Assembly (NCBI RefSeq): GCF_006738645.1
Contig: NZ_AP019700.1
Span: forward strand, 508,001-572,000
DNA: 64,000 nucleotides
Origin: Stella humosa
GTDB lineage: Bacteria; Pseudomonadota; Alphaproteobacteria; ATCC43930; Allostellaceae
Reading direction: 5' to 3'
Numbering within the stretch: position 1 is the stretch's first letter; each line of letters opens with the position of its first letter. The position numbers were made by a program, and so were the translations under genes. Under the pieces are notes generated by a model that saw only the letters and a program-made list of their open reading frames with translations, was not told the DNA's origin and did no database searches. Of the stretch, positions 1-64,000 are shown one piece after another.

Positions 1-930
1 CCGGCCGCTGCGCACGATGGCGCGCACCACGGGGTCGCACGCGTCCCAGTGGGCGTCGATGAAGTCGCCGACCGCGGCCGTGCGCTCGGCCACCCAGGGG
101 CCGTCATAGAGCAGGGCGGCCGCCGCCAGGAACGGGGCAGGGTCGATCTCCTCGACCGTGGCACCGGTCCGGCGCAGCAGGTCGAGCGCCGCCGCCCACC
201 ATTCCGGGCCGAAGCCGTCGCCGAACCAGGGCAATGCCGCGGCATGGGGGACGGCGACGCGCCAGCCGCCCGGGCGCGGCAGGCGCTGGCGCAGCGCGCG
301 GGAGAAGGGATCGACCGTGTCCGGGCCGCCCGCGATAGCCAGGGCCGCCAGCGCGTCCGGCACCGTCAGCGCGAAGATCGAGACGCAGTCCAGGCTGCGG
401 CAGGCCGGCACCACGCCGGTCGCCGGGACAAGGCCGCGACTGGGCTTCAGGCCGACGATATTGTTCATCATCGCCGGCACCCGGCCCGACCCGGCGGTGT
501 CGGTGCCGAGCGCCACCGGCACCAGCCCGCGGGCGACCGCGACGGCCGAGCCGGAGGACGAGCCGCCCGGGATGCAGGCGGGGTCGAACGGGTTGGCCGG
601 CACGCCATAGGGGCTGCGCACGCCGACGAGACCGGTCGCGAACTGGTCGAGGTTGGTCTTGCCGGCGACCCGGAAACCCGCCGCCTCCAGCCGGGCGACG
701 GCCGTGGCCGACGCCTCCGGTTTGTAGGCATAGGCGGGGCAGGCGGCCGTGGTGGCGAACCCGGCGGCGTCGATGTTGTCCTTGACCGCCAGCGGGATGC
801 CGTCGCCGCCGGCCGGGCCGCGGGCGATGAAGATCGCCGGATCGGCGTCGTCCAGCCGGGCAGCATGGGCCGCGCGGTCGGCGGCCGTCGCCTGGCGCCA
901 GTCGGAAATGGTCAGCGGTCGTTGGGTCAT
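1..930 (-). CDS. atzF: Allophanate hydrolase, N-terminal 310 residues (gene runs off the left edge)
   Basis: Amidase-signature enzyme, most likely allophanate hydrolase, which hydrolyses allophanate to ammonia and CO2 in ATP-dependent urea breakdown. The reading frame is open from the ATG at 930 to base 1, so the C-terminus is outside the window. The Lys-cisSer-Ser triad is visible as K50 (AVKDN), S124 (GGSSSGSA) and S148 (TAGSGR, 24 residues after the cis-Ser). The stretch AGKTNLDQFATGLVG followed by RSPYG, and LKPSRGLVPATG, match allophanate hydrolase better than generic amidases, and LYDGPWVAER is also typical of AtzF. It is divergent from the GntR gene at 1038, which may regulate it. A urea carboxylase partner is not visible. 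The family call is firm and the AtzF subfamily call is good. Confidence 0.85.
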   Translation of the reverse strand, partial: MTQRPLTISDWRQATAADRAAHAARLDDADPAIFIARGPAGGDGIPLAVKDNIDAAGFATTAACPAYAYKPEASATAVARLEAAGFRVAGKTNLDQFATGLVGVRSPYGVPANPFDPACIPGGSSSGSAVAVARGLVPVALGTDTAGSGRVPAMMNNIVGLKPSRGLVPATGVVPACRSLDCVSIFALTVPDALAALAIAGGPDTVDPFSRALRQRLPRPGGWRVAVPHAAALPWFGDGFGPEWWAAALDLLRRTGATVEEIDPAPFLAAAALLYDGPWVAERTAAVGDFIDAHWDACDPVVRAIVRSGR

Positions 931-1037
931 GCGGTCGGGTCCGTCATGTCGGGGGCTTCAGCACAGCCCGTGCCAAGGGAGAGAGCGGGATGGCGAGCGG
1001 CCTTGCCGGGGCGACCCAGTTCGGCCAAAGAGGGGCG

Positions 1038-1736
1038 ATGGACGTGCAGAGCGCCAAGACGACCCTTCCCGGCCCGCCCAGGACGCGCGCCGACCGGCTG
1101 CGCGAGGACCTGGCCGAGGAGATCCTGTCGGGCCGGCTCGGCCCCGGCGTCCGGCTCGACGAGCAGGGGCTGGCCGACCGCTACGGCGTGTCGCGGACGC
1201 CCGTGCGCGAGGCGCTGCGGCAACTGGCGGCGACCGGCCTGGTCGAGGCCCGGCCGCACAAGGGCGTGGTGGTGACGACCCCCTCGCCCAAGGTCCTGGC
1301 CGAATCCTTCGAGGTGATGGCGGAACTGGAGGCGGCCTGCGCGGCCCTTGCGGCGCGCCGCATGCCGGCCGGTCTGCGGCGCAGTCTGGCCCGTGTCCAT
1401 GGCCGCCTGCGCCTGCTGGCCGATGCCGGCGATCCTGAGGACTATGCCGCCCTCAACCTGGAATTCCACGATCTCATCTGGCAGGGCTGCGGCAATGCCA
1501 CGCTGGCGGCGATGACGGCCGACGTGCGCCGCCGGGTGGGGCCGTTCCGGCGCCTGCAATTCCGCCTGGCGGGCCGGCTGCAACGATCGTGGGAAGAGCA
1601 TGACGCGGTGGTCCAGGCGATCCTGGCCGGCGATCCCGCGGCCGCCCGCGCGGCGATGCTGGGCCATGTCGGCCTGGTGGGCGATGCGTCGGCCGATCTG
1701 GTGCGGCCGGGGGCGCTTCTGGCCGCCATGGAGTGA
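1038..1736 (+). CDS. GntR-family transcriptional regulator (FCD/FadR subfamily)
   Basis: DNA-binding regulator of 232 residues. The N-terminal winged helix (about residues 10-75) contains LADRYGVSRTPVREALRQL, the classic GntR recognition helix, and residues about 85-215 form an all-helical FCD ligand domain with FHDLIW and the downstream EEHDAVVQAI segment. I chose the ATG at 1038 because AGAGGGG lies just upstream; an in-frame ATG at 990 would add 16 low-complexity residues. It lies between a divergent allophanate hydrolase gene and the peptide-type ABC operon. A near-perfect dyad follows 3 bp after its stop, so it probably controls the ABC operon and perhaps the amidase. The ligand is unknown. 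Confidence 0.88.
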   Translation: MDVQSAKTTLPGPPRTRADRLREDLAEEILSGRLGPGVRLDEQGLADRYGVSRTPVREALRQLAATGLVEARPHKGVVVTTPSPKVLAESFEVMAELEAACAALAARRMPAGLRRSLARVHGRLRLLADAGDPEDYAALNLEFHDLIWQGCGNATLAAMTADVRRRVGPFRRLQFRLAGRLQRSWEEHDAVVQAILAGDPAAARAAMLGHVGLVGDASADLVRPGALLAAME

Positions 1737-1739
1737 TCG

Positions 1740-1759
1740 TGCATGCAAGATTGCATACA
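1740..1759. promoter_or_regulatory. Candidate GntR operator dyad
   Basis: TGCATGCAA, a 2-bp spacer, then TTGCATACA form an inverted repeat matching at 8 of 9 positions. It lies in an unusually AT-rich patch directly after the GntR stop codon and about 190 bp before the binding-protein gene. GntR/FCD regulators commonly bind short dyads of this kind. The assignment to this regulator is inference. Confidence 0.5.
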
Positions 1760-1949
1760 ATATAGCCAGAGCGAATTGATCTAGAATAGGGATTTAGCGT
1801 GCCGACGCCCGTGTTTCGGGCAGCGTTTGGATCGGCTGCGGGCAGAAGCCCGCGCGGAACGCGCAGAAGGGCGCGAATTCCCGGCATTTCCGGCTGGCAC
1901 GATGCTTGCGCTTCCTGGTGGCGAACGGGCTTTCGCCACGGGGGGTGCC

Positions 1950-3554
1950 ATGAAGCGTCGCGAGTTCCTGAAGTCCACGGCGGCGGTCGCGGCCGGTGCT
2001 GCCATCGGCAGCGTTCCCTGGAACGGCGCCCTGGGGCAGAGCCGCAAGGACACGCTGCTGGCGATCTCCGAGAACGGCCCCAACAGCCTGGACATCCATG
2101 GCGTCGGCACCAACCGGCCGGGCTACGAGGCGTCCTGGAACAGCTACGACCGGCTGGTCACCTTCGGCGTCAAGAAGGATGCCCAGGGCAACGACCATTA
2201 CGACTATACGAAGATCGAGCCGGAACTGGCCGAGGACTGGACCGCCACCGACAGCTCGGTCACCTTCCGGCTGAAGCGCGGCGCCAAGTTCCATGACGGC
2301 AGCCCCGTCACGGCCGCCGACGTGAAATGGTCGTTCGACCGGGCGGTCACCGTGGGCGGCTTCCCGACCTTCCAGATGAAGGCGGGCTCGCTCGAGAAGC
2401 CCGAGCAGTTCGTGGCCGTCGACGACCGCACCTTCCGCATCGACTTCCTGCGCCGCGACAAGCTGACCATGCCGGACCTGGGCGTGCCGGTGCCGGTCGT
2501 CATCAATTCCGGCCTGGCGCGCAAGAACGCGACGGCCGCAGACCCGTGGGCGATGGACTGGCTGCGCACCAACGAGGCGGGCTCCGGCGCCTACAAAGTG
2601 GAGCGGTTCCAGCCCGGCACGGAACTCGTCTTCATGCGCAACGAGGACTGGGTGGGTGGGCCGAAGCCCAAGATCCAGCGCGTCGTCTGGCGCGTGGTGC
2701 CGCAGTCCGGCAACCGCCGGGCGCTGCTGGAGCGCGGCGACGCCGACGTCTCGTTCGACCTGCCGAGCAAGGATTTCAACGAGCTGGCGGCCTCGAAGAA
2801 GCTGACGGTCGTCGGCACGCCGGTCGAGAACGCGCTGCAGTACATCGCCTTCAACGTCAACAAGCCGCCCTTCGACGACCTGAAGATCCGCCAGGCGATC
2901 GCCTGTGCGCTGCCCTACCAGGCGATCATGGATTCGGTCATGTTCGGCCGCGCCCTGCCGATGTTCGGCGCGGCCAACCCGGTGGCCGACGCCTCCTGGC
3001 CGCAGCCGCACGCGTATCGTACGGACCTCGACAAAGCCAAGGCGCTGATGGCGGCGTCGACCATGCCGAACGGCTTCGAGACGACCTTGTCCTTCGACCT
3101 GGGCCTGGCCGGCGTCAATGAGCCGATCTGCGTGCTGGTGCAGGAAAGCCTGGCCCGCATCGGCATCAAGCTGACGATCAACAAGATCCCCGGGGCCAAC
3201 TGGCGCAACGAGCTCTTGAAGAAGCAGCTTCCGATGCTGACCAACACCTTCGGCGGCTGGCTCAACTTTCCCGACTATTTCTTCTTCTGGGCCTATCACG
3301 GCCAGGATGCGGTCTTCAACACCATGTCCTACAAGAACCCCAAGATGGACAAGGCGATCGACGTCGCCCGCTTCGCACCGGACACGGCGACCTACGAGGC
3401 GGCTGTGAAGGAGTTCGTCGGCCTGTCCTTCGACGAGCTGCCGCGCATCCCGCTCTTCCAGCCCTACCTGAACGTGGCGATGCAGAAGAACGTGAACGGC
3501 TACCGCTACTGGTTCCATCGGCAGCTCGACTACCGCCAGCTGGAAAAGGTCTAG
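1950..3554 (+). CDS. ABC transporter substrate-binding protein, family 5 (peptide/nickel type), Tat-exported
   Basis: Periplasmic solute-binding lipofold-free protein of 534 residues for a dipeptide/oligopeptide-type importer. The start at 1950 gives MKRREFLKSTAAVAAGAA, a twin-arginine leader with cleavage near residue 30; the upstream in-frame ATG at 1827 adds a non-signal-like segment and is rejected. Family 5 landmarks are LAEDWTATD, VTFRLKRGAKFHDGSPVTA, and DLKIRQAIACALPYQAI in the second lobe. It is the first gene of a five-gene operon with two permeases and two ATPases. The substrate cannot be read from sequence; the neighbouring allophanate hydrolase hints at a nitrogenous compound. 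Confidence 0.92.
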   Translation: MKRREFLKSTAAVAAGAAIGSVPWNGALGQSRKDTLLAISENGPNSLDIHGVGTNRPGYEASWNSYDRLVTFGVKKDAQGNDHYDYTKIEPELAEDWTATDSSVTFRLKRGAKFHDGSPVTAADVKWSFDRAVTVGGFPTFQMKAGSLEKPEQFVAVDDRTFRIDFLRRDKLTMPDLGVPVPVVINSGLARKNATAADPWAMDWLRTNEAGSGAYKVERFQPGTELVFMRNEDWVGGPKPKIQRVVWRVVPQSGNRRALLERGDADVSFDLPSKDFNELAASKKLTVVGTPVENALQYIAFNVNKPPFDDLKIRQAIACALPYQAIMDSVMFGRALPMFGAANPVADASWPQPHAYRTDLDKAKALMAASTMPNGFETTLSFDLGLAGVNEPICVLVQESLARIGIKLTINKIPGANWRNELLKKQLPMLTNTFGGWLNFPDYFFFWAYHGQDAVFNTMSYKNPKMDKAIDVARFAPDTATYEAAVKEFVGLSFDELPRIPLFQPYLNVAMQKNVNGYRYWFHRQLDYRQLEKV

Positions 3555-3579
3555 GCCGGGCGGGCGAGGGGGCGCGACC

Positions 3580-4593
3580 ATGCTGGCGATGATCGGGCGG
3601 CGGCTGCTGGCGGCATTGCCGTCGATCGCCGGCGTCATCGTCGTCACCTTCCTGCTGACCCGGCTGCTGCCGGGCGACCCGGCCGCCTATTTCGCCGGGC
3701 CGGCGGCCACCCCCCAGGCGATCGAGGAGGTGCGGGCGCGCCTCGGCCTCGACCGCTCGGTGCCGGCGCAGTTCCTGTCCTACCTGGGCGACCTGTCGCG
3801 CGGCGATTTCGGTCTGTCGCTGACGACCGGCCTGCCCGTCATCCGCGAACTGGTCACCCGCCTCCCGGCCTCGCTGGAGCTGACATTGGCCGGGCTCCTC
3901 TTCGCGGTCGCGGTGGCGGTGCCGATGGGGATCCTGGCCGCGGTGCGATCGGGAAGCTGGATCGACCATGCCACCCGCATCGTCGCCACCGCCGGGGTCA
4001 GCCTGCCCACCTTCTTCACCGGCCTGCTGCTGGTCCACCTGTTCTATTCCGTGCTGCAGATCGCCCCGGCACCGATGGGCCGGCTCGACATCTTCTCCTC
4101 GCCGCCGGCCCATTGGACCGGGCTCTACGTCCTGGATGCGCTGCTGGCGGGCGACGTCCAGACCGCGCTGGCGGCACTCGCCCAGCTTGCCCTGCCGGCG
4201 CTGACGCTCGGCATCTTCGCGCTGGCCCCGCTGGCGCGGATGACGCGGGCGGCGATGCTGGCGGCGCTCGGCAGCGACTTCGTGCGGGCGGCCCGTGCCT
4301 CGGGCCTCAGCCGCGGCCGGGTCGTCTGGGTCTATGCCTTCCGCAACGCCATGCTGCCGGTGCTGACGACGCTCGGCATGGTCTTCAGCTTCCTGCTCGG
4401 CGCCAACGTGCTGGTGGAAAAGGTCTTCGCCTGGCCGGGCATCGGCTCCTACGCGATCGAGGCGCTGATCGTCTCCGACTACGCCCCGGTGCAGGGCTTC
4501 GTGCTGACGATGGCGCTGCTCTACGTCCTCCTCAACCTCTTGATCGACATCCTCTACGGCATCGTCGATCCGCGCGTGAAGCTGGAAAGCTGA
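3580..4593 (+). CDS. ABC transporter permease, DppB/OppB type
   Basis: Inner-membrane permease of 337 residues. It has an N-terminal membrane helix (VIVVTFLLTRLLPGDPAA), the DppB-family GLDRSVPAQFLSYLGDLSRG segment, and several further hydrophobic helices. The EAA-type loop is RAARASGLSRGRVVWVYAFR, which contacts the ATPases. The ATG at 3580 is preceded by GAGGGGGC; an ATG at 3589 is a possible alternative. It follows the binding protein by 25 bp and its stop overlaps the next start as TGATG. It pairs with the DppC-type gene at 4593 to form the transmembrane pore. Confidence 0.93.
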   Translation: MLAMIGRRLLAALPSIAGVIVVTFLLTRLLPGDPAAYFAGPAATPQAIEEVRARLGLDRSVPAQFLSYLGDLSRGDFGLSLTTGLPVIRELVTRLPASLELTLAGLLFAVAVAVPMGILAAVRSGSWIDHATRIVATAGVSLPTFFTGLLLVHLFYSVLQIAPAPMGRLDIFSSPPAHWTGLYVLDALLAGDVQTALAALAQLALPALTLGIFALAPLARMTRAAMLAALGSDFVRAARASGLSRGRVVWVYAFRNAMLPVLTTLGMVFSFLLGANVLVEKVFAWPGIGSYAIEALIVSDYAPVQGFVLTMALLYVLLNLLIDILYGIVDPRVKLES

Positions 4594-5447
4594 TGGCCGC
4601 CGCGGCTGAATACGCCCGCCACCTGCGCCATGTGGTGACCGAGAACCCGGTCACCGGCGGGGCCTTCGCGCTCTTCGTCCTGCTGGTGCTGACGGCGATC
4701 CTGGGGCCGGCGCTGGTGCCCTACGACCCCTTGGCCAGCAATGCCGCCGCCACCTTGCAGGCGCCGTCCGCGCGCCACTGGTTCGGCACCGACCAACTCG
4801 GGCGCGACGTCTTCAGCCGGGTGGTGGTTGCGACCCGCCTCGACCTTACCATCGCCTTCGCCAGCGTCATACTGGTCTTCGTCACCGGCACCATGACGGG
4901 GGTGGCGGCCGGCCATTTCGGCGGCTGGGTCGATCGCGTGGTGGGCCGCATCTCCGACACGATCATGGCCTTCCCGCTGTTCGTGCTGGCCATGGGCATC
5001 GTGGCGGCACTGGGCAACACGGTCGGCAACATCGTGCTGGCGACGGCGGTGGTGAACTTCCCGCTCTATGTCCGCGTCGCCCGCGCCGAGGCCAACGTCC
5101 GCCGCGACGCCGGCTTCGTCGAGGCCGCCCGCATCAGCGGCAATGGCGAGGCGCGCGTGGTGCTGTTCCACATCCTGCCCAACACCCTGCCGATCATGAT
5201 GGTGCAGGTGTCGCTGACGCTGGGCTACGCCATCCTGAATGCGGCCGGCCTGTCCTTCATCGGCCTGGGCGTGCGCCCGCCGACGCCGGAATGGGGGATC
5301 ATGGTGGCCGACGGCGCCAACTACATCCAGTCGGGCGAATGGTGGATCGCGCTCTTCCCCGGCCTGGCGCTGATGCTGGCGGTCTTCTGCTTCAACCTGC
5401 TGGGCGACGGGCTGCGCGACCTGATCGACCCCCGGCGGCGGACGTGA
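4593..5447 (+). CDS. ABC transporter permease, DppC/OppC type
   Basis: Second inner-membrane permease of the peptide-type importer, 284 residues. It carries the DppC hallmarks HWFGTDQLGRDVFSRVV after the first helix, and an EAA loop VEAARISGNGEARVVLFHIL. The C-terminus has LSFIGLGVRPPTPEWG, a strongly conserved DppC motif. The ATG at 4593 shares its A with the preceding TGA, so translation is coupled, and its own stop overlaps the GTG start of the ATPase gene. Confidence 0.93.
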   Translation: MAAAAEYARHLRHVVTENPVTGGAFALFVLLVLTAILGPALVPYDPLASNAAATLQAPSARHWFGTDQLGRDVFSRVVVATRLDLTIAFASVILVFVTGTMTGVAAGHFGGWVDRVVGRISDTIMAFPLFVLAMGIVAALGNTVGNIVLATAVVNFPLYVRVARAEANVRRDAGFVEAARISGNGEARVVLFHILPNTLPIMMVQVSLTLGYAILNAAGLSFIGLGVRPPTPEWGIMVADGANYIQSGEWWIALFPGLALMLAVFCFNLLGDGLRDLIDPRRRT

Positions 5448-6445
5448 CGGCCAACCCGCCGCTCCTCTCGGTCGAGGGCGTGTCGGTCGCCTTCCGCACG
5501 CGTGCGGGCGAAGTGAAGGCGCTGGAGCGGGTCAGCTTCTCGGTGGCCAGGGGCGAGACCATCGCCATCGTCGGCGAAAGCGGGTCCGGCAAGTCGGTCA
5601 CGGCCCAGGCGATCATGGGCATCCTCGACCCGGCCGGCCGGGTGGCGGAGGGCCGCATCGGCTTCGGCGGCATGGACCTGTTGCAGGCAACCCAGCGCGA
5701 GCTGGCCGACATGCGCGGGCGCGAGCTGGCGATGATCTTCCAGAATCCGCGCGGTGCCCTCAACCCGATCCGCACCGTGGGCGACCAGATCGCCGACGTG
5801 CTGGCCCGGCACGAGCACCTGAAGGGGCCGGCCGCCCGCGCGCGGGCGATGGAGATGCTGGCGCTGGTCAAGATCACCGATCCCCCGCGCCGGCTCGACG
5901 CCTACCCGTTCGAGCTGTCGGGCGGCATGTGCCAGCGGGTGATGATCGCGCTGGCACTCGCCTGCCGGCCGGCCCTGCTGATCGCCGACGAGCCGACGAC
6001 CGGGCTCGACGTCACCACCCAGGCAGCGATCATGGACCTGATCGACGAACTCGGCCGGTCGCGCGGCATGGCCACGGTGCTGATCACCCACGATCTCGGC
6101 CTGGCGGCAGAGCATTGCCGGCGGATCGTCGTCATGCATGCCGGCCACGTCGTCGAGGACGCCCCGGCCGAGGCGCTGTTCGCGGCCCCCCGCCATCCCT
6201 ATACCGCGCGCCTGCTGGCGGCCACGCCGCGGCCAGGCCGCCACCTGGCCGACCTGGCCTCGATACCCGGTGGCTTGCCCGACCTGCGACGCGGCGATCT
6301 CGGCGGCTGCCGCTTCCTCGACCGCTGCGAACGGGCGGGCGAGGTCTGCCGCGCGCCGACGCTGGTGCCGGTGGAAACGATGGGCGCTTCCGGCCATCAC
6401 CGGGTCCTGTGCGCGCAGCCTATCGGCGAGGAACTGGCGGCATGA
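5444..6445 (+). CDS. ABC transporter ATP-binding protein, DppD/OppD type
   Basis: Cytoplasmic ATPase of 333 residues. It has Walker A GESGSGKS, the signature LSGGMCQRV (a C replaces the more usual R/K), Walker [13 protein letters not shown] and the switch His in VLITHDLGL. The C-terminal oligopeptide-ATPase extension contains C-x(n)-C pairs ([14 protein letters not shown]), as in DppD/OppD, which can bind a 4Fe-4S cluster. The start is GTG at 5444, overlapping the previous TGA (GTGA). An ATG far upstream (5291) lies inside dppC and is not used. It pairs with the ATPase at 6442. Confidence 0.93.
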
Positions 6446-7437
6446 CGGCACTGCTCGACGTGGCCGGCCTCTGCCGCCGCTTTCCCGTCGGCATCCCCGG
6501 CCCCATCGACCGGCTACGCGGCCGCAAGCCGGGGCTGCTGCATGCCGTCGACGGGGTCGACCTGCGCATCGGCGAGGGCGAGGTGCTGGGGCTGGTGGGC
6601 GAGAGCGGCTGCGGCAAGTCCACGCTGGCCCGCGTCGTCGCCCGCCTGATCGACCCCAGCGAGGGCAGCATCCGCTTCGCCGGCCAGGACATCGCCGCCA
6701 TCCCGGCGCGCAGTTTCGCCCGCCACGAGATGCGGCGCGCCATCCAGATGGTCTTCCAGGACCCGACCGAGAGCCTCAACCCGCGCTGGACCGCCTTCGA
6801 CTGCATCGCCGACCCGATTCGCCGCATGGACCCGGTGCCGGCGGCCAGGCTGGGTGAGCGCGTGCGCGAGCTGGCCGACCTCGTCAGCCTGCCCGAGGCG
6901 CTGCTCGGCCGTTTCCCGCACCAGTTGTCGGGCGGACAGAAGGCGCGCGTCGGCATCGCCCGGGCCGTGGCCCTGCGCCCGCGCCTGCTGGTGCTGGACG
7001 AGCCGACCTCGGCGCTCGACGTCTCGGTGCAGGTGGTGGTGCTGAAGTTGCTGGCCGACCTGAAGCAGCGGCTCGGCATGAGCTACCTCTTCGTCACCCA
7101 CGACCTGGAGGTGGTGCGGCTGGTCTGCGACCGGGTGGCGGTCATGTATCTGGGCCGGATGGCGGAGGTCGGCACGGTGGAGCAGGTCTTCGCCCGCCCC
7201 TCGCACCCCTACACGCGCGCCCTCCTGTCCTCGATCCCGACCGGCGTTCCCGGCCACCCGCCCGCGCGCATCCTGCTGACGGGCGACCCGCGCAGCCCGG
7301 TCGACCCCGATCCGCATGTCTGCCGCTTCCTCGGCCGCTGCCCGCAGAGCACCGAGCGCTGCGGCGCAGAGATGCCGCAGCTTCGCCGCATGGCCGAGGG
7401 CCATGCCGCGGCCTGCCACTTGGCGGAGGCCGCATAG
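6442..7437 (+). CDS. ABC transporter ATP-binding protein, DppF/OppF type
   Basis: Second ATPase of the importer, 331 residues. It has Walker A GESGCGKST, signature LSGGQKARVGIARA, Walker B LLVLDEPTSALD, switch His in FVTHDLEVV, and the C-terminal FLGRCPQSTERC segment of OppF-type ATPases. The ATG at 6442 overlaps the preceding TGA by 4 bp. All five genes from 1950 to 7437 are therefore one tightly coupled transcription unit. A GC hairpin at 7456-7478 may end it. Confidence 0.93.
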   Translation: MTALLDVAGLCRRFPVGIPGPIDRLRGRKPGLLHAVDGVDLRIGEGEVLGLVGESGCGKSTLARVVARLIDPSEGSIRFAGQDIAAIPARSFARHEMRRAIQMVFQDPTESLNPRWTAFDCIADPIRRMDPVPAARLGERVRELADLVSLPEALLGRFPHQLSGGQKARVGIARAVALRPRLLVLDEPTSALDVSVQVVVLKLLADLKQRLGMSYLFVTHDLEVVRLVCDRVAVMYLGRMAEVGTVEQVFARPSHPYTRALLSSIPTGVPGHPPARILLTGDPRSPVDPDPHVCRFLGRCPQSTERCGAEMPQLRRMAEGHAAACHLAEAA

Positions 7438-7455
7438 CGCTGGATGCGGATGGAC

Positions 7456-7478
7456 GGCGGGCAGCGGTTCCGCCCGCC
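7456..7478. terminator. GC hairpin between convergent genes
   Basis: GGCGGGC (7456-7462) and GCCCGCC (7472-7478) form a 7-bp stem with a 9-nt loop, between the 3' ends of the ABC operon and the GNAT gene. There is no T-tract, so it is a weak, possibly bidirectional terminator at best. Confidence 0.35.
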
Positions 7479-7482
7479 CGGC

Positions 7483-7806
7483 CTACTCGGTCGGGATGCC
7501 GATCGCGCTGCGGTAGGACGGCTGCACCACGTCGTGCGCCTCGGCATGCTTCTTCAGCCACAGGGCAAAGACCGGGCACACCGGCATCACCTTCTGGTCA
7601 TGCTCGCGCAGCGAGGCGACGACGGCCCGGAAGATGGCCGAGGCGATGCCGCGGCCTTCCAGCTCGCGCGGCACCTCGGTGTGCGACAGCAGGATGCCGC
7701 CGGCGATCCGGTTGTACTCGGCAAACGCGGTCCGGCCGTCGACGACGGCCTCGAACCGCCTGGCTTCCGCGTTGTCGCGGACGATGACGTTCGTGGCTTC
7801 GGCCAT
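7483..7806 (-). CDS. Small GNAT-family N-acetyltransferase (YjdJ/COG2388 type)
   Basis: Protein of 107 residues with the minimal acetyltransferase fold of the YjdJ/Gtn group. It shows LSHTEVPRELEGRGIASAIF, with the RGIAS acetyl-CoA pyrophosphate loop, then VMPVCPVFALWLKKH, the conserved CP(F/Y) segment of this family. The ATG at 7806 is used; the open frame continues upstream to 7983 but that part overlaps the metallopeptidase gene and is arginine/proline-rich non-coding-like sequence. It is 14 bp downstream of the metallopeptidase and probably co-transcribed. The substrate is unknown. Confidence 0.85.
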   Translation of the reverse strand: MAEATNVIVRDNAEARRFEAVVDGRTAFAEYNRIAGGILLSHTEVPRELEGRGIASAIFRAVVASLREHDQKVMPVCPVFALWLKKHAEAHDVVQPSYRSAIGIPTE

Positions 7807-7820
7807 GGCGGTATCGCTCC

Positions 7821-8264
7821 CTACGCGCGCGGCAGGTCGGCCATGCGGGCGGTCGACTCCGCCGTCTCGGCCTCTTCCTCCAGCCGCTCCATGTCGTCGT
7901 CGCTCAGGCCGAAATGGTGGCCGATCTCGTGGATCAGCACGTGGCGGACGATGTGCAGCAGGTCGTCCCCGGTCTCGCACCACAGGTCGAGGATCGGCCG
8001 GCGATAGAGGAAGATCATGTCCATGTGCGGCACGGGGTCGGAGACGCTCTTGTGCAGCATCGACACCCCGCGATAGAGCCCCAGCAGGTCGAAGGGGCTT
8101 TCCAGCTCCATCTCTTCCTCGGTGTCCTCGTCGGGGAAGTCCTCGACCCGGATGACGACGTCGCGCGCGTGCTGGCGCAGTTCCCAGGGAATGGCCTGGA
8201 AGCCGATCCGGCCCAGCCCCTCGATATCGGCGAGGCTGGGGGCAGTGCCCGGAAAGCCGCTCAT
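7821..8264 (-). CDS. Small zinc metallopeptidase-like protein (minimal HEXXH family)
   Basis: Cytosolic protein of 147 residues with the zinc motif HEIGHHFGLSDDDME near residues 112-126, in which H112, E113, H116 and the downstream D/E are plausible metal and catalytic residues. An acidic linker (EDTEEEMELE) follows EDFPDE. This matches the widespread bacterial family annotated as metallopeptidase family protein, often found near RppH or tRNA genes in alphaproteobacteria. Its ATG overlaps the TGA of rppH (ATGA), so it is translationally coupled to it. The physiological substrate is unknown. Confidence 0.85.
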   Translation of the reverse strand: MSGFPGTAPSLADIEGLGRIGFQAIPWELRQHARDVVIRVEDFPDEDTEEEMELESPFDLLGLYRGVSMLHKSVSDPVPHMDMIFLYRRPILDLWCETGDDLLHIVRHVLIHEIGHHFGLSDDDMERLEEEAETAESTARMADLPRA

Positions 8265-8743
8265 CGGGGCAGGAACGGCGCGAATTCGGCGAGGATGGCC
8301 GTGTAGATGTCGCGCTTGAAGGGGACGATCAGCTTCGGCACCTCGACTGCGTCGACCCACTTCCAGGCCAGGAACTCCGGATGCTCGGTTTCCAGGTTGA
8401 TCTCCGAATCCTCGCCGTCGAAGCGGAAGGCGAACCATTTCTGCGTCTGGCCGCGATAGCGCCCGCGCCACAGCTTGCCGGCCAGGTCGGGCGGCAGGTC
8501 GTAGCTGTACCAGTCCCGGCTTTCGCCCAGGAACGCGCCGTTGCAGGTGCCGATCTCCTCGCACAGCTCGCGGCTGGCGGCCTCGATCGGCGTCTCGCCC
8601 CGGTCGATGCCACCCTGGGGCATCTGCCATGCGTCGCTCGGCATGTCGATGCGCTGCGCCACCAGCACCTGGCCCTCGCGATTGAGGACCATGATGCCGA
8701 CGGCGCGGCGATAGGGCAGGCTTGCGGTTGCTTCTCTGGTCAT
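8261..8743 (-). CDS. rppH: RNA pyrophosphohydrolase (Nudix)
   Basis: Nudix hydrolase of 160 residues that removes pyrophosphate from the 5' end of mRNA to trigger decay, or cleaves dinucleoside polyphosphates. The Nudix box is MPQGGIDRGETPIEAASREL followed by CEEIG, preceded by the RppH/NudH-typical AWQMPQGG. The PYRRAVGIMVLN start and WYSYDLPPDLAGKLW match alphaproteobacterial RppH. The ATG at 8743 is preferred; a TTG three codons upstream is possible. It lies downstream of ctpA, as in many alphaproteobacteria, and overlaps the metallopeptidase start. Confidence 0.93.
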   Translation of the reverse strand: MTREATASLPYRRAVGIMVLNREGQVLVAQRIDMPSDAWQMPQGGIDRGETPIEAASRELCEEIGTCNGAFLGESRDWYSYDLPPDLAGKLWRGRYRGQTQKWFAFRFDGEDSEINLETEHPEFLAWKWVDAVEVPKLIVPFKRDIYTAILAEFAPFLPR

Positions 8744-8770
8744 GCTGTCCAAACGGTCTTTTTCCGCGCC

Positions 8771-10105
8771 TCAGTTGGCCGTGCGCGACTGATAGAGCGA
8801 GATGCCGCGGATCATGTCGAGCGCCCGCTGGAGCTGGTAGTCCTCTTCCGGCGACACCGGTCCCTGGGGGCCGGAATCCTGGGTCGGCGTCGTGGCCGGG
8901 CCCTGGTTGGCCGGCACCGGCTGGGCTCCCGGCGGCTGGTCGGGGTTGCGCAGCGAGCCGCGCAGGTCCGCCTCGCGGCGCTGCGGGCCGGTCGCCACCT
9001 TCTCGATGCGGGCGGCCTCGACGACGATGTCGGGGTCGATGCCCTTGGCCTGGATCGAGCGGCCCGACGGCGTGTAGTAGCGCGCCGTGGTCAGCCGCAT
9101 GGCGCCGTGCCCGGCCAGCGGGATGATCGACTGCACCGAGCCCTTGCCGAAGCTGCGGGTGCCGAGGATGACGGCGCGGCGATGATCCTGCAGCGCGCCG
9201 GCCACGATCTCCGACGCCGAGGCCGAGCCGCCATTGATGAGGACGACCACCGGCTTGCCGTCGGCCAGGTCACCGGGCCGCGCGTTGTAGCGCTGGCCGT
9301 CGTCGGGCTTGCGCGCACGGGTCGAGACGATCTCGCCCTTCTCCAGGAAGGCGTCCGACACCGACACCGCCTGGTCGAGCAGGCCGCCCGGATTGTTGCG
9401 CAGGTCGAGAACGAAGCCCTTCAGCTTGTCGCCGGCCTCGGTCTTCAGCTTCTGCACGGCATTCTTCAGGCCGACGTCGGTCTGCTCGGTGAAGCTGGTG
9501 ATGCGGACATAGCCGATCTCCCCCTCCAGGCGCGAACGCACCGACTGCACCTTGATCACGGCGCGCGTCAGGGTCAGCTCGAACGGCTCGCCGGTGCCGC
9601 GGCGCACGGTCAGCTTGATGTCGCTGTTGACCGGGCCGCGCATCTTCTCGACGGCTTCCGGCAGGCTGAGGCCCAGCACCGCCTCGCCGTCGAGATGGGT
9701 GATGAGATCGTTCGGGCGCAGGCCCGCGCGCGCTGCCGGCGTCTCGTCGATCGGCGAGACGACCTTGACGACGCCGTTGTCCATCGTGACCTCGATGCCG
9801 AGGCCGCCGAACTCGCCGCGCGTCTGCACCTGCATGTCGCGGTAGTTCTTGGCGTTGAGGAAGCTCGAATGCGGGTCGAGCGACGACAGCATGCCGTTGA
9901 TCGCGGACTCGACGAGCTGCTCGTCGGTCACCTTCTCCACATAATCGGCGCGCACGCGCTCGAACACCTCGCCGAACAGGTTGAGCTGGCGATAGGTGTC
10001 GTTGCCGTTGCTGGCGCCGGTGTTCGTGCTCTGGGAGCCGGCCGGGAGGACCGTCCAAACAAGTGCCAGGCCCGCTATGGCCCAGGGTAGGGTCTTGCGC
10101 ATCAT
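8771..10105 (-). CDS. ctpA: Carboxy-terminal processing protease (S41, CtpA)
   Basis: Periplasmic serine protease of 444 residues. It has a signal peptide (about residues 1-24, ending AGS), an S41 N-terminal helix region, and a PDZ domain about residues 95-175 (GGLGIEVTMDNGVVKVVSPI). The catalytic core holds S296 in NGGSASASE and K321 in FGKGSVQ, the expected 25 residues apart. The Q/P-rich tail after about residue 385 is disordered. It processes or degrades periplasmic proteins by their C-termini. Its ATG overlaps the stop of the envC-like gene (ATGA), linking it to peptidoglycan remodelling. An equally good Met codon is second. Confidence 0.94.
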   Translation of the reverse strand: MMRKTLPWAIAGLALVWTVLPAGSQSTNTGASNGNDTYRQLNLFGEVFERVRADYVEKVTDEQLVESAINGMLSSLDPHSSFLNAKNYRDMQVQTRGEFGGLGIEVTMDNGVVKVVSPIDETPAARAGLRPNDLITHLDGEAVLGLSLPEAVEKMRGPVNSDIKLTVRRGTGEPFELTLTRAVIKVQSVRSRLEGEIGYVRITSFTEQTDVGLKNAVQKLKTEAGDKLKGFVLDLRNNPGGLLDQAVSVSDAFLEKGEIVSTRARKPDDGQRYNARPGDLADGKPVVVLINGGSASASEIVAGALQDHRRAVILGTRSFGKGSVQSIIPLAGHGAMRLTTARYYTPSGRSIQAKGIDPDIVVEAARIEKVATGPQRREADLRGSLRNPDQPPGAQPVPANQGPATTPTQDSGPQGPVSPEEDYQLQRALDMIRGISLYQSRTAN

Positions 10106-11496
10106 CCGCTTTCCTTGCCTTCGCCGGCCGCGAGCCAGGGCTGGGGATTGATCGGGGTTCCGTTCCGTCGAAGCTCTATATAGAGCCTCGGACGCTCTTC
10201 GCCATCCGCCGTCATGACGCCGACCGGCTCTCCGGAGAGGACGGTCTGGCCGACGGTGCCGTCTGTGCGGCCCAGCCCGGCCACCAGGGAATGGTAGCCG
10301 TCGCTGTGTTCGATAATGAGGATCTCACCATAGGCCCGGAACGGGCCGATGAACAGGATGCGCCCGTCGAAGGGGGCGACCACGCGCGCACCCGGCCGGG
10401 TGCGCAGCGTGATGCCGCGGCTGTGCTGGCCGAAGCCGAGATCGTCGCCGAAGCTGCGCTGCACGCTGCCGACGGCGGGCAGGATGTACTGGCCGCGCGC
10501 GCGATTGAAGCCGCGCACGCTGGGAACCCGGGCCGCCAGCACGTTGGCGACCTGGCGTTCCTCCTCGCGCCGCTGCTGGGCCGCGTGGTCGCGCTCCATC
10601 GCCTGGCGTTCCTGGTCGAGGCGCTGGATCTCGGCCGTCCGCCGGCCGGCGTCGGGCCTGCTCGCCTCGCGCTGCCGGGCTTCCTCGGCCGCCAGTTCCT
10701 GGCGCCGCCGCTCGGCCTCGGCGGCCAGACGGCGGCGTTCGAACTCCGCCTCCTGGCGCTGGCGCTCCTTCTCCAACTCCTGCCGCCGCCGCTCGGCCTC
10801 GGCCTGGACGATCAGCTCGCGCAGGTCGCCCGCCTTGGTCGCCATCTGCTGCAATGCCTGGGCGCGCTGGCGCGCCTCGGCCTCGATGTCGCCGCGGGCG
10901 GCGGTGCGCTGGGCGATCAGCCCATCCAGCGCCTTGCGCCGCCGTTCCACCATTGCCCGGGCGTTGGCGGCCTGCTGGCGCCGATTCTCGGTCTCCAGGC
11001 GCAGCTCGCGCAGGTCCGCCAGGGCCAACCGCAGGCCGGCCGCCTCACGCGCGATCATCGGCACCACATTGCCCAGCAGGCCGGCCGTGCGCGCGGTTTC
11101 CAACGGTGTCGTCGGCAGGGCCAGCAGGGCCTCCGGCGGGTGCCGGGTCAGCCGGGTCAGGGCCGTCATCAGCGCCTCCACGCTCTGCCGGCGCTCGGCC
11201 AGGGAGCGGGTCTGGCGCTCGATCTCCTCATTGAGGGCGGTCAGCGTCTCCTCGACGCTCGACAGGTTGGCTTCCTCGGTCTGGAGCGCGCGGGCGACCG
11301 CGATCGAATCGTTGCGCAGCCGCTCGACCTCGCGCCGCAGCGTCTCTGCCCGGCGCTCGATCTCGGCCTGGCGCGAACGCTCGGCCTCCATCGACTTCTG
11401 CACGTCGCGCAATTCACGCCGCGCGTCCTGGGCGCCGGCCGGCAACGCCAGCAGAGTGCCGCCCAGGACCAGCAGGACCGCGGCACCGTGTCGCAC
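10102..11496 (-). CDS. EnvC-like murein hydrolase activator (degenerate LytM domain)
   Basis: Periplasmic protein of 464 residues. It has a signal peptide (residues 1-22, LLALPAGAQ), a very long coiled coil (about 25-320) rich in E, R and Q, and a C-terminal LytM/M23 fold (about 345-455). The metal ligands of active M23 enzymes are missing. Where HxGxD is expected it has HSRGITL, and where HxH is expected it has RLYIE. It is therefore probably non-catalytic and, like EnvC, would activate amidases during division. The neighbours gpmI upstream and ctpA downstream are the standard alphaproteobacterial arrangement. Confidence 0.88.
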   Translation of the reverse strand: MRHGAAVLLVLGGTLLALPAGAQDARRELRDVQKSMEAERSRQAEIERRAETLRREVERLRNDSIAVARALQTEEANLSSVEETLTALNEEIERQTRSLAERRQSVEALMTALTRLTRHPPEALLALPTTPLETARTAGLLGNVVPMIAREAAGLRLALADLRELRLETENRRQQAANARAMVERRRKALDGLIAQRTAARGDIEAEARQRAQALQQMATKAGDLRELIVQAEAERRRQELEKERQRQEAEFERRRLAAEAERRRQELAAEEARQREASRPDAGRRTAEIQRLDQERQAMERDHAAQQRREEERQVANVLAARVPSVRGFNRARGQYILPAVGSVQRSFGDDLGFGQHSRGITLRTRPGARVVAPFDGRILFIGPFRAYGEILIIEHSDGYHSLVAGLGRTDGTVGQTVLSGEPVGVMTADGEERPRLYIELRRNGTPINPQPWLAAGEGKESG

Positions 11497-11539
11497 GGCG
11501 GCCGGTCGACGGGGCGGGGTGGGGCGATCGCGGCGGGCC

Positions 11540-13114
11540 TCAGGCGGCGGGCGCGGCGGCCGCGGCCGGCGCCAGCAATGACCGACCGGTCATCGCCGCC
11601 GGCTGCGGCAGCCCCATCAGGGCCAGGATCGTGGGGGCGATGTCCGACAGCCGGCCATGGCCGCCGCCGGGCGGCGCCAGGCGCGGGGCAGCCGGTCCGC
11701 CTGCCATCACGATCGGCACCGGATTCATCGAATGGGCCGTGTGCGGGCCGCCCGTCTCAGGGTCGATCATCTGCTCGGCGTTGCCATGGTCGGCGGTCAC
11801 CAGCAGCACGCCGCCTGCCTGCCGCACCGCGGCGTCCAGCCGGCCGAGACAGGTGTCGACCGCCTCGACCGCGGCCACCGCCGCCGCCAGGATGCCGGAA
11901 TGGCCGACCATGTCGGCATTGGCGAAATTGACGACGATCAGGTCGAAGCGGCCGCTGCCGATCGCCTCGACCAGCCGGTCGGTGACGATGGCGGCCGACA
12001 TCTCGGGCTGCAGGTCGTAGGTCGCGACCTTGGGCGAAGGCACCAGGATGCGCTCCTCGCCCGCGAACTCGCGCTCGTCGCCGCCGTTCAGGAAGAAGGT
12101 GACGTGGGCGTACTTCTCGGTCTCGGCGATGCGGAGCTGGCGCATCCCGGCCCGCGAGACGATCTCGCCCAGCGTGTCGTGCAACTCGTCGGCGGTGAAC
12201 AGGGTGGCGAGGAAGCGGTTGAGGTCGGTCGAATACTCGACCATCCCCAGGGCAGCGGCGAATTGCGGCCGGCGGGCCCGCGCGAAGCCGTCGAAGGCCG
12301 GGTCGAGCAGGGCGGACAGGATCTCGCGCGCCCGGTCGGCGCGGAAGTTGGCCATCAGCAGCCCGTCGCCGTCCCGCATTCCGGCATAGTCGCCGATCGC
12401 CAGCGGCAGCACGAACTCGTCCGTCTTGCCGGCGGCGTAGCTGGCCGCGATGGCCGCCGTCGCGTCCGCCGCCCGCCCGCCCGCGCCGTCGATGAGGGTG
12501 GCATAGGCGAGCGACACCCGGTCCCACCGCTGGTCGCGGTCCATCGCGTAGTAGCGGCCCATCACGGTCGCGATCTTGACCCGGGTGCAGCCGGAGACGG
12601 CCGCCTGGAAGGCCGCCACCGCCGACCGGGCGCTGTCCGGCGGCGTGTCGCGGCCGTCGAGAAGAGCGTGGATGGCGACCGGGATGCCGGCCGCGTCCAG
12701 GAGCCGGGCCAGGCCCGCGATATGGTCCTGATGGGAATGCACGCCACCCGGCGACAGCAGCCCCACCAGGTGGGCGGTGCCGCCCGATGCCTTGAGGGCG
12801 GCCACGAAGTCCTGGAATGGCGCGCTGGCGGCGGCCGAGCCGTCGGCCAGTGCGCGGGTGATGCGCGGCAGTTCCTGCATCACCACCCGGCCGGCGCCGA
12901 TGTTCATGTGGCCGACCTCGGAATTGCCCATCTGCCCGTCCGGCAGCCCGACTTCCGCGGCGGAGGCATCGAGCAGCCCGTGCGGGCATTGGGCAACGAG
13001 CCGCCGCCAGTTGGGCAGGCGGGCCTGGGCCAGCGCGTTGTCCGCGCCGCCGTCGCGATGGCCCCAGCCGTCCAGTATGCACAGGACGACGGGCTTCGGG
13101 CGTTTCGGAGTCAT
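11540..13114 (-). CDS. gpmI: 2,3-bisphosphoglycerate-independent phosphoglycerate mutase
   Basis: Glycolytic/gluconeogenic enzyme of 524 residues that interconverts 3- and 2-phosphoglycerate using two Mn ions. Visible motifs are the first metal site LCILDGWG (D15), the phospho-accepting serine S65 in GQMGNSEVGHMNIG, LLDGRDTPP, FRADRAREI, and the second metal site VTADHGNAEQM. Length and motif order are standard. It heads the minus-strand block gpmI, envC-like, ctpA, rppH, metallopeptidase and GNAT, with short gaps or overlaps. The C-terminus is alanine-rich. Confidence 0.96.
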   Translation of the reverse strand: MTPKRPKPVVLCILDGWGHRDGGADNALAQARLPNWRRLVAQCPHGLLDASAAEVGLPDGQMGNSEVGHMNIGAGRVVMQELPRITRALADGSAAASAPFQDFVAALKASGGTAHLVGLLSPGGVHSHQDHIAGLARLLDAAGIPVAIHALLDGRDTPPDSARSAVAAFQAAVSGCTRVKIATVMGRYYAMDRDQRWDRVSLAYATLIDGAGGRAADATAAIAASYAAGKTDEFVLPLAIGDYAGMRDGDGLLMANFRADRAREILSALLDPAFDGFARARRPQFAAALGMVEYSTDLNRFLATLFTADELHDTLGEIVSRAGMRQLRIAETEKYAHVTFFLNGGDEREFAGEERILVPSPKVATYDLQPEMSAAIVTDRLVEAIGSGRFDLIVVNFANADMVGHSGILAAAVAAVEAVDTCLGRLDAAVRQAGGVLLVTADHGNAEQMIDPETGGPHTAHSMNPVPIVMAGGPAAPRLAPPGGGHGRLSDIAPTILALMGLPQPAAMTGRSLLAPAAAAAPAA

Positions 13115-13181
13115 CCCGCGAATATAGAAGAAGCCCGGCCGGCCCGGTAGGGCCTGCCGGTTCTTCGTGGGCTGCGCCGGT

Positions 13182-14546
13182 TCAGGCGGCCGCGCGCTCG
13201 CGGGCGGCCCAGCCGAAGCCCTCGACCATCACGTCGACCAGCCCGTCGATGTCGGCGGCCGTCATGGGCGTCGACAGGGCACCGGACTGGTTGGGCGTAA
13301 GCAGGTAGCCCTGCTCGACCAGCCAGGTGTGCAGGCGCCCCTGGAGGGCCTTCTCGTCGGCGGTGGGAAAGCCGCTGCGATAGTCGCTGACGGCGCGGGC
13401 ATGCGGGTGGACGCGGAAGAGCGAGCCCATCCCGGTCACCTGGGCCGGGATGCCGGCCTGGGCGAAAGCGGTCGTCAGCCCCTGGCGCAGGCGCTCGCCC
13501 AGCCCGTTCAGGTGGTCGTAGGCCGCGTGGTCGAGCTGGCGCAGGCTGGCCAGGCCCGCCGCCATGGTGACCGGGTTGGCGGTGAAGGTGCCGCCATGGG
13601 GCACGGCCGGCTTGCCGGGCCGCGCATCGAACATCGCCATGATGTCGCGCCGGCCGGTCACCGCGCCGATCGGCAGGCCGCCGCCGATCACCTTGCCCAG
13701 CGTCACCAGGTCGGGCTCGAGGTCGAAGAGTGGATGGGCGCCGGCATGGGACAGGCGGAAGCAGACGATCTCGTCGACGATCAGCACGATGCCGAGCCGC
13801 CGCGTCGTCTCGCGGATCGCCGTCACGAACTCGGGCGAGGCCGGCACCAGGCCGACGCGGGAGGGCAGGGGATCGAACAGCAGGGACGACAGCCGCGACC
13901 CGTGCGCCTCCAGCAGGCGGATGGCGGCCTCAGGATCGTTGAAGGGGATGACGACGGTGTCGCCCAGCACGGCGTCGGGCGTGCCGCGGGCGTACTTGAT
14001 GCCGGCCGGTGCCGCCTCGCCCCAGTTGGCAGGCGCGGAGTCGAGGCTGACCTCCACATGGTCGTAGTTGCCGTGGTAGGCGCCCTCGATCTTGGCGATC
14101 GCCGGCCGGCCGGTGAAGGCGCGCGCGGCCTTGATCGCGCTTACCACCGCCTCGCTGCCGCTGTTGGAAAAGCGGATCGTCTCGAAGACGGGCGAGCGGG
14201 CGCAGATATGCTCGGCCAGGTCGACCTCGATCTCGGTCGGCAGGCCGAAGCTGATGCCGCGGGCGGCCGTCTCGGCCACGGCGGCGACGGTGGCCGGGTT
14301 GGCATGCCCGTGGATGGCGGAGAAGAAGTTGTTGGTAAAATCCAGGATGGCATTGCCGTCGACATCGACGATGCGCGATCCTTGCCCATGGGCGGCGTAG
14401 GGGGGATGGGGATGGAAGAAGATGGTGGCCCGCGTGCTGCCGCCCGGCATCACGTCGAGCGCGCGCTCGAACAGCGCCTGGGAGCGGGCGGTGGAATTGC
14501 GCCGGGCCGCGGCTGGGCTGGGGGTGGCATCGAACTTGCTGCTCAT
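13182..14546 (-). CDS. Class III PLP aminotransferase, glutamate-1-semialdehyde aminomutase-like
   Basis: PLP enzyme of 454 residues in the GSAM/HemL branch of class III aminotransferases. It shows the GSAM-like MPGGSTRA near residue 34, FSNSGSEAVVSAIKAAR near 126, D258 in VDEI, and the PLP lysine K285 in TLGKVIGGGLPIGA. It need not be the tetrapyrrole HemL. The active-site gate FTNNFFSAIHG differs from typical HemL, and it is divergent from a polyamine-type ABC operon, so a catabolic amine or amino-acid role is more likely. The substrate is unknown. Confidence 0.85.
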   Translation of the reverse strand: MSSKFDATPSPAAARRNSTARSQALFERALDVMPGGSTRATIFFHPHPPYAAHGQGSRIVDVDGNAILDFTNNFFSAIHGHANPATVAAVAETAARGISFGLPTEIEVDLAEHICARSPVFETIRFSNSGSEAVVSAIKAARAFTGRPAIAKIEGAYHGNYDHVEVSLDSAPANWGEAAPAGIKYARGTPDAVLGDTVVIPFNDPEAAIRLLEAHGSRLSSLLFDPLPSRVGLVPASPEFVTAIRETTRRLGIVLIVDEIVCFRLSHAGAHPLFDLEPDLVTLGKVIGGGLPIGAVTGRRDIMAMFDARPGKPAVPHGGTFTANPVTMAAGLASLRQLDHAAYDHLNGLGERLRQGLTTAFAQAGIPAQVTGMGSLFRVHPHARAVSDYRSGFPTADEKALQGRLHTWLVEQGYLLTPNQSGALSTPMTAADIDGLVDVMVEGFGWAARERAAA

Positions 14547-14661
14547 CGGCGTCTCCGAGCGAGGGTGACCGGACCTATGAGCCTCATATCAGATATCCGC
14601 CGGCGGCAGCGATGCCAGACCCTTCCCGAAGGCGCAAATACCCCCGGCGCGGGAGGAATTC

Positions 14662-15723
14662 TTGGGCGCCATTGAGTTCGATGGCGTTGCCAAGCGCTAT
14701 GGCCCGGTGCATGCCGTCCGCGACCTGTCGGTCAAGGTGGCCGAAGGCGAGTTCCTGACCATCCTCGGGCCGTCGGGGTCCGGCAAGACGACGATCCTGT
14801 CGCTGGTGGCGGGGCTGGTGCCCCCCTCGGCCGGCCGCATCCTGATCGCCGGCCGCGACGTCACCCACCTGGAGCCGCAGCAGCGCCGGATCGGGCTGGT
14901 CTTCCAGTCCTATGCCCTCTTTCCCCATCTCGACGTGCACGACAACGTGGCCTTTCCGCTGGTCGTGCGCGGCCGGCCCAAGGCCGAGATCGCGGCCAAG
15001 GTGGCGGCGGCCCTGTCGCGCGTACGCCTCGACGGGCTGGCGCGGCGCCGCCCGCAGCAGCTTTCGGGCGGCCAGCAGCAGCGCGTAGCACTCGCCCGCG
15101 CCTTCGTCTTCGAGCCGGACATCCTGCTGCTCGACGAGCCGCTGGGCGCGCTCGACCGCAAGCTGCGCGAGGAGGTGCAGGTCGAGCTGAAGTCGCTGCA
15201 GCGCGACCTTGGCATCACCACGCTCCTGGTCACCCACGACCAGGAGGAAGCCTTGTCCCTGTCCGACCGGATCATCGTCCTCGACCAGGGCGCCATGCAG
15301 CAGGTCGGCACTCCCGACGAGGTCTATCGCCGCCCCGCCAACCGCTTCGTTGCGGGCTTCCTCGGCCTGGCCAACCTCCTCGAGGGACGGATCGAGGCCG
15401 GGGCCGGGCTGCGCCTGGCGACCGGCGAACTGATCCGCTGCGCCACCGGCAGCCTGGCCGCCGGCGCCCAGGCGGCGGCCATCGTCCGGCCCGAGCGCGT
15501 CCGCCTGCTGCCGGAGAGTGCGGGCGAGGGCATCGCCGCCCGGGTCCGCCAGGACGTCTATCTGGGCCATCTGCGGCGCTGGCACCTGGATGCCGAGGCC
15601 GGCGGCCAGGAACTGGTCGCGGCCGCCACCGACGGCCACCAGTCGGCCGCCATCGGCGACCGGGTTCGCGTATCCTGGGCGCCCGAAGACGTCTGGCTGC
15701 TGCCCGAGGCGGCGGCCCGCTAA
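14662..15723 (+). CDS. ABC transporter ATP-binding protein, polyamine (PotA) type
   Basis: Cytoplasmic ATPase of 353 residues. It has Walker A GPSGSGKTT, Q-loop FQSYALFPHL, signature LSGGQQQRVALARA, Walker B ILLLDEPLGALD and switch His VTHDQEEALSLSD. A C-terminal TOBE-type domain (about 240-350, AAAIVRPERVRLL) is typical of spermidine/putrescine and Fe(III) importers. The start is TTG at 14662, supported by GGGAGGAATTC immediately upstream, a strong ribosome site; no ATG fits. It is the first gene of an ATPase, binding protein, permease, permease operon. Confidence 0.92.
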   Translation: MGAIEFDGVAKRYGPVHAVRDLSVKVAEGEFLTILGPSGSGKTTILSLVAGLVPPSAGRILIAGRDVTHLEPQQRRIGLVFQSYALFPHLDVHDNVAFPLVVRGRPKAEIAAKVAAALSRVRLDGLARRRPQQLSGGQQQRVALARAFVFEPDILLLDEPLGALDRKLREEVQVELKSLQRDLGITTLLVTHDQEEALSLSDRIIVLDQGAMQQVGTPDEVYRRPANRFVAGFLGLANLLEGRIEAGAGLRLATGELIRCATGSLAAGAQAAAIVRPERVRLLPESAGEGIAARVRQDVYLGHLRRWHLDAEAGGQELVAAATDGHQSAAIGDRVRVSWAPEDVWLLPEAAAR

Positions 15724-15785
15724 CGAGATAACCCCCCGGCGCGGGCCCGGCTTGCGGTCCACGCCCTTCGCAGAGGAGAGCAGCG

Positions 15786-16805
15786 ATGCGCTTGACGAGA
15801 CGTGAATTGCTGGCGACCGGCAGTGCGCTGGCGGCCGGCCTCGCCGCCCCTGGCATCCTCCGTGCCCAGGGCGTGAAGGAGATCCGCATGATCGAGGCCG
15901 GCGGCAAGTCCGGCGAATCGATGGACCCCTACATCAAGCCCTTCACCGATGCGACCGGCGTCAAGGTCGTGCGCGAAAGCCCGAACACCTTCGGCAAGCT
16001 GCGCAGCCTGGTGCAGGCGGGCCAGACCAACATCTCGCTGTTCGAGGTCGGCAGCACCTCGATGGAGCAGGCCAAGGCCCTGAACCTGATCGAGCCGATC
16101 GACTGGGACGCCGTCCAGCCCGAGGCGATGTACCCCGAGGCCAAGGACCCCATGGGCTTCGGCTGGCAGTACTACTCGACCCTGATGGCCTGGCGCAGCG
16201 ACGCCAAGGCGCCCAAGAACTGGGCCGATTTCTTCAACACCAAGGACTTCCCCGGCAAGCGGACGATGCAGGATCGCCCGTACGGCATCGTCTTCGCGCT
16301 GCTGGCCGACGGGGTGCCGGTCGACAAGCTCTACCCGCTCGACGTCGACCGCGCCTTCAAGGCGATGGACCGGATCAAGAAGGACGTGGCCGTCTGGTGG
16401 TCGGCCGGCGCCCAGCCGCCGCAGCTCCTGAAGGACAACGAGGTCCAGTACGCGGTCTCCTATTCCGGCCGCGTCGCCGGCGCGCCCGGCATCGAATACA
16501 CCTACGAGCAGGCGATCCTCGATCTCGCCTACCTCGTGGTGCCCAAGGGGGCGAACAAGGCCGACAAGGCGGCCGCCATGCGCATGCTGCGCGAGTTCAG
16601 CAAGCCCGCCCTCCAGCTCGAGGCGGCCAAGATCATCTCCTACACCGGCCCCAGCCCGGCACTGCCGGCGATGCTGCCCAAGGAGAAGCTGGCCGAGTAC
16701 CCGACCGTCCACCGCGAGAAGCAGGTCATCCACAACGTCAAGTGGTGGTTCGACAATGCCGACATGATCGAGAAGCGGTGGCAGGCGTTCAAGCTCAGCC
16801 TGTGA
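15786..16805 (+). CDS. ABC transporter substrate-binding protein, polyamine (PotD) type, Tat-exported
   Basis: Periplasmic binding protein of 339 residues. The leader MRLTRRELLATGSALAAG has a twin arginine and ends near ILRAQG, so export through Tat is likely. The body follows PotD-like family 1/6 proteins: ATGVKVVRES, WDAVQPEAMYPE, WADFFNTKDFPGKR and ALLADGVPVDKLYPLDVDRAF. GAGGAG sits about 10 bp before the ATG. It follows the ATPase gene by 62 bp and precedes both permeases. The ligand is probably a small cation or amine, but this is family inference. Confidence 0.9.
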   Translation: MRLTRRELLATGSALAAGLAAPGILRAQGVKEIRMIEAGGKSGESMDPYIKPFTDATGVKVVRESPNTFGKLRSLVQAGQTNISLFEVGSTSMEQAKALNLIEPIDWDAVQPEAMYPEAKDPMGFGWQYYSTLMAWRSDAKAPKNWADFFNTKDFPGKRTMQDRPYGIVFALLADGVPVDKLYPLDVDRAFKAMDRIKKDVAVWWSAGAQPPQLLKDNEVQYAVSYSGRVAGAPGIEYTYEQAILDLAYLVVPKGANKADKAAAMRMLREFSKPALQLEAAKIISYTGPSPALPAMLPKEKLAEYPTVHREKQVIHNVKWWFDNADMIEKRWQAFKLSL

Positions 16806-16836
16806 TCGCGGGCTGACAGGCAGGGAGGAGGATCGC

Positions 16837-17655
16837 GTGCGGATCGGACGGAACGCCGGCAGCTATGTCGTGCCGCTGCTGGTGCTGATGGTGGTCGCGT
16901 TCGACGTGCCGATCCTCCTCATGCTCGCCAGCAGCGTGCTGGCGCCACACCCGACCGTCGCCCACTGGGCCGAGCTGACGGAGACGCCGATCTATGTCCG
17001 GGTGCTGGGCAACACGTTCCAGATCGCGCTCATCACCTCGGTCGTGTGCGGGCTGATCGGCTATCCGCTGGCCTACTGGATGCGCGGGCTGGGCGCGCGC
17101 GCGCAACTGGCCGTCGTCACGCTGGTGCTGCTGCCGTTCTGGATCAGCATCCTCGTGCGCACCTACGCCTGGATCGTCATGCTGGGCAACAATGGGGTGG
17201 TCAACCGCTCGCTGATCGGCCTCGGCATCACCGACAAGCCGATCTCCTTCCTCTACAACCAGCTCGGCGTCACCATCGGCACCACCAACGTGCTGCTGCC
17301 GTTCCTCGTGCTGCCGCTGTTCGCGGCCATGCTGAAGATCGACGAGCGGCTGCTGCAGGCAGCCGCCACGCTGGGGGCGCCACGCCGCGCCATCTTCTGG
17401 CGGGTGTTCTTCCCGCTGACGCTGCCGGCATTCGCAGCCGGCTTGGTGCTGGTCTTCATCCTGACGCTGGGCTTCTACGTCACCCCGGCGATCCTGGGCG
17501 GCGGCCGCGTGCCGATGATCTCGAACATGCTGGACGTGCTGATCAACCAGATGCCGCGCTGGGAACTGGCGGCGGCCATCTCGACATTGCTGCTGGCCGC
17601 CACGCTGGCCCTGTACGGGGTCTATCGCACCATTGCCGCCCGGGGGGCGGCATGA
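16837..17655 (+). CDS. ABC transporter permease, PotB type
   Basis: Inner-membrane permease of 272 residues with about six helices. The first is VVPLLVLMVVAFDVPILLML. The EAA loop reads LLQAAATLGAPRRAIFWRVF, and GFYVTPAILGG is typical of PotB/PotH. The start is GTG at 16837, preceded by GGGAGGAGGAT. Its TGA overlaps the ATG of the next permease. It acts with the ATPase at 14662 and the binding protein at 15786. Confidence 0.93.
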   Translation: MRIGRNAGSYVVPLLVLMVVAFDVPILLMLASSVLAPHPTVAHWAELTETPIYVRVLGNTFQIALITSVVCGLIGYPLAYWMRGLGARAQLAVVTLVLLPFWISILVRTYAWIVMLGNNGVVNRSLIGLGITDKPISFLYNQLGVTIGTTNVLLPFLVLPLFAAMLKIDERLLQAAATLGAPRRAIFWRVFFPLTLPAFAAGLVLVFILTLGFYVTPAILGGGRVPMISNMLDVLINQMPRWELAAAISTLLLAATLALYGVYRTIAARGAA

Positions 17656-18449
17656 AAGCCGGTCGCTTCGTCGCCCTCGTGGCGATCGTCACCCTCGTCT
17701 TCCTGGTGCTGCCGATCCTGATCGTCGTCGCCATGTCCTTTTCCAGCGCCAGTTCGCTGCAGTTCCCGCCGCCCGGCCTGTCGCTGCGCTGGTACCAGGC
17801 CTTCTTCGGCGATCCGCGCTGGGTCGAGGCGCTGGTGACCTCCACCGTGCTGGCCTTCGCCTCCAGCATCGTCGCCCTGGTGCTGGGCAGTGCGGCCGCC
17901 TACGGCATCGTGCGCGGGCGCTTTCCCGGCCGCGGCTTCATCGACGCCAACTTCATGGCGCCCCTGATCGTGCCGACCATCGTGGTCGCGGTCGCCCTCT
18001 ACCTGGCCCTGGCCAAGGTCGGCCTGCTCGGCACCTGGGTCGGGCTGGTGGCGAGCCATGTGGTGCTGTCGGTGCCGTTCGTGGTGCTGGTGGTGGGTGT
18101 GGCCATCCGCTCCTTCGACGAGCGGATCGAGCAGGTGGCCTTCACGCTGGGGGCCTCGCGCATGCAGACCGTGCTGCGCGTGCTGCTGCCCAATTTGGTG
18201 CCGAGCCTGGCATCGGCCTGGATCCTGGCCCTCATCGCCAGCTTCGACGAGGTGATCGTCACGCTCTTCGTGGCCGGCGTCTATCAGACCGTGCCCAAGC
18301 GCATGTTCAACGAGCTGGTGCTGGAGGTGAACCCGACCATCACCGCCATCGCCACCATCCTGATCGCCATCAGCGTGCTGGCCATGGCCGCGATCGCCAT
18401 CATCACCCAGCGCCGCGGCGGCCTGCTGAAGACGATGGTCGGGCGGTAG
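17652..18449 (+). CDS. ABC transporter permease, PotC type
   Basis: Second inner-membrane permease of the polyamine-type importer, 265 residues. It shows a first helix (FVALVAIVTLVFLVLPILIV), the PotC-like SLRWYQAFFGDPRWVEAL, an EAA loop EQVAFTLGASRMQTVLRVLL, and ASFDEVIVTLF as in PotC/PotI. The ATG at 17652 overlaps the previous TGA by 4 bp. It is the last gene of the operon and ends 9 bp from the convergent PIN toxin gene. Confidence 0.93.
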   Translation: MKAGRFVALVAIVTLVFLVLPILIVVAMSFSSASSLQFPPPGLSLRWYQAFFGDPRWVEALVTSTVLAFASSIVALVLGSAAAYGIVRGRFPGRGFIDANFMAPLIVPTIVVAVALYLALAKVGLLGTWVGLVASHVVLSVPFVVLVVGVAIRSFDERIEQVAFTLGASRMQTVLRVLLPNLVPSLASAWILALIASFDEVIVTLFVAGVYQTVPKRMFNELVLEVNPTITAIATILIAISVLAMAAIAIITQRRGGLLKTMVGR

Positions 18450-18458
18450 GGGACCGGG

Positions 18459-18902
18459 CTATTCCGTGATGGCCCGCAGCAATGTGTGGCGGTCGGCGGC
18501 GAACGGGTTGGCGACGGTGACGCCATGCCAGGTGAAGCCGTCCTGAAGGTCCCCCGACAGCAGAAGCCGGCAGCGCGCCTTCGCAGCCGCGGCCAGGACC
18601 ACGGAATCCCAGATCCCCATCTGATGGTCAGCCGCCAGATCGACCGCGATCGCCATGACCTCGGGCGATGTTTCCAGGGCGGGAAAGGTGTCGCTCCAGC
18701 GCAGAAGGGCCTCGCGTGCCTGGACCCGTGTCCGGCCCGCCTTTCGGACAAGGACGTTGAACAGTTCGCCCAGTACCTGGACGGGCAATACGATGGACCC
18801 GGCCGGCAGCCGGCCGATCAGATCGATTGCGACGTCCCGACGCTCGATACCGTTCACGCCCTCCGCATAGGCCAGCACGTTCGTGTCGAGAGCGACCCTC
18901 AC
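18459..18902 (-). CDS. PIN-domain ribonuclease toxin (VapC-like)
   Basis: Probable toxin of 147 residues. The four acidic residues of PIN nucleases are in place: D6 in ALDTNVL, E46 in LGELFN, D99 in IWDSVV and D118 in SGDLQDG. PIN toxins cut tRNA or rRNA using Mg/Mn. The start is GTG at 18902, overlapping the antitoxin TGA (GTGA), the usual antitoxin-first coupled layout. The partner is Phd/YefM-like, so the pair is a type II toxin-antitoxin module. The gene appears intact. Confidence 0.9.
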   Translation of the reverse strand: MRVALDTNVLAYAEGVNGIERRDVAIDLIGRLPAGSIVLPVQVLGELFNVLVRKAGRTRVQAREALLRWSDTFPALETSPEVMAIAVDLAADHQMGIWDSVVLAAAAKARCRLLLSGDLQDGFTWHGVTVANPFAADRHTLLRAITE

Positions 18903-19144
18903 CGATCGCGCTCGTAGAGTTCGTCGCGCGTCCAGCGACCGACGTCCAGCACGGGTTGCGCCTGCAAATGCTCCAACAGTGCCTTGCGTGCGGCCGCCGA
19001 CACAGCTTCGTCACGCTCGGCTGGAAGAATCCGCGCCACGGCCTTGCCGTGATTGGTGACGACGTAGGTTCGCCCCTCGCGAACACCCCGCAGGATCAAG
19101 GAGAAGTTCCGGTTGGCGTCGGCGGCCGACACTGGCTCGTCCAT
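18899..19144 (-). CDS. Phd/YefM-family antitoxin
   Basis: Small antitoxin of 81 residues. The N-terminal Phd/YefM DNA-binding fold is visible (PVSAADANRNFSLILRGVRE, then TYVVTNHGKAVARILPAE), and a C-terminal tail ending in RDELYERDR would wrap the toxin. The ATG at 19144 is chosen because AAGGAG lies 6 bp upstream; a GTG one codon earlier is possible. The tandem 9-bp repeat at 19162-19179 in its promoter is a likely autoregulatory site. Confidence 0.88.
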   Translation of the reverse strand: MDEPVSAADANRNFSLILRGVREGRTYVVTNHGKAVARILPAERDEAVSAAARKALLEHLQAQPVLDVGRWTRDELYERDR

Positions 19145-19161
19145 CACGCGCTCCTTATAGG

Positions 19162-19179
19162 TATATTCACTATATTCAC
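19162..19179. repeat. Two tandem copies of a 9-bp sequence upstream of the toxin-antitoxin pair
   Basis: TATATTCAC occurs twice in direct succession (19162-19170, 19171-19179), in an AT-rich patch that stands out against the GC-rich surroundings, 18-35 bp upstream of the antitoxin ATG. Phd-family antitoxins bind repeated operators, so this is a plausible autoregulatory and promoter element. Confidence 0.5.
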
Positions 19180-19201
19180 TGCTGCCCCTGCGGGCAAGGA
19201 C

Positions 19202-20434
19202 CTACCACCGCTCGATCCCCGCCAGCACGGCGGTCTCGTTCATCACCGCCTCGGGCGATCGGTGGCGCTCGGCCTGGAGGCGCTCCTCGGGCGAAAGCTG
19301 CTGGGCCTGCATGTAGGCGCCGAGATGGCGGCCGCGGCGGACGACGCGGCGGCCGAATTCGTGGCGGCGCGCGGCATAGGCAGCCAGGCCGGCATCGATG
19401 TCGGGTGCTTGCGACAGCGCCTCGACCAGGGCCATGGCATCGCCCGCGGCCTTGGTCACGCCCATGCCGACATGGGGGCGGGCGACGAAGGCGGCGTCAC
19501 CCAGGAAGGCGACCCGGCCGACGGTCATGGCGGGCGTCTCCAGGTCGAAGATCGCCTGCAGGAAGGGCTGGGGCGTGCGCGCCACCACCTCGGCAAAGGC
19601 CGGCGCCAGCAGGCGGGCGGCATCCGAGCGGGCCTCGGCCACCAGGTCGGGGCGGATGCGATGGGGCGGGATGGCGAACCCGTGGTCGGTGCCGTCGCTG
19701 GCGGTGAAGAGGTGGCGCCGCCCGGCTTCGGCATCGACCGGGCGATACCAGACGAAGTTGAAGCGCTGCCGGCCGGGGCGGATGTCCTCGTCGGCACCGG
19801 CCACCGGATAGCCCAGCATCTGCTCGCCGGTCGGCAGGCAGAAGGCCACGCGCCGCATCAGCCGCGCGTGGGTGCCGGGCGTCAGCAGCCCCTCGTCGAC
19901 CATGCCGCGCCAGGCGCAATAGCCGGCATAGGCCAGACCCGCTTCGGGAAACAGGAGGCGGCGGGCGGTCGACTGGGCGCCGTCGGCGGCGACCAGGATG
20001 CTGCCGGTCTCGCGGCTGCCATCCTCGAAATGCGCGATCACCTGCCCCGGCACCTGCTCGATCCGCGCCAGTGCCTTGCCGTGGTGATAGATGCCGTCCG
20101 GGCAGGCTCGCCGCAGGAAACCGTAGGCCCGGCCCCACGAGGTCAGGACATGCGGGTCGTCGACGGCGCACAGCGGCCGGCCGTCACGGTCGAGGACGAC
20201 GCGGCCCTCGACCGTGATGCCCAGCCCGTCGCCTGGATCGGCGCCGGCCGCCACCATGGCGGCGTGCATCTCGGGGTGGGTGACGATGCCGGCCCCACGC
20301 GATGCCAGCGCCTCGCCGGCGCGCTCGCAGATGACGACGTCCCAGCCGGCGCGCGCCAGCAGCAGCCCGGCGAAGAGCCCGCCCAGCGAGCCGCCGATGA
20401 CGACGGCACGACGCTGCTGCGTCCCATGACCCAT
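19202..20434 (-). CDS. FAD-dependent aromatic-ring monooxygenase
   Basis: Class A flavoprotein hydroxylase of 410 residues. It has the Rossmann FAD motif VVIGGSLGGLFAGLLLARAG at the N-terminus, a DG-type motif LVAADGAQSTAR near 165, and a second FAD motif VAFLGDAAFVARPHVGMG near 310. The YAGYCAWRGMVDE segment resembles 2,6-dihydroxypyridine 3-hydroxylase and 6-hydroxy-3-succinoylpyridine hydroxylase, so an N-heterocyclic or phenolic substrate is plausible. The ATG at 20434 is preferred, with AAGGGGGGA upstream; a TTG two codons earlier is possible. It is divergent from the pirin gene. Confidence 0.85.
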   Translation of the reverse strand: MGHGTQQRRAVVIGGSLGGLFAGLLLARAGWDVVICERAGEALASRGAGIVTHPEMHAAMVAAGADPGDGLGITVEGRVVLDRDGRPLCAVDDPHVLTSWGRAYGFLRRACPDGIYHHGKALARIEQVPGQVIAHFEDGSRETGSILVAADGAQSTARRLLFPEAGLAYAGYCAWRGMVDEGLLTPGTHARLMRRVAFCLPTGEQMLGYPVAGADEDIRPGRQRFNFVWYRPVDAEAGRRHLFTASDGTDHGFAIPPHRIRPDLVAEARSDAARLLAPAFAEVVARTPQPFLQAIFDLETPAMTVGRVAFLGDAAFVARPHVGMGVTKAAGDAMALVEALSQAPDIDAGLAAYAARRHEFGRRVVRRGRHLGAYMQAQQLSPEERLQAERHRSPEAVMNETAVLAGIERW

Positions 20435-20553
20435 GTCCAATCCCCCCTTCCGCCACCCCGTGGCGCGGCCAGGGTCAGTATAGCGGCCGCCGGGGTAGAC
20501 TTGGGGGGCGGGATCGGGTGACTTTCCGCCATGCTCCCGGGAGAATTCAGACC

Positions 20554-21417
20554 ATGATCGAGATCGTCATCGACCAGCGCCGCCGCGACATCGGCGGTGG
20601 CTTCGAGGTCGGCCGCGTCCTGCCCTTCGCCAAGCGGCGGATGGTCGGCCCCTTCGTCTTCTTCGACGAGATGGGCCCGGCCGACTTCCAGCCGGGCCTG
20701 CCGCAGAGCATGGACGTGCGGCCGCACCCGCATATCGGCCTCTCGACCGTCACTTACCTCTTCGCGGGCGAGATCATGCACCGCGACAGCCTCGGCACCG
20801 AGGCGGCGATCCGCCCGGCGGAGGTGAACTGGATGACCGCCGGGCGCGGCATCACCCATTCCGAGCGGTTCGAGAAGGCGCGCGCCGTGGGCGGGCCGCT
20901 GCATGGCATCCAGGCGTGGGTGGCGCTGCCGCGCGAGCATGAGGAAACCGACCCGGCCTTTGCCCATTACGGCCAGGATGCCCTGCCGACGTTCGAGGAA
21001 GGGGGCGTGCAGGGCCGCCTGATTGCCGGCCGCGCCCTGGGGCTGGAGGCGCAGGTGCAGACGCACTCGCCGATCTTCTACCTGCACTGGACGCTGGATG
21101 CCGGTGCCACCGCCGCCCTGCCGGACGACCATGCCGAGCGCGCGGTCTATGTCGTCAGCGGCGCCGTCGAGGTCGGCGGGCAGGCGGTGGCGGCAGGCCA
21201 GATGGCCGTGCTGACCCCGGGCGTTCCGGCCGCGATCCGGGCGACCCGCCCCGCGGTCGTCATGGCGCTGGGTGGCGAGCCCTTGGGCGAGCGCTTCATC
21301 GAATGGAACTTCGTCTCCTCCTCGAAGGAGCGCATCGAGCAGGCAAAGGCCGACTGGCGCGCCGGCCGGATGAAACTGCCCGACCTCGACGACAAGGAGT
21401 TCATCCCGCTGCCATAG
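20554..21417 (+). CDS. Pirin-family protein
   Basis: Bicupin of 287 residues. The pirin N-terminal cupin is evident: GPFVFFDEMGPADF, then RPHPHIGLSTVTYLFAGEI with the two metal-binding histidines, and MTAGRGITHSE. A C-terminal cupin follows (about 165-270). Pirins bind Fe and some act as quercetinases or redox sensors; which applies here cannot be told. The ATG at 20554 is chosen; an alternative start at 20518 adds 12 residues before the conserved fold. It is divergent from the flavoprotein monooxygenase. Confidence 0.9.
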   Translation: MIEIVIDQRRRDIGGGFEVGRVLPFAKRRMVGPFVFFDEMGPADFQPGLPQSMDVRPHPHIGLSTVTYLFAGEIMHRDSLGTEAAIRPAEVNWMTAGRGITHSERFEKARAVGGPLHGIQAWVALPREHEETDPAFAHYGQDALPTFEEGGVQGRLIAGRALGLEAQVQTHSPIFYLHWTLDAGATAALPDDHAERAVYVVSGAVEVGGQAVAAGQMAVLTPGVPAAIRATRPAVVMALGGEPLGERFIEWNFVSSSKERIEQAKADWRAGRMKLPDLDDKEFIPLP

Positions 21418-21434
21418 CAGGCAACCGTCCGGCG

Positions 21435-21881
21435 TCAGGCAACGGCGCGCAGGCCGGCCCGCAGCGCGCCCGGGTCGGCCGGCGCCATGTCCGCTTCGAC
21501 GGCGCCATGGGTCAGGCGCCAGATCGGCACCGCGTCGGCCAGTGCCTGATGGCCGGCCGGGGTCAGCGTCATGCGGCGGCTCCGCCGGTCGGCGGGGTCG
21601 ATGGCGATGGCCACCAGCCCGCGCCGCTCCAACGGTTTCAGGTTGGCCGTCAAGGTCGTGCGATCCATGGCCAGCAGTTGGGCCACCTGGGCCATGGTCG
21701 CCGGCACGGGGCGGTTCAGCGACATCAGCAGCGAGAACTGGCCGTGGGTCAGCCCCATCGGCCGCAGCGCCTCGTCGAAGCGCCGCGCCAGTGCGCGGGC
21801 GGCGCGCTGCACGTGCAGGCAGAGGCAGGTGTCGCGCACCTCCCGGCTGACGGCCAGGGGCAGGGGATCGACGTTTGACAT
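21435..21881 (-). CDS. MarR-family transcriptional regulator
   Basis: Winged-helix regulator of 148 residues. It shows LTHGQFSLLMSLNRP, MAQVAQLLAMDRTTLTANLK as the recognition region, and DRRSRRMTLTPAG as the wing. The N-terminus contains CLCLHVQRAARALARRF with two nearby cysteines (C19, C21), which could allow redox sensing; this is speculation. It is divergent from the MoaD/ThiS-like gene, and a perfect 12-bp palindrome lies 11 bp upstream of its ATG. It therefore probably represses both itself and that operon. Confidence 0.92.
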   Translation of the reverse strand: MSNVDPLPLAVSREVRDTCLCLHVQRAARALARRFDEALRPMGLTHGQFSLLMSLNRPVPATMAQVAQLLAMDRTTLTANLKPLERRGLVAIAIDPADRRSRRMTLTPAGHQALADAVPIWRLTHGAVEADMAPADPGALRAGLRAVA

Positions 21882-21892
21882 GGCTTATTTAC

Positions 21893-21904
21893 GTTGATAT
21901 CAAC
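21893..21904. promoter_or_regulatory. Perfect 12-bp palindrome, candidate MarR operator
   Basis: GTTGATATCAAC is perfectly self-complementary and sits in a short AT-rich gap between the divergent MarR and MoaD/ThiS-like genes. Its form matches the TTGATATCAA-type operators of MarR/OhrR-like repressors. Assignment to the adjacent MarR protein is inference. Confidence 0.65.
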
Positions 21905-21934
21905 TTAACTGGCAAGGACAGAGCGACAGGACCG

Positions 21935-22204
21935 ATGCCGACCGTTTCCTTCACGCGCGCCCTCGAACGCTTCCTGCCGGCACCGCCCGCGACGGTGGCC
22001 GGGGCGACGCTGGCGCAGGCGCTGGCGGCGGTGTTCGCGGACCGCCCGGCCCTGCGCGGCTATGTCCTGGACGACCAGGGGGCGCTGCGCCGCCACGTCG
22101 CCGTCTTCATCAACGGCCGGATGGTGCAGGACCGCCAGAAGCTGACGGATGCGGTCGGCGCGGACGACGAGATCCACGTGTTCCAGGCGCTCTCGGGCGG
22201 CTGA
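21935..22204 (+). CDS. MoaD/ThiS-family ubiquitin-like sulfur-carrier protein
   Basis: Beta-grasp protein of 89 residues that ends in SGG, the C-terminal di-glycine needed for adenylation and thiocarboxylation in MoaD, ThiS and similar carriers. The middle reads RHVAVFINGRMVQDRQKLTDAV then ADDEIHVFQALSGG, typical of the MoaD fold. The ATG at 21935 is chosen; an earlier start at 21875 would run through the palindrome. It is followed 11 bp later by an Asp-box propeller gene. No MoeB/ThiF activating enzyme or MoaE is nearby, so it may serve a dedicated role rather than molybdopterin or thiamine synthesis. Confidence 0.85.
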   Translation: MPTVSFTRALERFLPAPPATVAGATLAQALAAVFADRPALRGYVLDDQGALRRHVAVFINGRMVQDRQKLTDAVGADDEIHVFQALSGG

Positions 22205-22215
22205 CGGAGGAAGCG

Positions 22216-23304
22216 ATGGCAGACCGGATTCATGTCGGCACCCGCAAGGGCCTGTTCGAGTTGGAACGACGCGGCGGCGGCTGGGACGTCGCCCGCACGC
22301 ACTTCCTGGGCGACCCGGTGTCGGCGGTGCTGGCGCAGGCGGACGGCAGCCTGCTGGCGGCCCTCGATCTCGGCCATTTCGGTGCCAAGCTGTGGCGTCG
22401 CTCGCCGGAAGGCGATTGGCAGGAACTGGCGGCACCGGCCTTCCCGCCCAAGCCCGAGGATGCCGTGGATGACCCGCACCCCTGGTCGCTCGGTCGCATC
22501 TGGGCGCTGGAGCCGGGCGGCGTGCCGGGCCGCGTCTGGGCCGGGACAATGCCGGGCGGGTTGTTCCGGTCCGACGATTGGGGCGCGACCTGGGCGCTGA
22601 ACGAGCCCTTGTGGCGGATGCCCGACCGGCGGCGCTGGATGGGCGTGGCCGGCGGCGAGCAGCCCGGCATCAGCACCGTCCTGGTCGACCCGCGCAACCC
22701 GGCCGACATCCGGCTCGGCATCTCCACGGCCGGCGTCTGGGCCACCACGGACACCGGCGCGAGCTGGAGCCTGATCAACCAGGGCATGTACAACGAGTAC
22801 ATGCCGCCCGGGCAGGAGGGCGACCCGATTGCCCAGGACATCCACCAGCTCGCCCGCTGTGCCGCCCGCCCCGAGGTGATGTGGTGCCAGCACCACAACG
22901 GCGTCTTCCGCTCGGAGGATGCGGGCGCCAACTGGGCGGAGCTGACGGCGATCCGCCCGTCCAAGTTCGGCTTTGCCGTGGCCGCCCACCCGACCGACCC
23001 GGACACGGCGTGGTTCGTGCCGTCCGCGAAGGACGAGCGGCGCTTCCCCGTCGACGGCAAGGTCGTGGTCGCCCGCACGCAGGATGGCGGCCGCAGCTTC
23101 GAGGTGCTGTCCCAGGGCCTGCCGCAGCGCCATGCCTATGACCTGGTGTGGCGCCACGGGCTGGCGGTCGACCCGGCCGGGCGGCAGCTCGCCTTCGGCT
23201 CGACCAGTGGCGGCCTCTGGATATCGGGCGATGCCGGCCAGTCCTGGGACGCGCTCGACGCCCGGCTGCCGCCGGTGGCCTTCGTGCGCTTCGCCGCGGC
23301 GTAG
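22216..23304 (+). CDS. Asp-box (BNR) beta-propeller protein, sialidase-like fold
   Basis: Protein of 362 residues with repeated Asp boxes (SxDxGxxW-like): SDDWGATW, TTDTGASW, SEDAGANW, TQDGGRSF and SGDAGQSW, spaced as in a six- or seven-bladed propeller. There is no signal peptide, so it is probably cytoplasmic. The sialidase catalytic Arg triad is not evident, so glycosidase activity should not be assumed. It is preceded by GGAGG and coupled closely to the MoaD/ThiS-like gene, under the presumed MarR operator. The function is unknown. Confidence 0.8.
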   Translation: MADRIHVGTRKGLFELERRGGGWDVARTHFLGDPVSAVLAQADGSLLAALDLGHFGAKLWRRSPEGDWQELAAPAFPPKPEDAVDDPHPWSLGRIWALEPGGVPGRVWAGTMPGGLFRSDDWGATWALNEPLWRMPDRRRWMGVAGGEQPGISTVLVDPRNPADIRLGISTAGVWATTDTGASWSLINQGMYNEYMPPGQEGDPIAQDIHQLARCAARPEVMWCQHHNGVFRSEDAGANWAELTAIRPSKFGFAVAAHPTDPDTAWFVPSAKDERRFPVDGKVVVARTQDGGRSFEVLSQGLPQRHAYDLVWRHGLAVDPAGRQLAFGSTSGGLWISGDAGQSWDALDARLPPVAFVRFAAA

Positions 23305-23330
23305 CGCAGGAAGGCCAGACCGGCCGGCGC

Positions 23331-23888
23331 TCAGTCGCTCGGCAGCGGGAATTCCTCCAGATACTTCTGGTAGTCGTCCTCCACGCCGATCTGCATCGTC
23401 TCCAGGATGCGGACCACGGCGTTGTAGAAGCCAATGGTGATGACGAGGTCGGTCAGGTGCTCGGTCGAGAGCGCCGCTGCCAGCTCGGCGAAGGTGGCGT
23501 CGGACGCCGCCAGGTCCGTCGTCATCTCGCGCGCGGCACGGAGTGCCGCCTTGATCACCGGCTCCAGGTCGGAGGGGCGGCCTTCGCTCTCGGCGATCAT
23601 GCCGCGGATGTCGTCGTCGGAGACGCCGAAGTCGCGGCTGATCTTGATGTGGTGGGAATATTCGTACTTCGAGCGGGTCAGCCAGCCGACCTGGAGGATC
23701 GCCAGTTCGCGCAGGCGGGGGTCGAGCTTGCTGTCGAAGCGAATGAACTGGCCGAGGCCGCTGAACCGGCGCAGCGCGTTCGGGCTGTGCGCCAGGGTGC
23801 GGTAGAGGTTGATGTTGCGCTTCAGCAGGTCCTGGTTTTCAGGCGCCAGGTTCTCGCGGTCGAGATAGGGGACTCGGGCCATCTTCAT
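23331..23888 (-). CDS. Carboxymuconolactone decarboxylase-family protein
   Basis: All-helical CMD/AhpD-fold protein of 185 residues. The core is LRELAILQVGWLTRSKYEYS followed by HHIKISRDFGVSDDDI; the AhpD CxxC pair is absent (YEYSHH instead), which suggests a decarboxylase-like or other non-peroxidase function. The N-terminal RVPYLDRENL is typical of a subgroup often found in aromatic or organic-acid catabolism. The ATG at 23888 overlaps the TGA of the PPK2 gene; an ATG two codons later is possible. The link with polyphosphate kinase is unexplained. Confidence 0.85.
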   Translation of the reverse strand: MKMARVPYLDRENLAPENQDLLKRNINLYRTLAHSPNALRRFSGLGQFIRFDSKLDPRLRELAILQVGWLTRSKYEYSHHIKISRDFGVSDDDIRGMIAESEGRPSDLEPVIKAALRAAREMTTDLAASDATFAELAAALSTEHLTDLVITIGFYNAVVRILETMQIGVEDDYQKYLEEFPLPSD

Positions 23889-24763
23889 TCCTTCTCCAGC
23901 GCGTCCCGGGCTTGTGCGTAGGCCTCCCGGGTTGCGGCATCGACGGTGGGGTAGGACATCTTCAGGCGCTCCAGCCCGTCGACGATCGCGGCCATGACGA
24001 CCAGGCGGGAGAACCATTTCTGGTCGGCCGGGACCACGAACCAGGGGGCGTGCGGGGCGGCCGTCTCGCGGATCGCATCCTCGTAGGCATCCTGGTAGGC
24101 GTCCCAGTGGGCGCGCTCCTTGACGTCGTCGAGGGAAAATTTCCACAGCTTGTCCGGCTCCGCCAGGCGGGACAGGAACCGCTGCCGCTGTTCCTCCTTC
24201 GACAGGTGCAGGAAGAACTTGAGCACGAGGTAGCCGCTTTCCGCCAGATGCGTCTCGTGGGCGCGGATGGCGGCAAAGCGGTGGCCCCAGATGCGCTTGC
24301 TGACGAGATCCGGCGGCAGGTGCTGGCGCTCCAGCAGCTCGGGGTGCACGCGCACCACCAGCACCTCCTCGTAGTAGGAGCGGTTGAAGATGCCGATCCG
24401 CCCGCGCTCGGGCAGCGCCTTGGTGGTGCGCCACAGGAAGTCGTGGTCCAGTTCCTCGGCGTTCGGTGCCTTGAAGGCGTGCACCTGGCAGCCCTGCGGG
24501 TTGATCCCCGACATCACGTGCTTGATGGCGCTGTCCTTGCCGGCGGCGTCCATCGCCTGGAAGATCGTCAGCACCGACCAGCGGTTCTGGGCGTACAGCA
24601 CCTCCTGCAACGCCGACAGGCGTTCCACGCCCTCGGCCAGCATGCGCTTGGCCTCGCCCTTCTCCAGGGTCAGGCCCGCGCAATCCTTGGGGTCGCGCTC
24701 TGCCAGGCGGAAGCGCTTGCCGTCGTCGATCCGATAGCGGTCCAGCAGCGTTTGGAACTTCAT
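23885..24763 (-). CDS. Polyphosphate kinase 2 family protein
   Basis: Polyphosphate-dependent nucleotide phosphotransferase of 292 residues. It has the Walker A-like motif MDAAGKDSAIKHV (residues 71-83), the lid/Walker B region RIGIFNRSYYEEVLVVRVHP, and KFFLHLSKEEQRQR typical of one-domain PPK2 enzymes. Length and the N-terminal extension (RYRIDDGKRFRL) fit the polyphosphate:AMP/ADP phosphotransferase (class III) branch. It probably regenerates nucleotides from polyphosphate in the cytoplasm. It overlaps the CMD-family gene by 4 bp. Confidence 0.9.
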   Translation of the reverse strand: MKFQTLLDRYRIDDGKRFRLAERDPKDCAGLTLEKGEAKRMLAEGVERLSALQEVLYAQNRWSVLTIFQAMDAAGKDSAIKHVMSGINPQGCQVHAFKAPNAEELDHDFLWRTTKALPERGRIGIFNRSYYEEVLVVRVHPELLERQHLPPDLVSKRIWGHRFAAIRAHETHLAESGYLVLKFFLHLSKEEQRQRFLSRLAEPDKLWKFSLDDVKERAHWDAYQDAYEDAIRETAAPHAPWFVVPADQKWFSRLVVMAAIVDGLERLKMSYPTVDAATREAYAQARDALEKE

Positions 24764-24921
24764 GCGGGTGGCTCCTGTTTCGCCGGCATCGACCCTAGCG
24801 GGCCGGGGGTCGGGCTCAAACCCCGGTATCGCCAGCCCATAGAGTTTCTCGTCTTGCCGCCAGCCGCGGCGGGTCCGATATCGGCCATGCGGGAACGGGA
24901 AAATTCCGCCAGGAGGATGCC

Positions 24922-25782
24922 ATGACGGCAGAGACGTCGATCGACCGGCTGACCGCGGTGACAGCGCCGCTCAACTATCTGGCGCACGGCTCGGAGCGGC
25001 CGGTGCGCTACAACTATACCCCGCCGCCCGGTGCCGTGCCGCAGAGCGGCACCTTCGTCGCCGAGCCGGTGCCCGTCGCCGACGCCCGTCCCATCGCCGA
25101 CCGCTTCACCCTCGATCGCCAGGGCTTCGCCCTGCTGCGCGAGCCGACCGCCGTCACGGATTTCGACGACGCCGAAGCGATCCGCCGCGACTACTTCCCC
25201 GAGGTCGAGGCGGCCGTGCGCGCCGCCACCGGGGCCGACCGCGTCATCGCCTTCGACCACAATGTCCGCTCGGCACCCCTGGCGCAGGCCGGCGTCCCGG
25301 TCAAGGAGCCGGTGAAGCGCGTCCACAACGACTTCACCGAGCGGTCGGGCCCGCGCCGGGCCGAGGACGAGCTGGCGGCCGCCGGCATCGACCCGGCCAT
25401 CCTGGCCGGCCAGCGCTTCGCCCTGGTCAACCTGTGGCGGCCGATCCGGGCGCCGGTCGAGGAATCGCCGCTGGCCTTCTGCGACGCCCGCTCGATCGCG
25501 CCCGAGGATTTCGTGATCGCCGACCTCGTCTATCCCGATCGGGTGGGCGAGATCTATCAGTTCCACCACCGGCCCGAGCACCGCTGGTATTACTTCCCGA
25601 AGCTGGCGCCGGAGGAGGCGCTGCTGATCAAGTGCTACGATTCGGCGACCGACGGACCGGCGCGCTTCACCGCCCACTCGGCCTTCGACGACCCGACCTC
25701 TCCTCCCGGCGCCCGCCCGCGCGAGAGCATCGAGGTGCGCACGCTGGTGCTCTACGGGCCGGGGACGGCGCCGCGCGCCTGA
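24922..25782 (+). CDS. CmcJ/NvfI-type non-heme iron oxidoreductase
   Basis: Protein of 286 residues of the CmcJ/NvfI (GA4-desaturase-like) family, related to Fe(II)/2-oxoglutarate enzymes. Supporting motifs are the N-terminal APLNYLAHGSERPVRYNY, RVHNDFTERSGP with the HxD-type metal pair, LVNLWRPI, and HRWYYFPKLAPEEALLIKCY near the C-terminal half. CAGGAGG lies about 8 bp upstream of the ATG, a strong ribosome site. Family members act in cephamycin, gibberellin and meroterpenoid pathways in fungi and bacteria; the substrate here is unknown. It stands alone, convergent with the BMP gene. Confidence 0.82.
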   Translation: MTAETSIDRLTAVTAPLNYLAHGSERPVRYNYTPPPGAVPQSGTFVAEPVPVADARPIADRFTLDRQGFALLREPTAVTDFDDAEAIRRDYFPEVEAAVRAATGADRVIAFDHNVRSAPLAQAGVPVKEPVKRVHNDFTERSGPRRAEDELAAAGIDPAILAGQRFALVNLWRPIRAPVEESPLAFCDARSIAPEDFVIADLVYPDRVGEIYQFHHRPEHRWYYFPKLAPEEALLIKCYDSATDGPARFTAHSAFDDPTSPPGARPRESIEVRTLVLYGPGTAPRA

Positions 25783-25791
25783 TGCGCGCCC

Positions 25792-25818
25792 GCTGCCCGG
25801 GTCATTCGACCGGGCAGC
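25792..25818. terminator. Hairpin between convergent 3' ends
   Basis: GCTGCCCGG and CCGGGCAGC, extended by GTC/GAC around a short loop, form a strong stem spanning 25792-25818. It overlaps the final codons and stop of the BMP gene and lies 10 bp past the CmcJ-type stop. No T-tract follows on either strand, so termination is only suggested. Confidence 0.4.
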
Positions 25819-26807
25819 GTCCCGTCTTGCGATAGTCGACGACCTCCAGGCGACCGGCGACGATCTCGTCGGTCGCCTCTTTCATGGCCGCCTCCAGGGG
25901 CGGGGTGATCAGGGCGCGGTTGTATTCGTCGATGACGACGCCGACGCCGCCTTCCTTCAGGCCCAGCACGGTGGTGCCGGCGGCCCAGGTGCCGTCGGCG
26001 GCACTGCGCAGCGCCTGGTGGACGGCCACGTCCACGCGCTTCACCATCGAGGTCAGGATGGTGCCCGGGTGCAGGTGGTTCTGGTTGCTGTCGACGCCGA
26101 TCGCCAGGTGATGGCGGCCGGCGGTCGCCTGCAGCACGCCGAAGCCGGTGGCGCCGGCCGCTGCGAAGATCACGTCGGCGCCATCGTCCATCTGCCGGTT
26201 GGCCAGCTCGATGCCCCGCGCGGGGTCGAGCCAGGCGGCCGGCGTCGTCCCGGCCATCGCCTGCAGCAGGCCGATCGCCGGCACGGCATGGCGCGCGCCC
26301 TGGGCATAACCGCAGGCGAAAGTCCGGATGATTGGGATGTCCACGCCGCCGATGAAGCCGATCTTGCCCGTCCGGCTCGACATCGCGGCCAGGACGCCGG
26401 CCAGGAACGAGCCCTCCTGCTCCTTGAACTGGAACGAGCGCACGTTGGGTGCCTCGACCACGCCGTCGATGATGGCGAAGCGGATGTTGGGGAACGCCTT
26501 GGCGGCGGCCGTCACCGCCTCGACCTGGGCGAAGCCCATGCTGACGATCAGCGTGGCGCCATCCTCGACCAACTGGCGCAGGACGGCCTGGCGATCGGAT
26601 TCCAGGGTCAGCTCGACTTCGCGATAGGCCGTCCCGGTCGCCCGCTTGTAACGCTCGGCGCCTTGCAGGCCGGCTTCGTTGAAGCCCTTGTCCAGCTTGC
26701 CACCGATGTCGAAGACGATGGCGGGAACGAATCGGGGGGGGGGGTGTCTGCGCCGAGGCGGGGCCGGCCAGAAGCAATGCCAGAAGGGCCGGCAGGAGAC
26801 GGAACAT
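25802..26807 (-). pseudogene. BMP-family ABC substrate-binding protein, frameshifted in an 11-bp homopolymer
   Basis: Periplasmic binding protein of the BMP (basic membrane protein, nucleoside-type) family. The ATG at 26807 begins a signal peptide, MFRLLPALLALLLAGPASAQ. The mature protein (from FVPAIVFDIGGKLDKGFNEA onward) is in another frame. The break is a run of 11 C on the coding strand (26744-26734) right after the leader; 10 C would restore one 335-residue frame through to the stop at 25802. The rest, GATLIVSMGFAQVEAV to DVDVAVHQAL-like segments, is well preserved. It could be a sequencing error, a recent null, or a phase-variable tract. No permease or ATPase is adjacent. Confidence 0.85.
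26734..26744. repeat. 11-G homopolymer inside the BMP gene
   Basis: Eleven consecutive G on the + strand encode the proline stretch just after the signal peptide of the BMP protein and carry its frameshift. Tracts this long are prone to polymerase slippage and to sequencing error. Confidence 0.95.
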
Positions 26808-26929
26808 CGGTGGCTCGCGGGATGGCGGAATGGGACAGGCTTCAGATATACAGCCTATCGCGTAGCCGCGACGCATCCAATCCGTTCCTCTATCGGCGCG
26901 CGACCGGAGCCCCGAGGAGCCTGCCGCCC

Positions 26930-28009
26930 GTGAGCGATATCGCCGCCAACGACCCCGCCGCCGACCTGCCGCCGGCGCAGGCCGGTGCCGCTGCCTGGTA
27001 CGGTCCCGACCTTGCCCGCCAGGGCAGCCGATGGGTGGTGGAACTGGACCCGGCCGAGATCGCCGAGGTGGACGCGGCCGCCCGCCGGCTGGCCGCCGCC
27101 GGGGCCGACATCGCCGCCATGGAGCGGGAGGATTTCCCGTTGCCCCGCCTGGCGCCGCGGCTGGCCGGCGTGCTGGCCGAGGTGCTGGACGGCCGCGGCT
27201 TTGCCGTGTTGCGCGGGCTTCCGGTCGACCGCTGGACGATGCGCGAGGCGGCCACGGCCTTCTTCGGCATCGGGACCCATCTCGGCCGGGCGCGCTCGCA
27301 GAACGCCCGGGGGCACGTGCTGGGCCATGTGCGCGACCTGGGCCTCAGGAGCGACGACCCCAGCGTGCGCATCTACCAGACCAGCGAGCGCCAGACCTAT
27401 CACACCGATTCCTGCGACGTGGTGGCGCTGCTGTGCCTGCGCACGGCGCGCGCGGGCGGCCTGTCGACGCTGGTCAGTTCGTCCACCATCTTCAATGAGA
27501 TGCGCCGCCGCCGGCCCGACCTGCTGCGCCTGCTGATGCAGCCGATCGCGACCGACCGGCGGGGCGAGGTGCCGGCCGGTGGCAAGCCCTTTTTCCTGAT
27601 CCCGGTCTTCTCGTGGCACCAGGGGCACCTGACGGCGATCTATCAGCGCCAGTATGTCGATTCGGCCCAGCGCTTCGCCGACGCGCCCCGCCTGACGCCG
27701 GCCCATGTTGACGCGCTCGACCTGTTCGATGCCCTGGCCAACGACCCGGCGCTGAACCTGCACATGGAATTCCGGCCGGGCGACGTGCAGCTCGTCCACA
27801 ACCATACCCTGCTGCATGATCGCACGGCCTTCGACGACTGGCCCGATCCCGACCGGCGCCGGCACCTGCTGCGCCTGTGGCTGGCCTGCCCCGGCGCGCG
27901 GCCGCTGCCGGATGTATTCGCCGACCGCTACGGCTCGGTCGCCATCGGCGACCGCGGCGGCGTGGTGGTGCCGGGCATGCGTCTGAACGCACCGCTGGAG
28001 GCGGTCTGA
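26930..28009 (+). CDS. TauD/TfdA-family Fe(II)/2-oxoglutarate dioxygenase
   Basis: Dioxygenase of 359 residues. The facial triad is visible as HTD in TYHTDSCDVV and a distal His in VQLVHNHTLLHDR, with the arginine for 2-oxoglutarate in RHLLRLWL. The N-terminal two thirds have GFAVLRGLPVDRW, typical of the TauD family. The start is GTG at 26930, about 10 bp after GAGGAG; no closer ATG exists. It is divergent from the BMP gene and followed 5 bp later by the LOG-family gene, suggesting an operon. The substrate is unknown. Confidence 0.88.
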   Translation: MSDIAANDPAADLPPAQAGAAAWYGPDLARQGSRWVVELDPAEIAEVDAAARRLAAAGADIAAMEREDFPLPRLAPRLAGVLAEVLDGRGFAVLRGLPVDRWTMREAATAFFGIGTHLGRARSQNARGHVLGHVRDLGLRSDDPSVRIYQTSERQTYHTDSCDVVALLCLRTARAGGLSTLVSSSTIFNEMRRRRPDLLRLLMQPIATDRRGEVPAGGKPFFLIPVFSWHQGHLTAIYQRQYVDSAQRFADAPRLTPAHVDALDLFDALANDPALNLHMEFRPGDVQLVHNHTLLHDRTAFDDWPDPDRRRHLLRLWLACPGARPLPDVFADRYGSVAIGDRGGVVVPGMRLNAPLEAV

Positions 28010-28014
28010 GCGGC

Positions 28015-28881
28015 ATGGACGAGCCCCTTCGCCCGCCCCACGCGCGCGCCTTCCTGCCCGCCCTGGAGGATCGCGACTTCCTGCTGCGCGAGGAACTGCG
28101 CGGCTTCCGCTTCGCGCTCGAATACTACAAGGCCGACCTGCTGCTGCGGGAATGGGGTGTGCGCTCGACCGTCGTCATCTTCGGCAGCGCGCGCATCCCG
28201 GCACCCGAGGCGGTCGACGGCCTGCTCGCCGCCGCCGCGACGCCCGAGGCGCGTGCGATGGTGGAACGCCATGCGCGCCTGTCGGTCTGGTATGAGCGGG
28301 CGCGGGCCTTCGCCCGGCTGGTGTCGGTGCGCGGCGGCGCGCTCAACCTCCGGCCCGATCGCATCCGTGACAATGTCGTGGCGACGGGCGGCGGCCCCGG
28401 CATCATGGAGGCCGCCAACCGCGGCGCCACCGATGTCGGTGCACCGTCGGTCGGTTACAACATCGGCCTGCCGCACGAGCAGGAGCCGAACCGCTGGTCG
28501 ACGCCCTCGCTCACCTTCTCGTTCCACTATTTCGCCATGCGCAAGATGCACCTGGCGATGCGGGCCAACGCGCTGGCCGTGTTCCCCGGCGGCTTCGGCA
28601 CGCTGGACGAGCTGTTCGAGATCCTGACCTTGCAGCAGACGCAGAAGGCGCCGCCGATGCCGGTCGTGCTGTTCGGCCGCGACTACTGGAAAAGCGTAAT
28701 CAACCTGGATGCCCTGGTCGAGAACGGCATGATCGCCGCCGCCGACCTGGACCTCTTCGAGGTGGTGGACACGCCCGAGGAGGGGTGGGAGTCGATCAGC
28801 CGCCGCGGCCTGGTCGCCCACACCCCCCTGGCCGAGGCGCCGCGCGGGCCGCTGCCGGCCGCCATCGACCGCGAGTCGTGA
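28015..28881 (+). CDS. LOG-family Rossmann-fold protein
   Basis: Protein of 288 residues of the LOG/TIGR00730-related group. It has STVVIFGSARIP, VVATGGGPGIMEAANRGA, and the defining PGGFGTLDELFE motif. Family members are cytokinin-type nucleoside 5'-monophosphate phosphoribohydrolases or other nucleotide-binding proteins; the long N-terminal region (about 45 residues before the fold) is typical of the larger bacterial branch. The ATG at 28015 is 6 bp after the TauD stop, so the genes are probably co-transcribed. It is convergent with a serine hydrolase gene. Confidence 0.88.
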   Translation: MDEPLRPPHARAFLPALEDRDFLLREELRGFRFALEYYKADLLLREWGVRSTVVIFGSARIPAPEAVDGLLAAAATPEARAMVERHARLSVWYERARAFARLVSVRGGALNLRPDRIRDNVVATGGGPGIMEAANRGATDVGAPSVGYNIGLPHEQEPNRWSTPSLTFSFHYFAMRKMHLAMRANALAVFPGGFGTLDELFEILTLQQTQKAPPMPVVLFGRDYWKSVINLDALVENGMIAAADLDLFEVVDTPEEGWESISRRGLVAHTPLAEAPRGPLPAAIDRES

Positions 28882-28903
28882 CGGCCGGCGGCACCCTCCG
28901 GCG

Positions 28904-30172
28904 TCAGTCCATGACCGCCTGGTTGACGAGCGTGGTCATCAGCTTGCGATAGTGCAGCCGGATGGGGCCGGGGGCGTGGGCCATGAAGACGGCCGTCAGG
29001 TCCTCTTCCGGATCGACCCAGAACCAAGTGCCGTAGGCGCCGCCCCAGTTGTAGTCGCCGGGCGACCCGCTGACGCCGGCGACGCCGGTGGACAGGCGGA
29101 CGGTGAAGCCCAGGCCGAAGCCGTAGCCCGGCCCCAGATTGTTGTGGCTGGCCCCGCCCAGATGGTCGGCCGTCATGTACTCGATCGTCTTGGGCGCCAC
29201 GATCTGGCGGCCCCCGAACTTGCCCTTGTCCAACAGCATCTGGGCGAAGCGGACATAGTCGGCCGCCGTACCGGCGGCACAGCCGCCGCCGCATTCCATC
29301 TTCAGGGGCTTTCGCAGGTCGAGCACGCTCTGCGGCCGGCCGCTGTCGGGGTCGTTGGCCAGGCCCTTGGCGAAGCGGTCATGCTTGGCATCGGGGATGG
29401 TGAAGCTGGTGTCGGTCATGCCGAGCGGGCCCCACAGCCGCTCCTGCAGGAAGCCACCCAGGCTCTTGCCCGACATCTGCTCCACGATCGCCCCCAGCAC
29501 GTCGACCGACAAGCCATATTCCCAGGTCGTGCCCGGCTGATAGAGCAAGGGGGCGGCGCCCAGCTTCTCGATGAACTCCGCCGTCGTCATGTTGGTGCCG
29601 GCAAAGCCCGACGAGGCCGGCTGGAGCTTGTGGACGGGCGTGGTGCCGCGCCCGCCATAGGTGATGCCCGAGGTGTGCCGCAGCAGGTCCTGCACGGTCA
29701 TCGCCCGCTTGGGCGGCTCGGTCTCCAGCACGACCTGGCCGTCGGCCGCCTTCTTCTGCACGCCGACCTGCATCTTTCCGATCGCCGGCAGGTACCGGCC
29801 GACCGGGTCGCTGATGAAGAGCCGGCCTTCCTCGTTCAGCATCATGATCGCGACCGAGGTCATCGGCTTGGTCATGGATGCCAGCGCGAAGATCGTGTCC
29901 TTGGTCATCGGCACGCCGGCGTCCTTGTCGCGGAAGCCGAACGCCTCGTGGTAGGCGAGCTTGCCGTGGCGGGCGATGGCGACGACGGCACCGGGCAGGC
30001 GCCCGGCCTCGATGTCGGCCTTCAGCACGCTGGCGATGCGGCCGAGCCGCTCGGACGACAGCCCGACCGCTTCCGGCACGGCGACGGGCAGGGGCGTGTC
30101 GGCGGCGGCCAGGGATGGCAGGGCAGCCGCGGCCAGCAAGGCTGCCGCGGCGATGGGGGCGAGGCGAGGCAT
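28904..30172 (-). CDS. Secreted serine hydrolase, beta-lactamase/family VIII esterase type (copy A)
   Basis: Periplasmic enzyme of 422 residues with a signal peptide ending near residue 24 (LAAADT). The serine acylation motif is S99-x-x-K102 in SMTKP. The second motif is Y-G-L-S in WEYGLSVDVLG, where copy B has Y-S-L-S. The fold and HTSGITYGG match the class C beta-lactamase-related esterases. It is a tandem paralogue of the gene at 30249, of exactly equal length with identical motif positions. A 13-bp motif is conserved about 40 bp upstream of both. Esterase activity is more likely than beta-lactamase activity. Confidence 0.87.
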   Translation of the reverse strand: MPRLAPIAAAALLAAAALPSLAAADTPLPVAVPEAVGLSSERLGRIASVLKADIEAGRLPGAVVAIARHGKLAYHEAFGFRDKDAGVPMTKDTIFALASMTKPMTSVAIMMLNEEGRLFISDPVGRYLPAIGKMQVGVQKKAADGQVVLETEPPKRAMTVQDLLRHTSGITYGGRGTTPVHKLQPASSGFAGTNMTTAEFIEKLGAAPLLYQPGTTWEYGLSVDVLGAIVEQMSGKSLGGFLQERLWGPLGMTDTSFTIPDAKHDRFAKGLANDPDSGRPQSVLDLRKPLKMECGGGCAAGTAADYVRFAQMLLDKGKFGGRQIVAPKTIEYMTADHLGGASHNNLGPGYGFGLGFTVRLSTGVAGVSGSPGDYNWGGAYGTWFWVDPEEDLTAVFMAHAPGPIRLHYRKLMTTLVNQAVMD

Positions 30173-30210
30173 GGTCGGGGTGTCCTCCCGGGGGACGTTC
30201 TTCTGCGCCC

Positions 30211-30223
30211 CCAGTCAATCACC
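30211..30223. repeat. 13-bp motif upstream of hydrolase copy A
   Basis: CCAGTCAATCACC here is identical to 31553-31565 and lies 38-51 bp before the start codon of copy A, on the opposite strand to the gene. On the coding strand it includes TTGACT, a possible -35 element, but no convincing -10 follows. It may be a shared regulatory element or a remnant of duplication. Confidence 0.5.
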
Positions 30224-30248
30224 CCGGCCGGACGAATACCACCGATGG

Positions 30249-31517
30249 TTAGGGCATGATCGCCTGGTTGACCAGCGTCGGCAGCAGCTTGCGATAGTGC
30301 AGGCGGGCCGGCCCCGGCGTGTGGGCCATGAAGACGACGGCCAGGTCCTCTGCCGGGTCGATCCAGAAGAGCGTGCCGTAGGCGCCGTTCCAGTAGTAGT
30401 CGCCGACCGACCCCGTCAGGCCGGCCACGCCCTGGCTGCGGCGCACGGCAAAGCCCAGCCCGAAGCCGTAGCCCGGTGACAGGGTGCCGGTCGGGATCGT
30501 GCCCAGATGGTCGGCCGCCATGAACTCCACCGTCTTGGGCGACAGGATGCTGCGGCCATCGAGCGAGCCGCGGTTCAGCAGCATCTGGACGAAGCGGACA
30601 TAGTCGCCCGCGGTCGATGCCGCGCAGCCGCCGCCGCATTCCATCTTCATCGTCCGCGTCACATCGAGCACGACCGGCGGGCGGCCGGTATCGGGGTCGA
30701 CCGGCAGGGCCTTGGCGATGCGGCCGCGCTTGTCGGCGGGCACGGTGAAGCTGGTGTCGGCCATGCCGAGCGGGCCCCAGAGGCGCTCGCCGAGGAAGCC
30801 GCCCAGGCTCTGGCCGGCGATCGATTCGACGACCGCGCCCAGCACGTCGACCGACAGGCTGTACTCCCAGCCGCTGCCCGGCTGGCGGACGAGCGGCAGC
30901 GTGCCCAGCTTCTCGACGAATTCCGCCGTCGTCAGGTTCATGCCCGAGAAGCCGGACGACAAAGGATAGAGCTTGTGCACCGGGGTGGTGGCGGCGCCGC
31001 CATAGACGATGCCGGCGGTGTGGCGCAGCAGGTCCTGCACCGTCACCGGCCGCTTCGCGGGCTCGGTCTCGACCAGGTCCTGGCCGTCCGCGCCCTTCTT
31101 CTGGACGGCGACCGCCATCTTCGCCATCGGCGGCAGGTAGCGGCCGACCGGATCCGAGACGAAGAGCCGGCCTTCCTCGCTCAGCATCATCACCGCGACC
31201 GAGGTCATCGGCTTGGTCATCGAGGCGATGGCGAAGATCGTGTCCTTCGTCATCGGCACGCCGGCTTCCTTGTCGCGGAAGCCGAACGCCTCGTAATAGG
31301 CGAGCTTGCCGCGGCGCATGACGGCCACCACCGCGCCCGGGAGGCGGCCGGCGTCGATGTCGGCCTGGACGGTGGTGCCGATGCGGGCCAGCCGCGCCGA
31401 TGACAGGCCGACTGCCTCGGGCACGGCCAGGGGCAGCGGCGGTTCGGCGGCAGTGGCGGGCAGGTGCTGGAAGACGGCAAGCAGCGAGGCCGCGGCTGCG
31501 GCGGCAAGGCGTCTCAT
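30249..31517 (-). CDS. Secreted serine hydrolase, beta-lactamase/family VIII esterase type (copy B)
   Basis: Paralogue of copy A, 422 residues, with a signal peptide (ATAAEPP near 25). It has the serine motif S99-x-x-K102 in SMTKP, and Y-S-L-S in WEYSLSVDVLG, which matches the EstB-type catalytic Tyr segment better than copy A. Much of the chain is near-identical to copy A (for example FGFRDKEAGVPMTKDTIFA), so the two arose by local duplication and have since diverged. The promoter region shares the 13-bp motif at 31553. Probable esterase or peptidase acting in the periplasm. Confidence 0.87.
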   Translation of the reverse strand: MRRLAAAAAASLLAVFQHLPATAAEPPLPLAVPEAVGLSSARLARIGTTVQADIDAGRLPGAVVAVMRRGKLAYYEAFGFRDKEAGVPMTKDTIFAIASMTKPMTSVAVMMLSEEGRLFVSDPVGRYLPPMAKMAVAVQKKGADGQDLVETEPAKRPVTVQDLLRHTAGIVYGGAATTPVHKLYPLSSGFSGMNLTTAEFVEKLGTLPLVRQPGSGWEYSLSVDVLGAVVESIAGQSLGGFLGERLWGPLGMADTSFTVPADKRGRIAKALPVDPDTGRPPVVLDVTRTMKMECGGGCAASTAGDYVRFVQMLLNRGSLDGRSILSPKTVEFMAADHLGTIPTGTLSPGYGFGLGFAVRRSQGVAGLTGSVGDYYWNGAYGTLFWIDPAEDLAVVFMAHTPGPARLHYRKLLPTLVNQAIMP

Positions 31518-31552
31518 GGCGGGCGGTATCCTTCCGGAGCGGGGGCTCGGCT

Positions 31553-31565
31553 CCAGTCAATCACC
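31553..31565. repeat. 13-bp motif upstream of hydrolase copy B
   Basis: Identical copy of CCAGTCAATCACC, 36-48 bp before the start of copy B, at almost the same distance as the copy upstream of copy A. Conservation at this spacing suggests function or recent duplication. Confidence 0.5.
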
Positions 31566-31603
31566 GCCCGCAGGCGAAAGCTATCGCCCGCTCCGACGCA
31601 ATC

Positions 31604-32575
31604 TCAACCTGATCGCAGCAGATGAACGGCGAACAGGCCCGCAGCGTCGGTCCAGGTCTGGGCCGGCAGCCAGCCGCTGCGGCCGGCCAGCGCCCGGAAC
31701 TCGGGCACGCTGTACTTGTAGGAATTCTCGGTATGGATGCTCTCGCCGCGATCGAAGGCGAAGACCCGGTCGCCCAGCCGGATCTCCTGGCGCGACAGGC
31801 TGACCAGATGCATCTCGACCCGGCGGTTGCGCGGGCACCAGCGCGCCTCATGGCGGAACAGTTCGATGTCCAGTTCGGCCCCCAACTCGCGCTGCATGCG
31901 GACCAGCAGGTTGCGGTTGAAAGCCGCCGTCACGCCGGCCGCGTCGTCGTAGGCGGCCTCGAGCACGCCCGCATCCTTGGGCACGTCGGCGCCGACCAGC
32001 ATCATCGACCCGCGGCCGAGCAGCCGGCGGGCACGGGCCAGGAAGGCGGTTGCCTCGGCCGGGCTGAAATTGCCGATAGTGGAGCCGGGGAAGAAGCCCA
32101 CCGTCACGCCGGTATCGGCGCCGGGGATCGAGGGCAGCGCGAACGGCCTGGTGTAGTCGGCGCAGACCGGCGCGATGCGCAGGTCGGGGAAGTCCGCCGC
32201 CAGGCCGTCGGCCGCCGCCATCATGTGCTCGCGGCAGATGTCGACCGGGACATAGGCGGCCGGTCGTTCCAGGGCGGCCAGCAGCAGGCGGATCTTCACG
32301 CCTGCGCCCGAGCCGAACTCGACGATGCGCGCGTCCGGCCCGATCGCGGCCGCCATCGCCGGCGCATTGCGGGAGAGGATGCCGAGCTCGGTGCGGGTCG
32401 GGTAATATTCCGGCAGCTCGCAGATGGCGTCGAACAGCCGGGATCCCTCGGCGTCGTAGAAGAACTTGCAGGGCAGCGTCTTGGGCTGCCCCGACAGGCC
32501 GTCGATGACGGCTTGGCGGAACTCCTCGGTGGACGGCTCCAGGTCGTGGAGGCGAAGCGGTTCGGTTCGTGCCAT
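31604..32575 (-). CDS. egtD: L-histidine N-alpha-methyltransferase (ergothioneine)
   Basis: SAM-dependent trimethyltransferase of 323 residues making hercynine from histidine. It shows CKFFYDAEGSRLFDAICELP, EYYPTRTELGIL, the SAM motif EFGSGAGVKIRLLL, and VGFFPGSTIGNF; the histidine-binding region E-x-SYKYS is seen as TENSYKYSVPEF. The ATG at 32575 shares bases with the egtB stop (TGATG), so it is translationally coupled. EgtA, EgtC and EgtE homologues are not in the window, which suits the shorter EgtB/EgtD route in alphaproteobacteria. Confidence 0.94.
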   Translation of the reverse strand: MARTEPLRLHDLEPSTEEFRQAVIDGLSGQPKTLPCKFFYDAEGSRLFDAICELPEYYPTRTELGILSRNAPAMAAAIGPDARIVEFGSGAGVKIRLLLAALERPAAYVPVDICREHMMAAADGLAADFPDLRIAPVCADYTRPFALPSIPGADTGVTVGFFPGSTIGNFSPAEATAFLARARRLLGRGSMMLVGADVPKDAGVLEAAYDDAAGVTAAFNRNLLVRMQRELGAELDIELFRHEARWCPRNRRVEMHLVSLSRQEIRLGDRVFAFDRGESIHTENSYKYSVPEFRALAGRSGWLPAQTWTDAAGLFAVHLLRSG

Positions 32576-33873
32576 CACGCATCCTCTGCCAGGCGGAATC
32601 CGCTGAACTGCCATCGGGCGTCCGGCGGAAAGAAGTTGCGATAGGTCGGGCGCTCATGGCCGGGGGCGGTCGCGCAGGACCGGCCGCGCAGGACCATCTG
32701 GTTCATCATGAACTTGCCGTTATATTCGCCGACCGCGCCCGCTGCCGGGCGAAAGCCCGGATAGGGCAGGTAGGCGCTGGCGGTCCATTCCCACACGTCC
32801 TGCACGAAGCCCTGGCCGACGCTCCGCGGATGCGGGCGGACGCGGTCGGCGTCCAGGTCGGCATGGGCGTCGTGGCGGGCGGCGCGCTCCCACTCGAACT
32901 CGGTCGGCAGCCGCCGGCCGGCCCAGGCGGCATAGGCGGCCGCCTCGTACCAGCTGACATGGCAGACCGGCTCGTCGTCGGCCGGCGGGCGCTGTCCATG
33001 CAGGGTGTAGGTCGACCAGCCGGCCTCGTCCCGGCGCCAGTAGCCGGGCGCGTCCCAGCCGCGCGCCTGGACGATGGCCCAGCCCTCGGACATCCACAGA
33101 TGTGCCTGGGTGTAGCCGCCATCGGCCATGAAGTTGCGATACTCGCCGACCGTCACCGGCCGGCTGGCGATGCGGAAATCCTGCAGCAGCGCCTCATGCC
33201 GCGGCCCCTCATTGTCGAAGGCGAAGTCGGTTCCGGCATAGCCGATGGGCACGATGCCGCCCTCGAAGTCGATCCAGTCGACGGGCGGGCTCTCGCCCGG
33301 CTCCGGCACCAGCGCCGGGACATAGACGGGGGCGATCGGGTTGGCGGCAAAGGCGTGCTTGATGTCCGTCAGCAACAGTTCCTGGTGCTGCTGCTCGTGC
33401 TGCAGGCCGAGCTCGACCAGGTCCAGTGCCTCGGCCGGGCAGTCGCGCAGCAGGGCGGCCATCGCCTCGTCGACATGGGCGCGATAGCGGCCGACATCGG
33501 CCGCCGTCGGCCGCGTCAGCAGCCCGCGCGCCGGCCGCGGGTGCCGCGGGCCGACGGCCTCGTAGTAGGAGTTGAAGAGATAGGCGTATTGCCGGTCGAA
33601 GGGCCGGTAGCCGGCCAGGAACGGGGCCAGCAGAAAGGTCTCGAAGAACCAGGTCGTGTGGGCGCGGTGCCACTTGGTCGGGCTGGCTTCCGGCATCGAC
33701 TGGACCGACTGGTCCTCTGGCCCCAAGGGGGCGGCCAGCAGCTCTGTCGCCGTCCGTACCTGGTGGAATCGGTTGAGCAGGTCGCCGGTGCGGTCGGGCG
33801 TCTGCTGGCGTTGCCGTTGCGGCAGGTGCAGGACCGAGCCCATCAGGGGCGGCCCCGCCGGAAGTTCATCCAT
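32575..33873 (-). CDS. egtB: Ergothioneine biosynthesis sulfoxide synthase EgtB
   Basis: Non-heme iron enzyme of 432 residues joining cysteine or gamma-glutamylcysteine to hercynine using O2. The N-terminal DinB_2-like domain carries the iron histidines in [12 protein letters not shown] and [12 protein letters not shown] (HxxxH-x-E). The C-terminal formylglycine-generating-like domain has [20 protein letters not shown] and VWEWTASAY. It is the first gene of an egtB-egtD pair. The product protects against oxidants. The ATG at 33873 is used; an in-frame Met ten residues on is possible. Confidence 0.93.
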
Positions 33874-33951
33874 TCAGCCGTGCTTCCCATCCGGGGAGAA
33901 CGGCAACAGCCTACATTGGTTCCTGCCCGGCCGCGCGGGCATTCACCCCCG

Positions 33952-34743
33952 TCAATGTCCGCCCGGACGCTCCACCGCGCGCTGCGAGACGTGCCAGGGC
34001 AGCACCAGCCGCTCGATCGCCTCGACGATGTAGAAGAGAATCGTCCCCAGCAGCCCCAGCAGGACGAGGGCCACGAACACGCGCGAGGTATCGAACTGTC
34101 CCTGGGCCACCAGGATGACGAAGCCCAGGCCGGCCGAGCCTGCGACGAACTCGCCGACGATGGCCCCCACCAGCGCGAAGGAAATGGCGACCTTCATGCC
34201 GACGAAGAGGCTGGGCAGGGCGTTGGGAAAACGGATCTTGACCAGGATCTTCAGCGGGCTCGCATGGTTGACGCGGGCGAGCGCAATGGCGTCGGGGTCG
34301 ACCGAGCGCAGGCCCAGCACCGTGTCGACGACGATCGAGAAGATCGCCAGCATCACGGCGATCGCGATCTTGGGCTCGATGCCGGTGCCCATCCAGATGA
34401 CGAAGAGCGGCGCCAGCGCCACCTTGGGCAGGCTGTTGAGGGCGACCAGCAGGGTATAGATGATGCGCTCGGCCAGGCGCGAATTGACGATCGCCACGGC
34501 CAGCCCGACGCCCAGCACGACCGACAGCACGAAGCCGACCAGCGTGGTCGACAGCGTGTACCAGCTATTGCGCAGGAAATAGCTGGGCGCCTCGATGAAA
34601 TCGACCCAGATGCGCGACGGCGGCGGCAGGATGATCGGCGGCGGCGCCAGCAGCCAGACCGCCGCTTCCCACAGCAGGACGACGCCGATCAGCACGGCCA
34701 GCGTGCTGCGCAGGCCGGCCGAGCCGGACCAGAGACCCATCAT
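33952..34743 (-). CDS. ABC transporter permease, SsuC/TauC type
   Basis: Inner-membrane permease of 263 residues. It has LIGVVLLWEAAVWLL, then IILPPPSRIWVDF, LVALNSLPKVALAPLFVIWMG, and an EAA-like loop with GIEPKI. These are standard for SsuC/TauC/ThiX-type importers. It is the last gene of a binding protein, ATPase, permease set (35529, 34750, 33952) separated by 6-bp gaps. It lies downstream of hydantoinase genes, so a hydantoin or pyrimidine-like substrate is plausible. Confidence 0.92.
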   Translation of the reverse strand: MMGLWSGSAGLRSTLAVLIGVVLLWEAAVWLLAPPPIILPPPSRIWVDFIEAPSYFLRNSWYTLSTTLVGFVLSVVLGVGLAVAIVNSRLAERIIYTLLVALNSLPKVALAPLFVIWMGTGIEPKIAIAVMLAIFSIVVDTVLGLRSVDPDAIALARVNHASPLKILVKIRFPNALPSLFVGMKVAISFALVGAIVGEFVAGSAGLGFVILVAQGQFDTSRVFVALVLLGLLGTILFYIVEAIERLVLPWHVSQRAVERPGGH

Positions 34744-34749
34744 CGGCCC

Positions 34750-35523
34750 TTACTCCTTGACGATGCCGAGGGCCGCGAACAGCCCGCGGATATGGGCGAC
34801 GTGGCGGGCGAACTCCGGCGTCTCGCGGATCGACAGCAGCCGCGGCCGCGGCAGGTCGATCGGCACGATCTCGACGATGCGGCCCGGCCCGGGTGACATC
34901 ATGGCGACGCGGTCGGAGAGGAACACCGCCTCGGCGATCGAATGGGTGACGAACACGACCGTGCGCCGGGCCGACTGCCAGATGCGCGTCAGCTCGACGT
35001 TCAGGTCATCGCGCGTCATGGCGTCGAGCGCGCCGAAGGGCTCGTCCATCAGCAGGATTTCCGGCTCGCACAGCAGCGCCCGGCAGATCGACGCGCGCTG
35101 GCGCATGCCGCCCGACAGTTCCCACGGGTGGCGGTCCTGGAAGGCGCCCAGGCCGAACCGTTCCAGCAGCGCGCGGGCGCGCACGGTCATTTCGGCCTTG
35201 GGCAGGCCCTGGAATTCCGCGGTGATGAGGACATTCTCCAGGATCGTGCGCCAGTCCAGCAGCACGTCGCGCTGGAAGACCATGCCCAGACCCTTGGGCG
35301 GGCCGGCGAGGCCCTGGCCGCGCACCCGGATTGCACCCGTGCTGGTTCCCTCCAGCCCGGCGATGCATTTCAGCAGCGTGCTCTTGCCGCAGCCGGACGG
35401 GCCGAGGAGCGAGAAGAACTCCCCCTCGGCCACGTCCATGCTGACATCGGCAAGTGCGACGACCGGTCCGCGGGCCGAGGAATAGGTCTTCCCGGCCGCG
35501 CGGATCTCGACGCAGGCGACCAT
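34750..35523 (-). CDS. ABC transporter ATP-binding protein, SsuB/TauB type
   Basis: Cytoplasmic ATPase of 257 residues. It has Walker A GPSGCGKST, signature LSGGMRQRASICRA, Walker B ILLMDEPFGALD and switch His FVTHSIAEAVFLSD. The ATG at 35523 is 5 bp after the binding-protein stop. Larger starts upstream lie inside that gene and are rejected. It energises the permease at 33952. Confidence 0.93.
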   Translation of the reverse strand: MVACVEIRAAGKTYSSARGPVVALADVSMDVAEGEFFSLLGPSGCGKSTLLKCIAGLEGTSTGAIRVRGQGLAGPPKGLGMVFQRDVLLDWRTILENVLITAEFQGLPKAEMTVRARALLERFGLGAFQDRHPWELSGGMRQRASICRALLCEPEILLMDEPFGALDAMTRDDLNVELTRIWQSARRTVVFVTHSIAEAVFLSDRVAMMSPGPGRIVEIVPIDLPRPRLLSIRETPEFARHVAHIRGLFAALGIVKE

Positions 35524-35528
35524 CGGCG

Positions 35529-36512
35529 CTACTGGATCAGGTCGTTGGTGTAGAGGTCCGACGTCTTGGCCGGGGCCTTCAGCGCGCCCGCCGCCAGCAT
35601 CATGTCGACATGCTTCTTCCAGTCTTCCTCGGCCTGCCAGCCGATCGGCTTGCCCTTGGTGGCGGGCGTGTCGAAGAAGTCGATGGTGATCTTGATCTGC
35701 TCGCGCTGCACGGCGCGGTCGAGGCGCGCATCGGGGCGCTGCTTCAGCATGGCCTCGACGCCCTCGTCGATGCCGCCGTCGCGCATGAACGCCCAGGCCT
35801 TCTGCTGGGTGGCGACCAGGCGCTTCAGCGCGTCGGCCTTGGTCTTCAGGGTGGCCTCGGTGGCGATCAGCCCGTAGCTGGGGAAGGCGATGCCGGCATC
35901 CTCGGCCAGCACGCCGTGGCTGGGCCGGGGCTTCTCGGCCACCGGCAGGGCCGAGCCGATCGTCGACATCAGCCCGTCGGCGCGCTTGGCGGTGTAGGTG
36001 CCCCACAGCGCCGCCGGGTCGACGAAGGACACGGTCACGGTGGTGCGGTCGAGGCCGCCCTGCTTCAGCCACAGGTCGATCAGCGGCGCCCAGGGGCTGG
36101 CGGCGAAGACCACCAGGTTCTTGCCCTTGAAGTCCTGCACCTTGCGGATCGGGCTATCCTTGTCGACCAGGACCACCAGGTCGGTGCGACGGTCGAAGCC
36201 GGCGAAGGACTTCACGGTGGCGCCGTTCTCGCGCGCCTGGGCCAGCAGGCCCAGCTGGATCTGGCCGACATCGACCTGGCCCGCATTCACGAGTTGGAGG
36301 GTGTTGCCGCTGCCGCGCCCGTCCTGCACGTCGACGACCAGGTTGGCCTCCTTGAACCAGCCCTTCACCTCGGCCAGGTGCATGCCGGCCTGGATGCCCC
36401 AGGGGGCGAAGTCCATGCGCACGCTGATTTTGTCCTGGGCCGTGGCGGCCAGGGGCGCCAGCGCCAGCGCGGCGGCCAGGACGGCCGGCCGCAGGATGTT
36501 CGTGTTCGTCAT
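35529..36512 (-). CDS. ABC transporter substrate-binding protein, SsuA/THI5-like
   Basis: Periplasmic binding protein of 327 residues with a Sec signal peptide ending near residue 26 (LAATAQ). The NMT1/THI5-like fold is shown by ISVRMDFAPWGIQAGMHLAEVKGWF, then GSGNTLQLVNAGQVDVG and DFKGKNLVVFAASPWAPL. THI5-like proteins bind thiamine pyrimidines, nucleobases or hydantoin-like rings. Together with hyuA/hyuB this suggests uptake of a hydantoin or pyrimidine compound, which the hydantoinase would then open. Confidence 0.9.
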   Translation of the reverse strand: MTNTNILRPAVLAAALALAPLAATAQDKISVRMDFAPWGIQAGMHLAEVKGWFKEANLVVDVQDGRGSGNTLQLVNAGQVDVGQIQLGLLAQARENGATVKSFAGFDRRTDLVVLVDKDSPIRKVQDFKGKNLVVFAASPWAPLIDLWLKQGGLDRTTVTVSFVDPAALWGTYTAKRADGLMSTIGSALPVAEKPRPSHGVLAEDAGIAFPSYGLIATEATLKTKADALKRLVATQQKAWAFMRDGGIDEGVEAMLKQRPDARLDRAVQREQIKITIDFFDTPATKGKPIGWQAEEDWKKHVDMMLAAGALKAPAKTSDLYTNDLIQ

Positions 36513-36551
36513 TCCCCGTACTCCCAGTTCCGGTGTCGCTCGGTAGGCCCG

Positions 36552-38306
36552 TTATCGTTGCGCTTGCAGCGCCTGCCGCAGTCGGGTGCTGGCCGCTGCA
36601 TCGACCATGCCAGTGCCCGCATCGACGACGACCCCGTGGCGGCTGCGCGCGAAGTCGACGCTGATCTTGCCGTTCCACACGTCGCGCGCGACCAGTTCCG
36701 GTTCGCGCTGGAACGGGTCGCCATGGCCGCCGCCGCCCGCCTGGTGGTGGGTCAATAGCTGGCCGCGCTGCATCTCCATGGTGACCTTGCCGGGCAGGGC
36801 ATGCTTGTCGGCGCCCTCGCCCAGCCAGTTGCCGGCCCGCCCGCCGGTGCCGCCGCCCTCCAGCCCGTAGGGGGCATAGACGACACGGTCGGCACGGAGC
36901 TGCAGGACCGCCTCGTCGGCCAGCAGCCGGTAGGACCGCTCCAGCCCCATGCCGCCGCGCCAGCGCCCGGCGCCGCAGCTATCCTGCACCAGCGCGTAGC
37001 TTTCGATGCGCACCGGGTGGGTGCGTTCCATCACCTCGACCGGGGCGTTGGACAGGTTCTGCGAGGGGTTGGTGATGGCGTCGATGCCGTCCTGGTCGGG
37101 CCGGCCGCCCCAGCAGCCGCTGATCATGTCGACGACGATGAAGGGCGAGCGGTCGGGCTTGCGCCCGGCGATGCAGACGACCGTGTTCCCGCCTTCGCCC
37201 GCCGCCGGCAGGATGTCGGGGACGATCTGGGCCAGCGCGCCGAACATCGTGTCCATCACCCGGTAGCCGGTCAGCGCGCGCGCCGCCACGGCGGCCGGGA
37301 TGCGCGGGTTCAGCACGCTGCCCTCGGGCGCGGTCACCGCGATCGCGCGGAAGACGCCGGCATTGTTGGGGATGTCGCCTTTCAGGGCGCAACGTACCGA
37401 CAGGAAGGTGTTGGACTTGGTGTAGGAGAGGGTCGAGTTGATGGCGGCCCGCACCTGCGGGCTGGAGCCGGTCCAGTCGACCGCCAACTGGTCGCCCGCC
37501 ACCGTGATCGCCACCTGCAGGACCACGGGCGCATCGCTCAGCCCGTCGCTGTCGATATGGTCGGTGAAGCGATAGGTGCCGTCCGGCCAGGTGCGGATCT
37601 CCTCGCGCGTCATCCGCTCGGCATAGTCGAGAAGCGCGCCCAGGTAGAAGCTGAAGCCGTCGGCGCCGTAGCGCGCGATCATCCGCCCCATTTCGCGCGC
37701 ACCCACCTGGCAGGCGGCGAACTGCGCGTTGAGGTCGCCCAGCACCCGGTCGGGCACGCGGACGTTGATGTCGATGATGGCTTCCAGGGTCTCGTTGATC
37801 CGCCCGCCCTCGAACAGCTTGAGCGGCGGGATGCGCAGCCCCTCCTGGAAGATCTCGGTCGAGTCCGCGGCGTTCGACCCGGGCACCCGGCCGCCGACGT
37901 CGGTGTGGTGGCAGATCACCACCACCCAGGCCATGATCTCCTCGCCATGGAAGACCGGGTGGAACATGAAGATGTCGGGCAGGTGCATGCCGCCCAGGTA
38001 GGGGTCGTTCAGGATGATGGCGTCGCCCGGTGCCACCCGGCCGGCCCACCGGGCCATGACCGAACCCATCGCCTCGGGGATGGCGCCCAGGTGCTGGGCG
38101 ATGGTCTTGGCCTGCGCCACCATCTCGCCCTTGGCGTCGCAGATGGCGGCCGAATAGTCCATCACGTCCTTGACGATCTCGGACTTGGCGGTGCGGATGA
38201 CGGTGTAGGCGACCTCGTCGACGATCGCGTCCATCGCGTTCTTGACGACCGCGAAGGTGATCGGGTCAAGCCGGTCGCGGGCCGTGGGGGTGCTGTCCTG
38301 TGGCAT
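36552..38306 (-). CDS. Hydantoinase B / N-methylhydantoinase-oxoprolinase family protein
   Basis: HyuB-type subunit of 584 residues. It shows DPITFAVVKNAMDAIVDEVAY, NDPYLGGMHLPDIFMFHPVF and HHTDVGGRVPGSNAADSTEI, which hold the metal/active-site region of HyuB, and GEGGNTVVCIAGRKPD near the C-terminus. It works with the HyuA subunit in ATP-dependent opening of 5-membered rings (hydantoins, 5-oxoproline, acetone or related substrates). The ATG at 38306 is 8 bp after the hyuA stop. It is followed by the ABC importer genes in the same direction. Confidence 0.92.
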   Translation of the reverse strand: MPQDSTPTARDRLDPITFAVVKNAMDAIVDEVAYTVIRTAKSEIVKDVMDYSAAICDAKGEMVAQAKTIAQHLGAIPEAMGSVMARWAGRVAPGDAIILNDPYLGGMHLPDIFMFHPVFHGEEIMAWVVVICHHTDVGGRVPGSNAADSTEIFQEGLRIPPLKLFEGGRINETLEAIIDINVRVPDRVLGDLNAQFAACQVGAREMGRMIARYGADGFSFYLGALLDYAERMTREEIRTWPDGTYRFTDHIDSDGLSDAPVVLQVAITVAGDQLAVDWTGSSPQVRAAINSTLSYTKSNTFLSVRCALKGDIPNNAGVFRAIAVTAPEGSVLNPRIPAAVAARALTGYRVMDTMFGALAQIVPDILPAAGEGGNTVVCIAGRKPDRSPFIVVDMISGCWGGRPDQDGIDAITNPSQNLSNAPVEVMERTHPVRIESYALVQDSCGAGRWRGGMGLERSYRLLADEAVLQLRADRVVYAPYGLEGGGTGGRAGNWLGEGADKHALPGKVTMEMQRGQLLTHHQAGGGGHGDPFQREPELVARDVWNGKISVDFARSRHGVVVDAGTGMVDAAASTRLRQALQAQR

Positions 38307-38314
38307 GGCGGGCC

Positions 38315-40450
38315 TCACTCCAGATCGATGGCGATGCAGCCGGCAGCCGCCGCGCGCGCGGTGCAGCCGGGCGGCACGATGATCGTCGTGTCGTAGGATT
38401 CGATGATGGCCGGGCCGGCGATCGGCCCCTCGGCCACGGCGGAGCGCGGGGCGAGCCGGGTCGCGACCGGCTCGGCGCCCCGCTCGAACGATACCATCCG
38501 GCTGCCGCTGTCGCCCGCCAGTGCGCTGGCGTCGAGCGTGATGCGGCCGAAATCCAGCCGGTCGGCCGACGTGCCGATCGCGGTCAGGCGCAGGTTGACC
38601 AGCTCGACCGGCTCGTCGGCGCGATAGCCGAAGGTATCGGCGTAGGTCTGGTGGAAGGCCTCGGCCAATGCCGTCCGGCCAGGCGCATCCAGGCAGGCGG
38701 TGACGGGGATCGTCAGCTCCGACGACTGGCCGATATAGCGCAGGTCCGCGCCCCATCGCAGGGTGGCCGTCGCCCCGCCATAGCCCTCGGCCGCCAGTGC
38801 CGCCCGGCCATCGGCCGCCAGCGCCTCGCGGGCCTGGTCCAGCGTCGTTTCCGACACCTGGTCGAGCGGGGCCAGGATGGCGCGCACGAAGCTGTGCTCG
38901 GCCTCGGCCGACAGCATGCCCGCGGCCGAGAAGACGCCCGCCACCGGGCTGATCAGCACCCGCTTGATGCCCAGCAGGCGGGCGACGTCTACCGCGTGCA
39001 GCGGCCCGCCGCCACCGAACGCCATCAGCGCCATGTCGCGCGGGTCGCGCCCGCGCTCGACGGTGACGGCACGGATGGCGCGGGCCATGTTGACGTTGGC
39101 GACCTGGCGAATACCGTGCGCGGCCGCCATCGGGTCGATGCCGAGCGGGTCGGCCACCTCGGCCTTGATCGCGGCCAGCGACAGGGCGGGGTCGACGGCC
39201 AGGCTGCCGCCGGCCAGCGCGTGCGGGTTCAGCAGGCCCAGCGCCATGTTGGCGTCGGTCACCGTGGGGCGGGCGTTGCCGCGGCCGTAGCAGGCGGGGC
39301 CGGGGTCGCCGCCGGCACTCTCGGGCCCCACCACCAGCAGGCCGCCCGCGTCGATGCGCGCGATCGAGCCGCCGCCGGAGCCAACCTCGGCGATGTCGAT
39401 CGCCGGCACCTTCAGCATGTAGCCGCCACCCTTGGTGAAGCGGCTGGGCGAGCTGATGCCGTCGCGGAACTCGTACTCGGTGACGAGCGAGGGCATGCCG
39501 CCCTCGATGATGGATGCCTTGGCCGTGGTGCCGCCCATGTCGAAGACGATGAGGTCGGGCGCGCCCACCGCGTGGCCGATGCGGGCCGCCCCCGTGACGC
39601 CGCCGGCCGGGCCGGAGCCGACCGCGAAGACGGGCTTGCTGCCGGCGGTCGCGATCCCGACCATGCCGCCGTTCGACGCCATCACCTGCACCGGGGCGGC
39701 GATGCCGCGCTCGGCCAGGCGCGCCGTCAGCCGGCCCAGATAGACCCGCATCGCCGGCAGCAGATAGGCGTTCACGACCGCCGTCGACGTGCGCTCGTAC
39801 TCCTTGATCTCGGGCAGCACTTCGTAGGAGGCGGTGATCAGGATGTCCGGCGCCTCCGCCCGCAGGATCTCGGCCGCGCGGCGCTCCTGGGCGGCATCGA
39901 CATAGCTGTTGATGAAGCAGACGGCGACCGCCTCCACCCCCTCGGCCTTGAAGAAGGCGGCGGCCTCGCGCACGCCCGCCTCGTCGAGTGGCGTCACGAC
40001 CGCGCCGTCGGCGCCCAGCCGCCCGGCCACCTCCAGGCGCCAGCGGCGCGGCACCAGCGGATCGGGCTTCTTCCAGCGCAGGTCGAACATGCCGGGCGTG
40101 CGGATGCGCCCGATCTCCAGCACGTCGCGGAAGCCCTGGGTGGTCAGCAGGCCCGTCCGGGCGCCCACCTTCTGCAGGATGGTGTTGGAAGCGACCGTGG
40201 TGCCGTGGACGATCTCGCCCACCAGGTCGGGTGCGATGCCGGCCTCGGCCAGGACGGCGTCGATGCCGGCGACGACGCCGATGCCGGGGTCGCGCGGGGT
40301 GGTGGTGGTCTTGTTGAGAATGATGCGGCCATCGGCCAGCGCCAGGACCACGTCGGTGAAGGTGCCGCCGACATCGACGCCGATGCGCGCGCTGCCGGGC
40401 TTGGTCGCCGCCGTCGGGCCGCTGGTCGCCGTTTCCCGCTGTGCCGCCAT
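38315..40450 (-). CDS. Hydantoinase A / oxoprolinase family protein
   Basis: HyuA-type ATP-binding subunit of 711 residues. It shows RIGVDVGGTFTDVVLALADG at the N-terminus, FDMGGTTAKASIIEGG in the actin-like ATPase core, and GPEGTGSVTVGP-like segments not required for the call. It partners HyuB at 36552. The start at 40450 lies 22 bp from a RutR-like dyad shared with the divergent TetR gene, so expression is probably repressed by that protein. The exact substrate (hydantoin, N-methylhydantoin, 5-oxoproline or acetone-type) is not readable. Confidence 0.92.
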   Translation of the reverse strand: MAAQRETATSGPTAATKPGSARIGVDVGGTFTDVVLALADGRIILNKTTTTPRDPGIGVVAGIDAVLAEAGIAPDLVGEIVHGTTVASNTILQKVGARTGLLTTQGFRDVLEIGRIRTPGMFDLRWKKPDPLVPRRWRLEVAGRLGADGAVVTPLDEAGVREAAAFFKAEGVEAVAVCFINSYVDAAQERRAAEILRAEAPDILITASYEVLPEIKEYERTSTAVVNAYLLPAMRVYLGRLTARLAERGIAAPVQVMASNGGMVGIATAGSKPVFAVGSGPAGGVTGAARIGHAVGAPDLIVFDMGGTTAKASIIEGGMPSLVTEYEFRDGISSPSRFTKGGGYMLKVPAIDIAEVGSGGGSIARIDAGGLLVVGPESAGGDPGPACYGRGNARPTVTDANMALGLLNPHALAGGSLAVDPALSLAAIKAEVADPLGIDPMAAAHGIRQVANVNMARAIRAVTVERGRDPRDMALMAFGGGGPLHAVDVARLLGIKRVLISPVAGVFSAAGMLSAEAEHSFVRAILAPLDQVSETTLDQAREALAADGRAALAAEGYGGATATLRWGADLRYIGQSSELTIPVTACLDAPGRTALAEAFHQTYADTFGYRADEPVELVNLRLTAIGTSADRLDFGRITLDASALAGDSGSRMVSFERGAEPVATRLAPRSAVAEGPIAGPAIIESYDTTIIVPPGCTARAAAAGCIAIDLE

Positions 40451-40471
40451 TCGCCCGCGCGCTCCTTCATA

Positions 40472-40490
40472 TTGACCGACTGGTCAGTCA
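40472..40490. promoter_or_regulatory. Candidate TetR operator, RutR-like
   Basis: TTGACCGACTGGTCAG (40472-40487) matches the E. coli RutR consensus TTGACCA-N2-TGGTCAA at all but two specified bases. The enclosing TGACnGACnnGTCnGTCA (40473-40490) is a nearly perfect dyad. It lies between the divergent hyuA and TetR genes, 22 bp from hyuA and 8 bp from the TetR start. The RutR comparison rests on a recalled consensus. Confidence 0.65.
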
Positions 40491-40497
40491 GGCGCAT

Positions 40498-41310
40498 ATG
40501 CTGCCGCCAACCATGACGACCCGTCAACGCCCGAAATCGCCCCCGGCCGAAAAGGTGGCCGCTGAAAAGGTGGCCGCCGAAAAGCTGGCCGCCGAAAAGC
40601 CGGCTGCCGCGAAGCCGGCCACCCGGAAGGCGGCAAACGGCCGCGACCCTGCGGCCACGCGCGAGCGCATCCTGCGCGCGGCCCTGCGCGAGTTCGCCCA
40701 GCGCGGCTATGCCGGCGGCCGGGTGGAGGGGATCGCCAAGCGGTCCGGCGTCGCCAAGGGGCTGGTGTTCCACTATTTCGGCACCAAGGAAGGGCTCTAC
40801 CTGGCGGTCCAGCAGCGCATCTACGAGAACCTGCGCCGGCGCCAGGACGAGACGCAACTGGCGGGCCTGGGGCCGGTCGAAGGCATGCGGAAGCTGGTCA
40901 TCGACACCTTCCGCGGCTTTCGCGAGATGCCCGAAATCATCCGCCTGATGAACGAGGAGAACCTCCACCAGGCGCGCAACATCCGCGGCGCCCACGCCAT
41001 CCCGGCGCTCTACAACCCGCTGGTCGCCGCCATCGAGCGGCTGATCGCGGCGGGTCGCGAGGAGGGGCTGTTCCGGGCCGAGATCGACCCCGTCGCCTTC
41101 TATATCGCGCTGTCGGGCCTGGGCTATTTCTACATGTCCAACCGCTACACGCTCGGCACCGTCCTCCAGGTCGACCTGGAGGATGCCGGCCGCATCGCCG
41201 CCTACGAGGAGATGATCGCCGACATGGTGGTGGCCTATCTCCAGGGCGGGGCTGCCACGCTGCCGATGCTATCGCTGCCGGAACCGGCCGTGGTGTGCGA
41301 TGGGGGTTGA
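40498..41310 (+). CDS. TetR-family transcriptional regulator with a repeated N-terminal tail
   Basis: Regulator of 270 residues. Residues 1-40 are an Ala/Lys-rich tail made of five AEK(V/L/P)A-type units, then a TetR helix-turn-helix (GYAGGRVEGIAKRSGVAKGL plus VFHYFGTKEGLY) and a helical ligand domain. Its start overlaps the RutR-like dyad region, so it probably represses itself and the divergent hydantoinase-ABC operon. The start is ATG at 40498 or 40513; neither has a strong ribosome site. The similarity to RutR is limited to the fold and the operator. Confidence 0.87.
   Translation: MLPPTMTTRQRPKSPPAEKVAAEKVAAEKLAAEKPAAAKPATRKAANGRDPAATRERILRAALREFAQRGYAGGRVEGIAKRSGVAKGLVFHYFGTKEGLYLAVQQRIYENLRRRQDETQLAGLGPVEGMRKLVIDTFRGFREMPEIIRLMNEENLHQARNIRGAHAIPALYNPLVAAIERLIAAGREEGLFRAEIDPVAFYIALSGLGYFYMSNRYTLGTVLQVDLEDAGRIAAYEEMIADMVVAYLQGGAATLPMLSLPEPAVVCDGG
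40546..40620. repeat. Five tandem 15-bp repeats in the TetR gene
   Basis: Five consecutive in-frame 15-bp units (40546, 40561, 40576, 40591, 40606), each starting GC(C/T)G and mostly coding AEKxA, make an Ala/Lys-rich low-complexity tail. Adjacent units differ by one to four bases. Copy number could vary among strains by slippage. Confidence 0.9.
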
Positions 41311-41376
41311 GGCGGCGGCCGATGCGTGCTTGAAGCCGGGGATGACGACGAACCGGCGCGGGGCCTGAGCCCGCCC

Positions 41377-42012
41377 ATGGCCTACGCGGTCAAGGAGATC
41401 TTCTACACGTTGCAGGGCGAGGGCCGGAACGCCGGCCGCGCGGCCGTGTTCTGCCGCTTTTCCGGCTGCAACCTGTGGTCCGGGCGCGAGGCCGACCGGG
41501 CGACGGCGGCCTGCCGGTTCTGCGATACCGATTTCGTGGGCATGGACGGAGCGGGCGGCGGGCGCTTCGCGGGCGCGGACGAACTGGCCGCGGCCGTCGC
41601 CCGCCTCTGGCCCCATGCGGGGACGGCGGGGCGGATGGTGGTGCTGACCGGCGGCGAGCCGCTGCTCCAGGTCGACGACGCGCTGGTGGCAGCATTGCAT
41701 GGCGCGGGGTTCGAGATCTGCGTGGAGACCAACGGCACCATCGCGCCGCCCGCCGGCATCGACTGGCTATGTGTCAGTCCCAAGGGCGCCAATGCCCTGG
41801 CGGTCTCCGCCGGCGACGAGCTGAAGCTGGTCTTCCCCCAGGCCGACGCCCAGCCCGAACGGTTCGAGGGGCTGGGCTTCGACCATTTCCTGTTGCAGCC
41901 GATGGACGGGCCGGCGCTGGCGGCCAACACGGCCGCTGCCATCGCCTATTGCCTGGCCCATCCCCGCTGGCGCCTCAGCCTGCAGACCCACAAGCTGCTG
42001 GGCATTCCCTGA
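41377..42012 (+). CDS. queE: 7-carboxy-7-deazaguanine synthase
   Basis: Radical SAM enzyme of 211 residues for queuosine and 7-deazapurine synthesis, converting 6-carboxytetrahydropterin to 7-carboxy-7-deazaguanine. The cluster cysteines lie in FSGCNLWSG then ACRFCDTDF, spaced C-x14-C-x2-C, the variant seen in Burkholderia QueE rather than the canonical C-x3-C-x2-C. Other signatures are KEIFYTLQGEGRNAGRAAVF, VLTGGEPLLQVD and VETNGT. The ATG at 41377 is chosen because KEIFYTLQGEG follows directly; an upstream GTG adds no conserved residues. Its C-terminus is 21 bp from the convergent ABC gene. Confidence 0.93.
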   Translation: MAYAVKEIFYTLQGEGRNAGRAAVFCRFSGCNLWSGREADRATAACRFCDTDFVGMDGAGGGRFAGADELAAAVARLWPHAGTAGRMVVLTGGEPLLQVDDALVAALHGAGFEICVETNGTIAPPAGIDWLCVSPKGANALAVSAGDELKLVFPQADAQPERFEGLGFDHFLLQPMDGPALAANTAAAIAYCLAHPRWRLSLQTHKLLGIP

Positions 42013-42033
42013 GGCCCAGGCCGGGCGGCAGCG

Positions 42034-45618
<3,585 letters not shown>

Positions 45619-45670
45619 GGCTCGGCTCTTCCTCTCGGCAGTCGCAGCGGAAGATAGGCTGAACAGGAAT

Positions 45671-45715
45671 GTTCGTAACTCGACAGTTTCGAATAGCGAC
45701 TGTACGAGTATGAAC
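45671..45715. promoter_or_regulatory. 45-bp imperfect dyad between LysR and the fused exporter
   Basis: GTTCGTAACTCGACAGT (45671-45687) and ACTGTACGAGTATGAAC (45699-45715) are inverted copies that differ by two small offsets and one substitution around an 11-bp centre. The arms and AT-rich context fit a LysR-type operator serving the divergent LysR and ABC genes. It also argues for LysR translation starting after it. Confidence 0.6.
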
Positions 45716-45739
45716 ATCTGCGAGAAAGGTATCGGGCCC

Positions 45740-46867
45740 ATGCCGGCGGACTGGAGCGACCTGCGCGTCTTCCTCACCCTGGCGCGGGAGGGCAGCCTGA
45801 CGGCTGCCGCGCGCCAGCTCGATGTCAGCCATCCGACGGTCGCCCGGCGCATCAAGGCGCTGGAGGATTCGATCGGCGCCCGCCTGTTCGATCGCCTGCC
45901 CGACCGCTTCGTGCTGACCTCGGCCGGCGAGGAACTGCTGACCGACGTGAAGGCGATGGACCGGGCGGCGGAATCGATCCACCGCCGCAGCGCCGGCCTC
46001 AGCGATACCGTCCACGGCACCGTGCGCCTGTCGGCCGACGAGGCGATGGCCGACTTCATCGCCCGCCACCTGCCGCGCATCCGCCATGGCCGCAAATGCG
46101 TGGAAATCGAACTGGTCGCCAGCCACCAGCTCGCCAACCTGTCGCGGCGCGAGGCCGACCTGATGATCCGCCAGGACGTGCCCGAGGTGGCCGGCATCGT
46201 CACCCGCAAGCTGGGTCGCACCGCGCACGCCGTCTATGCCCGGCCGGACCTGGTGCCATCCGATCCTTCGCCGGATACGCTGCGCGCGCAGCCCTGGATC
46301 GGCTTCGACGAGGCCCACGTCTACATGCCGGGCCAGCGCTGGATGATGGCGCTGCTGGACGGGCTGCGGCCGGCGGTGCGGGTCAACAACTGGCTGCTCC
46401 TGCGCGAGGCCGCGCGCACCGGCAGCGGCCTGGCCGTCCTGCCCTGCTTCATGGGCGACGCCGACCCCTGGCTGCACCGCATCGGCCCGCCGATCGAGGA
46501 GGCCCATACCGAGCAGTGGCTGCTGGTCCACCGCGACCTCCGCGTCCTGCCGCGCATACGCGGCGTGATGGACGCGATCGTGGCGTTGTTCCAGGCGGAG
46601 CGGATGGTGGTGGAGGGCGGGCGGCGGTGGTCGCCGTGGCGGCGGCGGCGGAGTAGGGGCGAGCTAGTCGGGGGCAACGACATCCCGCCACCGTCGTTGG
46701 CATTGGGGCCCGCTTTGAGCGAAATGTGGGGCTCACCCCTATGTGAGGAATCTGGAAGACAGTACCCAAGTCACATACTATGGAGTTGGGTGGTTGATTT
46801 CGAAGATTGTGGTGGCTCTGACGAGGAACAGCGATGTTGTCGGGAACGAAGCGGGCACCAGAATTAG
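45740..46867 (+). CDS. LysR-family regulator with an unusual C-terminal extension
   Basis: Regulator of 375 residues. The winged helix is LRVFLTLAREGSLTAAARQL, then HPTVARRIKALEDSIGARLF; a substrate domain follows to about residue 290. The family is usually about 300 residues. The last 70 or so residues (from about GELVGG onward) enter a low-GC islet and have no LysR similarity, as if the old stop was lost when that DNA arrived. A stop in a neighbouring frame at 46654-46656 supports this. The ATG at 45740 is preferred over 45710, which overlaps the dyad. It probably controls the fused exporter. Confidence 0.82.
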   Translation: MPADWSDLRVFLTLAREGSLTAAARQLDVSHPTVARRIKALEDSIGARLFDRLPDRFVLTSAGEELLTDVKAMDRAAESIHRRSAGLSDTVHGTVRLSADEAMADFIARHLPRIRHGRKCVEIELVASHQLANLSRREADLMIRQDVPEVAGIVTRKLGRTAHAVYARPDLVPSDPSPDTLRAQPWIGFDEAHVYMPGQRWMMALLDGLRPAVRVNNWLLLREAARTGSGLAVLPCFMGDADPWLHRIGPPIEEAHTEQWLLVHRDLRVLPRIRGVMDAIVALFQAERMVVEGGRRWSPWRRRRSRGELVGGNDIPPPSLALGPALSEMWGSPLCEESGRQYPSHILWSWVVDFEDCGGSDEEQRCCRERSGHQN

Positions 46868-47217
46868 TGCGGCAACTTGGACTGCAAAACGCCACCTATG
46901 TTAATGCCGGACGCTACGGTCGAGCTCCCTCGCCGATTAGTATGGTCGAAATTGCTGTCTTCGCCGCGTATGGCAAAGACAATCTGGCGATATCTTCTAA
47001 GCGAGCTGCGGGCCGTGCATATTTGGAAGCCAACCGGCATATTTGGGAGAGTCTCGGATACTGCCGACACCAGCGTTCCTCCGGCAGCCATAAAACTGCT
47101 ACGACCTTTCGAATGCGGTTCCCTCAGCAACCGGATGGCGTGATCGACGAAGCAATGCAGCATGAACTCGTTCGCCTTCAGACGACATTACGGGAGCTTG
47201 CTGCGGTTCGCCGATAG
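46834..47217 (+). CDS. Hypothetical protein in a low-GC islet
   Basis: Open frame of 127 residues in DNA of about 50% GC, against about 70% around it, with codon use unlike the neighbours (many A/T-ending codons). GACGAGGAACAG lies before the ATG. I do not recognise a family. The protein has ISMVEIAVFAAYGKDNLAIS followed by an R/E-rich helix and ends in an LQTTLRELAAVRR helix. Its start overlaps the LysR extension by 34 bp. Coding is likely but not proven; it looks horizontally acquired. Confidence 0.5.
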   Translation: MLSGTKRAPELVRQLGLQNATYVNAGRYGRAPSPISMVEIAVFAAYGKDNLAISSKRAAGRAYLEANRHIWESLGYCRHQRSSGSHKTATTFRMRFPQQPDGVIDEAMQHELVRLQTTLRELAAVRR

Positions 47218-47226
47218 CGTGCCGCC

Positions 47227-48702
47227 TCACGGCCGCCCGCCGGTCCCGGCCAGGTGCCGCAGCATCTCCCGCCGGGTCTTCGGGCCGAACGTCTCGAAGC
47301 TGGGGTTCCGCTGTTCGCGATAGTCGGCGCGGAGCTGGTCGATGCGGTCGGGCGCCTGGGGTGTCTCGGCGCGGCGCAGGGTGGCGGGGTCGATGGCGTG
47401 GATGCGGGCGGCGTTGGCCGACAGGATCTTGGTCTTGGCCGCCGGCGTCAGGGCAGGGTAGCCGAAGCGCTCCTGGAACTCGGGCGTGATCTCGAAGGCG
47501 CGGAAGGCCTGGATCTGGTCCTGCGGGCTGCCATACCAGATGCTGTCGGTGCCCCAGCAGATGCGGTCCTCGCCGAAGGTGGCGAGCAGCTTGCCCATGA
47601 CGTGGGCCGCCTGGTCGGGCTTGCTCATGTAGTGGCGCCAGACGCTGCCCAGCTCCGCATAGAGGTTTCCAGTACCGGGCTGGAAGCCGGCGTCGCGGGC
47701 GGCGCGCACGAAGCGGTCGACGCCGCGGGTGTTGTCGGGGTTGTAGGCGCCCTCGACATAGCCGGGCTCGAAGCCGGAATGGAAGCAGACGAAGGTCAGG
47801 TCAGGGAAGAGGCGGGCCGCCCGCGCGATGTCGCCTGGGTGCGAATAGGCATGGTCGAGGAAGGGCAGCGGCAGGCCGCGATGGGCGCAGACGATGCGGA
47901 TGCCCAGCTTGCGCGCCCGCTCCAGCATCGGCAGGCCGTGGACCGGATCGTCCATGTGGAAGCCGCGGCCGTCCGGCCCCCATTGCGGGTAGAGCTTCCA
48001 GGCATCGACTTTCCAGCGCTCGGCCATCTCGTCCATGAAGTCGATCTGGCCGGGCGCGTTCGGCAGCACCCCGCCATGGATCAGGATGCGGTGGCGCCCG
48101 CCCATCGCGGCCACCAGGTCGCGCGCCTCGGCGGCATAGTCGACCGGCGTCGGGTTGCTGCCGGGCGCGCCCCACAGGGCCGAGACCACGGCCACGTCGG
48201 TGTCGCTGTCGAGGAACACCTCCTTCACCAGCTGCTCGGCCGAATAGCAGTCGAACGACCCGCCGGTGCATTTGGCGTTCTGGCCGAAGACCTGGGTCAG
48301 GGTGCGCTTCCAGCGCTCGCCGTCGGCGCCCTGGCTCCAGCGGCCGGACGGGTCGACGCAATGGGTCTGCAGGTCGATGACGCCGGTTGTGGCGCCCAGC
48401 ACCGCCTGTGCCAGTTGCGGCTCGAAGCGGGAATCAGGAGGCAGGGCGAAGCGGCCGCCGGTGGCGGCGTTGGCTTCGTCGAAGGCGAGCAAGGTCGCGG
48501 CGGCACCGCAGGCCGACACCAGGAACGACCGCCGGTCGAGCCCGACGCGGGCGGCGGCCTCCGACACGCGGCGATGGGCGAGCGCGTTGGCGGCGGTCTG
48601 CGCCGCGGTCAGCGGCAGCGGGAAGAATTCGCCGTTGGATGCCGTATCGACCTTGATCGGCAGCCGTTCGCCGTCGGGGTCGAGATCGAATAGTGGGCGC
48701 AT
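47227..48702 (-). CDS. Amidohydrolase-family protein with internal Tat-like segment
   Basis: Metal-dependent hydrolase of 491 residues (amidohydrolase 2 type). Supporting motifs are VIDLQTHCVDPS for the N-terminal metal site, VCAHRGLPLPFL, TFVCFHSGFEPG and CWGTDSIWYGSPQ for the second ligands. A twin arginine DRRSFLVSACGAAATLLAFD occurs at residues 57-74, after a 50-residue acidic/polar N-terminus, so export through Tat is possible but the signal is displaced. The ATG at 48702 has GGAGGACGGGAT just before it; an upstream ATG at 48720 would include that site. It is 94 bp downstream of encapsulin in the same direction. The substrate is unknown. Confidence 0.8.
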   Translation of the reverse strand: MRPLFDLDPDGERLPIKVDTASNGEFFPLPLTAAQTAANALAHRRVSEAAARVGLDRRSFLVSACGAAATLLAFDEANAATGGRFALPPDSRFEPQLAQAVLGATTGVIDLQTHCVDPSGRWSQGADGERWKRTLTQVFGQNAKCTGGSFDCYSAEQLVKEVFLDSDTDVAVVSALWGAPGSNPTPVDYAAEARDLVAAMGGRHRILIHGGVLPNAPGQIDFMDEMAERWKVDAWKLYPQWGPDGRGFHMDDPVHGLPMLERARKLGIRIVCAHRGLPLPFLDHAYSHPGDIARAARLFPDLTFVCFHSGFEPGYVEGAYNPDNTRGVDRFVRAARDAGFQPGTGNLYAELGSVWRHYMSKPDQAAHVMGKLLATFGEDRICWGTDSIWYGSPQDQIQAFRAFEITPEFQERFGYPALTPAAKTKILSANAARIHAIDPATLRRAETPQAPDRIDQLRADYREQRNPSFETFGPKTRREMLRHLAGTGGRP

Positions 48703-48796
48703 ATCCCGTCCTCCTGCCATTGCCGCAGCCTGGAGGAGGGTAGCGCGCCCCGCCGCGACCGCAAGGGCCGGGCGGGGGCGATTGGTCGGTCCGACG

Positions 48797-49615
48797 TTAC
48801 GGCTTGGCGTGGCCGTAGGAGAGCGGCACGGCCGCCTCCGGCGTCAGCGGCCGGAAGGTGATGCTCTCCTCAAGGTAGAGCTCGATCGCGTCGGCGGTGT
48901 GGTAGCGGTAGCCGACCGAGATGTCGCGGCCGACCGTCAGCTCGAAATCGCCGCCGCGCATCGACATGACGATGGCACCGTCGACCGCGGGCGCCCAGAC
49001 GATCGGGCCGGTGACCAGCTTCTTGACATGCTCGATGATGGGATAGCCGGCCGGCGTGAGCGTCTTCAGCAGCCCGGCATGGCAGCGCGGCCCGAGGGCT
49101 ATGCCATAGTCGCCGTCGATGCCGGCGGCCCGCAGCTTCTCGGTCGCCTCCAGCACGGCCGCCGGATAGCGCGCATAATCCTCGCTCAGCATGATGCGCG
49201 AAACCGCGGAGGCCTCGGCGATGCCCGTGATGCCGGCGGCCGGATAGCCGTGGAACACGGCCTTGTCCTCGGCCCGCGCGATCGCCTTGGCGGCCTCGAC
49301 GACCGGACCCAGGTCGGCATCCTTGGCGCCCCGCTCGATCGCGCGCACGTCGCGCATCATCAGGGTGAAGGGCGCGCGCAGTTCGACCAGCGGCTGCGGC
49401 AGGCGGATATAGGCATTCACGCCGTCGGCCGGCGGCTCCTTCAGCTCCGAGGTCCAGCCGATGTCGATGGCCGACGTGTTCCAGCCCAGCGGCCCGTTGA
49501 AATCCACCAGCTTGCGCGCCGCCAGATGCAGCTTGAGGACGCGCGCCGCCTCGGCGTCGATCTCCGACCAGACTTCCGCCGAGAAAGGAGCGAGGTTTCG
49601 GCGCAGATCGTTCAT
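48797..49615 (-). CDS. Family 1 encapsulin nanocompartment shell protein
   Basis: HK97-fold shell protein of 272 residues. It shows NLAPFSAEVWSEIDAEA at the N-terminus, LPQPLVELRAPFTLMMRDVR, and VGRDISVGYRYH near the C-terminus, as in the linocin/encapsulin family. The length fits a T=1 cage of 60 subunits. It follows the encapsulated-ferritin gene by 2 bp in one operon, so the cage should hold that cargo and store iron. The ATG at 49615 is used; longer starts would lie in the ferritin gene. Confidence 0.93.
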   Translation of the reverse strand: MNDLRRNLAPFSAEVWSEIDAEAARVLKLHLAARKLVDFNGPLGWNTSAIDIGWTSELKEPPADGVNAYIRLPQPLVELRAPFTLMMRDVRAIERGAKDADLGPVVEAAKAIARAEDKAVFHGYPAAGITGIAEASAVSRIMLSEDYARYPAAVLEATEKLRAAGIDGDYGIALGPRCHAGLLKTLTPAGYPIIEHVKKLVTGPIVWAPAVDGAIVMSMRGGDFELTVGRDISVGYRYHTADAIELYLEESITFRPLTPEAAVPLSYGHAKP

Positions 49616-49617
49616 CA

Positions 49618-50007
49618 CTACTTGCTCCCCTTCAGGCTGCCGATGCGCAGCGATCCTTCGGTCGAATCGGGCGTGTATGGTTCGGCACCCCCGCCGCCGG
49701 CGGTGGCGCTGTCCTCGACCTCGAGGATCGACCCGGTGGTGTTGAGATAGGTGCCAAGCTGCTCGTCGAACTTGGCGTTCCGGCGGCGCAGCCATTCCAG
49801 CACCATCGCCGCATGCTCGATCTCTTCGTCGCGGTTGTGGGCCAGGATGGCCCTCAGCTCGTCGTCGTCGGCCGCGTCGACCCGCTGCTGGTACCAGTCG
49901 ACGGCCTCCAGTTCCTCCATGAGCGAGACGATGGCCCGATGCATGTCCTTCGTCTGGCTGGACAGCTTGTCCGCGTCCTCATGGAATCCCGCGCTGCTCG
50001 CTCCCAT
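49618..50007 (-). CDS. Encapsulated ferritin-like protein (EncFtn)
   Basis: Cargo ferritin of 129 residues. The EncFtn core RAIVSLMEELEAVDWYQQRV and RDEEIEHAAMVLEWLRRRNA carries the ferroxidase ligands E32, E62 and H65, and the entry residues W38 and Y39, at the same numbers as I recall for R. rubrum EncFtn. A flexible glycine/acidic linker leads to the C-terminal targeting peptide GSLRIGSLKGSK. It oxidises Fe(II) inside the encapsulin, which supplies the mineral space. It is the first gene of the pair. Confidence 0.93.
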   Translation of the reverse strand: MGASSAGFHEDADKLSSQTKDMHRAIVSLMEELEAVDWYQQRVDAADDDELRAILAHNRDEEIEHAAMVLEWLRRRNAKFDEQLGTYLNTTGSILEVEDSATAGGGGAEPYTPDSTEGSLRIGSLKGSK

Positions 50008-50242
50008 CGTATCCGTCTCCGCAAGGTTCGGCCGTGCCGATGGGCATCCCGCAGGCGGCCGTCATCCGACCGCCCCAGGATACCCGCCGACCATGACAAT
50101 AGACCAGAACGCAGAAGCGACGAATCCGTGCCTTCGCCACCCACCGGTTGCGAATGGATCGCAGCGAAGGCGTGGCTGATGGGGCGACATACTGGAACTT
50201 CCGCAAGTGTTGGGCCACATTGGAGCTCAAGAGGAGAAAGCC

Positions 50243-50506
50243 ATGGCCGAGAATACCGTAGTTCGCGCGCGTATCGACGAGGCGACCAAGGCCGAGGCGG
50301 CCGCCGTGCTGGGTGCCATGGGGCTGACGCTCTCCGATGCATTCCGCATGCTGCTGAAGCGCGTAGCGGCAGAGAAGGCGCTGCCGTTCGAACCGCTGAC
50401 ACCCAATGCCGAGACGATCGCGGCGATGAAGGCGGCCCGACGCGGCGAACTCGTCACGGTCGACCATCCCCGCGCTCTGCTGGCGAGCCTGAATGCGGAC
50501 GATTAG
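50243..50506 (+). CDS. RelB/DinJ-family antitoxin
   Basis: Antitoxin of 87 residues. The ribbon-helix-helix is VVRARIDEATKAEAAAVLGA then MGLTLSDAFRMLLKRVAAEK, followed by a C-terminal toxin-binding tail. AAGAGGAGAAAG precedes the ATG. It is followed, with a 14-bp overlap, by a broken yafQ toxin gene. It therefore may now act only as a repressor or orphan antitoxin. Confidence 0.88.
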   Translation: MAENTVVRARIDEATKAEAAAVLGAMGLTLSDAFRMLLKRVAAEKALPFEPLTPNAETIAAMKAARRGELVTVDHPRALLASLNADD

Positions 50507-50772
50507 GTACACCGCCCGCTTCAAGCGCGACTAACCGCCGCGAAAGATCGGGGCGCCACGGCAAGTCGTTGGACGCGCTGCTGATGGCGTTGGTGGATAT
50601 GCTGGCAGCAGACACGGCCCTGCCGCGCCATGTCGACCACGCGCTGAGCGGCGATTGGGCGGACCACCGGGACTGCCATGTCCGCCCCGACCTGATCCTG
50701 ATTTACCGCAAGCCCGATCCGGAAAGCCTGGAACTGGTCAGGCTCGGCTCGCACAACGAACTGGGGCTTTAG
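50493..50772 (+). pseudogene. YafQ-type mRNA interferase, inactivated by a 1-bp insertion
   Basis: YafQ/RelE-superfamily toxin. It starts at 50493 as MRTIRYTARFKRD and hits a stop, TAA at 50532. Removing one A of that codon restores RERSGRHGKSLDAL and the rest of the toxin, ending LVRLGSHNELGL at 50772. The conserved core (HALSGDWADHRDC and RPDLILIYRKPD) is intact beyond the break. The start overlaps the relB stop by 14 bp. The pair looks like a decayed relB-yafQ type II module, or a sequencing error at one base. Confidence 0.85.
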
Positions 50773-50783
50773 GCAAGCCCCGA

Positions 50784-50816
50784 AACGGAAAACGGCCAGC
50801 CCGTGGGGGCTGGCCG
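50784..50816 (-). terminator. Rho-independent terminator of the DEAD-box helicase gene
   Basis: A 10-bp perfect stem CGGCCAGCCC/GGGCTGGCCG with a 4-nt loop (50793-50816), then TTTTCCGTTT when read on the minus strand, which is the direction of the helicase gene ending at 50842. Convergent yafQ would also meet the hairpin, but its T-tract suits the minus strand. Confidence 0.75.
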
Positions 50817-50841
50817 CAATCCGTGATCGGTCTGCCGATGC

Positions 50842-52161
50842 TCAGCGGGCAGCGGCGGTGCGCTGGCCCTGCTGGGGCCGGCGGGCCGGGCGGCCCTGCT
50901 GGGGACGGCCGGAATTGCCGGCACCGGCGCCGGCACCGCCGAAGCGGCGGTTGGAGTGGGTGTGGCCGGCCGGGCGCTGGGCGGTCGAGGGCGAGGACGG
51001 ACGGGCCGCCGGCAGCTCGACGGGCGAGCCCATGGGCGTCACCTTCTGGCCGATCAGCTTCTCGATGTCCTTGAGATAGGCCTTTTCCTCGCCGCTGCAG
51101 AAGCCGATGGCGATGCCGTCGGCGCCGGCGCGCGCAGTGCGGCCGATGCGGTGGACATAGCTCTCGGGCACGTTCGGCAGGTCGAAGTTGATGACGTGCG
51201 AGACGCCGTCGACGTCGATGCCGCGCGCCGCGATGTCGGTCGCGACCAGGATGCGGGTCTTGCCGGCGCGGAAGGCGGCGAGCGCCTTCTCACGCTGGCT
51301 CTGGCTCTTGTTGCCGTGGATCGCGGCCGAATCGATGCCGGCCTGCTCCAGGTGGCGGACGACGCGGTCGGCGCCGTGCTTGGTGCGGGTGAAGACCAGC
51401 ATCAGGCGCGGCTGCACCTCCTTGATCAGGCCGACCAGGAGGGCCGGCTTCTGGCCCTGCTCGGCGAAGATCATGCGCTGCTCGACGCGCTCGGCCGTGG
51501 TGGCGACGGGCGCCACCTCGACGCGGGCCGGGTCGCGCAGCATGTCGCCGGCGAGCTGCCCGATTTCCCGCGGCATGGTGGCCGAGAAGAACAGGGTCTG
51601 GCGCTGGTGCGGCAGGGACCGGACGATCCGCTTCACGGCATGGATGAAGCCCATGTCGAGCATGTGGTCGGCCTCGTCCAGCACGATCATCTCAACCTGA
51701 TCGAGGCGGATGGCCCCGGTGTCGAGATGGTCGATGAGCCGGCCGGGGGTGGCGACGACGACATCGACGCCGCCCGACAGCGCGCGGATCTGGGCGCCCA
51801 GCGGCACGCCGCCGAAGGCCAGCGTCACGCGCAGGCCGAGATGACGGCCATAGGTCTTGAAGCTCTCGGCGATCTGGATGGCCAGTTCGCGCGTCGGGCT
51901 CAGGATCAGGGCGCGGCAGCTCTTGCGCACCGGCTGCCGGCGGTCGGCGGCGAGGCGCTGCAGGATGGGGAGGGCGAAGGCGGCGGTCTTGCCGGTGCCG
52001 GTCTGGGCGATGCCGAGCAGATCACGGCCGGCGAGCACATAGGGGATGGCCTGCGCCTGGATCGGCGTGGGCGTAACGTAACCTTCTTCGGCGAGCGCCT
52101 TCATGATCGGCGCCGCGAGGCCGAGGTCGGAAAACTGAGTCAAGAGAATGGAGTCTTTCAC
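50842..52161 (-). CDS. DEAD-box RNA helicase (RhlE-like)
   Basis: ATP-dependent RNA helicase of 439 residues. The motifs appear in order: Q motif GYVTPTPIQAQAIP, motif I AQTGTGKTAAF, Ia SPTRELAIQI, GG, Ib TPGRLIDHL, II VLDEADHMLD, III FFSATMP, then ARGIDVDGVSHVINFD and HRIGRTARAG. A basic Gly/Arg/Gln tail (RRFGGAGAGAG to the end) is typical of RhlE-type proteins. It remodels RNA, for example in ribosome assembly or cold adaptation. The start is GTG at 52161 or a nearby codon; earlier codons belong to the long leader. Confidence 0.92.
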   Translation of the reverse strand: MKDSILLTQFSDLGLAAPIMKALAEEGYVTPTPIQAQAIPYVLAGRDLLGIAQTGTGKTAAFALPILQRLAADRRQPVRKSCRALILSPTRELAIQIAESFKTYGRHLGLRVTLAFGGVPLGAQIRALSGGVDVVVATPGRLIDHLDTGAIRLDQVEMIVLDEADHMLDMGFIHAVKRIVRSLPHQRQTLFFSATMPREIGQLAGDMLRDPARVEVAPVATTAERVEQRMIFAEQGQKPALLVGLIKEVQPRLMLVFTRTKHGADRVVRHLEQAGIDSAAIHGNKSQSQREKALAAFRAGKTRILVATDIAARGIDVDGVSHVINFDLPNVPESYVHRIGRTARAGADGIAIGFCSGEEKAYLKDIEKLIGQKVTPMGSPVELPAARPSSPSTAQRPAGHTHSNRRFGGAGAGAGNSGRPQQGRPARRPQQGQRTAAAR

Positions 52162-52350
52162 GAGCCCGCAAGGCACGCGTGCGCCGGCCGTCGGCCGTCC
52201 ACACCCAACCCGCGGGGGTTTCTGGGGGACGCCCCGCGCTGCCTGGGCTGTTCCGTCGGGAGAGCATGGCACCTCGGCAGGACGAGCGACCCTTGGGGTC
52301 ACCGTTCACGCGGCCGTTGGCGCCGGCATCCGCACCTGAGCGGATGGCAG

Positions 52351-52380
52351 CTAAGTGATGGTTTCGACGGGGAAAGTCAA
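52351..52380 (-). promoter_or_regulatory. Weak promoter candidate for the DEAD-box helicase gene
   Basis: On the minus strand, TTGACT (52380-52375) and ACTTAG (52356-52351) are 18 bp apart, 190 bp upstream of the helicase start. The -10 match is poor. A promoter here would give a leader of roughly 180 nt, which some cold-responsive DEAD-box genes have; no riboswitch fold was recognised in it. Confidence 0.3.
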
Positions 52381-52399
52381 GTCGGTTTTGCAGTGCAGC

Positions 52400-52441
52400 A
52401 AGAAAAGAGGCGGCGGGTGCCAATCGCAGGCGCCCGCCGCC
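52400..52441 (-). terminator. Rho-independent terminator of the transaminase gene
   Basis: A 13-bp stem (52409-52421 with 52429-52441, one G-T-type mismatch) with a 7-nt loop, followed on the minus strand by TCTTTTCTT. It is 8 bp downstream of the transaminase stop and separates that gene from the helicase gene. Confidence 0.8.
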
Positions 52442-52448
52442 GCCTGGT

Positions 52449-53798
52449 TCAGGCGACCTTCTTGAGCGCGTTCCGGATGGTGTCGAAGATGCGGTCGATC
52501 TCGGCGTCCTCGATGATCAGCGGCGGCGACAGCACGAGCGTATCGCCGGTGTTGCGGATCAGGATGCCCTCCTGGAAGCACATCTCGTTCACCTCGCTGC
52601 CGCGCTCGCCGGGCTCGCCCGCCCGCGGCTCCAGCTCGATCGCGCCGAGCAGGCCGATGTTGCGGATGTCGATGACGTGGCGGTCGCCCTTCAGGGCGTG
52701 GGCGGTGTCCTCCCAACGCTGGGCGGCACGCCGGGTGCGGGCATAGAGGTCGAGGTCGCGATGCACCTCCAGCGTCGCCAGGCCGGCGGCGCAGGCCAGC
52801 GGATGGCCGGAATAGGTGTAGCCGTGGAAGAGCTCGATCGTGCCCTCCGGCCCGGCGGTGAAGCCGTCCCAGACCTTCTGGTTGACGATGACGCCGCCCA
52901 TCGGCACGGCGGCATTGGTCATGCCCTTGGCGCAGGTGACGATGTCGGGCAGCACGCCCAGCAGCTCGGCGCCGAAGGCGGTGCCGAGCCGCCCGAAGCC
53001 GGTGATGACCTCGTCGAAGATGAGCAGGATGCCGTGGCGGTCGCAGATCTCGCGCAGCCGCTCCAGATATCCGACCGGCGGCGGCAGCACGCCGCCCGAG
53101 CCGACGACGGGCTCGATGATGACGGCCGCGATCGTCGACGGATCGTGGATCGCCATCATCTGCTGCAACTCGTCGGCGAGGTGTGCCCCCCAGGCCGGCC
53201 GCCCGCGCGAGAAGGCGTTCTTGTCGGGGAAATGCGTGTGGTTGAGGTGGCTCACCTCGGGCAGCAGCGGCCCGAAGTCGCGGCGGTGGCGCGACATGCC
53301 GGCGACAGACAGGCCGCCCCAGCCCATGCCGTGATAGCCCTTGGCGCGGCCGATCAGGCGGGTGCGCCCGGGCTCGCCGCGGGCGCGGTGATAGGCGCGC
53401 GCCATCTTCAGCGCGGTGTCGACCGCCTCGGAGCCGGAATTGGCGAAGAAGACGTGGTTCAGGTCGCCGGGCGTCACCTGGGCGATCGCATGGGCGAACT
53501 CGAAGGCGATGGGATGGCTCATCGAGAAGGACGAGACATAGTCCATCTGCTCGGCCTGGGCCTTGATCGCCTCGATGATCTTGCGCTGGCCGTGGCCGGC
53601 ATTGACGCACCACAGGCCGGCCATGCCGTCCAGGATGCGGCGGCCATCAGTGGTGGTGTAGTACATGCCTTCGGCGCCCGAGAAGAGGCGCGGATCGCGC
53701 TTGAACTTCCGGTTGGCGGTGAACGGAAGCCAGTACGACTCCATCACCTCCGGGGTCAGCGAGTTGGAGAGCGCGGTAGCGGGGGGCACTTCGTTCAT
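52449..53798 (-). CDS. Class III aminotransferase, omega-amino acid:pyruvate type
   Basis: PLP transaminase of 449 residues. It shows SYWLPFTANRKFKRDPRL and GMYYTTTDGRRILDG at the start, FFANSGSEAVDTALKMARAY near 118-137, D262 in FDEVITGFGRLG, and PLP lysine K291 in CAKGMTNAAVPMGG. The family includes beta-alanine:pyruvate and other omega-amino acid:pyruvate transaminases. GAGG lies 7 bp before the ATG at 53798. A longer start at 53837 overlaps a dyad and is less likely. It is divergent from the C45 acyltransferase. Confidence 0.9.
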   Translation of the reverse strand: MNEVPPATALSNSLTPEVMESYWLPFTANRKFKRDPRLFSGAEGMYYTTTDGRRILDGMAGLWCVNAGHGQRKIIEAIKAQAEQMDYVSSFSMSHPIAFEFAHAIAQVTPGDLNHVFFANSGSEAVDTALKMARAYHRARGEPGRTRLIGRAKGYHGMGWGGLSVAGMSRHRRDFGPLLPEVSHLNHTHFPDKNAFSRGRPAWGAHLADELQQMMAIHDPSTIAAVIIEPVVGSGGVLPPPVGYLERLREICDRHGILLIFDEVITGFGRLGTAFGAELLGVLPDIVTCAKGMTNAAVPMGGVIVNQKVWDGFTAGPEGTIELFHGYTYSGHPLACAAGLATLEVHRDLDLYARTRRAAQRWEDTAHALKGDRHVIDIRNIGLLGAIELEPRAGEPGERGSEVNEMCFQEGILIRNTGDTLVLSPPLIIEDAEIDRIFDTIRNALKKVA

Positions 53799-53828
53799 CG
53801 CGGAACCTCGTCGGTGTCGGGCCGTCGC

Positions 53829-53848
53829 ATGATGCACTTCGTCATCAT
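53829..53848. promoter_or_regulatory. Inverted repeat between divergent transaminase and C45 genes
   Basis: ATGATG (53829-53834) and CATCAT (53843-53848) are inverted around 8 bp, in a less GC-rich gap that should hold both promoters. A regulator binding here would fit coordinate control, but no adjacent regulator is an obvious candidate apart from the GntR gene at 56441. Confidence 0.35.
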
Positions 53849-53952
53849 GAAATGCAAATCGCCGCGGGCGTTGTTTGCTGTTTCATGTGGATACGAAGAA
53901 CACTAGTCTTTCTGGTCCCGACATGCATTCCCCTCTCCGAGGATCCGCAGCC

Positions 53953-55092
53953 ATGGTTGAAGCCGTCCCCCTGATCGAGCTTTCCGGGCCGCCGCGCGAG
54001 CGCGGCCGGCAGTATGGGCGCCAGGCCGCGTCGCGCGTCCATCTCGGCATCCAGCATTATCGCGACCAACTGTCCCGCACCGACCTGACCTGGCCGGAAG
54101 TGCAGAAGCTGGTGCGCGACTACCTGCCGGTGATGGAAGGCTACGCCGCCAACCAAGTCGAGGAGATGCGCGGCATCGCCGAGGGTGCGGACCTGGAGTT
54201 CGAGCAGGTCGCCTTTCTCAACGCCCGCACCGAGGTCCTGAAGCTCAGCACGCGCCCCGACCTGCGCGAGAAGCTGGCCCGCACCGACGAGCCCGACGGC
54301 TGCACCGGCGTCATCGTCCTGCCCGAGGCGACCCAGGCGGGCCGCCTGATCCACGCCCAGAACTGGGACTGGAAGGCCGAATGCGCCGAGACCGCGGTCG
54401 TCCTGCACATCCATCAGGAAGACGGGCCGGACATGCTGTGCTTCGCCGAGGCGGGCCAGATGGCGCGCTGCGGCATGAACGCGGCCGGCGTCGTCATCAC
54501 CGCCAACTACCTCGAGTCCGACCGCGACTATGCGCGCCTGGGCGTGCCGCTGCCGCTGATCCGCCGCAAGGTGCTGGAGCAGCAGCAGTTGGCGCTGGCC
54601 TTCCACACCGTCTACACGACGCCCAAGTCGGGCTCGAACAACATGATGGTGAGCCAGACCGAGGGTGTTGCGATCGACTTCGAGTGCGCGCCCGACGAGA
54701 CCTTCCAGGTCCATGCCTCGGGCGGCCTGATCGTCCACGCCAACCACTGGCAGAGCCCGGTCGCGCTGTCGAAGCTGAAGGACACCGGCGTCGCCGGCAC
54801 GCCCGACAGCCTCTATCGCGACATGCGCGTGCGCCAGCTCCTGGCCGCCCAGGCCGGCAGCATCACGCGCGATTCGGTGAAGGCGGCCCTGTTCGACGAC
54901 TTCGGCTATCCCTGGTCGGTCTGCCGGCCGCCGCGCAAGTCGATGACCCAGAACCTGAGCGCCACCGTGGCGATGATCGTCATGGAGCCGGCGCTCGGCA
55001 CCATGGACGTCTGCGTGCTGCCGGCGCTCAACAAGCAGTTCCAGAGCTATCGCATCGAGATGCAGGCGGCAGCCCGGGCAGCCGCGGCATGA
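53953..55092 (+). CDS. C45-type acyltransferase / autoproteolytic Ntn hydrolase
   Basis: Protein of 379 residues resembling acyl-CoA:6-aminopenicillanic acid acyltransferase (peptidase C45). The N-terminal nucleophile after self-cleavage would be C117 in EPDGCTGVIV. LIELSGPPRERGRQYGRQAA and MRGIAEGADLEFEQVAFLNA lie before it. NWDWKAEC, TANYLES and GLIVHANHW follow, as in the family. GAGGATCC lies before the ATG at 53953; Met codons at 53923 and 53875 are alternatives. It overlaps the amidase by 4 bp. The family cleaves or transfers amide-linked acyl groups; the substrate here is unknown. Confidence 0.85.
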   Translation: MVEAVPLIELSGPPRERGRQYGRQAASRVHLGIQHYRDQLSRTDLTWPEVQKLVRDYLPVMEGYAANQVEEMRGIAEGADLEFEQVAFLNARTEVLKLSTRPDLREKLARTDEPDGCTGVIVLPEATQAGRLIHAQNWDWKAECAETAVVLHIHQEDGPDMLCFAEAGQMARCGMNAAGVVITANYLESDRDYARLGVPLPLIRRKVLEQQQLALAFHTVYTTPKSGSNNMMVSQTEGVAIDFECAPDETFQVHASGGLIVHANHWQSPVALSKLKDTGVAGTPDSLYRDMRVRQLLAAQAGSITRDSVKAALFDDFGYPWSVCRPPRKSMTQNLSATVAMIVMEPALGTMDVCVLPALNKQFQSYRIEMQAAARAAAA

Positions 55093-56525
55093 CGGCAGGG
55101 TCGTCCGACAAGCTGTGGAAGCTGGACGGGGTCGAGCTGGCCTGGCTGATCCGCTCGCGGCAGGTGTCCGCGCGCGAGGTGACGCAGGCCTGTCTCGACC
55201 GGCTCGACGCCGTCAATCCGCAGATCAATGCGGTCGTCCTGGCGCTGCATGACGAGGCCCTGGCCGAGGCCGATGCCGCCGACCGGGCGGTCGCCCGGGG
55301 CGACGAGCTGGGGCCGCTGCACGGCGTGCCGGTGACGACCAAGGTCAACACCGACCAGCGCGGCTGCCCGACCGACAACGGCATCGTCGCCTTCAAGGAC
55401 CTGGTCGCCACCGAGGACAGCCCGGTGGTGGCCAACCTGCGCAAGGCGGGTGCCGTTGTCATCGGGCGCACCAACACGCCCGGCTTCTCGATGCGCTGGT
55501 TCACCGACAACGACCTGCACGGGCTGACGAAGAACCCGTGGCGCGGCGACATCACCGCCGGCGGGTCGAGCGGCGGGGCGGGGTCGGCGATCGCGGCCGG
55601 CATCGGCCCGATCTCGCAGGGCAACGACATCGCGGGCTCCATCCGCTACCCGGCCTACTGCAACGGCGTCACCGGCATCCGGCCGACCTTCGGGCGGGTG
55701 CCGTCCTTCAACGGCACGGCCAAGGGCACGCGGCCGATCTCCTCGCAGTTGATGGCGGTGAACGGCCCGCTCGCGCGCCGCATCCGCGACCTGCGGGTGG
55801 CCTTCCAGGCGCTGTCGGCGGGCGACCCGCGCGACCCGCGCTGGGTTGGCGTGCCCTTCGCGGGGCCGCCCGTCACCCGGCCGATCCGGGTCGCCATGGT
55901 GGTCGATCCGGCCGGGCTGGGCGTGCATCCGGCGGTGGCCGACGGCATCCGCCGGGCCGGCCAGGTGCTGGCCGATGCCGGCTATGTCGTCGAGGAAGTG
56001 GAGCCGCCGCGCTTCGGCGAGGCGGCCCAGCTATGGGCGGCGATCGGCAATGACGACGTCATGGCCCAGCTTGCCCCGCCGGCCGAGCAGTATGGCGACC
56101 AGGGCATCAAGACCAGCGTGAAGCTGTGGATGGCGCAGGGACAGGCCGAGACGGACCCGGCCGTCCGCTTTGCCGCCTTCCGCCAGGCGCTGGCCACGCG
56201 CGAGAAGATCCTGGGCGAGTGGCAGATGTTCTTCGAGGACCGGCCGATCGTGCTGGCCCCGGTCTCGGCCGAGCCGCCCTATCCGCACGATGCCGACCTG
56301 ATCGGCGTCGAGGCGATGGGGCGGATGTTCACCGCCCAGCGCGCCCAGCTCGCGGTCTCGGTCCTGGGGCTGCCCGGCGTCTCGGTGCCGGTCGGGCTCC
56401 ATGACGGCATCCCGATCGGCGTGCAGGTGGTGGCGGGCCGCTACCGCGAGGATCTCTGCCTGGACGCGGCCGAGATCATCGAGGCGCGCTGCGGACTGTC
56501 GACCCCGATCGACCCGAGGGCCTGA
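55089..56525 (+). CDS. Amidase-signature family amidase
   Basis: Amidohydrolase of 478 residues with the amidase triad K85 (VTTKVNTD), cis-S160 (GGSSGGAGSA) and nucleophile S184 (GNDIAGSIRYPA). The rest is typical of this large family. The ATG overlaps the C45 stop (ATGA), so the two amide-acting enzymes are coupled and may act in sequence. Its last 85 bp overlap the convergent GntR gene. The substrate is unknown. Confidence 0.93.
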   Translation: MTAGSSDKLWKLDGVELAWLIRSRQVSAREVTQACLDRLDAVNPQINAVVLALHDEALAEADAADRAVARGDELGPLHGVPVTTKVNTDQRGCPTDNGIVAFKDLVATEDSPVVANLRKAGAVVIGRTNTPGFSMRWFTDNDLHGLTKNPWRGDITAGGSSGGAGSAIAAGIGPISQGNDIAGSIRYPAYCNGVTGIRPTFGRVPSFNGTAKGTRPISSQLMAVNGPLARRIRDLRVAFQALSAGDPRDPRWVGVPFAGPPVTRPIRVAMVVDPAGLGVHPAVADGIRRAGQVLADAGYVVEEVEPPRFGEAAQLWAAIGNDDVMAQLAPPAEQYGDQGIKTSVKLWMAQGQAETDPAVRFAAFRQALATREKILGEWQMFFEDRPIVLAPVSAEPPYPHDADLIGVEAMGRMFTAQRAQLAVSVLGLPGVSVPVGLHDGIPIGVQVVAGRYREDLCLDAAEIIEARCGLSTPIDPRA

Positions 56526-57508
56526 GGCAGTTCCGGCAGGTCCGGCAGCGGCACGGTCTGGCGCTTGCGCTCGGCCGTGTCGCGCGTGTCCCAGTCGAGG
56601 TAGGAGCGCGCGGCCAGGGCCAGGTGGCGCTCCAGCAGCGAGGCGGCCCAGGCGCGGTCGTTCTTCTCGATCGCGTCCTGGATCTCCAGATGCTCGCGCG
56701 AGGATTGGATGAACCGCGTCGGCGAAAGGCGCTGGAAGGCGTAGTGCTCGCCGAAGCGGCGCAGCGCGTTCTGCCGGCGCACCGCCTCGATGATGAAGCG
56801 GTTGTGCGACCACAGCGCGACCGTCTCGTGGAAGGCGTTGTTGGTCGCCAGCCAGCGGTCGGGGTCGAGGCGGCCGACATCGCGCAGGATGACCATGTGC
56901 TCCTCGCGCAGCCGGGCCAGCGCAGCCGGGTCGACGGCGTAGGTTGGCTCGGCCAGGGCCGCGCACTCCACGACGATACGGAAGCGATAGCTCTCGGTCA
57001 CGGCGTCGCGCGAATCCAGGGCCTCGGTGAAGCGCCAGCCATGGCCGCGCTGGCGGCGCGCCAGCCCGTCGTCGCTGAGCCGCATCAGCACCCGGCGCAC
57101 CACCCCGCGCGACACGCCGTAGCGCGGCATCAGCGATGCCTCGGACACCTCGTTCGGCAGCAGCCCGCGCGAGCGGTCGGCCAGGATCGCCCGATGCAGC
57201 TCGTCGACCGAGGATTGCGGCAGCGGCGCCTCGCCCGCGGCGGCGTCGCCCTCGAGGGTCCGTGCGAGCGCGAAACCGCGACCGGCATCGAAGGCGAGCC
57301 AGCCCAGTTCCTCCAGCCGGCGCAGGGCCGCGCGCACCGGCGTACGCGACACGCCGAACCGCCGCGCCAGGGGCAGCTCGCGCACCGCACCGCCCACGGC
57401 GATACCGTCGGCGACGATGGCGGCCAGGATCTGGCGCACCAGCTCGGTCTGCAGGGCACTCTGCCCGGCAGGCCGGCGGGTGCGGCGCGGGCGTTCGCTG
57501 GTCGTCAT
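56441..57508 (-). CDS. GntR/FCD regulator with two winged-helix domains
   Basis: Regulator of 355 residues with two GntR-type winged helices. The first is about residues 22-85 (LARRFGVSRTPVRAALRRLE), the second about 105-165 (MPRYGVSRGVVRRVLMRLSD), before a single FCD domain (about 175-300, FHETVALWSHNRF then REHLEIQDAIEKND). Usual FCD regulators have one winged helix. The C-terminal 28 residues overlap the amidase gene, read on the opposite strand. It is divergent from the family 5 binding protein at 57643; an AT-rich patch at 57552-57568 between them is a candidate site. Probably regulates that gene, or the amidase operon, or both. Confidence 0.85.
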   Translation of the reverse strand: MTTSERPRRTRRPAGQSALQTELVRQILAAIVADGIAVGGAVRELPLARRFGVSRTPVRAALRRLEELGWLAFDAGRGFALARTLEGDAAAGEAPLPQSSVDELHRAILADRSRGLLPNEVSEASLMPRYGVSRGVVRRVLMRLSDDGLARRQRGHGWRFTEALDSRDAVTESYRFRIVVECAALAEPTYAVDPAALARLREEHMVILRDVGRLDPDRWLATNNAFHETVALWSHNRFIIEAVRRQNALRRFGEHYAFQRLSPTRFIQSSREHLEIQDAIEKNDRAWAASLLERHLALAARSYLDWDTRDTAERKRQTVPLPDLPELPQALGSIGVDSPQRASMISAASRQRSSR

Positions 57509-57642
57509 GCCGGCTGGCGCTCCTTGCCCGGGTAAGGTTGGACGGGGCTGCTTTTCATATTGATAAAACGCAAGGATCGGGGAAGATAGCGCAAACCGCT
57601 CGCAGTGCTGTCGGCGGAACCGGAACAGGAGAAAATCGGGGC

Positions 57643-59199
57643 ATGAGCAAGAAAGTCTTTCTGGCGGCCGCTGCCGCAGCCGTCCTGGCGCTGCCGGCGG
57701 CAGCGCAGGATGCGCCGCGCAAGGGCGGCACGCTGACCATCGCGCTGAACGCCGACATCCGCAGCCTGGACCCTGGCATCAACCGCGACGGCAATACCGA
57801 TTCCGTTGCCCACATGATCTATGAGGGGCTGGTGGGCTATCGCACCGACCTCAGCGTCGGGTCGCAGCTTGCCAAGTCCTGGAAGGTCGAGGACGACGGC
57901 CGCACCTATCGCTTTACGCTGCGCGACGGCGCGAAGTTCCACAATGGTGCCGCCGTCACCGCCGCCGACGTGAAGTCGAGCTGGGACCGCCAGATCGCCA
58001 ACAAGGCCTGGCCGTGCGCCCGCTTCTTCAACGGCAGCAGCGGCATCAAGGTGGAAGCGGTCGAGGCGCCGGACGCCGCCACCGTCGTCTATCGCCTGGA
58101 GAAGCCGAGCGCGCTGTTCCTGAAGCAGCTTGCCAACTTCCAGTGCGCCGTCGTCGCCATCCATCCCGCTTCCTTCGATGGCGAGGGCAAGTGGAAGGAT
58201 GCGATCGGCACCGGCCCCTTCAAGCTGAAGGAATGGAAGCGCGGCGAGTACATCTCGATGGAGCGGGTGGCGGACTATGTCCCCAACCCCGAGCCGGCCA
58301 GCGGCTATGCCGGCGCCCGCGTCGCCCATGTCGACAATCTCATGGTACGCATCATCCCCGACGGCAGCGCCGCCGAGGCCGCGATGGTCAGCGGTGCCGT
58401 CGACATCCTGCCCGACGTCGACGCCCACCGCATCGACGGGCTGAAGCAGAAGGGCATGACCGTGCTGACGGCACCCGGCCTGGGCTGGTCGTCGATCCTG
58501 ATCCAGACCCGCGACCCGCTGCTGGCCAACGTCAAGATCCGCCAAGCGATCGCCCACGCGCTGGACCTGGCGGAGATCGCCGACGTTCGCTCGATGGGGC
58601 TGACCAAGGCCAATCCGTCTGCCGTCGCCGCCGCGACCGCCTATTTCCAGCCGTCCTTCCTCGACTGGCCGGCCTATGACCCGAAGAAGGCGCAGGCGCT
58701 CCTGAAGGAGGCCGGCTACAAGGGCGAGACGATCCGGCTGCAGACCAACAAGCGCTACAGCGGCATGTACGACAATTCGGTCATGGCCCAGGCTATGCTG
58801 ACGGCGGCCGGCTTCAAGGTGGAGTTGGAGGTGCTGGAATGGGCCACTCAGCTCGACAACTACCTGAAGGGCAACTTCCAGCTCCAGTCCTTCAGCTACT
58901 CCGCGCGCCTCGATCCGGGCCTCATGTACTCGGCCCTGATCGGCGACAAGGAAAAGCTGAAATGGGCGCAGTGGGAGGACTCAACCGCGATCAAGCTGCT
59001 GGAAGAGGCCAACACGTCGCTGGATGAGGCGCGGCGCAAGGCGATCTTCGTCGAGCTGCACAAGATGGTGGCCCAGCAGGTGCCGGTCGTCGGCCTCTAT
59101 TTCGACACCGGCATCGAGGCCACCGGGCCGAAGATCCGCGGCTACAAGCCCTGGGCCGCCGGCAAGCCGCTGCCCTGGGGCGTCTGGAAGGCCGGCTGA
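57643..59199 (+). CDS. ABC substrate-binding protein, family 5, copy 1
   Basis: Periplasmic binding protein of 518 residues with a Sec signal peptide (AAAAAVLALPAAAQDAP). It shows the family 5 body: ADIRSLDPGINRDGNTD, GRTYRFTLRDGAKFHNGAAV and RQAIAHALDLAEIADV. It is clearly paralogous to the gene at 60122 (for example, both have ADIRSL-PGINRDGNTD), with a hydrolase between them. No permease or ATPase is in the window, so partners must lie elsewhere or downstream. CAGGAGAAAA lies before the ATG. Confidence 0.92.
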   Translation: MSKKVFLAAAAAAVLALPAAAQDAPRKGGTLTIALNADIRSLDPGINRDGNTDSVAHMIYEGLVGYRTDLSVGSQLAKSWKVEDDGRTYRFTLRDGAKFHNGAAVTAADVKSSWDRQIANKAWPCARFFNGSSGIKVEAVEAPDAATVVYRLEKPSALFLKQLANFQCAVVAIHPASFDGEGKWKDAIGTGPFKLKEWKRGEYISMERVADYVPNPEPASGYAGARVAHVDNLMVRIIPDGSAAEAAMVSGAVDILPDVDAHRIDGLKQKGMTVLTAPGLGWSSILIQTRDPLLANVKIRQAIAHALDLAEIADVRSMGLTKANPSAVAAATAYFQPSFLDWPAYDPKKAQALLKEAGYKGETIRLQTNKRYSGMYDNSVMAQAMLTAAGFKVELEVLEWATQLDNYLKGNFQLQSFSYSARLDPGLMYSALIGDKEKLKWAQWEDSTAIKLLEEANTSLDEARRKAIFVELHKMVAQQVPVVGLYFDTGIEATGPKIRGYKPWAAGKPLPWGVWKAG

Positions 59200-59263
59200 C
59201 GCCGGGATTGCCGTCCGGGCGCCCCGGCGCCCGGACGGACACCAAGAAACGAGGAAATGCGGG

Positions 59264-60118
59264 ATGACGGGTACGATCGAGCGGACGAGAGAGCAGGCCT
59301 TCTACGCGCGCGGCAAGACGACGATCTATGCCTGCCAGGCCGACCAGCGGTTCAGCTACTGCTGCTACGTGCCGCGCGCGGTGGAAGAGAACCCCGACCG
59401 CCAGTTCCCGCTGTTCGTCGCCGTGCACGGCACCGGGCGGCTGATGACCGCCTATCGCGACCTGTTCGCCGAATTCGCCGAGCGCCACGGCGTCATCGTC
59501 CTGGCGCCCTTGTTCCCGGCCGGCATCACCGGGCCCAACGACCTCAACAGCTACAAGTTCATCCGCGCGGGCGACCTGCACTACGACGCGGTGCTGCTGG
59601 CGATGGTGGAGGAGGCGGCCCGGCGCTGGCCGATCGACACCCGGCGCTTCTCGCTGTTCGGCTTCTCGGGTGGCGGGCACTTCGCCCATCGCTTCTTCTA
59701 CCTGCACCCCGAGCGACTGTCGGCCGTGTCGATCGGCGCGCCCGGCGTCGTCACGCTGCTGGATTTCGACCACGACTTCTGGGTCGGGGTACGCGATTTC
59801 GAGGCGGTTTTCGGCAAGGCGATCGACCTGGAGGCGATGCGCCGGGTGGCCGTCCACATGATCGTCGGCGGCGACGATACCGAGACGTGGGAGATCACGA
59901 TCCGCCCGGATAGCCCGCGCTGGATGCCGGGTGCCGACTTGGCCGGCGCCGACCGCCAGGACCGCATGCGCGCGCTGAAGGCCAGCTTCGAGCGCCACGG
60001 CATCGCCGTGCGCCACGACACCGTGCCCGGCGTCGCCCATAACGGCCTGGCCATGGTGCCGCTGGTCGAGCAGTTCCTGGCCGACGCCATGGCCGCGCCC
60101 TTGCAGAAGGTGGGCTGA
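59264..60118 (+). CDS. Alpha/beta hydrolase, PHB-depolymerase-like
   Basis: Probable hydrolase of 284 residues. The oxyanion region is LFVAVHGTGR, the nucleophile S135 lies in FGFSGGGHFAHRF, and HNGL in GVAHNGLAM is a candidate His. A candidate acid is D in VGGDDTETW. No signal peptide, so it acts in the cytoplasm. Sandwiched between two binding-protein paralogues, 64 bp after the first and 3 bp before the second, it probably processes the imported compound. The substrate is unknown. Confidence 0.8.
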   Translation: MTGTIERTREQAFYARGKTTIYACQADQRFSYCCYVPRAVEENPDRQFPLFVAVHGTGRLMTAYRDLFAEFAERHGVIVLAPLFPAGITGPNDLNSYKFIRAGDLHYDAVLLAMVEEAARRWPIDTRRFSLFGFSGGGHFAHRFFYLHPERLSAVSIGAPGVVTLLDFDHDFWVGVRDFEAVFGKAIDLEAMRRVAVHMIVGGDDTETWEITIRPDSPRWMPGADLAGADRQDRMRALKASFERHGIAVRHDTVPGVAHNGLAMVPLVEQFLADAMAAPLQKVG

Positions 60119-60121
60119 GCC

Positions 60122-61669
60122 ATGCGCACGCTCGCTGCCGCCGCCATCCTGCTCGCCGCCCTGCCGGCCGCCGCCCAGGACGCCCCCCGCAAGGGCGGCA
60201 CCTTCACCATCGCGATCAATGCCGACATCCGCAGCCTGGAGCCCGGCATCAACCGCGACGGCAACACCGACACGGTCGTCCATACGATCTTCGAGGGGCT
60301 GGTCGCCTACAAGGCGGACCTGACGGTCGGCCCCGCCCTGGCGGAATCCTGGACGGCCAGCGAGGACGGCCGCACCTGGACGTTCCGGCTGCGCGAGGGG
60401 GTCCGTTTCCACAATGGCCAGCCGCTGACGGCGGCCGCCCTGAAATGGGCGTGGGATCGCCAGTGGGCGGCCGAGCGCTGGGGCTGCAAGCGCTTCTTCG
60501 ACGGCACCACCGGCCTGAAGGTCGAGGCGGTCGAGGTGCCGGACGACCGCACCGTCGTCTATCGCCTGGCCCAGCCGAGTGGCCTCTTCCTGAAGCAGCT
60601 CGCCAACGTGCAGTGCGGCATCGTCGCCGTCCACCCCGACAGCGCCGATGCCGAGGGCAAGTGGAAGGAGCCGATCGGCACCGGCCCGTTGAAGCTCGGC
60701 GAATGGCGGCGGGGCGAGTATGTCTCGCTCGACCGGTTCGACGGCTACAAGGCGAGTGCGGCGCCCGCCAGCGCCTATTCGGGCGCGCGGATCATGCATT
60801 TCGACCGCGTGGTGTTCCGCGTCGTGCCGGATTCCAGTTCCGCCGAGGCAGGCCTGGCGACCGGCGCCATCGACCTGCTGCCCGAGGTCGAGGCGCATCG
60901 GGTGGCCGCCCTCAAGCAGCGCGGCGTCAACGTGATGTCGTCGCCGGGCCTTAGCTGGGCCGTGCTGCTGATGCAGATCCGCGACCCGTTGCTGTCGGAC
61001 GTCCGCATCCGCCGCGCCATCGCCCACGCGCTCGACCTGGAGCAGATCGCCGATGCGCGCGGCGAGGGGTTGGTGAAGCCGCATCCGTCGCCGGTCGATG
61101 CCGGCAGCGCCTATTTCGACGACCGCTTCCGCGCCTGGCCGGCCTACGACCCGGCCAAGGCGAAGGCGCTGCTGAAGGAAGCCGGCTACAAGGGCCAGCC
61201 GCTCAAGATCCAGACCAACAAGCGCTCCAGCGCCAACTACGACAATGCCGTGGTGACCCAGGCGATGCTGGCCGCGGTCGGCTTCAAGGTGGAGCTGGAG
61301 GTGCTGGACTGGGCGACCCAGCTCAACAACTACAACCAGGGCACCTTCCAGGTGCAGTCCTTCGGCTATTCCGCGCGCTTCGACCCCGGCCTGCGCTTCG
61401 CCTCGCTGATCGCCGACAAGGACAAGTCCAAGTGGGCGCAATGGGACGACCCCAAGGCGATCACGCTCCTCCAGGAAAGCACGCGCACGACGGACGAGGC
61501 CCGTCGCAAGGCGATCTTCGCCGAGCTGCACGCGATGCTGGCCGACCAGGTGCCGACGATCGGGCTCTATTACGATCCGGGCGTCGAGGCCCTGGGGGCC
61601 AAGGTGCGCGGCTACGCCACCTGGCCCGCCAGCCGCCCTATCCCGTGGGGCGTTTGGAAGGTGCAGTAG
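60122..61669 (+). CDS. ABC substrate-binding protein, family 5, copy 2
   Basis: Periplasmic binding protein of 515 residues with a short Sec signal (AAAILLAALPAAAQDAP). Over long stretches it is close to copy 1 (well over half the residues identical by eye) including RIRRAIAHALDLEQIAD. It follows the hydrolase stop by 3 bp, so the three genes form one unit. Its last 32 bp overlap the convergent fhuF-like gene. Two close binding proteins with no adjacent permease suggest separate ligands feeding a shared transporter. Confidence 0.92.
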   Translation: MRTLAAAAILLAALPAAAQDAPRKGGTFTIAINADIRSLEPGINRDGNTDTVVHTIFEGLVAYKADLTVGPALAESWTASEDGRTWTFRLREGVRFHNGQPLTAAALKWAWDRQWAAERWGCKRFFDGTTGLKVEAVEVPDDRTVVYRLAQPSGLFLKQLANVQCGIVAVHPDSADAEGKWKEPIGTGPLKLGEWRRGEYVSLDRFDGYKASAAPASAYSGARIMHFDRVVFRVVPDSSSAEAGLATGAIDLLPEVEAHRVAALKQRGVNVMSSPGLSWAVLLMQIRDPLLSDVRIRRAIAHALDLEQIADARGEGLVKPHPSPVDAGSAYFDDRFRAWPAYDPAKAKALLKEAGYKGQPLKIQTNKRSSANYDNAVVTQAMLAAVGFKVELEVLDWATQLNNYNQGTFQVQSFGYSARFDPGLRFASLIADKDKSKWAQWDDPKAITLLQESTRTTDEARRKAIFAELHAMLADQVPTIGLYYDPGVEALGAKVRGYATWPASRPIPWGVWKVQ

Positions 61670-62423
61670 GCGCGGGCAGCGGCAGGCCGGCGGCGACGGC
61701 GGCCAGGACGGCGTCGCGCTCGTCGTCGGCGATCTTGGGGCAGCCGGTGCAGAGCCGCTGCCCCACCCGGTCGCGCAGGCAGCAGAGCCGCCGCCGCCGC
61801 ATCGTCGGATATGCGGGCACCGGCGTCGGGACGTAGCTGATCTGGCCGCGCAGCGGCTCGCACGCGAAGAGGGCGTTGCGCAGCGCCACCGACCGCCCGG
61901 CCACCGCCGGCACGTCGTCCCACTTCTCGCAGAGGAAGGCCATCATCGTCGCCGCGTTCGACCAGAACAGCCGCGTCGCCAGGCCGCTCTGGCGGGCCAA
62001 TGCGGCGATGGCGAGATGGCCCAGCGTGTCCGCGGTCCAGGCGGCCAGCGCCTCCAGCGCCGGGGGGCCGTCCAGCCCCGCGGGCGGCAGCGCCAGGGTC
62101 GCCTTCGGCAGCCCGTCCACGACCAGCAGCGGCGGATCTGGGTCGGGCGCGCCGCCGGCCAGGGCGGCCAGCATCTGCGCCGGCAGCACGGCCGAGAACA
62201 GCGACTTGCTCCAGACCGAAGCCGATGCCCTGGCACAGGCGTCGACGCCGAACCGCCCCCGGCGATGGCGTTCGATCGCTTCGGCCAGGGTCGCCGACGC
62301 CACGACCTGCGACAACGGCATGACCGCTTCGCCGTCCGGCCGCGGCCCGTCATCCTGTGGCATCATGTGCAGCCATGGGCGGGCCACGGCGGCGATGGGT
62401 TCGAAGGGGTCCGGGCTGGTCAC
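61638..62423 (-). CDS. FhuF-like siderophore-iron reductase
   Basis: Protein of 261 residues with the FhuF C-terminal 2Fe-2S cysteines in RLCCLRDRVGQRLCTGCPK, here CC-x9-C-x2-C. The N-terminal part (EPIAAVARPWLHM) is also FhuF-like. It reduces ferric siderophore complexes in the cytoplasm. The start is GTG at 62423, with a weak ribosome site, so the true start is uncertain. It is divergent from the flavin oxidoreductase, and a 19-bp dyad lies in the gap. Confidence 0.8.
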   Translation of the reverse strand: MTSPDPFEPIAAVARPWLHMMPQDDGPRPDGEAVMPLSQVVASATLAEAIERHRRGRFGVDACARASASVWSKSLFSAVLPAQMLAALAGGAPDPDPPLLVVDGLPKATLALPPAGLDGPPALEALAAWTADTLGHLAIAALARQSGLATRLFWSNAATMMAFLCEKWDDVPAVAGRSVALRNALFACEPLRGQISYVPTPVPAYPTMRRRRLCCLRDRVGQRLCTGCPKIADDERDAVLAAVAAGLPLPAPTAPSKRPTG

Positions 62424-62447
62424 GCGGGGCTATGTGTGTCTTTTGCG

Positions 62448-62466
62448 AATGAAATGCAATTCCATT
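62448..62466. promoter_or_regulatory. 19-bp imperfect dyad between fhuF-like and flavin oxidoreductase genes
   Basis: AATGnAATnnnATTnCATT symmetry, 14 of 19 positions, in an AT-rich stretch between divergent genes. A metal-responsive repressor of the Fur type would be expected to act near an fhuF gene, but the sequence does not closely match the E. coli Fur box. Confidence 0.45.
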
Positions 62467-62480
62467 GTGGCGGGGACGAA

Positions 62481-63605
62481 ATGACGGCGAAGCGATCGAC
62501 CGACGAGGCGCATGCGGCCGCCCTGTGGCAGCCTTTCCGGGCCGGCCCGCTGACCCTGCCCAACCGCTTCGTCATGGCGCCGATGACGCGGCGGCGCTCG
62601 CCGGGCGGCATTCCCGGTGCGGACGTGGCGGCCTACTACGCCCGCCGTGCCGCGGGCGGCACCGGCCTCATCGTCACCGAGGGCACCTATGTCGACCACC
62701 CGACCGCCGGCGGCTCCGCCGAGGTGCCGCGCTTCGACGAATCGACCGCGTCGGCCTGGGGCCATGTGGTCGAGCGGGTGCATGCCGAGGGGGCCGCCAT
62801 CTTCCCCCAGCTCTGGCACATCGGCACCGGCCGCGACCCCGGCGCGCCGCCCTTTCCCGATGCACCGGTGCTGGGCCCGTCGGGCCTCGACCTGGCCGGC
62901 CTGCCGAAGGGCCGCGCGGCCACGGAGGCGGAGATCGCCGACCTGGTCGATGCCTACGCCCGCGGCGCCGCGCTGGCGCGGCGGATCGGCTTCGACGGGG
63001 TCGAGGTCCACGCCGCCCATGGCTATCTGATCGACCAGTTCCTGTGGGACCGCACCAACCGCCGCACCGATGGCTATGGCGGCGATGCCCGCGGCCGGGC
63101 CCGTTTCGCGGCCGAGATCGTGGCCGCGATCCGCGCGGCGACAGGGCCGGATTTCCCGATCGCCTTCCGCTTCTCGCAATGGAAGGTCCACCATTACGAC
63201 GCCTGCAACGCCGAGACGCCCGATGAACTGCGCGACCTGCTGGCGCCGATCGCGGCTGCGGGCGTGACCCTGTTCCACGTCTCCGTGCGGCGCTACTGGG
63301 AGGCGGCCTTCGCCGGCTCCGACCTGACCCTGGCCGGCTGGACCCGGAACCTCTTTGGCCTGCCCACCATCACCGTCGGCTCGGTTGGCCTGGGCGGCCC
63401 CTTCGTGGCTGGCGCGGATGCCGGCGGCGCGGTGCCGGCGGCGGATCTGGCCCCGTTGGTCGCCCGCTTCGAGGCGGGAGAGTTCGACCTGGTCGCCGTC
63501 GGCCGCGCCCTGATCGCCGACCCCGGCTGGGTGGCCAAGGTCCGCGACGGCCGGATGGACGAACTGGTGGGCTTCACACCCGAGGCGACGAAGACCTTCG
63601 CCTGA
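62481..63605 (+). CDS. NADH:flavin oxidoreductase, old-yellow-enzyme family
   Basis: FMN-dependent ene-reductase-like TIM barrel of 374 residues. It shows LTLPNRFVMAPMTR, then TGLIVTEGTYVDHP, PQLWHIGTGRD, GFDGVEVHAAHGYLIDQFLW, NRRTDGYGG, and the FMN phosphate region FDLVAVGRALIADP. The His/Asn pair is HAAH. The ATG at 62481 follows GGGGACGAA. It is divergent from fhuF-like and followed by a UxaA-type gene. The substrate, probably an activated alkene, is unknown. Confidence 0.9.
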   Translation: MTAKRSTDEAHAAALWQPFRAGPLTLPNRFVMAPMTRRRSPGGIPGADVAAYYARRAAGGTGLIVTEGTYVDHPTAGGSAEVPRFDESTASAWGHVVERVHAEGAAIFPQLWHIGTGRDPGAPPFPDAPVLGPSGLDLAGLPKGRAATEAEIADLVDAYARGAALARRIGFDGVEVHAAHGYLIDQFLWDRTNRRTDGYGGDARGRARFAAEIVAAIRAATGPDFPIAFRFSQWKVHHYDACNAETPDELRDLLAPIAAAGVTLFHVSVRRYWEAAFAGSDLTLAGWTRNLFGLPTITVGSVGLGGPFVAGADAGGAVPAADLAPLVARFEAGEFDLVAVGRALIADPGWVAKVRDGRMDELVGFTPEATKTFA

Positions 63606-63611
63606 AGACAA

Positions 63612-63640
63612 CCGGCGGGCGGTTGACCCGGCCCGCCCGG
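63612..63640. terminator. GC hairpin after the flavin oxidoreductase
   Basis: GGCGGGC (63614-63620) and GCCCGCC (63631-63637), with a 10-nt loop, lie just after the oxidoreductase stop. No T-tract follows, so terminator status is weak. Confidence 0.3.
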
Positions 63641-63690
63641 CGGCGCAACCCTTTCCGGCAACAAGAACTGTCGGAGGGAGCCACAGGACG

Positions 63691-63972
63691 ATGATTCACT
63701 TTCTCGTACATGACGAGGGCGACTCCTGCGGGGTCGTCGTCGTAGAGGGCATCAAGGCCGGTCAGAAGCTGACCGGCTGGATCATGGATCAGGACCGCAC
63801 GATCGAGATCGCGGTCACCCAGGACATTCCGATCGGCCACAAGCTCGCCACCCGCGACCTGGCCGAGGGCGACACGGTGATCAAGTACGGCGTCGACATC
63901 GGCCGCGTCGTGGCGCCGATCCCGACCGGCGCCCATCTCCACGTCCACAACGTCAAGACGAAGCGGTGGTAG
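63691..63972 (+). CDS. UxaA-type hydro-lyase, small SAF-domain subunit
   Basis: Protein of 93 residues made of one SAF domain, as found at the N-terminus of altronate/galactarate dehydratases (UxaA/GarD). It shows VVVEGIKAGQKLTGWIMDQD, then IPIGHKLATRDLAEGD, KYGVDIGRVVAPIPTGAHLH and VHNVKTKRW, typical of the split small subunit. CGGAGGGAG lies before the ATG. The large subunit should be the gene at 63975. The sugar-acid substrate cannot be told. Confidence 0.87.
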   Translation: MIHFLVHDEGDSCGVVVVEGIKAGQKLTGWIMDQDRTIEIAVTQDIPIGHKLATRDLAEGDTVIKYGVDIGRVVAPIPTGAHLHVHNVKTKRW

Positions 63973-63974
63973 GG

Positions 63975-64000
63975 ATGGACATCACCAAGGCCACCTTCCA
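63975..64000 (+). CDS. Start of the next gene, probably the large UxaA-type subunit (partial)
   Basis: An ATG at 63975, 2 bp after the SAF-domain stop, opens MDITKATF and runs off the window. Position and spacing suggest the large catalytic subunit of the same UxaA-type dehydratase. Only eight codons are visible, so the call rests on context. Confidence 0.4.

Follow-up and report, generated by a model that had tools for sequence, protein, structure and literature searches.

A ubiquitin-like carrier gene and an Asp-box beta-propeller gene lie side by side in Stella humosa and in bacteria of several phyla

In the ThiS–ThiG and MoaD–MoaE systems, a beta-grasp carrier with a C-terminal GG is encoded beside one dedicated partner, through which sulfur is passed to a substrate. 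E1 enzymes act on carriers whose C-terminal GG is free. The carrier fold is shared by the CysO–CysM and BexX/CysO systems (PDB entries 3dwg and 4n6e), and in the thiosugar pathway the acceptor borrows the carriers and the E1 of the cell. SAMP1 and Urm1 are related proteins that act as modifiers. The locus described here, from the alphaproteobacterium Stella humosa, encodes a GG-ending ubiquitin-like beta-grasp protein (hereafter the Ubl) together with an Asp-box beta-propeller. It has the layout of ThiS–ThiG and MoaD–MoaE, both of which are also seen in this genome, but the partner is a propeller, and the window (the whole 64,000-nucleotide stretch of DNA analysed, contig positions 508001-572000) contains neither thi nor moa genes. 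CysO–CysM and BexX/CysO differ in that here the carrier appears to be reserved for its partner, which has the fold of a propeller. SAMP1 provides both the best NCBIfam model and the best fold match for the Ubl, but in contrast to the SAMP1/Urm1 modifiers the protein is bacterial, is paired with a propeller and scores under the SAMP1 cut-off.

In the window, a MosR-like MarR-family regulator of 148 aa is encoded on the minus strand (21435..21881; Pfam MarR and MarR_2 above cut-off), divergently from the 89 aa Ubl (21935..22204, plus strand; Pfam ThiS; C-terminus QALSGG). The alignment of its relatives begins at the same methionine, in support of a Ubl start at 21935. Between the two divergent genes lies a perfect 12-bp palindrome, GTTGATATCAAC (21893..21904), which is probably their operator and has no second copy in the 5.83-Mb genome. 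Direct reading of the sequence behind the Ubl gene gives a probable ribosome-binding site, GGAGGAAG (22206..22213, plus strand), for the propeller gene (22216..23304, plus strand), whose 362 aa product is identified as a seven-bladed Asp-box beta-propeller from its predicted model and from its likeness to PDB entry 3b7f by profile and by fold. All the elements named in the initial annotation (the MarR gene, the palindrome, the GG-ending Ubl and the Asp-box propeller) are present as it placed them, and measurement confirmed the 11 bp that it gave as the spacing of the Ubl and propeller genes (22204 versus 22216). Its remark that no MoeB/ThiF, MoaE or thiamine genes lie nearby also stands for the families searched, the PF00899, PF02391 and PF05690 matches of the genome all falling outside 508001-572000. 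The genome holds two further PF02597 matches, both outside the window. Just before the marR region is the gene for a protein named by eye as pirin-like (20554-21417, plus strand), and behind the propeller gene is one (23331-23888, minus strand) whose product resembles by eye carboxymuconolactone decarboxylase/AhpD, without the C-x-x-C of that family.

The Ubl scores 37 bits against Pfam ThiS (cut-off 22.5) and its AlphaFold2 model (pLDDT 89.9) adopts the beta-grasp fold. Foldseek places SAMP1, a MoaD-related protein and CysO nearest to this model, with BexX-bound CysO also among the closest structures and Urm1 structures lower in the list (for example the Ahp1–Urm1 complex 7q5n, E 0.014). All 50 aligned Ubls match the NCBIfam SAMP1 model; the window protein itself reaches 55.6 bits against the SAMP1 equivalog NF041918, under the curated cut-off of 60, and 18.5 bits against the ThiS model TIGR01683, under the cut-off of 37.45. 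These comparisons support its description as a SAMP1/CysO-like beta-grasp carrier, set apart from MoaD and ThiS. An exact C-terminal GG is found in the window Ubl and in 77 of the 78 Ubl-first loci among the best 80 of 527 relatives, the exception ending in GGST; the longer ending QALSGG is shared by 59 of these 78. Where the propeller gene comes first, the GG end is present in 18 of the 19 distinct loci read. This near-invariance of the free GG argues for activation by an E1. In a Nonomuraea record (L197, 7066-7380), a Ubl-like protein encoded directly behind the propeller ends in VLPALA, without the GG.

The predicted model of the propeller (pLDDT 94.2, pTM 0.92) is that of a single propeller of 362 aa. 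Its best match by fold is 3b7f (TM 0.89, 28% identity), which is also matched by the family profile (E 3e-77, positions 5-364). 3b7f is Reut_B4987 of Ralstonia eutropha JMP134, a seven-bladed protein whose function is listed as 'Not known' in PMC2716378; like the window protein it is an Asp-box propeller, and it carries the same five invariant polar residues. These residues, H210, Q225, H227, R276 and R313, are invariant over 37 propellers, a set made up of distant relatives (150-320 bits), ten hand-picked close ones, a lone propeller (L021), the 3b7f piece and the window protein. K11 is present in 36 of the 37, the 3b7f piece beginning behind this position. By the strand order of the model, the invariant residues and K11 fall in d-a or b-c loops, so that on topology, rather than coordinates, the conserved residues would occupy one face of the propeller and the Asp-boxes the other. 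In databases the propeller genes are named exo-alpha-sialidase or sialidase family protein. The protein scores under the cut-offs of the BNR, BNR_2, BNR_6 and Sortilin models, has no signal peptide that can be seen by eye and lacks the tandem propellers of GH74; on family models and architecture it would not be placed among the GH74 or sialidase glycoside hydrolases.

To assess conservation, the propeller alignment was scanned against named genomes and the best 80 of 527 relatives were kept, a sample that favours close relatives. In 78 of these 80 loci a Ubl gene lies upstream on the same strand, at a distance of -4 to 371 bp (81 bp or less in 69 of the 78). Going by record titles, members of the Alpha-, Beta-, Gamma- and Deltaproteobacteria are among these best 80 of 527, as are Planctomycetota and, represented by Bryobacterales and Holophagaceae, Acidobacteriota. 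An Arthrobacter plasmid record holds a propeller-first pair whose Ubl ends in VAGG. At the level of the order, 36 of 43 genomes gave a propeller match; all 19 strong ones (>350 bits) have an adjoining Ubl, and the remaining 17 are weak matches to other Asp-box proteins or, in one case (G012), a fragment. A draw of 385 genomes from the class was searched with a Ubl profile (E 1e-6) and a propeller profile (E 1e-30), each search scoring only the best few candidates per genome. Ubl matches numbered 53, spread over 52 genomes, and propeller matches 60, spread over 59. With no rows dropped, 50 of the 53 Ubl matches adjoin a propeller on the same strand, 28 of them Ubl-first and near the window's type and 22 propeller-first and more distant; reading of 20 fetched regions added two further pairs (G046 and G267), which are included in the E1 and MoaE counts given below. 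Linkage confined to this one locus, which the initial annotation had named as grounds for abandoning its idea, is thus excluded, the pair being found in several phyla and in two gene orders.

Adjacency that persists in both gene orders is better explained by function than by an inherited neighbourhood, and suggests that the two genes form a conserved functional module whose products work together. Ubl and propeller distances are correlated (r 0.77, uncorrected for species history, over 77 of the 78 pairs, one with a propeller of <330 aa having been dropped), the largest value in 2000 permutations being 0.12. ORF clustering over the 80 loci found no third conserved gene: apart from frames overlapping the pair, clusters extend to 15 loci at most, the largest being a sensor-kinase type (15 loci, by eye), an ABC ATPase (9, by eye) and marR (6). 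For a Pfam search, a home-made gene call on 46 loci supplied 44 neighbours upstream of the pair and 46 downstream; TetR was found in 4 of the 46, and no other family more than three times. A phage origin was rejected, there being no matches among 50,697 phage records. A defence system was likewise rejected: no PADLOC model covers the Ubl or the propeller, and the MarR protein matches five models only, and weakly.

The best PDB relative of the MarR protein is 4fx0/4fx4 (E 8e-22 for 4fx0, with which its C-x-C near the N-terminus, DTCLCLH, aligns). Both entries are MosR of Mycobacterium tuberculosis, a MarR-family protein with different target genes that, according to PMC5823404, has a Cys10–Cys12 disulphide on helix 1. 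The C-x-C is present in all 22 distinct homologous MarR loci that remained after duplicate records of one genome had been merged by hand. Upstream of marR in 18 of these 22 is the palindrome core TTGATATCAA, and three of the other four are one base off by eye. Loci with the core include four of the propeller-first type (G245, G357, G200 and G408) and L021, in which marR faces a propeller without a Ubl, implying that in part of the class the propeller has long been associated with this regulator and its operator. The palindrome was rejected as a control element common to all pairs, since TTGATATCAA lies within 200 bp before the Ubl in only 5 of the 78 named loci (best 80 of 527). The proposal of MarR control therefore holds for the window's lineage and some relatives, but not for the pair in general. 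In this lineage, the regulator's likeness to MosR would imply redox control of the operon.

An E1 would have to act from elsewhere in the genome. No E1 gene adjoins the pair in the window genome, and the nearest seen beside any pair lies ~10 kb away (G181). The E1 family PF00899 was matched in all 48 propeller genomes chosen for this search, including two whose propeller lacks a neighbouring Ubl (G016, and G424 with the L036 propeller). Of the 385 genomes in the class sample 311 contain the family; for the 52 pair genomes the number is 51 (one-sided Fisher P ~1e-4), an association confounded with genome size and with MoaE. One genome with the pair (G331, 78% complete) has no E1 match and another (G408) only a weak one of 34 residues. 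The sole full-length E1 gene of the window genome itself (L229, 674-1525) is in two frames as deposited. Its counterpart in a related genome (G001, L232) is open, and the break may be a sequencing error or a real lesion.

The Ubl also has to be placed beside the two cofactor pathways that use such carriers. The window genome encodes a separate GG carrier directly before moaE (4457027-4457266) and another directly before thiG. ThiG was matched in 67 of 80 pair genomes, strongly in 56, leaving 24 without a strong match, and MoaE in 78 of the 80, a figure counted among pair genomes only. The possibility, raised at the outset, that the carrier simply serves molybdopterin or thiamine synthesis is thus weakened by the genome's own moaD–moaE and thiS–thiG and by the 24 genomes without a strong ThiG match, but the frequency of MoaE speaks against full separation, and the Ubl may be linked to molybdenum-cofactor biology.

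Known sulfur carriers and their acceptors show this arrangement, a single GG carrier next to a single partner; with the near-invariant GG this makes an E1-activated Ubl dedicated to the propeller as its acceptor enzyme the best reading of the pair, one that we hold tentatively and with somewhat less than even confidence. On this model, a MoeB/ThiF-type E1 of the cell, acting in trans, would activate the C-terminal glycine of the Ubl, and the activated tail would be converted to a thiocarboxylate. The propeller, as dedicated partner, would accept this tail at its conserved face and use the sulfur on a substrate, in the manner of ThiG with ThiS or of MoaE with MoaD. In the window's lineage, a MosR-like thiol-switch repressor would sit at TTGATATCAA and release the operon upon oxidation of its C-x-C. 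Against the model stand the lone propellers described below, the lack of an adjacent E1 and the Nonomuraea Ubl, whose missing GG slightly lowered our confidence in it.

The main rival, owing to the nearness of the Ubl to SAMP1 and the redox-type regulator, has the Ubl conjugated to proteins under oxidative stress in the manner of SAMP1 or Urm1, with the propeller as receptor, main target or E3-like platform. Propellers are often protein-binding. The match of all 50 aligned Ubls to the SAMP1 model, SAMP1 as nearest fold (with Urm1 structures such as 7q5n further down) and the MosR-like regulator all speak for conjugation, but no E2, E3 or JAB protein is found in either list of families (25 of 65 covered), for the 44 neighbours upstream or for the 46 downstream, the families beyond these having single members, and we consider it unlikely. 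Slightly less likely is its fullest form, a widespread bacterial counterpart of urmylation or SAMPylation in which an oxidant-induced modifier would be activated by the E1 of a cofactor pathway and attached to proteins by way of its dedicated propeller, acting as receptor or ligase platform, with the operon under a thiol-switch repressor.

If instead the Ubl were a subunit of the propeller protein with a structural or regulatory role, and kept its GG for binding rather than chemistry, neither the strict pairing nor the lack of an adjacent E1 would be surprising, and the Nonomuraea pair, kept despite a Ubl ending in VLPALA, slightly raised our estimate of such a non-covalent role. A bare terminal GG in 77 of 78 Ubl-first loci (best 80 of 527) and 18 of 19 propeller-first loci is, however, just what E1 activation demands, and the proposal is on balance rather unlikely.

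We regard as distinctly improbable a side branch of molybdenum-cofactor metabolism, with the Ubl a second MoaD-like carrier serving molybdoenzyme or cofactor maturation together with the propeller. MoaE is near-universal in the pair genomes whereas a strong ThiG match is missing from 24 of 80, but the MoaE count covers pair genomes alone, moaD–moaE is a separate pair in this genome, and Molybdopterin-oxidoreductase occurs once among the 44 upstream neighbours and not at all among the 25 families listed for the 46 downstream. Incidental adjacency, or a propeller that is an ordinary glycosidase as its annotation as exo-alpha-sialidase has it, draws on those database names and on the existence of lone propellers, but the former is rejected by linkage far beyond chance in two gene orders and the latter is opposed by the lack of a visible signal peptide, by BNR models under cut-off, by a single propeller in place of the GH74 tandem and by a nearest structure, 3b7f, whose function is listed as not known in PMC2716378, so that we give them almost no credence.

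That the two genes adjoin in many unrelated bacteria suggests that their products carry out together an undescribed step of sulfur transfer or protein tagging, possibly one controlled by oxidation. The initial annotation knew of no described pathway for it, and our limited search of the open literature (titles and the starts of abstracts) likewise returned no description, evidence that is weak as regards ThiS, a term confounded with the word 'this'. In the accessible parts of two surveys of prokaryotic and archaeal Ubl gene context (PMC1779556 and PMC2948915), the terms propeller, BNR, sialidase and WD40 are absent, and the matching terms in PMC3495685 are unrelated to the pair. The pair hints at an additional ubiquitin-like pathway spread over several bacterial phyla, and provides a candidate partner for 3b7f, solved without a function, and for genes named exo-alpha-sialidase or sialidase family protein. 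Were the carrier activated, it would represent either a bacterial modifier system or a new route of sulfur transfer, and in the window's lineage oxidation would be the likely signal.

Propellers without a Ubl occur at several levels. Among the best 80 of 527 relatives, the two loci without a Ubl are L035, with an intact propeller, and L036, in which the propeller gene (8001-9074) is broken by one in-frame stop; its contig showed no Ubl, and the break may reflect decay of an orphan partner. In the class draw, 8 of the 59 propeller genomes have no Ubl neighbour that could be seen; three of them (G116, G266 and G354) lie at contig ends, and another (G163) has an intact close propeller homologue and no Ubl match genome-wide. 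L021 is a lone propeller facing marR. Of 16 plasmid records, eight were read for a Ubl: three hold pairs, among them L198 of Cupriavidus metallidurans CH34, one is the Nonomuraea record described above, and four, from a Streptomyces and three Rhodobacterales, have the propeller alone. In one of the latter, from Rhodobacter sp. CZR27 (L234, 1-3355), the lone propeller gene lies divergently to egtB and egtD, annotated as ergothioneine genes.

Ubls are found away from propellers too. In one genome of the class (G093, L185), a Ubl ending in ALAGG lies ~0.4 kb from an E1 match with no propeller seen, a possible separate Ubl–E1 unit. A phylum draw of 398 genomes gave a Ubl match in 50 (one of which, G532, was left unread): 15 have an adjoining propeller and 34 belong to families f188 and f207, so that the Ubl profile also picks up another group of Ubls. 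The 15 f188 loci read, none with a propeller within the fetched stretch, encode MoaD/SAMP1-like Ubls that end in AIAGG followed by a single C, K, R or S and that, judged by this ending, would need trimming before activation.
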